NCBI GenBank assembly: GCA_011523565.1
Contig: WTGL01000055.1
Coordinates: forward strand, 1-34,250
Direction: 5' to 3'
Length of the DNA: 34,250 nucleotides
Origin: Acidobacteriota bacterium
Lineage (GTDB): Bacteria; Acidobacteriota; Thermoanaerobaculia; Multivoradales; Multivoraceae
The translations under genes and the position numbers were made by a program. Below are positions 1 to 34,250 of the stretch, one piece after another (the stretch's first letter is position 1; each line of letters starts with the position of its first letter). A model generated the notes under the pieces. It searched no databases, had not been told where the DNA came from, and saw only the letters and a program-made list of their open reading frames with translations.

Positions 1-861
1 CAACCGGCTGACGCCGCCCTCGTAGCCGAAGAAGGCGACCGGATCGAGCGCGCCTGCCAGGACCACCGTGTCGACGCCGCGGAAGAACTCCACCGCCTGT
101 TCGGGAAAGTAGGGCACCCGCGGAAGCAGCGGCAGGTGGGGACCGCGTTCCATCCGTCCACAGAACGTCTCGGCGGTGAGCCGGCAGCCGGTCTTCGCCT
201 GCACTCTGGCCGCCTCGCGTTGGGCGGCTTCGGTGAAGCCGGAGCTGCCGAGCATCAGCATCGTGCGCTCGCCGTTCGACGTGGCGAGGCGCGCCCGCTC
301 GACCGCCTCGGGGCCGACCAGTGCGGCGGGCGGGGGAGTCGGTTCCACGATCGGACCGTACGCCTCGTTCCACTGGCAGTCGGTGGGCACGATCAGCGTG
401 GCGACCTGTCCGGGATGACGGCACGCCGCCGAGATCGCGTCCGCCATGTCACGGGAGATGTGTTCCGCCGAGGCCGAGGTGCGCTGCCAGTCGGACACCG
501 CCCGGACCAGACTCTCGACCTCGGTGTTGAGCGGCGGATCGTAGTTCCGGTGCCACGTCGGGTGGTGACCGATCACGTTGACGAGGGGAGTGCGTCCGCG
601 GCGGGCGTTATGGAGGTTCGCGAAACCGTTCGCGAAACCGGGTCCGAGGTGAACGAGGGTCAGGGCGGGCTTGCCGGTCATCCGGCCGTAGCCGTCGGCG
701 GCGCCGGTGGCCACCCCTTCGAACTGGGCGAGGACGCCGCGCACTCCGGGGATCTCGTCGAGCGCGGCGACGAGGTGGATCTCCGACGTGCCGGGATTCG
801 CGAAGCAGACTTCGACGCCGGCGTTGGCGGCGGTCCGGAGCATGGCCTGGGCGCCGTTCAT
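1..861 (-). CDS. Thiamine-diphosphate-dependent enzyme, acetolactate synthase large subunit-like (partial)
   Basis: This is the N-terminal 287 residues of a ThDP enzyme; the rest lies beyond the window edge. The protein opens with the N-terminal Pyr domain typical of acetolactate synthase-like and benzoylformate decarboxylase-like enzymes: an NPGTSE segment near residue 22, then FEGVATGAADGYGRMTG, in which Glu48 sits where the cofactor-activating glutamate is expected. The start of the central domain follows. The ATG at 861 is chosen because the family motif begins right after it. It lies 93 bases downstream of the Lrp/AsnC gene on the same strand and could share its transcript. Family membership is clear. 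The substrate (pyruvate, a 2-keto acid or other) cannot be read from this half, because the ThDP-binding C-terminal domain is missing. A link to the aromatic catabolic operon, for example aryl-pyruvate decarboxylation, is only conjecture. Confidence 0.85.
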   Translation of the reverse strand, partial: MNGAQAMLRTAANAGVEVCFANPGTSEIHLVAALDEIPGVRGVLAQFEGVATGAADGYGRMTGKPALTLVHLGPGFANGFANLHNARRGRTPLVNVIGHHPTWHRNYDPPLNTEVESLVRAVSDWQRTSASAEHISRDMADAISAACRHPGQVATLIVPTDCQWNEAYGPIVEPTPPPAALVGPEAVERARLATSNGERTMLMLGSSGFTEAAQREAARVQAKTGCRLTAETFCGRMERGPHLPLLPRVPYFPEQAVEFFRGVDTVVLAGALDPVAFFGYEGGVSRL

Positions 862-954
862 GGAACGCGGAGGGTAGCAAGTCGGGACGAGCCGACGATG
901 AGCCGGAAGGGGGAGCCGGCGGGGGGCCGAGCCGCAGTCGCGAGGTGCAGCTCG

Positions 955-1488
955 CTAGGCCTCAGCTTCGGCGGGAAGATCGAGCGGCAATGCCGTGGTG
1001 CGCTTGATCTCGTTCAGCACGATGCTCGTCAGCAGCCGGTCGACCCCGGGGATGCCCGCGAGGTGATCCGCGAGGATGTGTTCCAGGTGCCGGTAGTCGC
1101 GGGCCACGACCTTGAGCAGGTAGTCGTGTTCGCCGGTGAGGAAGTGACACTCGAGCACCTCCGGCAAGCTCCGTACCGCATCGCAGAAGTGCTGTCTGGC
1201 GTCCGCCTGGTGGTGGGTCAGGTAGACCTGCACGAAGCACAGCAGACCCAGGTCCACCGCGTTTCGGTCCAGCAGGGTGACCCGCTGCTGAATCACGCCC
1301 CGCCGCTCCAGCTTGCGCAGGCGCTTCTTCAGGCCGGAGGCGGAGAGGCGCACCTTGCGGGCGAGATCCACGTCGGTTCGATTCGAATCCTCCTGCAGGA
1401 GCGCGAGGATGGCGTAGTCGGTGGCGTCGAGGGGCCGAGCAAGGGAGCGCGTCGACTCCGCCGCTCGCTGACCGTCTGTCTTTTCCAT
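955..1488 (-). CDS. Lrp/AsnC family transcriptional regulator
   Basis: A 177-residue regulator. Residues about 18-70 form the winged helix-turn-helix (LDATDYAILALLQEDSNRT, then a recognition-helix region rich in Lys/Arg). The remainder is the RAM/AsnC ligand-binding and oligomerisation domain, including an FLTGEHDYLLKVVARD segment that closely matches the family's V-x-G-x-x-D-Y-x-L consensus. The frame stays open further upstream, but the ATG at 1488 gives a normal family length and the extra residues look non-coding. It is transcribed divergently from the aminotransferase/HPD/PAH operon across an 84-base gap. That arrangement is common for Lrp-type regulators that respond to an amino acid and control its degradation, so control by phenylalanine or tyrosine is a reasonable inference. 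A near-palindrome in the gap is a candidate binding site. Confidence 0.93.
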   Translation of the reverse strand: MEKTDGQRAAESTRSLARPLDATDYAILALLQEDSNRTDVDLARKVRLSASGLKKRLRKLERRGVIQQRVTLLDRNAVDLGLLCFVQVYLTHHQADARQHFCDAVRSLPEVLECHFLTGEHDYLLKVVARDYRHLEHILADHLAGIPGVDRLLTSIVLNEIKRTTALPLDLPAEAEA

Positions 1489-1521
1489 GGCGCCGGAGTG
1501 TACACGGAGACCATCGGTGGG

Positions 1522-1536
1522 GTGTGGAATCAACAC
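1522..1536. promoter_or_regulatory. Candidate Lrp/AsnC operator (15-bp pseudo-palindrome)
   Basis: GTGTGGAATCAACAC matches its own reverse complement at 12 of 15 positions, with one of the mismatches at the unavoidable centre. It lies in the divergent gap between the regulator and the aminotransferase gene. Its length and two-fold symmetry suit a dimeric Lrp/AsnC protein, whose sites are typically 15-bp imperfect palindromes. Binding is inferred only from symmetry and location. Confidence 0.4.
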
Positions 1537-1541
1537 TTGAA

Positions 1542-1559
1542 TGGTTCTGTTGGTTCTGT
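1542..1559. repeat. Perfect 9-bp tandem direct repeat upstream of aminotransferase
   Basis: TGGTTCTGT occurs twice head to tail, ending 13 bases before the proposed ATG at 1573. It follows the 15-bp pseudo-palindrome, so the gap holds two ordered elements. It may be a second regulator contact or part of the leader. No function is shown by sequence alone. Confidence 0.5.
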
Positions 1560-1572
1560 TAGCGTTCCAGTC

Positions 1573-2826
1573 ATGCCAGTACACGCCCATTCCTATACCA
1601 ACACGTCCACGCCGGTGCCACTGTTGGCATCCCGGCCGACGCGGAGTGTGGCTTCGAGGGCGCCGCGAGTCTCATCGTGGCTGCAGGGTCGGGAGCGCTC
1701 GCTGCTGAGGCGGCTGGTCGATCAGGTTGCCCGGCCCGGCGTGGTGTCGCTCGCCGGCGGGCTGCCGGCCGTAGAGCACTTTCCCTCACAGGCCTATGGC
1801 GAGATCGTGCGCGAACTGCTGCGCGATCCGGAGTCGATGCAGTACGTCCCGTCATGCGGAGGACTGAAGGAACGGATCGTCGAGGTGATGCGGCGTCGCG
1901 GCGTCGAGTGCGGGGCGGACGAGATCCTGGTCACGACCGGGGCTCAGCAGGCCCTGGATGTCGCCGTGCAGGGACTGCTGGACCCTGGCGGGAGTATCGC
2001 CGTCGAGCGCTTCGCGTACGCGGGATTCCGGGAGGTTCTGGCGCCCCACGCGCCGCGGCTCGTGACGTTGCCGAGCGGCCTCGACGACGGCCTCGATGTC
2101 GAAGCCCTGGAGCGCTGCCTCCTCGGCGGTGCCCGTCCGAGCCTCGTGTACGTGATTCCGGATGCGCACAATCCGCTCGGCGTCAGCCTGCCGCGCGAGG
2201 CCAGGGAGCGGCTGGTCGTCCTGGCTCACGACTACGACTTCGTGATCCTGGAGGACGATCCCTACGGCCTCCTGTGTTGCGACGGCGAGTTCGAGCCCCC
2301 GCTCGCGGCGTTCGACTCGGAGCGGGTCGTCTACGCGGGCACGTTCTCCAAGATCCTGGCGCCGGCGCTGCGCCTCGGCTGGCTGCGCTTGCCAGCGTCG
2401 CTGGTCGAGACCTTCGCGGCCGTCAAGGAGATCGGCGATCTGGAGTGCTCCAGGCTCAGTGTGCTGGCGGTGGCTCGCCTGCTGCGAGACCTCGACCTGG
2501 AACGCCACCTCGAGCTGCTGCGGGGAACCTACCGGCGCCGGCGCAACGCGATGCTCGAGGCACTCGCCGCCCATCTCCCGGCCGGCTGCGCCTTCACGGA
2601 GCCCGGGGGCGGCATGTTCGTGTGGGTGGAACTGCCCGGGGGGGTGGATGGTGAGCGGCTGCTACAGCGCACGCTGACCGAGCGGCAGGTGGCCTTCGTT
2701 CCCGCGACTGCCTTCGCCGACGGGGCGGACCGCTCGGCGCCCGGGAACGCGGCCCGCCTGAGCTTCTCGCGCCTGGCGCCGGAGGCGTTGCGGGAGGCGG
2801 TGGCGGACTTCGCCGCCTGCATTTGA
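1573..2826 (+). CDS. PLP-dependent aminotransferase, class I/II (probable aromatic amino acid aminotransferase)
   Basis: A 417-residue fold-type I aminotransferase of the LysN/2-aminoadipate/ARO8-like group. Visible signatures are VSLAGGLP near the N-terminus, YVIPDAHNPLG, ILEDDPYG, the PLP-lysine motif GTFSKILAPALRLGW with Lys260 as the Schiff-base residue, and a C-terminal RLSFS segment that carries the substrate-carboxylate arginine. The frame is open far upstream (from 136), but that part is antisense to the regulator and the ThDP gene; the ATG at 1573 is the first start in the gap, and GTG 1648 is an alternative. It is followed 43 bases later by HPD and then phenylalanine hydroxylase. 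The context therefore makes tyrosine to 4-hydroxyphenylpyruvate the likely reaction, although the family as a whole is broad (aminoadipate, branched-chain, aromatic). Confidence 0.88.
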   Translation: MPVHAHSYTNTSTPVPLLASRPTRSVASRAPRVSSWLQGRERSLLRRLVDQVARPGVVSLAGGLPAVEHFPSQAYGEIVRELLRDPESMQYVPSCGGLKERIVEVMRRRGVECGADEILVTTGAQQALDVAVQGLLDPGGSIAVERFAYAGFREVLAPHAPRLVTLPSGLDDGLDVEALERCLLGGARPSLVYVIPDAHNPLGVSLPREARERLVVLAHDYDFVILEDDPYGLLCCDGEFEPPLAAFDSERVVYAGTFSKILAPALRLGWLRLPASLVETFAAVKEIGDLECSRLSVLAVARLLRDLDLERHLELLRGTYRRRRNAMLEALAAHLPAGCAFTEPGGGMFVWVELPGGVDGERLLQRTLTERQVAFVPATAFADGADRSAPGNAARLSFSRLAPEALREAVADFAACI

Positions 2827-2855
2827 TTTCCCGTCCAGACCGGACGAACGACAGG

Positions 2856-2864
2856 AAAGGAGGG
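2856..2864 (+). promoter_or_regulatory. Strong ribosome binding site fixing the GTG start of HPD
   Basis: AAAGGAGGG lies five bases before GTG 2870. It is among the best Shine-Dalgarno matches in the window and supports this non-ATG start. Confidence 0.75.
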
Positions 2865-2869
2865 ACGGA

Positions 2870-4030
2870 GTGAGTTTGGGAGCTACCGAACAGACACAGC
2901 CGGCGTTCGTCGGCCGAAACGCGGAGGTCGCGGACGACTTCTGTCCGATTCTCGGTTTCGACCACCTGGAACTCTACGTCGGCAACGCGAAGCAATCGGC
3001 TGCGTACTACTGCCACGCGTTCGGCTTCGAGTGCACCGCGGCACGCGGGCTTCAGACCGGCGAGCGGACGCGCGCGTCCTACCTGGTGGAGCAGGGCGGC
3101 ATTCGGCTCGTCCTGACCAGCGGCCTGCATTCGTCCCACGACGCCGCCCGGTCGGTCAGCAGGCACGGCGACTCGGTCGCGGTGATCGCGCTCTCGGTAC
3201 CAAGTGTCGACGAGGCGTTCTCCGCCGCGGTATCGAGGGGTGCGAGGCCCGCGGCTTCGCCGGCAGTCGCCAGCGACGACCACGGTCAACTCCGTCACGC
3301 CTCGATCCGTCTCTACGGCGACTGCGTGATGCAGTTCATCGAGCGAGGTGACTACAGCGGCGTCTTCGGCCCCGGCTTCGAGGCGGCGCCGGAAGTGGCT
3401 GGCGCCTCCCGCTCCCGGGGCTGCGGGCTGCACACGATCGACCACGTTGTGGCCAACGTCGAGCTGGGTCGGATGAACGAGTGGGCGCGGTTCTTCTCAC
3501 GCGTCCTGGGGTTCAACCAACTCGTCCACTTCGATGACGAGGCGATCTCGACCGAGTACTCGGCCTTGATGTCGAAGGTGATGCAGGACGGTTCGGGGGT
3601 CATCAAGTTCCCCATCAACGAACCCGCCGAGGGCCGCAGGAAGTCCCAGATCGAGGAGTTTCTCGACTTTCACGAAGGGCCGGGCGTGCAGCACATCGCC
3701 TGTCGAACCGACGACATTCTCGGCACCGTGTCCCGGCTGCGTGAGAACGGAGTCGAGTTTCTTCACGTCCCGGAGAACTACTACGACGACCTCGAGCAGC
3801 GGGTCGGAGAGATCGACGAGCCGATCGATCGTCTGGCCGAGCTCGGCGTCCTCGCCGACCGCGACGAGGACGGCTACCTGCTGCAGATCTTCACCAAGCC
3901 GGTCGAGGATCGGCCGACGCTCTTCTACGAGATCATCGAGCGACATGGAGCCAGGGGATTCGGTGAAGGCAACTTCAAGAGCCTGTTCGTGGCGCTCGAA
4001 CAGGAGCAGGCGGCACGGGGCAACCTGTGA
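2870..4030 (+). CDS. hpd: 4-hydroxyphenylpyruvate dioxygenase
   Basis: A 386-residue non-haem Fe(II) dioxygenase that converts 4-hydroxyphenylpyruvate to homogentisate. It has two vicinal-oxygen-chelate halves: a degenerate N-terminal one from about residue 28 (FDHLELYVGNAKQSAAYY) and the catalytic C-terminal one. The three iron ligands are His192 (IDHVVANVE), His275 (VQHIACRTDD) and Glu354 (FYEIIER). The C-terminal GNFKSLFVALEQEQ followed by RGNL is characteristic of true HPD and argues against a plain glyoxalase; hydroxymandelate synthase is the main alternative and is less likely in this operon. Translation starts at GTG behind a strong Shine-Dalgarno sequence. Its stop overlaps the start of the phenylalanine hydroxylase gene by four bases, implying translational coupling. 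Confidence 0.96.
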   Translation: MSLGATEQTQPAFVGRNAEVADDFCPILGFDHLELYVGNAKQSAAYYCHAFGFECTAARGLQTGERTRASYLVEQGGIRLVLTSGLHSSHDAARSVSRHGDSVAVIALSVPSVDEAFSAAVSRGARPAASPAVASDDHGQLRHASIRLYGDCVMQFIERGDYSGVFGPGFEAAPEVAGASRSRGCGLHTIDHVVANVELGRMNEWARFFSRVLGFNQLVHFDDEAISTEYSALMSKVMQDGSGVIKFPINEPAEGRRKSQIEEFLDFHEGPGVQHIACRTDDILGTVSRLRENGVEFLHVPENYYDDLEQRVGEIDEPIDRLAELGVLADRDEDGYLLQIFTKPVEDRPTLFYEIIERHGARGFGEGNFKSLFVALEQEQAARGNL

Positions 4031-4965
4031 CGACGACGGTCATGCCCATAGCTGGCGCGCTTGATCTGGCGTCTCGCGATCTGACGACCGGACGTGCCGG
4101 CTTCATCGAGCGGGCGCAGCGCAGGGGCGAGTTGTTCATCGAGCAGCCCTACGAGCTGTACAGCGAGTCGAACCAGCGAACCTGGAGACGTCTGTACCGG
4201 GCGCTCGCAGGGCGCTGGGAGAAGCACGCTCATCCGCGTTTCCTCGACGGGGTGACCCGCCTGGCGCTCGATCCGGACCGGATTCCGCGCCTTGCCGACA
4301 TCAACCGGTTTCTGGAGCCCCTGAGCGGCTTCGTGGCACGGGCGGTCAGCGGCTACGTTCCGGCCTACCTGTTCTTCGACTGTCTTCGTCGGCGCGAGTT
4401 CCCGACCACGATCACCATCCGGGACGGAGAGAGGCTCGACTACCTTCCCGAGCCCGACATCTTCCACGATCTGGCGGGACATGTGCCGATGCACACCGAC
4501 CCGGCGTTCGCCGATGTCCTTGTCCGTTTCGGCGAGGCCGCGCGGACGGCGGCACGGCTCGCACGGGGCGGCGAGTGCGGCCAGGTCGAGAGCGCTCTCA
4601 AGGCGCTGGCGCGGTTCTTCTGGTTCACGATCGAGTTCGGGCTCATGCGGCGCCCCGACGGCAGCGGCCTCTGCGCCTACGGCAGCGGCCTCCTGAGTTC
4701 GGGCGGTGAGATCGTCCACGCACTCGAGTCTCCCCGGGTGCAGCGGGTGCCGTTCCAGCTTGAGTGGGTGGTGAACCAGGGCTTCGAGATCGACTCCCTT
4801 CAGCCGCTGCTTTTCGTCGTCGACGGCTTCGATCGTCTGGAGGATGAGGTGCGGCGCCTCGAGCGCTGGCTCCGCGCCGGGCGACTCGACAACGTCGCCC
4901 CCGGCGAACCGGCGGTCAGCCGGGAGGACCTGCGGTCCTTCCAGGCTGGGAGCGCCGGCGCCTAG
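4027..4965 (+). CDS. phhA: Phenylalanine 4-monooxygenase (monomeric bacterial type)
   Basis: A 312-residue tetrahydropterin-dependent aromatic amino acid hydroxylase that makes tyrosine from phenylalanine. The iron site is plain: FHDLAGHVPMHTDPAFAD supplies His147 and His152, and WFTIEFGLM supplies Glu203. There is no N-terminal ACT regulatory domain, as expected for the short bacterial form. The proposed GTG at 4027 overlaps the HPD stop as GTGA; ATG 4042 is an in-frame alternative. Its stop codon overlaps, on the opposite strand, the stop of the convergent amidase gene. With the upstream aminotransferase and HPD it completes the route from Phe to homogentisate. A pterin-4a-carbinolamine dehydratase (phhB), often adjacent in proteobacteria, is not in the window. 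Confidence 0.96.
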   Translation: MTTTVMPIAGALDLASRDLTTGRAGFIERAQRRGELFIEQPYELYSESNQRTWRRLYRALAGRWEKHAHPRFLDGVTRLALDPDRIPRLADINRFLEPLSGFVARAVSGYVPAYLFFDCLRRREFPTTITIRDGERLDYLPEPDIFHDLAGHVPMHTDPAFADVLVRFGEAARTAARLARGGECGQVESALKALARFFWFTIEFGLMRRPDGSGLCAYGSGLLSSGGEIVHALESPRVQRVPFQLEWVVNQGFEIDSLQPLLFVVDGFDRLEDEVRRLERWLRAGRLDNVAPGEPAVSREDLRSFQAGSAGA

Positions 4966-6449
4966 TAGCCCGGCGGACGCTCGAAGCCGCCGATCCTCCT
5001 GCTCAGGCGGCGCGCGAGATCGAGTGTCGTGCGATCTTCCAGGAACGGTCCCGCAATCTGGAGGCCGACCGGCAGGCCGTCGCTGGCCGTGCCGGCCGGA
5101 ATGACCGTCGCGGGCAGGTAGGCGACGCCGGTGAGTCCGACCCAGAGGGTCTGCTCTCCGTAGGCGCGTCGCTCGCCGTTCACGGTGATGCGGCGCGCTC
5201 CCATCGGTTCGCTGTGGTCGTGGGGGATCGCGGTCGTCGGCAGGGAGGGGAGGAGCACCGCGTCCCATTTCCTGAAGAGCTCGTGCCATTTTCGCCGCAT
5301 CTGGAGCCGGCGCTCGTTGGCGGACAGCCAGGCGCGGTGGCGTTGCGAGGCCCAGCGTGCCGCCAGCGCCCCTTCCTCGTCCTCCCGTATGCCGCGAACG
5401 GCGAGTTCCTCGATCTCGTCGTGGCTGAAACCTCCGCACATCGCGGCGCCGAGCAATTGCCCGAACACGCGCGTCGCGTAGTCGAACGTGAAGTCGGGCC
5501 GGACCTCGCGGTCGACGGTGGCGCCGGCGTTTTCCAGGGCGTCCGCCGCTCGTTCCAGCCGCTCCAGTACCCGGTCGTCGATCGGGCAGGAGGGCTCTTC
5601 GAACCACACGGCGACCCGATAGTCGGCGAGGTTCTCGTGCCGGGCCGGAGGCAGTTCCAGCCGGTAGCCGGGAGCGTGCCAGTCGTCCGGCCCGGCGAGG
5701 ATGTCGAGGCCGAGTTCCAGGTCTTCGGCGGTGCGCGCCATCGGCCCGGCAACCGCGATGTCGGCCTGGGTCAGGGTGCCGGGCGGTCCGGGAATCTGCC
5801 CGAGCGCCGGCACGATGCCGTAGCTCGGCTTGTGGCCGAAGACGCCGCAGGTGGAAGCGGGGCCGCGGATCGAACCGCCGATGTCGCTGCCGAGCTCCAG
5901 CGGCGTCAGGCCCGCTGCCAGGGCAGCGGCCGAGCCGCCGGACGAACCGCCCGGCGTCCTCTCCAGGTTCCATGGGTTGTTCGTCTGGCCGAACACCTCG
6001 TTGTAGCTCTGCGTGTCGCCGGCGTAGATGGGCAGGTTCGTCTTGCCGAAGATGACGGCGCCGGCGGCGCGCAGTCGCTCGACCGGCACGGCGTCGACCT
6101 CGGGAATGTGGCCGCTCAGTTCAGGTGCGCCGGAGGTCGTGCGCATCCCGACGGTCTGGAAGGAGTCCTTGATCGTCATCGCGACGCCGTGGAGCGGGCC
6201 CAGGCTCCGACCATCGGCCAGCGCCCGGTCGGCGGCGTCCGCCTCGCCTCGCGCCCGCTCGGCGTCCAGGGTGACGACGGTGTTGAGCGGCGGGTTCAGC
6301 CGCTCGACGCGGTCGAGCAGGAGTTCGAGGTAGTCGCGGGAGGAGATCCCGCCCGCCCGGATCGCTGCCGCGACCTCCAGAGCGGACGAGAAGGCGTTGT
6401 CATCGGTGAGGTTGGAAAGACCGGTGGGTGCGGTTGCTTCGGTGTTCAT
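4962..6449 (-). CDS. Amidase signature family amidohydrolase
   Basis: A 495-residue amidase. The Ser-cisSer-Lys triad can be read directly: Lys94 in MTIKDSF, Ser169 in the PGGSSGGSAAA stretch and Ser193 in GSDIGGSIRGPAS. The spacing of 24 residues between the two serines equals that in fatty acid amide hydrolase (Ser217/Ser241). There is no signal peptide, so it should be cytoplasmic. ATG 6449 gives a standard length; the frame runs much further upstream only as antisense of the VWFA-related gene. The substrate is unknown: the family includes indoleacetamide, nicotinamide and broad-specificity amidases as well as GatA, but no gatB or gatC is adjacent, so a tRNA amidotransferase role is unlikely. 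It is convergent with phhA (stops overlap) and divergent from the VWFA-related pair. Confidence 0.93.
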   Translation of the reverse strand: MNTEATAPTGLSNLTDDNAFSSALEVAAAIRAGGISSRDYLELLLDRVERLNPPLNTVVTLDAERARGEADAADRALADGRSLGPLHGVAMTIKDSFQTVGMRTTSGAPELSGHIPEVDAVPVERLRAAGAVIFGKTNLPIYAGDTQSYNEVFGQTNNPWNLERTPGGSSGGSAAALAAGLTPLELGSDIGGSIRGPASTCGVFGHKPSYGIVPALGQIPGPPGTLTQADIAVAGPMARTAEDLELGLDILAGPDDWHAPGYRLELPPARHENLADYRVAVWFEEPSCPIDDRVLERLERAADALENAGATVDREVRPDFTFDYATRVFGQLLGAAMCGGFSHDEIEELAVRGIREDEEGALAARWASQRHRAWLSANERRLQMRRKWHELFRKWDAVLLPSLPTTAIPHDHSEPMGARRITVNGERRAYGEQTLWVGLTGVAYLPATVIPAGTASDGLPVGLQIAGPFLEDRTTLDLARRLSRRIGGFERPPGY

Positions 6450-6544
6450 TGGCGGCGAGGGTAGCAGCGCCGCCGACCGGCATGGCACTTCGTTTGCATT
6501 GCAGATCCGGGTCCGAACCGAGCACTGGAGTACTGTGTTACTTC

Positions 6545-6552
6545 GAAGGAGG
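6545..6552 (+). promoter_or_regulatory. Ribosome binding site supporting TTG start at 6564
   Basis: GAAGGAGG ends 11 bases before TTG 6564. The next in-frame ATG (6585) lies 32 bases away, too far for this site. The spacing favours the TTG, although either start yields a signal peptide. Confidence 0.5.
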
Positions 6553-6563
6553 CTGGCACGAGC

Positions 6564-8279
6564 TTGATTCCAAAGAACCTGAAGATGAAGACCCTGCCTG
6601 CTCACGTTCACCTCGCCTTGGCTTTCGCGCTCGCGTGGTGGGCCGTCCCGCCGTGTGGCCCGGTCGGCGCCCAGGAGCTCGAGGACCCGGTGGATCTCCT
6701 CTTCGGAGAGGAGATCCACGTCCGCGTGGTCAACCTGGAGGTCGTCGTCGAGGACCGGGCCGGAAACCGGGTCCATGGGCTGACGGCCGACGACTTCCGC
6801 ATCTTCGTGGACGATGCCGAAGTCGGCGTCGACTACTTCACGGAGATCCTGGAGAACCGGGCAGTTGAAACAGCCGATGGCGAGGCGCCCCCCGCGATCG
6901 GCGAGGGCGAGTCGGTGCCGACGAACTACCTGCTCTTCGTGGACGACGACCACACCCACGTGACGTTCAGGAGGCCCGTGCTTCGAGGTTTCTCCGATCA
7001 GTTGGCGAACCTCGGCATCGAGGACCAGGTGGCGGTGGTCGTCCAGAGCGGACGGCGACTGGGACTGCTGAGTCCATTCACGACCGACCGCGAACAGACC
7101 CGCCGTGTCCTGCGGGCACTCGAACAGGGGCGACGCTACGGTGGGGTGCTGCGGGCACCGCGCTTCATCGCCGGTGAGGCGCCGGCCGGGGACCGGATGG
7201 AGGCGTTGGTGGGCGCCCAGGCCGGCGTGTTGGAGGACACGAGCGTCGCGGAGGGGCTGAGTGTTGGCCTCGTGGCCGGGCAGATCGGCCCCGGGGCCGA
7301 CGCGGAGCTGCTCTCCGCGGCCGGCGATCTGGCGGTCCCGTCGATGCGCCTGCCGGAGCTCGCGTCGGAGGTGCAGGCGTCGGCGCTGGCGCGTGATCTC
7401 GAGTTCTCGGTCATCGCGGTCAGCTCGGCGATGCGAGCCCTCGACGTGCCGAACGGCCGCAAGGTGCTGCTGCTCCTGGCCGGCGGTTGGCCGACGGGAA
7501 TGTTCCGGCCTGCCGGGCAGAGCATCGGCGTTCGCACGGACAGGGAGATCCTGGGTGATCTGATCGACACGGCGAACGTGCTGGGCTACACGGTCTACCC
7601 CGTGGACCAGCAGGCGCGCCACAACACGACGCGGTGGGGGAACCTGAGGCACATGGCGCGGGAGACGGGCGGCCGGGCCTACATGGCCGGTTCCAACCTG
7701 GCCGCCATGCGCCGGGTCAGCGCGGATGTGTCGAACTACTACTGGCTGGGCTTCGTCCCGGAGTACCGCCGGGACGACCGGGCTCACGACGTCCGAGTGG
7801 AGGTGCGGGGCCCGGGCCTGCGCGTGCGCTCCCGCGGCGGCTACGTCGACGTCTCGGCGCGAGCCGAAGCGGACATGGAGACCCAGGGCCGGCTCCTGTT
7901 TCCCGATCAGTTTCAGGCGACAGACGCACCTGCGCTGCGCGTCGACGTCGGCAGGGCCGAACCCACGGGTATCCGCAAGATGCTGGTGCCGGTGACCGTC
8001 TACGTTCCGATCGGCTATTTCCCCGTCGTGCCGTACCAGGGTCAGTATCTGGCCAGACTGGAACTGCGCTTCGCCGTCGTCGACCGCAACGGCGGTCAGG
8101 CCGACATTCCGATGATCCCCATCGACCTTCGGGGGCGGAACAGGCCGGCTCCGGACGCCGTCATGCCCTACAACGCGACCCTGACGCTCCGCCGCAGACC
8201 CCACGATCTCCTGGTCTCGGTGCACGATCCCCTGAGCAGGCAGACGATCAGCGAACGCGTTGTGGTGGCTTTCAAGTGA
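6564..8279 (+). CDS. Secreted VWFA-related domain protein (acidobacterial type), copy 1
   Basis: A 571-residue exported protein of the family described as the acidobacterial VWFA-related domain. A signal peptide covers about residues 1-36 (hydrophobic LALAFALAWWAV, then PVGAQ before ELED). The N-terminal part has VRVVNLEVVVEDRAGNRVHGLTADDFRIFVD, the usual lead-in to the family. The position of the VWA metal site reads LFVDDDHT rather than D-x-S-x-S, so classical MIDAS metal binding is doubtful. A GRKVLLLLAGG strand, a YPVDQQA segment and a NYYWLGFVPEYRRDDRAHDVRVEV tail follow. The function is unknown; such proteins are secreted or periplasmic and thought to mediate protein interactions. The start is TTG 6564 or ATG 6585. 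It is followed 11 bases later by a paralog, so the two are almost certainly cotranscribed. Confidence 0.88.
   Translation: MIPKNLKMKTLPAHVHLALAFALAWWAVPPCGPVGAQELEDPVDLLFGEEIHVRVVNLEVVVEDRAGNRVHGLTADDFRIFVDDAEVGVDYFTEILENRAVETADGEAPPAIGEGESVPTNYLLFVDDDHTHVTFRRPVLRGFSDQLANLGIEDQVAVVVQSGRRLGLLSPFTTDREQTRRVLRALEQGRRYGGVLRAPRFIAGEAPAGDRMEALVGAQAGVLEDTSVAEGLSVGLVAGQIGPGADAELLSAAGDLAVPSMRLPELASEVQASALARDLEFSVIAVSSAMRALDVPNGRKVLLLLAGGWPTGMFRPAGQSIGVRTDREILGDLIDTANVLGYTVYPVDQQARHNTTRWGNLRHMARETGGRAYMAGSNLAAMRRVSADVSNYYWLGFVPEYRRDDRAHDVRVEVRGPGLRVRSRGGYVDVSARAEADMETQGRLLFPDQFQATDAPALRVDVGRAEPTGIRKMLVPVTVYVPIGYFPVVPYQGQYLARLELRFAVVDRNGGQADIPMIPIDLRGRNRPAPDAVMPYNATLTLRRRPHDLLVSVHDPLSRQTISERVVVAFK
6747..6775 (+). 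repeat. 29-bp identity block shared with paralog (8438-8466), copy 1
   Basis: This stretch, coding for VEDRAGNRV, is identical base for base to 8438-8466 in the next gene, synonymous positions included. It marks the tandem duplication and may reflect gene conversion or strong local constraint. Confidence 0.8.
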
Positions 8280-8290
8280 GAGGGAAGTTC

Positions 8291-9973
8291 ATGGCACACA
8301 AGAAACTCCTCGCGCTCTCTGCCTGCGCCGCCCTGGTTCTCGGTGTCTCCGCGGGCGCCCAGGAGCCCGATTCGCCGCCGCTCGATGCGATCTTCGGCGA
8401 AGAGATCGACGTCCGGGTCGTCAACGTGGAGGTCGTGGTCGAGGACCGGGCCGGAAACCGGGTCCACGGTCTCGAGGCGGACGACTTCCGGATCTTCGTG
8501 GACGGTTTCCCGGTCGAGGTCGACTACTTCACCGAGATCCTGGAGAACCGGGCGATCGAGGCTTCCGGCCGGGAAGCGCCGCCCGCTGTCGGCGGGGGCG
8601 ACAGCGTCCCGACGAACTACGTCGTCTTCGTCGACGACGACCACACGCTGGTCCAGTTCCGGCGACCCGTACTGCGCGGGCTTGCCGACCAGCTCGACGA
8701 GTTGGGCGCGCGGGATCAGGTGGCGGTGGTGGTGCAGAGCGGCTCGCGCCTTCAGATGCTGAGCCCCTTTACGGTGGATCGGCAACGGACCCGGGAGGCG
8801 CTCCAGCAACTGGACACCGGCAAGGGCTTCCGCGGTCAGTTGGGATCTCCCAGTCTGCCGACACGCCAGGCGGCGATGGCGAGACGGGGTCCCGGCGCCC
8901 TGGGAAGCGACGTCGGAGTGGGGCTCGTGCGGGGGGACGACATCGCTGCTCCTTCCCCCACTCTGTCGACTGGCTCCGGAGTGATCTCGGCATTGAACGA
9001 CCTGCCGGGGGCGGCCACCGCGCGTCTTCCCGGGCTGCGGATTCCGTCCTTGGGCGCCGAAGCGGAGGTCGACCGGAATCTGCGGGAACTGGAGTTCTCG
9101 GTGACGGCGGTCAACTCGACGATGCAGGCGCTCGACGTACCCGAAGGACGCAAGGCGCTGCTGCTGCTTGCCGGCGACTGGCCCCGGGGGAACTTCCCGG
9201 CACGAGGCCTCAATATCGGAATGCGCAGCGACCGCGAGGTCCTCGATCGCCTGATCGATACGGCGAACCTGCTCGGGTACACGATCTACCCGATCGACGA
9301 GCAGAGCAGCGAGCCGAGCATGGCGCGATGGGGGAACTTCCGCTACATGGCCCGGGACACCGGCGGGCAGGCGTTCCTGGCCGGGTCGAACCTCGAAGCG
9401 CTGCGCAACGCGAACAGGGACACCGCGAACTACTACTGGCTCGGTTTCGTTCCCCACTACCGGCGCGACGACCGTGCCCACGACGTGCAGGTACAGGTCC
9501 AGAGATCCGACCTGCGGGTGCGTTCCCGCCGCGGCTACCTCGACCTCTCGCGGCGGGCCGAGGCGGACATGGACACGCAGGGACGGCTCCTGTTTCCCGG
9601 CGGGGAGTTGACCCGCGGCGAACCGATGCTGCAGGTGGAAGTCGGCGCCGCCAGGAGGACCGGCCTGCGCAAGATGCTGGTTCCCGTGACCGTCTACGTT
9701 CCGATCGGGCACTTCCCGCTGGTCCCGTACCAGGACCAGTTTTTCGCCAAGCTGGAACTTCGTTTCGCGGTCGTCGATCGCAACGGCCAGCAGGCCCCGA
9801 TTCCCCTGATCCCGATCAACCTGCGCGGGCGGATCCGGCCGGCGCCGGACGCCGTCATGCCGTACAACGCGACGTTGACGCTGCGCCGCAAGCCCCACGA
9901 TCTCGTGGTCACGATCCACGACCCGGTAAGTGACCAGACCGTCAGCACACGCACCCGGGTTTCCTTCCGATGA
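8291..9973 (+). CDS. Secreted VWFA-related domain protein (acidobacterial type), copy 2
   Basis: A 560-residue tandem paralog of the preceding gene. It has a clear signal peptide (MAHKKLLALSACAALVLGVSAGA, cleavage near residue 23). The domain order is the same: EVVVEDRAGNRVHGLEADDFRIFVDG, then VVFVDDDHTLVQFRRPVLRG at the degenerate VWA metal site, GRKALLLLAGDWP, and NYYWLGFVPHYRRDDRAHDV. The two copies agree closely at both ends but differ strongly around residues 170-230, where each carries its own Gly/Pro/Ala-rich linker. The ATG at 8291 follows an AGAGGGA ribosome site. The frame is open from 7634, but that portion overlaps the end of copy 1 and is not coding. The conserved ends with a divergent middle suggest a shared scaffold with different partners (inference). 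Confidence 0.9.
   Translation: MAHKKLLALSACAALVLGVSAGAQEPDSPPLDAIFGEEIDVRVVNVEVVVEDRAGNRVHGLEADDFRIFVDGFPVEVDYFTEILENRAIEASGREAPPAVGGGDSVPTNYVVFVDDDHTLVQFRRPVLRGLADQLDELGARDQVAVVVQSGSRLQMLSPFTVDRQRTREALQQLDTGKGFRGQLGSPSLPTRQAAMARRGPGALGSDVGVGLVRGDDIAAPSPTLSTGSGVISALNDLPGAATARLPGLRIPSLGAEAEVDRNLRELEFSVTAVNSTMQALDVPEGRKALLLLAGDWPRGNFPARGLNIGMRSDREVLDRLIDTANLLGYTIYPIDEQSSEPSMARWGNFRYMARDTGGQAFLAGSNLEALRNANRDTANYYWLGFVPHYRRDDRAHDVQVQVQRSDLRVRSRRGYLDLSRRAEADMDTQGRLLFPGGELTRGEPMLQVEVGAARRTGLRKMLVPVTVYVPIGHFPLVPYQDQFFAKLELRFAVVDRNGQQAPIPLIPINLRGRIRPAPDAVMPYNATLTLRRKPHDLVVTIHDPVSDQTVSTRTRVSFR
8438..8466 (+). repeat. 29-bp identity block shared with paralog (6747-6775), copy 2
   Basis: Second copy of the identical block described at 6747-6775, in the same codon frame of the second VWFA-related gene. 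Confidence 0.8.
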
Positions 9974-10037
9974 GCGTGCGGCGTAGCCGAGCGACGCAGG
10001 GAAGTGTCGAAGGCGTGGCGGCGCCCCGAGCTGCGCG

Positions 10038-10496
10038 GTGAGCCTGATCGACGGGGTCGGCGGCGCATTCGTCTTCAGCGAGGATCCGAAGCGACTCGCC
10101 GACTGGTACACGGAGCACCTGGGCATCGCCTTCGAGGGGAGCGAGGAGTTCGGCGCCTTCTACGTCCGCTACGTAGCGGCCGACCCGGACGACGCCGCGT
10201 GGGTCATGGACACGACCTTCGCGATCATGAAGGCGAGACGGCCGGTGCCGCGGATGGCGCCCAACGAAGGGACGGAGCCGGGGGACATGTACGGCGACCA
10301 GCCGTTCATGGTCAACCTGCGGGTGCGTGATCTCGATGCGGTACTGCAACACCTCGCCGAACGGGGCGTCGAGCCGCTTCGCCGGGATGATGAGGGCTAT
10401 GCGCTGTTCGCCTGGGTCCGGGACCTCGAAGGGAACCGCGTCGAGCTGTATCAACCCCGGCCGGAAGCCGCCCCGGCCGCGGGCACGGAGGGCTGA
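10038..10496 (+). CDS. VOC (glyoxalase/bleomycin resistance/dioxygenase) superfamily protein
   Basis: A 152-residue small vicinal-oxygen-chelate protein. Two beta-alpha-beta-beta-beta modules are recognisable: GGAFVFSEDPKRLADWYTEHLGIAFE at the start, and MVNLRVRDLDAVLQHLAERGVEP followed by FAWVRDLEGNRVELYQP at the end. The second carries the terminal acidic residue (VELYQ) typical of the metal-binding half. No specific reaction can be assigned; members include glyoxalases, fosfomycin-resistance enzymes and many unassigned proteins. The GTG start (10038) has only a weak ribosome site, and no ATG is available in frame. It lies 64 bases after the VWFA-related pair and nine bases from the convergent stop of the peroxiredoxin gene. 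Confidence 0.82.
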   Translation: MSLIDGVGGAFVFSEDPKRLADWYTEHLGIAFEGSEEFGAFYVRYVAADPDDAAWVMDTTFAIMKARRPVPRMAPNEGTEPGDMYGDQPFMVNLRVRDLDAVLQHLAERGVEPLRRDDEGYALFAWVRDLEGNRVELYQPRPEAAPAAGTEG

Positions 10497-10505
10497 GGCC
10501 CGCCT

Positions 10506-11027
10506 CTATTCCAGTCCCTGGCAGGCGGCCTTCGCGCCGGCCGGGTCCATCGCCTCGCCGCCTTCGGCGATGTAGGCGATCCTGCCGTCCTTGCCGACCA
10601 CGTAGGTCACGCGCTTGGCGAGACCGGCGTACTGTTCCATCGTCCCGCCATACTGATTGATGACCTTGGCGTCGACATCGCTGAGAAGCGCGAAGTCGAG
10701 TCCCAGGTCGGCGGCGAACTTCTTGTTGTCCTCCAGCTTGTCGGCGCTGATGCCGAAGACGATGGAGTCACTGTCCGTGAAGTCGGAGATACCAGCCTGG
10801 TACCTGTTCATCTCCATCGTTCATCCGCCGGTGAAGGCTTTGGGGAAGAAGGCGAGGACGACGTTCTTCTGGCCCGCGAAGGACGACAGGGTCACCTGGG
10901 TGCCGTCCGTGCTGGGCAGCGTGAAGTCGGGGGCCGCGTCGCCGACCGTCGGCGAGGCGGCGTTTGCGGGTGCGGCAGCGAAGGCGGCGGCGGCCAGAAG
11001 CATCGCCGAGGTTGCGCAACGGATCAT
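10506..11027 (-). CDS. prxU: Exported selenocysteine-containing peroxiredoxin (in-frame TGA read as Sec)
   Basis: A 173-residue AhpC/TSA-fold peroxiredoxin if the TGA at 10823-10821 is decoded as selenocysteine. Both halves are in the same frame with nothing missing. The first ends FFPKAFTGG and the second begins [14 protein letters not shown], so the TGA falls exactly where BCP/AhpE-type peroxiredoxins carry the peroxidatic cysteine of the T-x-x-C motif. Sec69 thus forms T66-G-G-U69, the TxxU form known from PrxU selenoproteins. Arg139 (AKRVTYVV) matches the family's active-site arginine, and Cys169 near the C-terminus is the only mature cysteine and a possible resolving residue. Residues 1-24 are a signal peptide ([14 protein letters not shown]), so it acts outside the cytoplasm. 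ATG 11027 has AGGAG five bases upstream. A SECIS-like hairpin lies just after the TGA. Without selenium machinery it would be a truncated pseudogene; the undamaged downstream half argues against that. Confidence 0.88.
10785..10823 (-). promoter_or_regulatory. Bacterial SECIS-like element directly after the UGA codon
   Basis: Reading the minus strand, the UGA (10823-10821) is followed by GGAGA (10815-10811), an eight-base 5' bulge, then UACCA (10802-10798), a GGC loop (10797-10795), UGGUA (10794-10790) and UCUCC (10789-10785). Both stems are perfect: a five-bp upper stem stacked on a five-bp lower stem. Twenty-three bases separate the UGA from the loop, and the loop starts with GG. Known bacterial SECIS rules ask for a stem-loop soon after the UGA, about 16-37 bases to the apical loop, with a G among its first two bases. 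The element meets all of these and lies inside the coding region, as in fdhF. Confidence 0.82.
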
Positions 11028-11032
11028 GGAGT

Positions 11033-11037
11033 CTCCT
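11033..11037 (-). promoter_or_regulatory. Ribosome binding site of the selenoperoxiredoxin gene
   Basis: AGGAG on the minus strand, five bases before ATG 11027. It fixes the start ahead of the signal peptide and rejects the longer reading from 11177. Confidence 0.7.
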
Positions 11038-11168
11038 GGTTCTCGGGTTCGTGCCGTTCTCGCTCGTTTCGCGACCGGAAGACCGGCGCCATGGAGGCGG
11101 GAAGCGCGCGGGAGTGTAGCAGCCGTGCGGTACAGTGCATCCTGGTGGCGGCGTACAGGGAGAGTCCC

Positions 11169-11187
11169 CGCGGGCACGGTACCCGCG
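11169..11187 (+). other. GC-rich hairpin in leader of the propeller/cytochrome gene
   Basis: CGCGGG and CCCGCG flank a seven-base loop (11175-11181), ending 20 bases before the proposed GTG at 11208. It could affect translation start or be part of the divergent promoter region. No T-run follows, so it is not a standard terminator. Confidence 0.35.
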
Positions 11188-11207
11188 CTGGAACTCCCGG
11201 GTCGGCA

Positions 11208-14200
11208 GTGCAGCGGGGCCGCCGCTGGACCCTGGCGCCGCTAGCGACCGTTTCGGTTCTCGCCTGCGCTCCGCCGGTGCTCGAAGACGTACCGGCCGGC
11301 TTCGAACTCCACCCGGAGTTCAAGCTCGAGCTGGTCGCCGCGGAGCCGGTCGTGGTCGACCCGATCGACCTCGCCTTCGACGAACGGGCCCGGGCATTCG
11401 TGCTCGAACTCCCCGGCTACCCGGACATGAAGCGGCCGGCACGCATCGTGACCGTCTCGGACACGGACGGCGACGGACGATGGGATCGACGACGACTGTT
11501 CGCCGGCGATCTCGGCATGGCGGACTCCATCCTGCCCTGGCGCGACGGACTCCTGGTGGCAGCACCCCCCGACATCCTCTACCTGGAAGACGCTGACGGC
11601 GACGGGAAGGCGGATCGTCGCGAGGTGCTGCTCAGCGGTTTCGCCGAGGGCAACCCCCAGCACAACGTGAACGCGCTCCGGTACGGCCTCGACAACTGGG
11701 TGTACGGCGTGAACGGAGGCAATGGGGCCAGGCCGTTCTGGCCGGAGGCTCCGGAGAAGGCCATCGAACTCGGGCAGGACGACTTCCGGGTCGATTTCAG
11801 ATCCCGGCGCTTCGAGCCGACCGGCCGTGGCGCCGGCGGTTTCGGGATGACGTTCGGTGTCTGGGGCCGCTCCTTCGCCACCCACAACCTGGATCACCTG
11901 AGTCAGCTCGTGATCCCGCGCCGCTATCTCGGGCGGCTGCCGCCCTCGTGGCAGAGCGGCCGCCTCCGCCTGGCGGCCCATCCGGACGGAGGTCCCGCCG
12001 AGCTGTTTCCGATCGGCGTGCGCCAGACGCGGCCCAATCACCCGGAGCAGTCGAGCCGGTTCTCAGCCGCCTGTGCCGTGACGGCGTACGGCGGCGGCGC
12101 CTTCGACGGCGCGGCTCTGCCCGGCGAGTGGCTGTCCGTCTTCGTAGCCGATCCGTCGGCGAACGTCGTGCATCGCGCCGTGGTCGATGTGGAGGGTGCT
12201 TCGGCCAAAGCCGGCCGCGGCCGTCCCGGAGTCGAGTTCCTCGCCTCGACCGATCCGCTGTTCCGACCGGTCAACCTGCGCGTGGGCCCCGATGGCGCGC
12301 TCTACGTGCTGGACATGCACCGGGGCGTGATCGAGCACCCGGAGTGGATTCCCGATTCGGTCGAGGCCGCGCTCGATCTCTACGAGGGGGAAGACCGCGG
12401 GCGCGTCTACCGAGTCGTTCCGGCGCGCGGTCTGCCGGCCTGGGCGGCGGACGCGGGCGGCCTGGACCGGTCGCGGACCGCCGACCTCGCCCAAGCCCTC
12501 AGTCATCCGAACCGGTGGCGCCGCCTGACGGCACAGAGACTGCTCGTCCAGGAGCACGGCGCGGAGCCCCCGGCGGCTCTGGTGACGAGCCTCCGGGACC
12601 GCGTCCTCGAAACGGACAACTCCCTGGGGCGGCTCCATGCCCTGTGGTCCCTGGCAGGTCTCGGAGCGCTCGACCGGGCGACCCTCGAGGCTCTGCTCGG
12701 CGACCCGCATCCGGAACTTCGTCGAAACGCGGTGCTGGCCCTGGAGGAAGCGCTTTGGGGCGGCGCGCCGACCAACGGGTTCGCGAAGACGCTGGTGGGT
12801 CTGATCGGCGATCCGGAACCGGCGGTGCGGCTGCAGGCGATCCTCACCGCCGGCCTCCTGCTCGAATCGGAGGCGTACTTTGGGCCGGAGTTCGGCCGGT
12901 CGGTCGCCTCCGCGGTCGTGGCCGGAACGGCGCGCGCCGCGCCCGGGACACCCACATCGGCCGGCGTGGAGAACCTGGAGCGGCCGCAGCCCGAGCGCGA
13001 CGGGCCGTGGCTTCGCCTGGCGACGGTCGCGGTCCTGGCCGACGATCCGGTCGCCGCGCTGAGGCTCCTGCTCGCGTCCGCCGGGCCGGTCGACCTGGGG
13101 GGCGCGGACCTCGTCGAGCGGGTGGCCGCGCTTGTTCCGGCGGAACGGTTGGGCGAGATCGTCGGCGACTCCCTGGTCCTGCGCGCTCTGAGTGGGGCCG
13201 GGCCCGAGAGCGCCGGCACGGGTCGCGCGTTGCTGGCGGGGCTGACGGCGGCTGCCGGCGCCGGCAGCGCTGAGATCGTCGCGGCGGATCTCCTGGCGCC
13301 ATTGCGGCGCCTTCGCCGATCGAGCGACGATTCCCTCGCCGAGTCGGCCTGGCGCATGACCGCCGCTCTGGAGGTCGATGTGCCCGCGGAGGAGATCGCG
13401 CACCTTGACTGCGCCGGAGTGCGGGCAGCGAACGGAAACCGCGATGTGGGCGAGCGGCTCGAGGCTCTCGCGCTCTTCGGCCTTCGCCGACTCTGGCCCG
13501 GTAGCACAGAAGAAGCATCCGCTCCGTGCCCGGGCGGTGCAAGCCCCGGCGAGACGTTCGCAACCGGCTCCTGGCTGGAACAGATGGGTTCGTTGATGGA
13601 TGCCGGCCATCCGGCGCCGGTGCAGCGGGCGGCCATGGCGGAGCTTGCGGCGGCGGAGGAGGCAACGGTCACGGCCTACGTCGTCGATCGCTGGCCCTTC
13701 CTGGGGCCGGCCGCGCGAAGGGATGCCGGGAGTTATCTGATCCGGGGCAGGGGGCGGCACCGCGCTCTTCTCGACGCGCTGGAGAGCGGCCGCATCCGAC
13801 TCGGGGAGATGAACTTCATCCTGGAACGGCGGCGCTTCCTGCTGCGTTCGCCGGACCAGGACGTGCGGCGCCGCGCGGCGGCCCTGTTCGACGATGCCGG
13901 CGTCACGACGCGGGCCGAGGCGATCGCGGCGATGCGGCCGGCGCTCGAACTCGACGGCGAGCCGGAGCGGGGCGAGGCGCTGTTTCTTGAGCTCTGCGCG
14001 CGTTGTCACCAGAGCGGTGGTCTTGGTTTCGGTCCCGGCCCGGATCTCGCCGGCATCGGCCGCAAGAGCGGCGAGACCCTGCTGCACGACATCCTGGACC
14101 CGAACGCCGCGGTCGACGCCACCTACGTGAACTACATCGTGGAAACCGTGGAGGGCGAGGTCTTCTCCGGCATCCTCGCCGAGAGCTCCGGCAGCGGCGT

Positions 14201-14357
14201 GGTTCTGCGGGCTGCCGAGGACGCGGTGATCGAGGTCCCGGTTGAACGGATTCGGGAAGTGCGCAGCGACGGGCTCTCGATGATGCCCGAGGAACTCGAG
14301 GCGGGCCTCGAACCCGGGGACCTGGCCGATCTGCTGGCCTTTCTGAGCCGCGCCTGA
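11208..14357 (+). CDS. Lipoprotein with beta-propeller, HEAT-like repeats and C-terminal cytochrome c (PVC-type haem-binding protein)
   Basis: A protein of about 1049 residues resembling the large 'membrane-bound dehydrogenase' propeller plus haem-domain proteins first noted in Planctomycetes and Verrucomicrobia. The start at GTG 11208 gives a short basic n-region, a hydrophobic stretch and VLAC with Cys20 as a possible lipid-anchored cysteine; GTG 11145 and ATG 11091 are alternatives. Residues about 30-410 form the propeller ([22 protein letters not shown], repeated D-x-D-G-D-G loops, and later [19 protein letters not shown]). Residues about 420-900 are Ala/Leu-rich helical repeats of HEAT type. 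The C-terminus has a single haem c site, CARCH (Cys930, Cys933, His934), followed by the [25 protein letters not shown] segment of that haem-domain family. The substrate is unknown; sugar oxidation is often proposed for the family but not shown here. It is divergent from the selenoperoxiredoxin. Confidence 0.87.
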
Positions 14358-14370
14358 AGGCGGCCGGCTC

Positions 14371-15780
14371 CTACGGGCGTCGGAGCGCTTCGGTCTCCAG
14401 GAACCGCTCCTTGAGCCGCACCGCCTGCTCGAGGTCGAGCACCAGGTAGATCTCGTTCGGGCGCGGCCCGCGCCGGAGGTAGTCGTAGAGATAGCCGGGG
14501 AGCTTGTCGTGGCGGCCGAGGGCGCGCCAGAACGCCTCTTCCGCGAGGTCGCGGACGCGTTCGGAGAACGGAGTCGTCACGCGATGCTCGAACGGACGCA
14601 GATCGTGCATCGCCTCCAGGGCCAGGTAGTTCATCCGCCTGGTCGTCTCATCGACCGGGTACGACAGCACGGTGTCGAAGGGCAGCTCGTCGCCGAACCA
14701 CGGTGACAGGGACTCGAGCGCCGTGTTCGGCCCCAGGGGGTAAGGCTCGGCGCGGGTCGCGTGGTTCGTGTAGAGCAGCAGCGATCCCTCGAAGCCGCGT
14801 TCCTCCAGCGCCTCGATCAACGCCACCGTCGTGTACTGGTGGTCGGCGTGGCTGTCGAGCAGGGGGTTGGGCGCCGCGATCAGGTCGGGACCGGTCCAGT
14901 CGACCTCCCGTCGCAGGTCCGCGACGAGGGCCGGCCAGCTCGACTCGAACGGTCTGGTCGCCAGTTGCGGCTCCGTGTTGACCTGCCGGAACAGGCCCGG
15001 ATCCTCGAGTTCCGTGAGGATCGGTGGCACGATTCCGGGCCGCCGCTCGTAGAGCGTGCGCAGAACGCCGTCGAAGTGCCCGAGGTTGCGGGAACGGCTG
15101 ATCGGCACGCCGCCCAGGAAGGGCACGGTCAGGCTGTCCCAGGTGCGGATCAGGCCCTTGATGCGATAGTGCTCGCCGTTGTCGGGGAACAGGCCTCCGT
15201 AGTTCTTGCCGCCGTAGTCGCCGGCGGTCACGGTGACCACATCGGCGTGAGTGGTTGCGTAGAGGCCGAAGGCGGCGATCTCGGCGTCGTCGGGGTGGGG
15301 GGCAACGACCAGCACCCTGGTCGAGGTGTCGATGGGTTGGTTGGCGAAGGTGACCAGACGGGCCGACCCCGTGCGCCATCCGATCTGCCGGCCGACCATG
15401 TCGATGGGGCCGCCGCCCGCCGCCGGCGAGACGTTGAGGTAGCGCCGGCCGGTCGAGCGCGGAGCGAAGGACTGGGAGAAGGTCTCGTCCCCCGAACGGA
15501 ACTCGATGTAGGGAGCCAGTGACGGAAAGAGGGGCCTGGTCTTGACGTGGAGTTCGAGGAACGCGGTGATGCCCGAGCGGGCAGCCTCCGGCGGCCACTC
15601 GAATCCCCTGCGGGTGAGGAGGACCTCGAAGGTCTGCGCGTCGCGCCGCTCCAGGGCGTAGTCGTGCGCCTGACGCGGATCGTGCCGGAAGAAGTTCCGG
15701 TAGGAGCTGCCGCGGCAGTGGCCCCAGAGTCCGACCGCCACCAGGGCGATCAGCAGGGCGGCGGAGCGACGGGCACTCAC
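14371..15780 (-). CDS. PIG-L/LmbE family deacetylase with N-terminal membrane anchor or signal
   Basis: A 469-residue protein. Residues about 6-20 are hydrophobic (AALLIALVAVGLWG), giving an anchor or signal. A roughly 130-residue N-terminal beta-rich region without a recognised domain follows. The PIG-L domain then starts at VLVVAPHPDDAEIAAFGLY, with His162 and the Asp164/Asp165 pair of the zinc-binding HPDD motif, and later DSHADHQYTT provides the second histidine cluster. Family members remove acetyl groups from N-acetylglucosamine-type substrates in the presence of zinc; the substrate here is unknown. The long region before the domain suggests an extracytoplasmic form. Its GTG start overlaps the dnaE stop (GTGA), so it is translated from the dnaE message. 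It is convergent with the propeller/cytochrome gene, 13 bases away. Confidence 0.87.
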   Translation of the reverse strand: MSARRSAALLIALVAVGLWGHCRGSSYRNFFRHDPRQAHDYALERRDAQTFEVLLTRRGFEWPPEAARSGITAFLELHVKTRPLFPSLAPYIEFRSGDETFSQSFAPRSTGRRYLNVSPAAGGGPIDMVGRQIGWRTGSARLVTFANQPIDTSTRVLVVAPHPDDAEIAAFGLYATTHADVVTVTAGDYGGKNYGGLFPDNGEHYRIKGLIRTWDSLTVPFLGGVPISRSRNLGHFDGVLRTLYERRPGIVPPILTELEDPGLFRQVNTEPQLATRPFESSWPALVADLRREVDWTGPDLIAAPNPLLDSHADHQYTTVALIEALEERGFEGSLLLYTNHATRAEPYPLGPNTALESLSPWFGDELPFDTVLSYPVDETTRRMNYLALEAMHDLRPFEHRVTTPFSERVRDLAEEAFWRALGRHDKLPGYLYDYLRRGPRPNEIYLVLDLEQAVRLKERFLETEALRRP

Positions 15781-18700
15781 CGCGGACCGGGAGGCGGAGG
15801 ACCGAGGTACTCGCAGTGGCCCCGCGCGCCGAGCAACTCGTCGATCTCGCCCTTGATCGCTTCGCCTATGGGGGCGCGACTGCCGTTGGCGCCAGCGGTG
15901 ACGATCGCGTCGTCGAGTTCGATCCTGAACTCCACGTCGACTCCTCCGTTCGGCCTGCCGTTCGCGCCTTTGCGCCGGTGCCGGTCGAGCAGGTCGCGGA
16001 GACGTTCCAGATCGTCGTCGAGGCTGTTGCCGGCGCTTGCCGTGCCACTCGTGCCGTCGAGGTGGATGCGGAGGCGCCGCGATAGCTTCGCCTCGGCCTC
16101 TCCGGTGCCGATCACCCTGCTGACGACCAGGTTCGGGTCCTCGCGACGCCGGTCGACCCTGCCGACGAAGAACAGGACGGCGCCGCGGTCGAGAGCCGCC
16201 TCGTAGTCGGAATAGACATCCGCGAACAGAACGCCCTCGATCCGGTCGCTTCGATCCTCGAGTTGAACGATCGCCATCTTCTGGCCGGGATTGCGCCCCT
16301 TCCGGGTGCGGGTCGTGCGGACGCCGCCCAGCAGGGCGCCCAGGACGACTTCGGTCTCCGCCGGCAGCGTCTTCAACTGCTCGACGTTCACGTTGCCGAA
16401 ACGCTCGAGCAGCTCCCGGTGATCGTCCAGTGGATGACTGGTGGCGAAGAACCCGAGTGCTTCCTTCTCGTAACCGAGGAGTTCGCTCGTGCTCCAGGGC
16501 GGCACCGAAGGCAGGTCCTGGTCGGCTTCCTCCTCGGCCTGGGCGTCGTCCGCGCCATCGAAGAGCAGGCTCGCCTGTCCGCTCTCCCGATCGGCCGCGG
16601 CGCGCTGACCCGCCTTGATGGCCGGTTCGAGCGCCTGGAGCATGGCCGCGCGTTTGTCCTGCCCGTGAATCCGGTCGAAAGCGCCCGACTTGATCAGGGC
16701 GTCGATCGCGGTGCGGTTGACGACTTGGAGCGGAACCCGGCGGCAGAAGTCCCACAGACTGCGGAAGGGGCCGCCGTCATTTCGCGCCTCGAGGATCGCG
16801 CGCACGGCCTTCTCGCCGACGCCCTTGACCGCGGACAGCCCGAAGCGGATGTGTCCGTTGGCGGTGCCGTGCTCCTCGCCGGGATCGAAGACGACGTGGA
16901 AGCGCACTCCGGAGCGGTCGATGTCGGGCGGGCCGACCTCGATTCCCGTACCGCCACCGGGGAGCCTGACCCGCGCGCATTCGTCCACGTAGTGGACCAG
17001 CTTGTCCGTGTTGTCGGCGGCGTAGGTGAGGACCGCGGCCATGTACTGGACCGGGAAGTACGTCTTCAGGTATGCCGTCTGGTAGGCGAGCAGGGTGTAG
17101 CCCACGGAGTGGGACTTGTTGAAGCCGTAGCCCGCGAACTCCTCGATCAGGCCGAACAACTGGGCTGCCTGGGCCCTGTCCAGTCCCTTCTCCTGGGCGC
17201 CGGAGAGAAAGCGCTTCTGAGCGGCGTTGATCGTCTTGCGGCTCTTCTTGCTGATCGCCTTGATCAGGGTGTAGGCCTCGCGCAGCGGCACATCGCCCAG
17301 CTCGTGGACGATCTGCATGACCTGTTCCTGGTAGACCATGATGCCGTGGGTGTCGGCGGTGTGACGGTCGACGATCTCGTGGACCTGGGGAGCCTTCTCG
17401 CGGCCGTGCTTGCGGTCGCAGTAGGTGCCGATGAGCGCCATCGGACCGGGCCGGAAGAGCGCGTTGGCGGCGACCAGGTCCCCGAGCCGGTCGGGCTTCA
17501 TCTGCAGCAGCAGGTTGCGCATGCCCTCCGACTCGAACTGGAACGTGCCCGCGGTGTCGGCGCGGGCGAAGACCTCCAGCACCTGCGAGTCGGCGAGGTC
17601 GATGCGGTCGAGATCGAGCGGGTCGCTACCTTCGGGAGCGCCCGGAACCGCCGCCGCGATCGCTTCCGGCGGCAGCGTCTCGCGGACCAGTTGGCGGCAG
17701 CGCTCGATGATCGAGAGCGTGGTCAACCCCAGGAAGTCCATCTTCAGCAGGCCCATCTTCTCGACCGTCGGGCCGTCCCACTGGGTGACCAGAACTTCCC
17801 TGGAGCCCTGGCTGCGGTTGGTCGCCAGGGGTACGAGGTTCTCGAGCGGCTGGGTCGCGATGACGAGCCCGGCGGCGTGGACGCCGCTGTGCCGGGTGAT
17901 GCCCTCGAGTTCCCTGGCGGTGTCGATGACTCCCCGGACCTGCTCGTCGCCGTCGTACAGCTCCCTGAGCTCCTTCTCGCGTTCGAGCGCCTGGTCGATC
18001 GTGACGCCGAGTTCGGCGCCGATCAGCTTGGAGATCCGGTCGACCTGGGGTAGCGGGAGTTCATGCACCCGCCCGACATCGCGGATCGCCGCCCGGGCCT
18101 TCATCGTGCCGAAGGTGATGATCTGGGCGACGTAGCCGTACTTCTCGCGGACGTACTCGAGGATCTCGGCCCGGCCGTCCTGGCACAGGTCGATGTCGAT
18201 GTCGGGGTACTCGCTCCGGTCGGGGTCGGTGAAGCGCTCGAACAGGAGGCCGTAGCGAACGGGACAGGCATGGGAGAGGCCCAGGGTGTAGCCGACCATC
18301 GTGCCCACGCCTGAACCGCGTGCGGCCGCCGGGATGCCGCGCTTGCGGGCTTCGTTGACGAAATCCCAGACGATCAGGAAGTAGGCGCTGATCCTCTTGC
18401 CCGCGAGCACAGAGAGTTCGTGGTCGAGCCGGCGCCGGTGCGCGTCCTGTATCCGGTCTCCGTACCGCCAGATCAGGCCGGCTTCGCTCAGTTCGCGCAG
18501 AGCCCGATCGCAGTCGGCGTGAAGCGCGGCCAGCTCCTCCTCGCCGGGCTGCTCGGCGAGGGGCGCCACCCGGTAGCGGGCGCAGAAGCGATCGAACCAC
18601 GCCCCGCTGCCCGGCGCGGGTTCCGTCGCTCCCGCCGGCGGCGGAGGAACCTCGATTCGTTCGACCCGCACCAGTGGCGCGTGATTGGCGGAGAAGTCGA

Positions 18701-19592
18701 GTTCGACGTTGCAGCGGTCGGCGATGCGCCGGGTGTTCACCAGCGCGTCGGCCGTCTCGGGCGCGCCGAAGAGCTCGGCCATCTGCTCGGGGCTCTTGAC
18801 GTAGAGCTCACTCGGGTAGTGGAGGCGGTCCTCGGCCTGCTTGGACTTGCCCGTCGAAACGCAGATCAGCGTGTCGTGGCTATCCCAGTCCTCGGCAGTG
18901 AGGAAGTGCGAATCGTTGTCGCAGACGATGGGCAGGTCGAGGTCGGATGCAAGGCGCAGGATCTGTTCGTTGACTTCCTCCTGCTCCGGTGTTTTGTGGC
19001 TCTGCAGCTCGAGGTAGAAGCAGGGCTCCCCGTTCTCGTCGGCGGGAAACGTGCGCTGGTGCCACTCCGCTTCTTGGCGAGCCCGCGCGTAGTGCTCTCC
19101 ATTGCCGGTTTCGATGTGCTTGCGCAGGTGGTAGGCGAGCGAGGAGCCGAGGTGACCGTTGATGGCGATCAGACCCTCGTTCCACCGCAGCAGCGTCTCC
19201 CGTTTGTCCATCCGCGGCTTGTAGTAGAAGCCCTCTACATAGCTGTCGGATGAGAGCTTGACCAGGTTGCGCCAGCCGGCCTCGTTGCGGGCGAGAAGCA
19301 CCAGGTGGAAGCCGCCGTCCGCGACGCCCTGAGTTTCCTTGTGGCGGCGATCCGACGTCTCCGTGTTGACGTCGGGCGCAACATAGGCCTCGATGCCCAG
19401 AATGGGCTTGATGCCCTTCTTCCGGCAGGCTTCGTAGAAGGCGACGGCGCCGAACAGGTTGCCGTGGTCGGTAAGCGCCACGGCGTCCATGCCGAGTTCC
19501 GCAATGCGGTCGACCAGGGGCCCGATCCGGTTGCCTCCGTCGAGCAGCGAGTACTCGGAGTGGAGGTGAAGGTGGACGAAGTCCGGGGCCAT
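15777..19592 (-). CDS. dnaE: DNA polymerase III subunit alpha
   Basis: A 1271-residue replicative polymerase, somewhat longer than the roughly 1160 residues of the E. coli enzyme. It opens with the PHP domain (VHLHLHSEYSLLDGG, then ALTDHGNLFGAVAFYEACRK), whose metal-binding residues look intact. The family-C polymerase core carries the catalytic aspartates Asp464 and Asp466 in PDIDIDLCQDGRAEILEYV and Asp619 in KMDFLGLTTLSI; their spacing matches E. coli Asp401/403/555 within one residue. The tandem helix-hairpin-helix region (LIEEFAGYGFNKSHSVGYTLLAYQTAYLK lies just before it), the OB fold (MAIVQLEDRSDRIEGVLFADVY) and a C-terminal tail follow. ATG 19592 begins right before the PHP motif; no good ribosome site is seen. 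It is probably the essential DnaE1. Coupling to a PIG-L gene is unusual. Confidence 0.97.
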   Translation of the reverse strand: MAPDFVHLHLHSEYSLLDGGNRIGPLVDRIAELGMDAVALTDHGNLFGAVAFYEACRKKGIKPILGIEAYVAPDVNTETSDRRHKETQGVADGGFHLVLLARNEAGWRNLVKLSSDSYVEGFYYKPRMDKRETLLRWNEGLIAINGHLGSSLAYHLRKHIETGNGEHYARARQEAEWHQRTFPADENGEPCFYLELQSHKTPEQEEVNEQILRLASDLDLPIVCDNDSHFLTAEDWDSHDTLICVSTGKSKQAEDRLHYPSELYVKSPEQMAELFGAPETADALVNTRRIADRCNVELDFSANHAPLVRVERIEVPPPPAGATEPAPGSGAWFDRFCARYRVAPLAEQPGEEELAALHADCDRALRELSEAGLIWRYGDRIQDAHRRRLDHELSVLAGKRISAYFLIVWDFVNEARKRGIPAAARGSGVGTMVGYTLGLSHACPVRYGLLFERFTDPDRSEYPDIDIDLCQDGRAEILEYVREKYGYVAQIITFGTMKARAAIRDVGRVHELPLPQVDRISKLIGAELGVTIDQALEREKELRELYDGDEQVRGVIDTARELEGITRHSGVHAAGLVIATQPLENLVPLATNRSQGSREVLVTQWDGPTVEKMGLLKMDFLGLTTLSIIERCRQLVRETLPPEAIAAAVPGAPEGSDPLDLDRIDLADSQVLEVFARADTAGTFQFESEGMRNLLLQMKPDRLGDLVAANALFRPGPMALIGTYCDRKHGREKAPQVHEIVDRHTADTHGIMVYQEQVMQIVHELGDVPLREAYTLIKAISKKSRKTINAAQKRFLSGAQEKGLDRAQAAQLFGLIEEFAGYGFNKSHSVGYTLLAYQTAYLKTYFPVQYMAAVLTYAADNTDKLVHYVDECARVRLPGGGTGIEVGPPDIDRSGVRFHVVFDPGEEHGTANGHIRFGLSAVKGVGEKAVRAILEARNDGGPFRSLWDFCRRVPLQVVNRTAIDALIKSGAFDRIHGQDKRAAMLQALEPAIKAGQRAAADRESGQASLLFDGADDAQAEEEADQDLPSVPPWSTSELLGYEKEALGFFATSHPLDDHRELLERFGNVNVEQLKTLPAETEVVLGALLGGVRTTRTRKGRNPGQKMAIVQLEDRSDRIEGVLFADVYSDYEAALDRGAVLFFVGRVDRRREDPNLVVSRVIGTGEAEAKLSRRLRIHLDGTSGTASAGNSLDDDLERLRDLLDRHRRKGANGRPNGGVDVEFRIELDDAIVTAGANGSRAPIGEAIKGEIDELLGARGHCEYLGPPPPGPR

Positions 19593-19731
19593 GCTCGGTA
19601 GGAAGAGTCTACGCCGCGGGCGGGGGATCGGAATCGCGCCACCCGCTGTGACGGCGCAAGCTTCTCACCGCCGGGTCACCGGTGCAAGAGTTGATGTCCG
19701 GTTTCTCCTCCCTCTTTCCGTCTAAGTCTGT

Positions 19732-21942
19732 GTGGCCGCGGTCCCGAGGTCAGCCAGGAGGACCCCGGCGCTGGTTCGGGCGCCGCTTCTGCCCCTGGCC
19801 GCAGTGCTCGTGGTCGCGCTCGCCGTGGGTGGGCGCGGCCGCGAGCAGCCAGGCGTTTTCGACCCGGCGCGGCCGGTCACCGCCGACGTCGCCGTGCCCC
19901 TGCTTGGTGCGGGGGCCTGGCACCGCGCCCGGGACGGCTGGACTGCGAGGGTGCGGATCGTCGCGGTCGAACAGGCCGGCCGCAAGGTCGGCGGCCCGGA
20001 CCGTGCCTGGCTTCGGCTCCGCGGCGGTTTGCCGCCGCCTCCCGACCGGCGCCTGCGGGTTCGCGGCTACCTGAGCCGGCGTCAGTCGTACCTGAATCTA
20101 CGTTCTTCGAGCCCGGGGCACTGGGGACTGAACGTGAAGAGCCGCCGGCTTCTCGACGGCATGGGAGAAGAGCCGGGCCCGCTCCTGCGGACCGCGGTCG
20201 GACTGCGGCAACGGCTCCTCGAGCCGGTGGCTTCGAGCGCCCGGCCGGGAGCGATCCTGGCCCAGGCCCTGGTGTTCGGAGATGGACGCCGTGTGCCTCC
20301 CGACCTCAGGACGGGCCTGCGGCGCGCCGGTCTCTCGCACCTGCTCGCGGTGTCGGGCCTGCACGTGGGTCTGATTCTGGGCGGTTTCTGGTGGCTCCTG
20401 GGCGGGATCTCGAATCGGCTGACCGCGGTCTCCGGTGGCACGGTTCTGCTCCTTTATGGCTGCCTTGTCGGCCCGAGACCGTCGTTGCTGCGAGCGACGG
20501 TCATGGCTCTGCTCGTCATCCTGGCGGTGGCGATCGAAAGACCGCCGCAGGCGCTCAACTCGCTTTGCGCCGCTCTGATCCTGATCCTGTCCTTCAACCC
20601 GGGCGCGGCCTTCGATCTCGGCTTCCAACTCAGCTTTCTGGCCACCGCGGGGATCCTCCTCCTGACGCCGCGACTGCTGGAGCGGTGGCGGTGCAAGGCC
20701 ACCGGGCCCGTGGGCCATCTTGCGACCGGCCTGGCCGTGACCGTCGCCGCCCAGCTCGCCACTCTCCCGATCGTCGCCGTGAGGATCGGCGTGCTGACGC
20801 CGCTGGCGCCGGCGCTCAACCTCCTGTTCGTGCCCTGGACCGCGTTGACGCTCGGGGTTTCGCTGATGTGGGTGGTCATGGCGGCGGGGGCGGGGGTACC
20901 GCTGTTATCGGTGGTCGCCGAACCGGGCGCCGCCGTGCTCCTGGGAGTGCTCGATGCCCTGAGCGTGCCGTTCACGTGGCTTGCGGAACTGCCTCCAGGG
21001 CCATGGCTGGCCATTCCGGTGAGCGTTCCGTTCAAGGACGCCCTGGTGCTGGCGATCTGGCTCGGCATCCTCCTGTCCGGATTGCGCCGGGCGGTCTACG
21101 CGCTGTCTCTCGTGCTTGCCTGTACACCGGGGCTTGGCGACCCGGAACCGAGGCTCGTGATGCTCGATGTGGGGCAGGGGGAATCCCTGTTGTTGCAAAG
21201 CGGTGACGGCGGGCCGGTCATCCTCGTCGACGGCGGAGGGTTTCGGCAGGGCAACTTCGCGGAGGCGGCGCTGCTTCAGGCTCTGGCCGCCGAGGGAATC
21301 CACCGGATCGACCTGGCGGTCCTGTCGCATGGGGACGCGGACCACTGCCGTGGTCTGCTCGAACTCGCCCGGTACCTGCGGATCGAGCGTCTCTGGGCGG
21401 CAGGGGCGGAAGTGCGGGATGGCTGCGGCCGGGAACTCGTTCAGCGACTCTCCGGGCGCGTACGACTGGTCGAGCGAGGTCACGCGGATGCGCTCGGCCT
21501 GTGGCGGCTCCGCGTCGTTCATCCCGGGCCCGATCCGGGCGCTCACGGCAACTCGGCGTCTCTCGTGGTCCGCGCCTGTGCCGGGCGTTCCTGCGCGTTG
21601 CTCACCGGTGACCTGGACCTGGCCGGCGAGAGGGAGCTTCTGGCCTGGATCCGGAGCCGGGGAGGATCGCTTCGAAGCGATGTCCTCAAGGTGGCCCACC
21701 ACGGCAGCCGCACGTCGACCGGCCTCGAGTTCCTCGATGCCGTCAAACCTCGGATGGCCTTGATGTCGGCCGGCCGACGCAATCCGTACGGCCATCCGGC
21801 CCCGGAGGTCGTCGAGCGGATTGAACGCCGAGGAGCCCGGGTCCTGCGCACGGATCGGCACGGACGGATCGAAGTCCGTTTCCGGCGCCATGAAACCGGC
21901 GTTCGGCGTCCCGTCTTTCAGGTTCGGGCGTGGCCTCGCTGA
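19732..21942 (+). CDS. comEC: ComEC/Rec2 family DNA uptake channel protein
   Basis: A 736-residue inner-membrane protein of natural transformation. It has the three usual parts: an N-terminal membrane segment (LLPLAAVLVVALAVGG) with a soluble OB-like region; a multi-helix competence domain starting at GLSHLLAVSGLHVGLILGG and running to about residue 470; and a C-terminal metallo-beta-lactamase domain (MLDVGQGESLLLQS, then LSHGDADHCRG, and KVAHHGSRTSTG). The metal-binding H-x-D-x-D-H motif is intact, consistent with the proposed nuclease that degrades the non-transported strand. The GTG start at 19732 has no strong ribosome site. It is divergent from dnaE across 139 bases and directly precedes miaA. 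Other com genes are not in the window. Confidence 0.93.
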   Translation: MAAVPRSARRTPALVRAPLLPLAAVLVVALAVGGRGREQPGVFDPARPVTADVAVPLLGAGAWHRARDGWTARVRIVAVEQAGRKVGGPDRAWLRLRGGLPPPPDRRLRVRGYLSRRQSYLNLRSSSPGHWGLNVKSRRLLDGMGEEPGPLLRTAVGLRQRLLEPVASSARPGAILAQALVFGDGRRVPPDLRTGLRRAGLSHLLAVSGLHVGLILGGFWWLLGGISNRLTAVSGGTVLLLYGCLVGPRPSLLRATVMALLVILAVAIERPPQALNSLCAALILILSFNPGAAFDLGFQLSFLATAGILLLTPRLLERWRCKATGPVGHLATGLAVTVAAQLATLPIVAVRIGVLTPLAPALNLLFVPWTALTLGVSLMWVVMAAGAGVPLLSVVAEPGAAVLLGVLDALSVPFTWLAELPPGPWLAIPVSVPFKDALVLAIWLGILLSGLRRAVYALSLVLACTPGLGDPEPRLVMLDVGQGESLLLQSGDGGPVILVDGGGFRQGNFAEAALLQALAAEGIHRIDLAVLSHGDADHCRGLLELARYLRIERLWAAGAEVRDGCGRELVQRLSGRVRLVERGHADALGLWRLRVVHPGPDPGAHGNSASLVVRACAGRSCALLTGDLDLAGERELLAWIRSRGGSLRSDVLKVAHHGSRTSTGLEFLDAVKPRMALMSAGRRNPYGHPAPEVVERIERRGARVLRTDRHGRIEVRFRRHETGVRRPVFQVRAWPR

Positions 21943-21959
21943 GGGGCTATCCTGCTTCC

Positions 21960-22952
21960 ATGCCGGAACCCGCGTGGCAGCTGATCGCCGTCCTCGGCCC
22001 GACGGCGAGCGGCAAGAGCGCCTTCGCGATGGAGCTGGCCAAGGTTTTCGGACAGAGGGGAATCGACGCCGAACTGATCAGCGCCGACGCGCTGCAGGCC
22101 TATCGGGGCTTCGACATCGGCACCGCGAAGCCGGGGCCGCGGGCGCGGACCCGGGTTCGGCATCACCTGGTTGACGTGCTCGAACCGCACCAGGCGTTCT
22201 CGGCAGGGGAGTTTGCGCGCCGGGCGCGCACGGCGGTCGAGGAGATCGAGGATCGGCGCCGTCTGCCACTCCTGGCAGGCGGCAGCGGCTTCTACGTTCG
22301 CGCCCTGTTCGAGGGCCTGGCGCCGGTGCCGCCGGTTCCGCGTGAAGTGCGGCGCCGCTTGCGGAGCGAACTCCAGGCAAGAGGCCTCGCTGAACTCCTG
22401 GAGGAGCTGGCGAGCGTCGACCCGGAGAGCGCGGCAGGTCTTTCCGCTGGTGACACGCATCGGATCCTCAGGGCGTTGGAGGTTGTTCGTTCTACCGGCC
22501 GCGCGCTTCCCGCCTGGCACCGGATGGGGTCGGAACTGGCACTTCGGAGGCGGGTGCTCAAGGTTGGATTGACCCTGCCGAGGGCCCTTCTGTACGATGC
22601 CGTCGAGGCGCGCGCCAGACGCATGCTCGAGCTTGGCTGGCTGGCCGAAGTGAGGCGTCTGCGGGAATGCGCGAGTTGTCGCGATGAGCGTTCGTGGGAT
22701 GAGTTGCCGGCGTGTCAGGCCATCGGCTACCGGCAACTCGCCGCTCACCTCGATGGAAAGCTGACCCTGGAGCAGGCCTTGGAGGAGACGATCCGCGCCA
22801 CACGTCGTTACGCCAAGCGGCAGGAGACCTGGTTCCGCCGCGAGAAGGACGTCTGCTGGGTCGACGCCTCGCGTCGCGAAGGCGTCGAACGGGTGACTGA
22901 ACGGATCGCCCGGACCCTGGTGGGAGAGAGGCCGGCCGAGGTGTGGCGGTGA
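21960..22952 (+). CDS. miaA: tRNA dimethylallyltransferase
   Basis: A 330-residue enzyme that adds the dimethylallyl group to A37 of tRNAs reading codons that begin with U. The P-loop is GPTASGKS (residues 13-20). SADALQAYRGFDIGTAKP is the DSxQ(V/I)Y...IGTAKP substrate region, slightly altered (ALQAY), and LAGGSGFYVRALFEG is the next conserved block. The C-terminal QAIGYRQLAAHLDG and RYAKRQETWFRR motifs are present. ATG 21960 is preferred over GTG 21930, which overlaps comEC, because the family's N-terminus begins right there and GAGGGG lies upstream. It ends by overlapping the start of the next gene (GTGA), so the two are likely coupled. Confidence 0.97.
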   Translation: MPEPAWQLIAVLGPTASGKSAFAMELAKVFGQRGIDAELISADALQAYRGFDIGTAKPGPRARTRVRHHLVDVLEPHQAFSAGEFARRARTAVEEIEDRRRLPLLAGGSGFYVRALFEGLAPVPPVPREVRRRLRSELQARGLAELLEELASVDPESAAGLSAGDTHRILRALEVVRSTGRALPAWHRMGSELALRRRVLKVGLTLPRALLYDAVEARARRMLELGWLAEVRRLRECASCRDERSWDELPACQAIGYRQLAAHLDGKLTLEQALEETIRATRRYAKRQETWFRREKDVCWVDASRREGVERVTERIARTLVGERPAEVWR

Positions 22953-24289
22953 GGTTCGGCCGGTACGGACTGTTCCTGTTGGCCGCCGCACTGGTCGGCA
23001 CCGGCGCCTGCATGACGACATCGAGCGTTCAGGCGCCGCCGCCAGCGGCCGTCCCCGAGCTCGACTCCGGTGCTCGCGCCTTTCTGCGCGAGCCCGTGCT
23101 CGGCTACACGGGGAACATCCCGGAGCAGAGCGGCTACGAGATTCGGTCTGCCTCGCAGGCACTGGTGCGCGGCGAGGTCCGGGTTGCGCGAAGCGCCGTG
23201 CAGGCGCTGCTTGCAATCGATCCGACACTGCTGCCGGCCACCGTACTTCTGGCCCAGACCCACTTCGCTGAAGGGGACCATTCGGCGGTGGTTGGGTTGC
23301 TGGCGAAGCCTCTGTCCGGTCGGCCGGTCTACACCGCCGGCCAGCTCGTCTACGCGCGGTCGGCTGAGCTCCTGGGCGATGCGGTGGTCGCCTACGGCGC
23401 CTACCGAGGTATCGCCGGCCTCGACGAGGAAGCGGCCAGTCGGGCCGCCGACCTGAGCGCTCGGGCGACGGCAGAACTCGGCGGGCGAATCGGGGCGGCG
23501 CTCGAGGCGGGCCGGTTGGCAGAGGCCGTTGCGGCGCTTGGGAAACTGCGGGCGTGGGCGCCCGACGAAACGGCTACCGTCGATCTGCGCCGGCGCTTGG
23601 CCAGCGCACGGGGCGACGCGGAGGAAGAGCTCCTGACGACGCGGATGCTGGTCGCTCGCGGGGAGACGTCGCTGGACGTCCTGGAGCGGCAGGCCGCGCT
23701 GGAGGTCGGGAGCGGCGATGCCCGGGTCGGTCTGGAGCTCTACGAGCGGCTCGCAGAACGCCATCCGGACAACGTGGAGATCGCGGCGGCTCTGACCGCG
23801 GCCCGCTTTCACTGGCGTACGACCCTGCTACCCGACCGTGTGGCCAGACTGCTCGACGCCTCGAGTCTGCTGCGGGGAGACTTCGCGGCGCTGACCTTCT
23901 GGCTGGTGCCGGGCGTCAGGACCGGTAGCGGCGGCAACAGGATCATCGTCAGCGACATCGTGGAGCACCCCCAGCGGCGGGAGATCGCCCGGGTCCTGAA
24001 CCTCGGGTTGATGATGCCGGTCGATGCGGCGGTGCGCCGGTTCGCTCCCAACGACTACATGCGCCGGGGCCCGGCGCTGGCGACCCTGCTCCGCATGCCC
24101 TCCCGGATCGGTAGCGGCGCGGCCTGCGTCGGTGGGGACAGTCCGGCTGCGGCCGACACGGAGGCCGTGTGCCGGGCGGCGCTTCGCTGTCGCCTGATCT
24201 CCGAGCCCGCGGAATGCCGGCCCCAGGCGGCGATTTCGGGTCGCGAAGCAACCGAGGCGCTGCGCCGCACCCTGCACCTCATCCAGTAA
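22949..24289 (+). CDS. Predicted TPR-type (lipo)protein with SLH-like C-terminal segment
   Basis: A 446-residue exported protein of unknown function. A hydrophobic N-terminus (YGLFLLAAALVGTGA) precedes Cys21. The residue at -3 is Thr, so the lipobox is weak and plain secretion is possible. Residues about 55-300 are Ala/Leu-rich helical pairs consistent with TPR repeats (ALVRGEVRVARSAVQALLAIDP, then ELYERLAERHPDNVEIAAAL). Residues about 330-380 resemble a surface-layer-homology repeat: SDIVEHPQRREIARVLNLG, then RRFAPNDYMRRG followed by ALATLLR. Four cysteines cluster near the C-terminus. GTG 22949 overlaps the miaA stop and has GAGG seven bases upstream, so it is preferred to GTG 22943. The SLH reading suggests envelope attachment and is tentative. 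Confidence 0.75.
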   Translation: MRFGRYGLFLLAAALVGTGACMTTSSVQAPPPAAVPELDSGARAFLREPVLGYTGNIPEQSGYEIRSASQALVRGEVRVARSAVQALLAIDPTLLPATVLLAQTHFAEGDHSAVVGLLAKPLSGRPVYTAGQLVYARSAELLGDAVVAYGAYRGIAGLDEEAASRAADLSARATAELGGRIGAALEAGRLAEAVAALGKLRAWAPDETATVDLRRRLASARGDAEEELLTTRMLVARGETSLDVLERQAALEVGSGDARVGLELYERLAERHPDNVEIAAALTAARFHWRTTLLPDRVARLLDASSLLRGDFAALTFWLVPGVRTGSGGNRIIVSDIVEHPQRREIARVLNLGLMMPVDAAVRRFAPNDYMRRGPALATLLRMPSRIGSGAACVGGDSPAAADTEAVCRAALRCRLISEPAECRPQAAISGREATEALRRTLHLIQ

Positions 24290-24338
24290 TCGAATCCCGA
24301 CAGGCGGCGCGGTCCGTACCGAAAGCCGCTCAGGCCAC

Positions 24339-24345
24339 AGAGGAG
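24339..24345 (+). promoter_or_regulatory. Ribosome binding site of isochorismatase-like gene
   Basis: AGAGGAG lies eight bases before ATG 24354 and marks this start as independent of the preceding gene. Confidence 0.6.
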
Positions 24346-24353
24346 CCCGACTC

Positions 24354-24977
24354 ATGACCGCATCCGCCAGTGCAACCAGACCCGCGCTCGACCGGGAGCG
24401 GGCCATCGTCGTGGTGATCGACCTCCAGGGCCGTCTGGTCGACCTGATGCACCGGCCGCGGATGGTGATCGACGGCACCGCGCGGTTGCTGCGGCTGGCG
24501 GAGTTGTTCGATCTGCCCGTGATCGTCACCGAGCAGTACCCGCGGGGGCTGGGGCCGACCCGCGAGGAGCTCGAGGCGGTGATCGAGGAGACGGATCCGG
24601 AAGGGCGCCGCACACGCCGAGTGGAGAAGGACTCCTTCGGCTGCTGTGGCGAGCCGGCGTTCGAGGAAGCCCTGGCGGCGGCGAGACCGGGACTGGAGCC
24701 GGCGCGGCAGCAGGTGGTCGTGGCCGGGATCGAGGCTCATATCTGCGTCGTGCAGACCGTTCTCGACCTCCTGTCGCGCGGCACGGATGTCCACGTGTGC
24801 TGGGACTGCACGAGTTCGCGCGGCGAGGAGTATCGACGGCACGCACTGGAGCGCATGGGTGGGGCCGGCGCCCAGATCACGAACCACGAGTCGGTCGCCT
24901 TCGAGCTGGCGAGGGACAAGAACCATCCGCAGTTCAAGGGCGTCAACCGGCTGCTCCGGGAGGGCCAGATCGTTTGA
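24354..24977 (+). CDS. Isochorismatase-like cysteine hydrolase
   Basis: A 207-residue hydrolase of the isochorismatase/nicotinamidase superfamily. The Asp-Lys-Cys triad can be read directly: Asp23 in VVVIDLQGRL, Lys92 in VEKDSF and Cys131 in GIEAHICVVQT, which also carries the expected non-proline cis-peptide region. The closest recognisable group is the YcaC-like or uncharacterised hydrolases rather than EntB, because no aryl-carrier domain is attached. The substrate is unknown. The ATG has a strong ribosome site. Its stop overlaps the TTG start of the next gene (TTGA), which links this enzyme to the long envelope operon that follows, although its role there is not evident. Confidence 0.92.
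   Translation: MTASASATRPALDRERAIVVVIDLQGRLVDLMHRPRMVIDGTARLLRLAELFDLPVIVTEQYPRGLGPTREELEAVIEETDPEGRRTRRVEKDSFGCCGEPAFEEALAAARPGLEPARQQVVVAGIEAHICVVQTVLDLLSRGTDVHVCWDCTSSRGEEYRRHALERMGGAGAQITNHESVAFELARDKNHPQFKGVNRLLREGQIV
24958..24964 (+). promoter_or_regulatory. Ribosome binding site supporting TTG start at 24974
   Basis: GGGAGGG, nine bases upstream of TTG 24974, sits inside the end of the isochorismatase-like gene and favours the overlapping TTG start over GTG 24986 or ATG 25001. Confidence 0.5.
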
Positions 24978-25663
24978 CCGGGGCGGTGCGGCGAACGGTC
25001 ATGGCCGCGGTGCTGATCCTGGCGGTGGCGCCTCTGGCCGGTCAGCAGACGAGCCCGGGCTCGGGCGACGCGGAAGCCGAGGTACGGGCTACCTTCGAGG
25101 CCTACCGCCAGGCGCTGATCGCCGGGGACGGCGAACGCGCGGCCGGCTTGGTCGACTGGGAGACCGAGGAGTACTACCGGCAGTTGAAGCGGCTGGTGCT
25201 CGAGGGCGGCGAGGAGGAGGTGAGGCAGCGGACCTTCGTCGACCGGTTCCTGATCGTGGCCTTCCGGCACGAGTTCGACGCCGCCGAACTCCGCGGGATG
25301 GACCTCGCCGACGTGATCGTTCGGGCGATGGAGATCGGCTGGATCAACGGAGCCGCGATCGAACAGCTCGCCGTCGGCGAGGTCCGGATCGAGGGCGACG
25401 AAGCCTGGGCCGCTGCCCGCACGCGGGCGTCCCTGGAGGACCCATCGCTTGGCGGCGGCATCGATGAGCTCGAGTACCGCTTCGTGAACGAGGACGGGAT
25501 CTGGAAGTTCCGGTTCAGCGGGCTCGTGGCCTCGATCGGCGAGGTGATGCGGGAACTCGCCGCGCAGCTTGGCGTCGAGGAGGATGACCTCATCTTCACC
25601 CTGATCGAGGCCCTGACCGGGGTCGAGGTGCTGCCGGAGGTTTGGGACGCGGTCGAGCCCTGA
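24974..25663 (+). CDS. Secreted NTF2-like protein of unknown function
   Basis: A 229-residue protein with an N-terminal signal (basic MTGAVRR, hydrophobic VMAAVLILAVAPLAG, then QQ). The mature part begins EAEVRATFEAYRQALIAGDGERAAGLVD, the helix arrangement that opens NTF2-like/SnoaL/DUF4440 domains, and ELEYRFVNEDGIWKFRF looks like the closing beta strands. No catalytic residues can be named. A C-terminal acidic tail (VEEDDLIFTLIEALTG) follows. The start is taken as TTG 24974, overlapping the previous stop. It is first of the run of exported or membrane proteins that ends in MoxR, separated from the next gene by a GC-rich hairpin. The fold call is by pattern only. Confidence 0.72.
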   Translation: MTGAVRRTVMAAVLILAVAPLAGQQTSPGSGDAEAEVRATFEAYRQALIAGDGERAAGLVDWETEEYYRQLKRLVLEGGEEEVRQRTFVDRFLIVAFRHEFDAAELRGMDLADVIVRAMEIGWINGAAIEQLAVGEVRIEGDEAWAAARTRASLEDPSLGGGIDELEYRFVNEDGIWKFRFSGLVASIGEVMRELAAQLGVEEDDLIFTLIEALTGVEVLPEVWDAVEP

Positions 25664-25675
25664 ATCGGGCTCCGC

Positions 25676-25703
25676 GGCCGCCGTCCGGTTCCGTCCGGCG
25701 GCC
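25676..25703 (+). terminator. GC-rich intergenic hairpin (possible attenuator, no T-run)
   Basis: GGCCGCCG (25676-25683) pairs perfectly with CGGCGGCC (25696-25703) around a 12-base loop. It lies in the 66-base gap after the NTF2-like gene. The absence of a following T-run argues against a classical intrinsic terminator; it could lower downstream expression or protect the upstream message end. Confidence 0.35.
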
Positions 25704-25729
25704 GGCGGAGGGTGCGGTACGATCCCGCC

Positions 25730-26611
25730 GTGCCCATCCGGCGAACACCGCTGCTGGTCGTGGCCGCTGCCCTCGTGGCGGCCGCCGGTTCGGGCCTGCT
25801 CACCAGAGCCCCGGCGCCGGGTCCGAACCCGCAGGTCGGAGTCCCCGACGACCGCCGTGACCCGCGCACACGCTACCGGCGCTCGCTGCCGCCCCAGGCG
25901 ATGAGGATGTTCGAGCGGTACCTGCCGCGTCCGGTCCATCCCGACGAGGTCCTGCGGGAGTTCTACTTCACCCGCCTGATCTACGGCGGCCAGAGATACA
26001 TGGGCGGCGCAAGCTGGTCGGTCGATTTCCCCAAGGCCGACCGCCAGTTCATGATCGGCCTCAAGAGGCTGCTCGACCAACTCGACGCCTACGACTACGA
26101 CAACGCGCTGCTGGCCACGGATCCGAAGCTCTATCGCTATCCCTTCCTCTACTCGGTGGAGGTCGGTTACATGATGCTGAGCCCGGACGAGCGCGAGCAC
26201 CTGCGCCGGTACCTGCTGGCCGGCGGCTTCTGGGTCATCGACGATTTCTGGGGCAGTTGGCAGTGGGCCAACCTGGAAAACGAGTTGTCCGCTCTCCTGC
26301 CGGAGTATCCGATCGTCGAGATTCCGCTGGACCACCCGATCTTCCACTGCTTCTACGACGTGGAGGAGATCCTCCAGGTGCCGAACGTGGGCCAGGGTCG
26401 GTACGGGGGACCGACCTGGGAGCAGGACGGATTCACACCGCACGTACGGGGCATCTTCGACGACCATGGCCGCCTGATGGTGGTGATCAACTGGAACACG
26501 GATCTCGGCGACGCCTGGGAGTGGGCGGAAGATGAGTGGTACCCGGTGCGGTTCTCCCACTACGCGTACCAGATGGGCGTCAACTTCGTCGTCTACGCCA
26601 TGTCGCACTGA
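25730..26611 (+). CDS. DUF4159 domain protein, copy 1
   Basis: A 293-residue exported protein. GTG 25730 gives a compact signal (MPIRRTPLLVVAAALVAAAGSG); GTG 25712 is an alternative six codons upstream and abuts a GGAGG. The DUF4159 region runs from about residue 75 to the end: FYFTRLIYGGQRY, then DKYPFLYS-like strands, LRRYLLAGGFWVIDDFWG, a DHPIFHCFYD segment, and the terminal LMVVINWNTDLGDAWEWAEDEWYPVRFS followed by MGVNFVVYAMSH. The domain is thought to have a flavodoxin/GATase-like fold; no catalytic residues are known to me. The same domain recurs at the other end of this gene block (32790), in the same orientation. Genes of this type commonly sit beside MoxR and VWA proteins. The role is unknown. 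Confidence 0.86.
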   Translation: MPIRRTPLLVVAAALVAAAGSGLLTRAPAPGPNPQVGVPDDRRDPRTRYRRSLPPQAMRMFERYLPRPVHPDEVLREFYFTRLIYGGQRYMGGASWSVDFPKADRQFMIGLKRLLDQLDAYDYDNALLATDPKLYRYPFLYSVEVGYMMLSPDEREHLRRYLLAGGFWVIDDFWGSWQWANLENELSALLPEYPIVEIPLDHPIFHCFYDVEEILQVPNVGQGRYGGPTWEQDGFTPHVRGIFDDHGRLMVVINWNTDLGDAWEWAEDEWYPVRFSHYAYQMGVNFVVYAMSH

Positions 26612-26654
26612 CGCGGGCGTTCCTGTTACGCCCGCTCTCGCTACCTGGTTCCCC

Positions 26655-28970
26655 ATGGCAGGCCTTTTCGAGTTCCTCTTCAAGTATCGGCCGTCCCTGT
26701 TCGAGGAAGGCCGGCTCGCCCTGGCCGCTCCGGGCTGGATGCAGGTTGCGGCGCTGGTTGCCGGCGGCGCCCTCGTGTTCGCGGCCTTCACCTATCGCCG
26801 GATGCGGCCGGGTAGTGGGTCCCGCCCCGAGCGCTACCGCTGGCTGCCGCCGACCTTGCGGTCGCTGGCGATCGGCGTTCTGGTCGTGTGCCTGCTGCAG
26901 CCGGCCCTCGTGCTGTCCACCGTCGTGCCGCAGGAGTCCTTCGTCGGCGTCCTGATCGACGACTCGGGCAGCATGGCGATGCCCGACGAGGAGGCGGCAG
27001 AGGACGGCACCCGCGCCGGGGCGGTCCGGGAGGCGCTCTCCGGGCAGCCGGGGTCGCTGCTGGAACTCCTCACCGGGCGCTTCCAGGTCCGGCAACTCGC
27101 CTTCGGCCGCGGCGCTGAACGGATCGAGTCCGTAGACCAGCTCCGGTTCGCCCGCCCCGACAGCCGCATCGGCGAGGCCTTGCTCGCCGCTTCGGACGAA
27201 CTGGCCGGTCTGCCCCTGGCGGGTCTCGTCGTCTTCTCCGACGGCGCGGACTCCGAGCCGGCCGAACTGGGAGACGCCCTCCTCGCGCTCAAGGCTGCGG
27301 GGACGCCGGTACATGCGGTCGGTGTCGGGCGGCCGCGGCTCGCAAGGGACATCGAGGTGTCGCGAGTCGTGGCTCCGCGCCGGGTGCTCGAGGGTTCGAC
27401 CGTCGAGGTCGAGGTCACCCTGAGTCAGACCGGGTTCGGTGGCCGCAGCGTCAACCTCGAAGTCGAGGACGACGGACGCATCGTGAACGTGGAGCCGGTG
27501 ACCTTTCCACGCCGAAGTTCGGCGGTCACGGCGCGGGTGATGTTCGCGGCCACCGACGAGGGCGCCCGGGAATTCCGGTTTCGGGTGGCCGCCCAGCCCG
27601 GAGAACAACTGACCCGGAACAACGAGCGGACGGCTCTGGTCGAGGTGAGGAAGAGGCGGGAGAAGATCTTCTTCTTCGAGGGCGAACCGCGCGATGAATC
27701 GAAGTTCCTGCGTCGGGCGGTCCAGTTCGACGAGAACCTCCACGTGGTGTCGATGACCCGGCAGGCGGCGAACAAGTTCTACGGCATCAACTTCGACGAG
27801 AACACGAAGCGCTTCGACGGCTTCCCAACCCGCCGGGAGGACCTCTTCGAGTACCAGGGCGTCATTCTGGGCAGCATGGAGGCGAGCTTCTTCACCCACG
27901 ACCAGATGCGGATGCTGGTCGACTTCGCCGCTCAGCGTGGCGGAGGCGTGTTGCTGCTCGGCGCGCGCCGGTCCTTCTCCGAAGGCGGCTTCCTCGGGAC
28001 GCCAATCGCCGAACTCTCGCCGCTCGTCCTCTACGAGATCGAGCCGGCGTCGGGAGACGGCCGCCCTCCACTGATCCACGACCTGCAACTGGAGTTGACG
28101 CCCCAGGGTCGCGCCCATCCCGCCATGCTGCTGCGCGACGACCGCTCGGAATCGAACGAGCTGTGGCCGACCTTGCCGCGGCTCTCGGCGTACCAGCGGG
28201 CCACCGAGCTGAAGGCCGGCGCCACCGCGCTGCTTCTGGCGGAGACCCCGATGCACAGGGAGCCGCTGGTCGCGCTGGCGTACCACCGGATCGGTCGCGG
28301 TCGTGCGATCGCCTTCACGCCGCACGATTCCTGGCACTGGCAGATGAGCGCCGAGATCGCGCTCGAGGACCAGACCCACGAGCGGCTCTGGCGGCAGATG
28401 CTCCGTTGGCTGGTGTCCTACGTGCCGGACCGGATCGAGGTGGAAACGGACCGGGACCGGTTCGAGCCCGGCAGCACGGTCGCGCTGCGCGCCACGGTTC
28501 GGGATGCGGCGTTCAGGGAAGTCAATCGGGCGCAGGTGACAGCAGCGATCGAGTTGCCGTCCGGAGAGGAGGTCGAAGTGCCTCTCGACTGGTCCGTGGA
28601 GCGCGACGGCGAGTTCGTCGGCTCGTTCGTGGCCGCGGAACGGGGTCACTACCGGGTCGAGGTCGACGCGCGGTCGGAGGGGGAACTGCTTGGCGTCGCG
28701 GCCTCGCGCTTTGCCGTCGACAACCTGAACGAGGAGCTCTTCGGCGCCGCGCGCCGGGATTCGGTGCTCCAGAGGATCGCTCGTGAGACCGGGGGTCGGC
28801 GGTACGGGCTGGACGAGATGGACAGCCTCGTGGAGGATCTTTCGGTCAGCCGCGAGGGGACGACGGTTCGTGAGGCGCGTGATCTGTGGGACATGCCGAT
28901 CCTGTTCCTGCTGCTGGTCGTCTTCCTGGGCGGTGAGTGGGCGGTTCGGCGCCGTCTGGGGATGTCGTGA
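26655..28970 (+). CDS. Membrane-anchored VWA protein with glutamine amidotransferase-like region
   Basis: A 771-residue membrane protein. Two N-terminal helices (about residues 28-46 and 68-90) precede a VWA domain starting at FVGVLIDDSGSMAMPD, where Asp102, Ser104 and Ser106 form an intact MIDAS D-x-S-x-S. A beta-sandwich-like stretch with CARDB-type character follows (about 225-330), then a class I glutamine amidotransferase-like region (about 335-460: KIFFFEGEPRDESKFLRR, ending near GGGVLLLGARRSFSEGGF) in which no catalytic Cys is visible. The C-terminal part has further beta-rich segments, and a last helix (about 747-761) ends in WAVRRRLGMS. The topology implies that the large middle part lies on the outer side. 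Such VWA proteins are typical clients or partners of MoxR ATPases. Its stop overlaps the next start (GTGA). ATG 26655 has only a weak ribosome site. Confidence 0.87.
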   Translation: MAGLFEFLFKYRPSLFEEGRLALAAPGWMQVAALVAGGALVFAAFTYRRMRPGSGSRPERYRWLPPTLRSLAIGVLVVCLLQPALVLSTVVPQESFVGVLIDDSGSMAMPDEEAAEDGTRAGAVREALSGQPGSLLELLTGRFQVRQLAFGRGAERIESVDQLRFARPDSRIGEALLAASDELAGLPLAGLVVFSDGADSEPAELGDALLALKAAGTPVHAVGVGRPRLARDIEVSRVVAPRRVLEGSTVEVEVTLSQTGFGGRSVNLEVEDDGRIVNVEPVTFPRRSSAVTARVMFAATDEGAREFRFRVAAQPGEQLTRNNERTALVEVRKRREKIFFFEGEPRDESKFLRRAVQFDENLHVVSMTRQAANKFYGINFDENTKRFDGFPTRREDLFEYQGVILGSMEASFFTHDQMRMLVDFAAQRGGGVLLLGARRSFSEGGFLGTPIAELSPLVLYEIEPASGDGRPPLIHDLQLELTPQGRAHPAMLLRDDRSESNELWPTLPRLSAYQRATELKAGATALLLAETPMHREPLVALAYHRIGRGRAIAFTPHDSWHWQMSAEIALEDQTHERLWRQMLRWLVSYVPDRIEVETDRDRFEPGSTVALRATVRDAAFREVNRAQVTAAIELPSGEEVEVPLDWSVERDGEFVGSFVAAERGHYRVEVDARSEGELLGVAASRFAVDNLNEELFGAARRDSVLQRIARETGGRRYGLDEMDSLVEDLSVSREGTTVREARDLWDMPILFLLLVVFLGGEWAVRRRLGMS

Positions 28971-30019
28971 GCCATCGAGGATGGACCGCACTGCTTGTGG
29001 CGGCGGTACTCGTCTGCGCGCTGGCATCGGGTCCTCTCGGCGCGGAAAGCCACCTCCTGGTGGTGACCGGAGTCGGGGGCGAGCAGGTCTACACCGAGCG
29101 CTTTCACGCCTGGGCAACGCGGGTGGTGGAAGCGGCGCTGGAGGCGGGTCTCAGCGAGGAAAGGGTGGTCTATCTCGCGGAACGTCCGGACCTTGATCCG
29201 GAACGGATCCGGGACCGGTCCACGGGTGAGAACCTGCTGGCGGAGATCGAGGCGCTTACGAAGCGGTCGAGCGCGGGCGATACGGTGTGGATCCTGCTCT
29301 TCGGACATGGCAGCGGCTCGGCGGGCCCGCCGCGATTCAACCTTCCGGGGCGGGACCTCGTGGCCGAGCAGTACGCCGCCGCGCTCGAGCCGCTCTCGGA
29401 CCGGCGCGTCGTGTTCATCAACACGAGTTCCGCGTCGGGCGGCTTCATTGCGCCGCTGGCGAAGGAGGGGCGCGTGGTGATCACCGCCACCAGGTCGGGC
29501 GCGCAGGGCAACGAGGCGCTGTTTGGCGGCTACATCGCCGAGGCCTTCGACGGTGGTGCGGGAGACATGAACAAGGACGGGCGCACGTCCGCCCTCGAGG
29601 CCTTCGAGTTCGCTCAGCGCGAGGTCGACCGCTACTACCGGCAGGCCGGACAGATTCGCACCGAGCACGCGCTGCTCGAGGACAACGGTGACGGTACGGG
29701 GAGCCTGGAACCGGCGGGCCTCGCTGCGGACGGGCCGGTCGACGGAAGACTTGCGAGTCTCGTGCTTCTCGGCGAGGAAGCACTTCCGGCCGCGCTGACC
29801 GAGGAGAGTCGCGAACTTGCCGAACGGCGTGGCGACATCGAGCGGCGGATCGACGAACTGCGTCTGCAGCGCGAGAGCCTCGACGAGGACGTCTATCTCG
29901 AGGAACTGCAGGAACTGATGGTCGAACTCGCCCTGGTGGACCGTGAGCTGGGCGAATCCGGGGCGAAGAGCGAAGAAGCCGAGGACTCCGACGGGCCGAA
30001 CGGGGAACCGGACCGGTGA
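28967..30019 (+). CDS. Exported caspase/legumain-fold (C13-like) protein with Ser in place of the catalytic Cys
   Basis: A 350-residue protein with a signal peptide (TALLVAAVLVCALASGPLGA, about 26 residues). The core resembles clan CD peptidases: AGDTVWILLFGHGSG carries His114 in the H-G motif, and RRVVFINTSSASGGFIAP occupies the nucleophile strand. Where clan CD enzymes read D/E-x-C-x-S-G, this protein has Ser155 (N-T-S-S-A-S-G), so the cysteine is absent and the protein may be inactive or use serine. A perfect EF-hand loop follows (Asp200, Asn202, Asp204, Gly205, Ser208, Glu211). The C-terminus is a charged coiled coil (about 270-330). GTG 28967 overlaps the upstream VWA stop, and its own stop overlaps the next start. 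The family call rests on motif pattern and fold-level similarity. Confidence 0.75.
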   Translation: MSHRGWTALLVAAVLVCALASGPLGAESHLLVVTGVGGEQVYTERFHAWATRVVEAALEAGLSEERVVYLAERPDLDPERIRDRSTGENLLAEIEALTKRSSAGDTVWILLFGHGSGSAGPPRFNLPGRDLVAEQYAAALEPLSDRRVVFINTSSASGGFIAPLAKEGRVVITATRSGAQGNEALFGGYIAEAFDGGAGDMNKDGRTSALEAFEFAQREVDRYYRQAGQIRTEHALLEDNGDGTGSLEPAGLAADGPVDGRLASLVLLGEEALPAALTEESRELAERRGDIERRIDELRLQRESLDEDVYLEELQELMVELALVDRELGESGAKSEEAEDSDGPNGEPDR

Positions 30020-32790
30020 GCGAGCGACGGCATTCTGCTGGGCTGCAAAGAGTCGAGTCGCGGCGTCCGCGCCGCGCTGACGCACCGAAACAGGCCTGTT
30101 TCATGCAAGTCCTGGTCCTCGTTCTCGTGTTTGGCGCCTGGTCTCCGCTGACAGCCGCGGCCCAGGACGAAGCGGTCTCGCTTCAGGACATCGAGCAGTG
30201 GATCCTGACCGGCCGCTACGGCGACGCGCTGGAGCAGCTTGACGCGAGGTCCGGTCAAGCGGACGATGCCGGGGCGCTTCGGCTGCGCGTGGAGGCGTTG
30301 ACCTCGATGGGTCGCTACGAGGACGCGGCTCGTGCGTTCGACGGCGCCAACGCGGCAGGCCTCGGTCTCGGCGTACTGCGTGGAAGGGTGGCACTCCTTG
30401 CCGGGGACCGGGAACAGGCCGGTCGCTGGTTCGAAGAGGCGCGGGCCGCCCGGGGCCCCGACGGCCTGGTCGCTGCGTTCGAGCTCGCGCTGCTCCTGTG
30501 GGAACGGGGAGAGATCGAGGAGGCGACCAGGGGCTTCTACGGGATGATCGACGCCTACAACCGGGGCGCGGCGGATACGGCGGCGGAGCTTCTCGCCGTC
30601 GGGCGAGCCTGCCAGTTGCTCGGGCGGGACGATCCTGAGCTCTTCAAGGATGCGCTGCGCGCCTACGACGAGGCGGTGGCGCTCGATCCTTCCTGGCCTT
30701 TGCCTCGTGTACGGATCGGCGAACTGTTCCTCGAGAAGTACGACAGCAGTCAGGCGCGTTCGTCGCTGGCCGATGTGCTGCGGATGAATCCGCGCCACCC
30801 GGAGGCCCTCCTCGCCATGGCGCGGACGATGCGGTTCGACGGCGATCCGCGGGCCCAGGCAACGCTCGACGCCGCTCTCGACGTCAACCCCAACCTGACG
30901 CCGGGGCGCGTCTTCCAGGCTTGGCTCCATCTCGGAGCGGAGCGCTTCAGGGAGGCCCGGGAAGAGGCCGGGAAGGCGCTTGACGTCGATTCCGGTTCGC
31001 TCACGGCGCGAACGCTGCTGGCTGCGGCGGCCTTCCTCGAGGGGCGCGACGAGGACTTCGCGCGTCTCCGCGACGGCGTGCTGGCCGACAACCCCCGCTA
31101 CGCCGATCTGTTCAACGATCTGGCCGATGCCAGCGCCGACAACCGGCTCTACCCGCAGGCGCGCGACTTCGCCGCGGAGGCGGTGCGGATCGATCCGAAG
31201 TCCTGGCGCGGTTACGGACTGCTGGGCATGAACCAGCTCCGGCTGGGCGATATCGACGCCGGCCGGGCGAACCTGGAAACCTCCTTCGCGGGCGATCCCT
31301 ACAACGTCTGGACCAAGAACACGCTCGACCTGCTCGACACGTTCGGCGAGTACCGGATGGTGGAGAGCGAGCACTTCGAGTTCCACATCCACGATCGGGA
31401 GGCCGATCTCCTGGCCCCGTACATGGTCGAGCTGGCCGAGGAGGCCTGGACGAAGCTTTCCGAGCGCTACCGTTTCGAGCCACCGACGCCGATCCGGGTG
31501 GAGGTCTATCCGTCGCATGCCGACTTCTCGGTTCGGACCGTCGGACTGGCGGGGCTCGGCGCCCTCGGTGTGTGCTTCGGGCCGGTACTCGCCCTCGATT
31601 CGCCCTCGGCGCGCCAGGTCGGCCACTTCAACTGGGGCGGCACGCTGTGGCACGAGATCGCGCACACCTTCACCCTGCTGGCCACCGACGCGAAGATCCC
31701 GCGGTGGTTCACCGAAGGCCTGTCCGTCCTTGAGGAACGCCGGGCGCGGCCCGGCTGGGGCGACGACGTGCAGGTGGGTTTCCTCACGGCGCTCCGCGAC
31801 GGCGAACTGCTGGGCATCGCTGAGATCAACGACGGTTTCGTGCGACCGAAGTTCCCGAACCAGATCGCGCTGTCTTACCTCCAGGCCTCCCTGATCAGCG
31901 AGTGGATCGAAGAGAACTACGGCTTCGGCGCCATTCGCTCGATGCTGGCGGGCTATCGCGACGGCAAGAGTACGGAGGACGTGTTCGACGAGGCGATGTC
32001 GCTTTCGCTCGACGACTTCGACGAGCGTTTCTTCGGCCACCTTCGCGAGCGCTTCGGCGGCGCCATGGCGGCGCTCGGCGATGCTCCGTCCGAGCCCGAC
32101 GAGGAGGATCAGGACGGGGGCGAAGGCGGACCGTCGCGCGCCCCGACCCGGAACCCCTTTGAACGCCGCGAACCGAATCTCGAGCAGTTGGCCCTGGCGG
32201 CGATGGAGAACCCGGACGACTTCAGAATCCAGATGACGTACGGCTACGCCCTGTTTCGCGAGGAGCGGTTCGCCGAGGCGGAGGAACCCCTCGTGCGCGG
32301 CCGCGACCTGTTCCCGGAATACGTCGGCTCCGGAAACGCCTACACTCTGCTGGCCGAGATTTACCGGCAGCAGGAACGCGAGGAGGAGGCGATCGAGGCG
32401 CTGATGACGCTGGTGGCAAGCAACGAAACGGCCTGGGATGAGCATCTGGCGCTGGCTGAATTGCTCGGCGCCGCCGGCCGCGAGGAAGAGGAGGCCGAGG
32501 TTCTCGAGCGGTCGCTCTACATCTCGCCATACGATCTGGGCGTGCATCGCCGGCTCGCCGAACTCGCCTTCGCTTCCGACCGCTTCGCCCTCGCCGTGCG
32601 CGAACGGGCCGCCCTGGTCGCCCTCGATCCACCCGACCGTGCGGTTGCGCTCTACGAGCTGGCGCTGGCGCAACACCGTGCAGGCCGGCAGGAGAGCGCG
32701 CGCCGGACGGTACTGAGGGCTCTCGAAGTGGCTCCGGGTTACGACCCGGCGCAGGAACTCCTGCTCGAGCTGGTGGGGAAGGGCTCGTGA
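30016..32790 (+). CDS. Exported TPR protein with HExxH gluzincin peptidase domain
   Basis: A 924-residue protein. GTG 30016 overlaps the previous stop (GTGA) but gives a long basic n-region before the signal (VLVLVLVFGAWSPLTAAAQ); ATG 30103 gives a normal signal peptide and is a real alternative. Residues about 50-440 are TPR repeats (for example YGDALEQLDARSG and ALRAYDEAVALDPSWPLP). The peptidase_MA-like domain spans about 450-690: MVESEHFEFHIHDRE, then LWHEIAHTFTLLA with His546, Glu547 and His550, and WFTEGLSVLEER supplying Glu567 as the third zinc ligand, 17 residues after His550. A linker rich in Asp/Glu/Gly and a second TPR block (about 715-920) follow. The active-site set looks complete, so it is probably a working zinc peptidase in the periplasm or at the surface, with the TPRs binding partners. 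Confidence 0.88.
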   Translation: MSERRHSAGLQRVESRRPRRADAPKQACFMQVLVLVLVFGAWSPLTAAAQDEAVSLQDIEQWILTGRYGDALEQLDARSGQADDAGALRLRVEALTSMGRYEDAARAFDGANAAGLGLGVLRGRVALLAGDREQAGRWFEEARAARGPDGLVAAFELALLLWERGEIEEATRGFYGMIDAYNRGAADTAAELLAVGRACQLLGRDDPELFKDALRAYDEAVALDPSWPLPRVRIGELFLEKYDSSQARSSLADVLRMNPRHPEALLAMARTMRFDGDPRAQATLDAALDVNPNLTPGRVFQAWLHLGAERFREAREEAGKALDVDSGSLTARTLLAAAAFLEGRDEDFARLRDGVLADNPRYADLFNDLADASADNRLYPQARDFAAEAVRIDPKSWRGYGLLGMNQLRLGDIDAGRANLETSFAGDPYNVWTKNTLDLLDTFGEYRMVESEHFEFHIHDREADLLAPYMVELAEEAWTKLSERYRFEPPTPIRVEVYPSHADFSVRTVGLAGLGALGVCFGPVLALDSPSARQVGHFNWGGTLWHEIAHTFTLLATDAKIPRWFTEGLSVLEERRARPGWGDDVQVGFLTALRDGELLGIAEINDGFVRPKFPNQIALSYLQASLISEWIEENYGFGAIRSMLAGYRDGKSTEDVFDEAMSLSLDDFDERFFGHLRERFGGAMAALGDAPSEPDEEDQDGGEGGPSRAPTRNPFERREPNLEQLALAAMENPDDFRIQMTYGYALFREERFAEAEEPLVRGRDLFPEYVGSGNAYTLLAEIYRQQEREEEAIEALMTLVASNETAWDEHLALAELLGAAGREEEEAEVLERSLYISPYDLGVHRRLAELAFASDRFALAVRERAALVALDPPDRAVALYELALAQHRAGRQESARRTVLRALEVAPGYDPAQELLLELVGKGS

Positions 32791-33590
32791 TGCGCACGAG
32801 AAGAGGACGTCGCGTACTGGCGGGTCTTGTCGTGCTCGCCGTGGTGGCCGGCGCCCTGCTCGCTCGCGACGACTTCTGGCGGGCGCCCAAGGTGGAGACG
32901 CCGTCGTACCCCTACTCGGGCGGGTTCACGTTCGCCCGGATCAAGTTCGAACCGACGTGGTGGGGCCCCGGCGACTTCATGTGGGGCCTCGACCTCAAAT
33001 GGAACCACGACTATCCGCTGGCGGAGCGGAACTTCACCCGGATCGTGGACGAGATGACCCACATCGACGTGTTCACGGGCGGCGGCAACGTGATCGAGCT
33101 GACCGATCCGCGGCTGTTCGAGCATCCCTGGGCCTACCTCTGCGAAGCAGGCTTCTGGAATCCCACGGAGGAGGAACTCGCCAACCTCCGCTCGTACCTG
33201 TTCAAGGGCGGCTTCCTGGTGGTCGACGACATCTTCGACCGGCCCGGCTATCCGATTTACTGGGAGAACACGGAGCGGCAGATGGGTCGCCTCCTGCCCG
33301 GTTACGAGCTCGTGCCGATGACGATCGACCACCCGGTGTTCCGGGCCTTCTTTCCGCTCGAAGACCTCGACTTCGACCTCGACCTTCCCGGCATCTACCC
33401 CGTGCGGGGGAAGATCTACGGCGTCTTCGAAGACAACGACCCGACCCGGCGCCTGATGGTCGCCATCAACTACAACATGGATATCGGTGACTTCTGGGAA
33501 TGGTCGGAGTACGCCCTCTACCCCGTGGACATCACCCAGAAGGGCTTCAAGCTGGGCGTGAACTACCTGATCTACGGAATGACTCACTGA
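32790..33590 (+). CDS. DUF4159 domain protein, copy 2
   Basis: A 266-residue protein with an N-terminal membrane or signal segment ([19 protein letters not shown]). The DUF4159 region covers most of the rest: [14 protein letters not shown], then [21 protein letters not shown], the [11 protein letters not shown] segment and a [20 protein letters not shown] terminus ending [11 protein letters not shown]. It is recognisably paralogous to the copy at 25730, above all in the GGF(L/W)V(I/V)DD and GDxWEW blocks. ATG 32790 overlaps the upstream stop as TGATG and has GGGGAAGGG six bases before; GTG 32787 is also in frame. It is immediately followed by the MoxR gene, the neighbour this domain typically has. 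The function is unknown. Confidence 0.88.
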
Positions 33591-33598
33591 GGGGCCCC
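33591..33598. repeat. 8-bp perfect palindrome between DUF4159 copy 2 and MoxR
   Basis: GGGGCCCC begins on the base after the DUF4159 stop codon. It is short and GC-rich, so chance is a strong alternative in this genome. Confidence 0.3.
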
Positions 33599-33627
33599 GG
33601 AACTCCCCGAACATTGGCCCGAACGAT

Positions 33628-33631
33628 GGAG
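33628..33631 (+). promoter_or_regulatory. Ribosome binding site deciding the MoxR start
   Basis: GGAG lies six bases before ATG 33638, while ATG 33626 has no recognisable site upstream. The downstream ATG is therefore the preferred start. Confidence 0.5.
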
Positions 33632-33637
33632 AACCAG

Positions 33638-34250
33638 ATGAACGACACCCAGGAACAAGCGGCCGGCGATGTGCCGGGCGACCAGGGTTTGACGACCGGG
33701 CGGGACGTTGAACAGGCGGCCGGCGACGCCGCGAGCGCCCAGGGTCTGACCAGCGAAAGCGACGTCGAGCTGGCGGCGCGTCTTGCGGCGGGCAGGGAGC
33801 AGATCATGACCCAGCTCGCCAAGCAGATCGTCGGCCAGGAGGAGGTGCTGGGACAGGTGCTGATGACCCTGTTCGTCGGCGGCAACAGCATCCTGACGGG
33901 TGTGCCGGGTCTGGCGAAGACCCTGATCGTGCAGACCGTGGCGGAGATCCTGGACCTCGAGTTCAGCCGCATCCAGTTCACGCCCGACCTCATGCCGAGC
34001 GACATCACGGGTACCGACATCATCCAGGAGGATCACGACACGGGCCGGCGCGAAATGGTCTTCATGCCCGGGCCGATCTTCGCCCAGATCGTGCTCGCGG
34101 ACGAGATCAACCGGACGCCGCCCAAGACCCAGGCGGCGCTGCTCGAGGCGATGCAGGAGCACCGGGTCACCGTGCAGGGCCGGACCTACGACCTGAAGCA
34201 GCCGTTCTTCGTCTTCGCGACCCAGAACCCGATCGAGCTGGAAGGCACCT
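33638..34250 (+). CDS. MoxR family AAA+ ATPase (partial, runs off window)
   Basis: The first 204 residues of a MoxR ATPase; the reading frame is open to the window end. The core starts near residue 55 ([31 protein letters not shown]). Walker A is GVPGLAKT (residues 88-95, Lys94) and Walker B is LADE (Asp155, Glu156) followed by [18 protein letters not shown], the MoxR signature. The sensor region [13 protein letters not shown] is reached just before the edge. MoxR proteins act as chaperone-like ATPases together with VWA proteins, which fits the upstream VWA gene. The N-terminal extension (residues 1-50) is unusual: it contains a tandem 19-residue repeat rich in Ala, Gly, Asp and Gln. The DUF58 gene that usually follows would lie beyond the window. 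Confidence 0.95.
33659..33772 (+). repeat. Tandem 57-bp imperfect repeat in the MoxR N-terminal extension
   Basis: 33659-33715 and 33716-33772 are adjacent 57-base units that each encode AAGD...QGLT...DVE patterns (19 residues each). They share the first ten bases and several codon blocks, while other positions have drifted. An in-frame duplication in a disordered, acidic leader is the simplest reading. Confidence 0.65.

Follow-up and report, generated by a model that had tools for sequence, protein, structure and literature searches.

A peroxiredoxin gene with an in-frame TGA codon

The window, by which we mean the whole 34,250 nt stretch of DNA that was analysed, carries on its minus strand a gene of 173 codons plus a TAG stop (10506..11027), identified through frame translation, Pfam and homologs as encoding a putative selenocysteine (Sec) peroxiredoxin with one TGA read through. 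From 11027 down to 10506 it forms a single ATG to TAG frame of 173 residues, in which the TGA at codon 69 (10821..10823, minus strand) is the sole internal stop. An earlier note on this DNA had taken two apparently separate ORFs to be one frame interrupted by TGA only, which is what the translation gives, and had predicted that annotation would split or truncate the gene; the ORF lister does indeed cut the frame into two ORFs at this codon. With Cys in the place of Sec, the joined protein matches the Pfam family AhpC-TSA (PF00578) over residues 28-153 (115.7 bits, cut-off 26; 1.7e-33).

Frame and alignment put the TGA at the peroxidatic position of a T-x-x-U motif. Residue 69 is aligned with the T-x-x-C cysteine of both 2ywn and Mycobacterium tuberculosis AhpE, in agreement with the earlier reading of the TGA as a replacement for that cysteine. 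The surrounding AhpC/TSA sequence had been described as intact, including Arg139, and this was confirmed by the Pfam match and by the presence of P62, T66 and R139; across a 50-row alignment the columns of U69 and R139 (codon at 10611..10613, minus strand) are invariant, and that of T66 is nearly so. The N-terminus, up to around residue 24 (10956..11027, minus strand), resembles a signal peptide on visual inspection and in a test of hydrophobicity. Cys169 (codon at 10521..10523, minus strand) is the only cysteine of the protein outside this segment, and hence the single mature cysteine that the earlier note had named; alignment and tree rows mark it as a candidate resolving cysteine, kept in the clade described below. 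The stretch from 10506 to 11027 is thus almost certainly one AhpC/TSA selenocysteine peroxiredoxin frame, and not a broken gene.

Two genes flank the peroxiredoxin. The convergent neighbour (10038..10496, plus strand) is VOC/glyoxalase-like by eye, has no family match, and lies beside the gene in all 21 loci of the genus. The divergent neighbour (11091..14357, plus strand), the true start of which is possibly downstream of 11091, encodes a DUF7133, HEAT and cytochrome c protein found beside the gene in 20 of the 21 loci, there being no match in the 2851-base locus L031. No redox partner was found adjoining the gene, its flanks consisting of this one convergent and one divergent gene.

Conservation of the TGA codon

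The joined protein was searched against 78 genomes, namely its own and those of 77 relatives. In all 20 other genomes of the genus, as in its own, the best homolog contains exactly one internal TGA, always at the residue aligned with position 69; these 20 homologs have 71-95% identity to the window protein. The TGA is also at this site in L039, from another genus of the same family (54% identity), and in L041, from another family of the same class (45% identity). Nei-Gojobori dN/dS values 3' of the TGA range from 0.07 to 0.56 in seven within-genus comparisons, indicating protein-level constraint on the downstream part of the gene; such constraint is seen on both sides of the codon. A genus-wide TGA at residue 69 is far beyond chance.

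A pseudogene or a sequencing error, with the TGA being a chance nonsense mutation of TGC or TGT, would need only one base change, and one of the genus copies (L024, in genome G009) is frameshifted near its C-terminus, where sequencing error and decay could not be told apart. The other 20 of the 21 copies are otherwise intact, and the scattered stops that the earlier note had named as a refuting sign were absent from the genus relatives, the frameshift in L024 being the one lesion. Because all 21 genus genomes share this TGA, as do more distant relatives, and given the dN/dS values downstream of it and the presence of Sec machinery, the explanation by mutation or error can be almost entirely discounted.

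A clade of peroxiredoxins, most with a predicted selenocysteine

Homologs were also collected by a scan of one genome per species, from which the best 80 of 535 loci were kept. This sample was found by similarity to the window protein, and the tree, hairpin and export tests all rest on it. The codon at position 69 is TGA in 27 and TGC or TGT in 53 of these best 80 of 535 loci, so that the column holds either U or Cys, the two states that the earlier note had proposed looking for in homologs. A quick maximum-likelihood tree, midpoint rooted and made without bootstrap, was built from 93 rows (35 Sec and 58 Cys), comprising 79 of the 80 scan loci, 13 of the 30 loci from the 78-genome search and the window; a Sec form containing N (L115) was left out, and only the first domain of three Poribacteria rows was used.

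The window protein falls within a 34-row branch having 97% SH-aLRT support and composed of 29 Sec and five Cys rows, and 53 of the 58 Cys rows in the tree fall outside it. The Sec or Cys label changes at least seven times on the tree, or four times when only well supported branches are counted. Named members of the branch are from Acidobacteriota (for example, an uncultured Thermoanaerobaculia and Holophagales SB0667_bin_1), Anaeromyxobacter, Corallococcus and Citreicoccus; a Chloroflexi row, L136, is also found there, on a long branch that makes its placement doubtful.

By a crude test, every one of the 35 Sec rows (29 from the branch, six from elsewhere in the tree) has a hydrophobic N-terminal extension, as do four of the five Cys rows in the branch and 27 of the 53 Cys rows outside; L041, the start of which was not found, passes barely. 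Hence export would be the norm for the sampled Sec rows, and the suggestion in the earlier note that a signal-peptide-bearing form is unusual was too strong. A Cys at least 85 residues past the catalytic position is found in 32 of the 34 branch rows and in none of the other 59, and one of the two exceptions, L039, ends at a contig end.

Three Poribacteria loci (L105:2597-, L108:4956- and L134:4857-) encode exported-looking, two-domain peroxiredoxins of 336-347 residues, each frame containing two in-frame TGA codons, such that both domains have U at their catalytic position; the motif of the second domain is TGGU in L134 and GRGU in L105 and L108. In the table of PMC13188914, the TxxU peroxiredoxin is listed as having one Sec.

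A hairpin downstream of the UGA codon

Comparative analysis identified a probable apical hairpin of a bacterial SECIS element at 10787..10805 (minus strand), with the sequence AGGUACCA-GGC-UGGUAUCU: an eight-pair stem capped by a GGC loop, with 23 nt between the TGA and the loop. Alignment columns 22-38 are invariant across 22 rows, these being the 21 of the genus and L039. In a test of codon usage that left out the frameshifted L024, codons 76-80 (TAC CAG GCT GGT ATC) were identical, with no synonymous change, in all 20 intact genus rows, even though these genes otherwise use both GCT (15 of 549 Ala codons) and GGT (14 of 357 Gly codons) rarely. The mean synonymous diversity of codons 70-82 is 0.068 versus 0.177 elsewhere, a value as low being reached in 560 of 20,000 random draws. 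The lowest ranking codon windows are those starting at 91, 92, 76 and 77; the windows from 91 and 92 lie below any hairpin window, so variability is lower still in a stretch that is not part of the hairpin.

Covariation was assessed in 27 Sec rows (26 of them distinct), consisting of seven of the 21 genus rows together with L039 and 19 further Sec rows; compared with the clade's 29 Sec rows, this set is without L037, L083 and L084 and includes L034. The stem has a covariation score of 0.265, compared with a mean of 0.145 (sd 0.021) in shuffled alignments, none of 500 of which scored as high, a control that can be inflated by related rows. In these rows 73.6% of the cells of the eight-pair stem are paired, against 28.4-44.7% when the stem is slid along the alignment. 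The signal is weak in two of the five measures of covariation, with 48 of 500 shuffles being as high in pair changes on both sides and 90 of 500 in further pair types. Seven of the 27 rows do not form the hairpin in this register, and pairing rises to 92.1% of cells in the 20 rows left once these misfits are removed, a selection made post hoc. In L085, L089 and L101, a U-A pair replaces C-G in the stem, coinciding with Asp for Gly in the protein.

Hairpins following the codon were also compared between Sec and Cys loci using a rule of our own, loosely modelled on descriptions of bacterial SECIS elements, that demands a loop of 3-8 nt with a G among its first two bases, a start 16-34 nt after the codon and at least three pairs. 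The best such hairpin was stronger in 26 Sec loci than in 53 Cys loci (Mann-Whitney p 6e-6), and the shuffle p value was 0.1 or lower in 15 of the 26 Sec rows and four of the 53 Cys rows, the rows in both comparisons being unmatched for relatedness. Folded singly, the downstream region of the window has an unexceptional energy (z -1.03; 26 of 200 shuffles as good). The near invariance of the hairpin in the genus and its covariation in the wider clade are as expected of a bacterial SECIS, which it probably is.

Selenocysteine machinery and a split tRNA-Sec gene

The assembly to which the window belongs is 3.72 Mb in size, lies in 327 contigs and is 88.7% complete. It has matches above the curated cut-offs to selA (435 bits), selB (351 bits, parts included) and selD (259 bits), and selB is above cut-off in all 21 genus genomes. 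The regions examined around selA, selB and selD yielded no tRNA. An over-threshold Rfam match to tRNA-Sec in the same genome (51.9 bits) was rejected, as ARAGORN identified it as tRNA-Ser(TGA); another suspect, L005, reads as an ordinary tRNA with a stretch of N inside it.

In the genus mates, a tRNA-Sec match of 95-96 nt scoring over 70 bits was present in 19 of 20, the exception being G014, and ARAGORN called tRNA-SeC with the anticodon TCA in 29 of the 30 loci submitted, including all 14 from the genus. The corresponding gene in the window's own genome was traced by synteny, using the 7.5 kb surrounding the G015 gene as the query. Contig C67 (9,989 bases) ends with nucleotides 1-52 of tRNA-Sec, TCA included, identical to those of G015, and contig C193 begins with nucleotides 46-95, at 98% identity to G015. 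The gene is never whole on one contig of this assembly, and had seemed to be missing because it is split across two contig ends. The selA, selB, selC and selD genes, the absence of which would have spoken against the earlier note's selenoprotein, are thus all represented, with tRNA-Sec divided between C67 and C193.

At the start of C193 (L179:1-138), a second copy of tRNA-Sec nucleotides 46-95 lies 87 bases further on. This duplicated 3' half may be the repeat that broke the assembly, and is possibly the scar of an integration site. Repeats of approximately 50-200 bases also flank the tRNA-Sec gene on both sides (L163:2840-2960 and 3829-4019), and recur at about 40 places on many contigs of the window's own genome (G000).

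G020, a one-contig genome from the genus, has the Sec-peroxiredoxin together with tRNA-Sec and selB on that contig, so the pairing of gene and machinery in the genus is not an artefact of binning. More widely, selA is above cut-off in 23 of the 26 genomes having Sec loci and in six of nine genomes chosen for their Cys loci. The three Sec-locus genomes with no selA above cut-off are G096, where the match is cut at a contig end, G089, a genome of 1.6 Mb, and G081.

UGA might be decoded in other ways, either by readthrough with a standard amino acid or by reassignment of the codon. Decoding of UGA by near-cognate tRNAs is a known phenomenon and could provide the former. However, TGA terminates three of the six neighbouring genes in the window that were examined; its use as the stop of ordinary genes indicates that UGA is not reassigned genome-wide. 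The position of the codon exactly at that of the catalytic Cys, the presence of the Sec components and the covariation of the downstream hairpin also count against this explanation, which we consider very improbable.

Predicted structure and proposed mechanism

An AlphaFold2 model built from 50 rows has the peroxiredoxin fold, with a pLDDT of 91.7. Residue 69 is located in the first turn of a helix spanning residues 67-78, and Cys169 is in the last helix, 163-171. The best Foldseek matches in the PDB were Bcp4, Bcp1 and AhpE (E ~1e-15 for AhpE).

Our preferred interpretation, in which we have high confidence, is that the gene encodes a selenoprotein, with SelB and a SECIS guiding Sec to UGA69, and that the product is an exported, AhpE/PrxQ-like peroxiredoxin, most likely resolved by Cys169 and reduced by a system fed by DsbD. 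The frame, the TGA with its position and conservation, the RNA element, the machinery and the predicted fold are products of computation. From these we infer that Sec is incorporated and that the protein is exported and acts as a peroxidase, as well as what Cys169 does and which system donates the electrons.

The stem-loop, with its loop 23 nt downstream, would guide SelB in delivering Sec-tRNA(Sec) at the codon 69 UGA, and translation would continue past the UGA to the TAG. The AhpE/PrxQ-like product would then be exported and would have an extracytoplasmic place of action, of which the periplasm is the likeliest. There, in what would be the usual peroxiredoxin chemistry with a selenol replacing the thiol, Sec69 would attack the peroxide, aided by Thr66 and Arg139, and the resulting selenenic acid would be resolved, the most probable route being formation of a selenenylsulfide with the conserved Cys169. 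It is the conservation of Cys169 that leads us to favour this resolution step. The oxidised enzyme would be reduced by a periplasmic thiol system fed by DsbD.

A different possibility is that the protein is a selenoprotein behaving like a 1-Cys (that is, 1-Sec) enzyme, as AhpE does, with an external thiol cycling Sec69 and Cys169 having another redox role or none. AhpE, which is titled a 1-Cys peroxiredoxin in the PDB, is among the closest folds, and Cys169 sits within the last helix of the model; against this, the C-terminal Cys is kept in the clade and absent from all rows outside it, a pattern that suggests a function. We regard a 1-Sec enzyme as a substantial possibility, if not the one we would expect, and retain resolution by Cys169 as the preferred step.

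The DsbD_TM family (PF02683) is present in 20 of the 21 genus genomes, these being all 20 mates, and had no match in the window's own, 88.7% complete assembly; DsbD could be the source of extracytoplasmic reductant for the peroxiredoxin. The window's own genome encodes two further exported-looking proteins with one TGA each, within a W-U-P-Y-C (UxxC) motif: L181 (G000:C55:5569-6633) and L182 (G000:C183:21860-22399), both likely to be selenoproteins. Three genus mates (L165, L166 and L167) have a related third protein, Prx-like and exported-looking, that likewise contains a TGA within W-U-P-Y-C (UxxC) and has a long C-terminal part. These additional W-U-P-Y-C proteins make a stronger case for the use of Sec, and are possible partners of the peroxiredoxin.

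More speculatively, the clade could represent a distinct and mostly Sec-using family of exported peroxiredoxins extending from Acidobacteriota to Myxococcota, which would remove extracytoplasmic peroxide through a Sec69-Cys169 selenenylsulfide and be recharged by DsbD and exported UxxC selenoproteins, the Poribacteria having an independent two-domain, two-Sec version; taken as a whole, we think this scheme more doubtful than probable. Were it true, Sec-based peroxide defence would reach beyond the inner membrane. If export in particular is correct, it raises the questions of why selenium is spent on removing peroxide outside the cytoplasm, and of which reductant is used there. Gene callers that treat TGA as a stop split this gene, so an antioxidant enzyme found throughout the genus is easily missed. 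The mixture of 29 Sec and five Cys forms among the sampled rows also makes the clade a place to study the exchange of Sec and Cys.

Comparison with known systems

Among the closest known systems is the selenocysteine peroxiredoxin TxxU of PMC13188914 (Table 1), which has the same AhpC/TSA domain (PF00578) and one Sec in place of the peroxidatic Cys; relative to it, the window protein adds a signal-peptide-like N-terminus and a C-terminal candidate resolving Cys. The same source counts TxxU peroxiredoxins among experimentally verified selenoproteins, as the earlier note had stated in calling them established, and gives Sohling 2001 as the first example; the terms 'periplasm' and 'signal peptide' are absent from its main text. 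TxxU peroxiredoxins are placed under COG1225 in PMC9312934, and three selenoprotein families were counted in Acidobacteria in PMC1794560.

None of the 11 NCBIfam models matching the window protein reaches its curated cut-off. The score against peroxi_PrxU (NF040737) is 42.1 bits, below the cut-off of 270. Prx-SUH (NF045827) is likewise a thiol peroxidase selenoprotein; the window protein scores 24.9 bits against its cut-off of 298, and the Prx-SUH motif, as given in PMC13188914, is CxxU rather than TxxU. The best NCBIfam matches are to PrxQ/Bcp (NF006960 and NF053650), at 82.4 and 64.9 bits, short of cut-offs of 140 and 260 respectively. Among solved structures, M. tuberculosis AhpE (Rv2238c; 1xxu and 4x0x) has 37-38% identity to the window protein, with TM-scores of approximately 0.8 (query) and 0.9 (target). 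The catalytic residues align, although AhpE has Cys where the window protein has Sec, and the solved AhpE chains align only from query residue 24, hence these chains are without the N-terminal extension.

No description of an exported TxxU subfamily with a C-terminal Cys was found in the open-access papers searched, which is weak evidence of absence. With TxxU peroxiredoxins already verified in PMC13188914, the kind of protein is known; what is new here, judging from sequence comparison, is a predicted exported variant with a C-terminal Cys, falling below the cut-off of every NCBIfam model that it matched.

Follow-up and report, generated by a model that had tools for sequence, protein, structure and literature searches.

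The protein encoded directly downstream of a vWA gene in this stretch belongs to a bacterial family of legumain-like proteins in which the catalytic cysteine is missing from all 179 members analysed and the catalytic histidine is invariant. We show by computation its fold, its residue conservation and its operon. Our preferred reading, which we consider probable, is that the dead legumain-like domain acts in the periplasm as a non-catalytic subunit for binding or docking within a membrane complex formed with a vWA protein and, in most lineages, a metallopeptidase. Residue conservation suggests that the protein is catalytically inactive, and the gene context points to the adaptor role.

The gene and its predicted legumain fold

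The window, i.e., the whole stretch of 34,250 nt analysed here, is part of a MAG of 3.72 Mb (88.7% complete) whose nearest named relatives are Acidobacteriota MAGs, part of them labelled Thermoanaerobaculia. The features discussed below are listed in Table 1. The GTG start of the gene shares a GTGA overlap with the stop of the upstream gene; another GTG start at 28937 is possible and less likely. GC3 of the ORF is 0.81 and relatives of the same genus, at 69-93% identity, keep an open frame with the exception of one frameshifted copy, so that the ORF can be taken as a real gene. A reading or frame artefact was ruled out by the conservation of the frame among intact relatives. The exceptional copy lies in genome G016, where frame changes break the gene into pieces (L021, L025, L026, and L031), either by sequencing error or because the copy is decaying. 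When the sequence was re-read, the coordinates, start and residue numbering of the original prediction were found correct, and the sole Cys of the protein (Cys17) indeed lies inside the predicted signal peptide.

Table 1. Features of the pseudo-legumain gene and its neighbours in the window.
Feature	Position	Strand	Remark
DUF4159 protein, upstream	25712..26611	+	
vWA + GATase1-like protein (partner 1)	26655..28970	+	Start placed from relatives; open frame begins at 26532
Pseudo-legumain gene, 350 aa	28967..30019	+	Start GTG 28967
Predicted signal peptide, about residues 1-26	28967..29044	+	Hydrophobic N-terminus read from sequence
His114 codon, catalytic-His position	29306..29308	+	His in 179/179
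Ser155 codon, catalytic-Cys position	29429..29431	+	Ser 148/179, Cys 0/179
Ser157 codon, Ser of C-x-S-G in Cys relatives	29435..29437	+	Ser in 177/179
EF-hand-type loop D200-M-N-K-D-G-R-T-S-A-L-E211	29564..29599	+	Sequence, family conservation
Conserved E-D-N-G-D-G motif, residues 238-243	29678..29695	+	
C-terminal helical pair, residues 279-337	29801..29977	+	Predicted, conserved in family
TPR protein with HExxH (gluzincin-like) peptidase domain (partner 2)	30016..32790	+	
DUF4159 protein, downstream	32787..33590	+	

The protein scores above the cut-off of no Pfam or NCBIfam model, and the NCBIfam search gave no match to it. The closest model, Pfam Peptidase_C13 (PF01650), aligns with residues 100-190 at E = 0.0011 and 19 bits, below the curated cut-off of 22.8 bits. 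Among 60 diverse relatives, 22 match C13 at E ≤ 0.01 (best 5.8e-7), and a profile made from 60 relatives matches metacaspase-4 (E = 2.3e-5) over a short stretch around the HG motif. Peptidase_C14 gave no match for the protein and none in the window's genome (88.7% complete), which also contains no second C13 match. A single-sequence search against solved structures returned chance matches only. An AlphaFold2 model was built from eight sequences with a mean pLDDT of 76.7; in residues 31-160 the ten-residue blocks are mostly near 90 or above. When Foldseek was run with this predicted structure, the best 40 matches were all legumain/asparaginyl endopeptidase (best E 6.9e-9). VIA-align, for which rows at most 1 Z apart count as tied, gave legumain at Z 22.6 (rmsd 2.4, 206 residues), metacaspases up to Z 21.2, GPI transamidase at 20.1 and caspases at 16-17. 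The spacing from His114 to Ser155 is 41 residues, equal to that between the catalytic His148 and Cys189 of human legumain (PMC4506564). In two Cys-bearing bacterial relatives, L035 (G-S-C-Y-S-G) and L107 (E-P-C-F-S-G), the Cys aligns with position 155. The fold match, the family profile and the Pfam C13 matches together rule out a chance resemblance. A clan CD fold nearest to legumain is therefore supported for the modelled protein, and the caspase/legumain-like assignment made from the letters of the window is backed by structure prediction and fold search, which led to legumain and not to a fold outside the clan.

Conservation of the active site and the calcium loop

The family was analysed as 179 distinct members from Acidobacteriota, Gemmatimonadota, and Verrucomicrobiota. 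In the window's protein G-H-G occupies residues 113-115, and N152-T-S-S-A-S-G158 puts Ser155 at the Cys of C-x-S-G, which agrees with the earlier proposal of a serine at the catalytic-Cys position. Six residues are invariant in all members (Gly113, His114, Asp130, Asp200, Glu211, and Glu233), and Ser157 and Thr175 are found in 177 and 176 of them. Position 155 is occupied by Ser in 148 members, Thr in 10, Glu in 6, Ala in 5, Asn in 4, Gly in 3, Pro in 2 and Asp in 1; of the 31 non-Ser members, the 21 with neither Ser nor Thr fall in several separate branches. The proposed alignment of homologs thus gave a split answer: His114 is conserved throughout, while Ser155 is not fully conserved, and the situation in which neither residue is kept was not found.

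Changes were counted on a FastTree tree of 176 members with the motif columns left out, so the counts are approximate. Position 155 shows at least 16 switches into or out of Ser and, with Ser and Thr pooled, at least 11 to or from other residues, compared with no changes at His114, Asp130, Asp200, Glu211, and Glu233 and two at Ser157. Counted over all states, position 155 changed 21 times versus 34-36 times for positions 153, 154, and 156. The Ser155 codons are drawn from both boxes, AGY and TCN, with at least 11 switches between them. These numbers indicate that Ser at 155 is preferred and not required, since it changes less than its flanks and survives codon-box switches, yet can be replaced. 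Members without Ser155 were found in operons that include the TPR metallopeptidase as well as in the operon type that lacks it.

One could propose from the same data a serine-type clan CD enzyme of a Bat-type envelope complex, in which an early Cys-to-Ser exchange left a working Ser155-His114 dyad, used for hydrolysis or transpeptidation, in the majority that bear Ser155, the window's protein included, and was lost secondarily in the non-Ser members. The prevalence of Ser155 beside an invariant His114, its retention through codon-box switches and its slower change relative to the flanking positions would all fit such an enzyme, which would be a natural serine-type clan CD enzyme if true. We consider it unlikely, because Ser/Thr was exchanged with non-nucleophile residues in at least 11 separate changes while His114 and the operon stayed the same, and because clan CD enzymes are normally inactivated when their Cys is replaced by Ser. 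Repeated change of Ser155 next to a fixed His114 speaks for a pseudopeptidase and is hard to square with a conserved serine protease. Between the two options of the original prediction, we accordingly favour the binding pseudoprotease over the serine-based variant, position 155 being neither Ser nor Thr in 21 of the 179 members. A further point that tells against a pseudopeptidase is that His114 never changes; the commonest pseudo-orthocaspases have lost both dyad residues (PMC6426788). The data are nevertheless read most simply as a pseudopeptidase that favours a small polar residue at 155 and uses the His and the cleft for a purpose other than Cys or Ser catalysis. With the shape, the His and the predicted calcium loop kept and the Ser lost repeatedly, the protein most likely binds proteins and does not cut them.

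Other residues near the site might be asked to do the chemistry. A relocated nucleophile, either Ser157 or, in one subgroup, Cys156, could take over from position 155 and work with His114; Ser157 and His114 are both nearly or fully invariant, and Cys156 occurs in 8 members. We find this very improbable, as the equivalent of Ser157 is also present in the Cys relatives with C-x-S-G (L035 and L107). In legumain and metacaspase motifs the Ser of C-x-S-G is present and is not the nucleophile, so the conservation of Ser157 is explained by structure. The Cys at 156, beside the lost nucleophile site, goes with Asn, Thr or Ser at 155 in its subgroup (L108, L167, L169, L191, L195, and L196). Cys-independent ligation via aspartimide was also considered. 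The Cys-independent ligase activity of legumain requires Asp147, and the D147G mutant is without it (PMC4506564); the Asp147 position corresponds to Gly113 in all 179 members, and this route was rejected.

The EF-hand loop noticed earlier was verified at residues 200-211. Its positions 1, 3, 5, and 12 are kept among the 179 members as D200, D/N202, D/N/S204 and E211, Ser208 is found in 167 of them, and an E/D-D-N-G-D-G motif follows the loop in most. The loop is predicted to bind calcium and the protein is probably calcium-stabilised, judging from these sequence features. Similar loops are present in the Cys relatives L106 and L107, hence the calcium loop is not new to the Cys-less family. The suggested C-terminal coiled coil held as to its helical nature and is predicted as two conserved helices (279-300 and 307-337). 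The retention of the predicted calcium loop across the family supports the idea of a calcium-linked scaffold. Taken further, it could mean that the protein is purely structural, a rigid spacer, stabilised by calcium and set between the vWA protein and its partners, with a cleft that binds nothing, in line with the invariant calcium-loop residues Asp200 and Glu211 and the conserved helical pair. This is somewhat easier to accept than the serine-type enzyme and is still doubtful: His114, Asp130, and Thr175, placed in or near the cleft by homology, are as conserved as the calcium ligands, which suggests that the cleft itself is used.

Gene neighbourhood and distribution

Partner 1 has an intact MIDAS motif (D-x-S-x-S) in its vWA domain and membrane segments at both ends; in nearly all homologs the nucleophile elbow of its GATase1-like domain is devoid of Cys. 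Since this domain has also lost its nucleophile Cys, the cluster contains two enzyme folds without the catalytic residue. A vWA/GATase homolog lies directly upstream in 154 out of 163 loci with enough flank, and the TPR/MA gene (partner 2) lies downstream in 105 out of 172. The HExxH motif of partner 2 is kept in every homolog covering that stretch, so the cluster contains an apparently active protease. DUF4159 genes border this conserved set. Further downstream in relatives are MoxR, DUF58, and BatA genes (all three in L032 and L206, two in L029 and L079, BatA in L101), with DUF4175 as well in L206; the window's contig stops before their place. In an Acidobacteriota group (L081, L083, L087, L090, L094, and others) S-F-P-F replaces S-G-x-F; its genes adjoin the vWA/GATase gene without the TPR metallopeptidase, and in several genomes the gene of this group is a second copy. 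Elsewhere in the window, positions 11091-14357 encode a protein with DUF7133, HEAT repeats and a cytochrome c domain.

The family occurs in at least three bacterial phyla. Homologs were detected in 117 of 396 Acidobacteriota genomes, in 102 of 200 genomes from the phylum of the Gemmatimonadota relative L032, and in 21 of 240 from the phylum of the Verrucomicrobiota relative L033; roughly half of these 21 match weakly and fall in a diverged group made up mostly of large proteins. In Verrucomicrobiota a more diverged copy of the domain is found in open frames of about 800-900 aa (L120, L121, and L123-L128), joined to transglutaminase-like domains in L120 and L124 and also to DUF3857 in L120; the copy in L123 seems to be without the catalytic His too. 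The loss of the catalytic Cys and the frameshifted copy in one genome of the genus could be read as signs of a decaying gene without function. The open frame, the strong residue conservation and the gene order kept in three phyla already refute this, and we give it practically no weight.

Relation to known systems and possible role

The family resembles C13 legumain (PF01650) in its best fold match, the spacing of 41 residues, the weak Pfam match and S-x-S-G in place of C-x-S-G, and differs from it by the missing catalytic Cys, the Gly at the Asp147 position, a Pfam score below the cut-off, an EF-hand-type loop and the C-terminal helical pair. Cys-to-Ser pseudo-caspases are already known in bacteria. 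The C14 pseudo-orthocaspases (PMC6426788; PMC3501461) are likewise bacterial clan CD pseudopeptidases with a broken His-Cys dyad and a Cys often changed to Ser; in bacterial metacaspases the dyad is kept in 84% and Ser accounts for 43% of the Cys substitutions (PMC3501461). The pseudo-orthocaspases have mostly lost the His too (Tyr-Ser, Phe-Ser, and Tyr-Ala), whereas the present family has lost the Cys alone. They are C14 by sequence and found mainly in Alphaproteobacteria and Cyanobacteria, in contrast to the present case, with no C14 match for the window's protein, a best fold match to C13, and family members in Acidobacteriota, Gemmatimonadota, and Verrucomicrobiota. With MoxR, DUF58, and BatA in the clusters of relatives, the locus is similar to Bat/MoxR-vWA operons. 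The classic Bat gene set is not known to include a pseudo-legumain. Work on Leptospira did not confirm that Bat proteins have a role in oxidative stress (PMC3557215). MoxR-vWA ternary conflict systems also combine MoxR and vWA proteins with caspase-fold domains, and about 70% of the caspase-like domains in the effector position are inactive (PMC7159879); there the domain is fused to VMAP or vWA, whereas the pseudo-legumain of the Bat-type cluster stands alone as an exported protein. Among the neighbours scanned with Pfam, none received a VMAP label. Our literature search, thin on subscription journals, found no description of a C13-like pseudo family tied to Bat operons, nothing relevant on bacterial C13/legumain pseudo-forms, and no paper combining MoxR and DUF4159. 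A widespread Cys-less C13-like family with an invariant His, tied to a Bat-type cluster, seems to be new.

For the pseudopeptidase adaptor we propose the following sequence of events and interactions. Loss of the ancestral Cys would date to the base of the family or earlier, while the cleft (His114, Asp130, Ser157, and Thr175) and the predicted calcium site may have stayed under strong selection. Judging from its signal peptide and the inferred topology of the membrane-anchored vWA protein, the pseudo-legumain would be periplasmic, with the vWA/GATase protein and the metallopeptidase as its neighbours. There it may form a complex with the membrane-anchored vWA/pseudo-amidotransferase encoded directly upstream, which in most lineages could also include the TPR/HExxH metallopeptidase encoded downstream. 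Within it the pseudo-legumain might recognise or hold a polypeptide, or dock the complex, via the conserved cleft and the C-terminal helices. MoxR ATPases are thought to be chaperones of vWA proteins in MoxR-vWA systems, and a chaperone module of MoxR, DUF58 and BatA would work at the membrane and on its cytoplasmic side.

Bat/MoxR-vWA operons are common among bacteria. In three phyla the vWA protein of a Bat-type cluster is accompanied by a conserved dead protease, and the same vWA protein bears a dead amidotransferase domain, often beside an apparently live metallopeptidase. This yields the testable hypothesis that the pseudo-legumain recognises a substrate or partner, and the family offers a large natural data set on the reuse of a protease fold once catalysis is lost.
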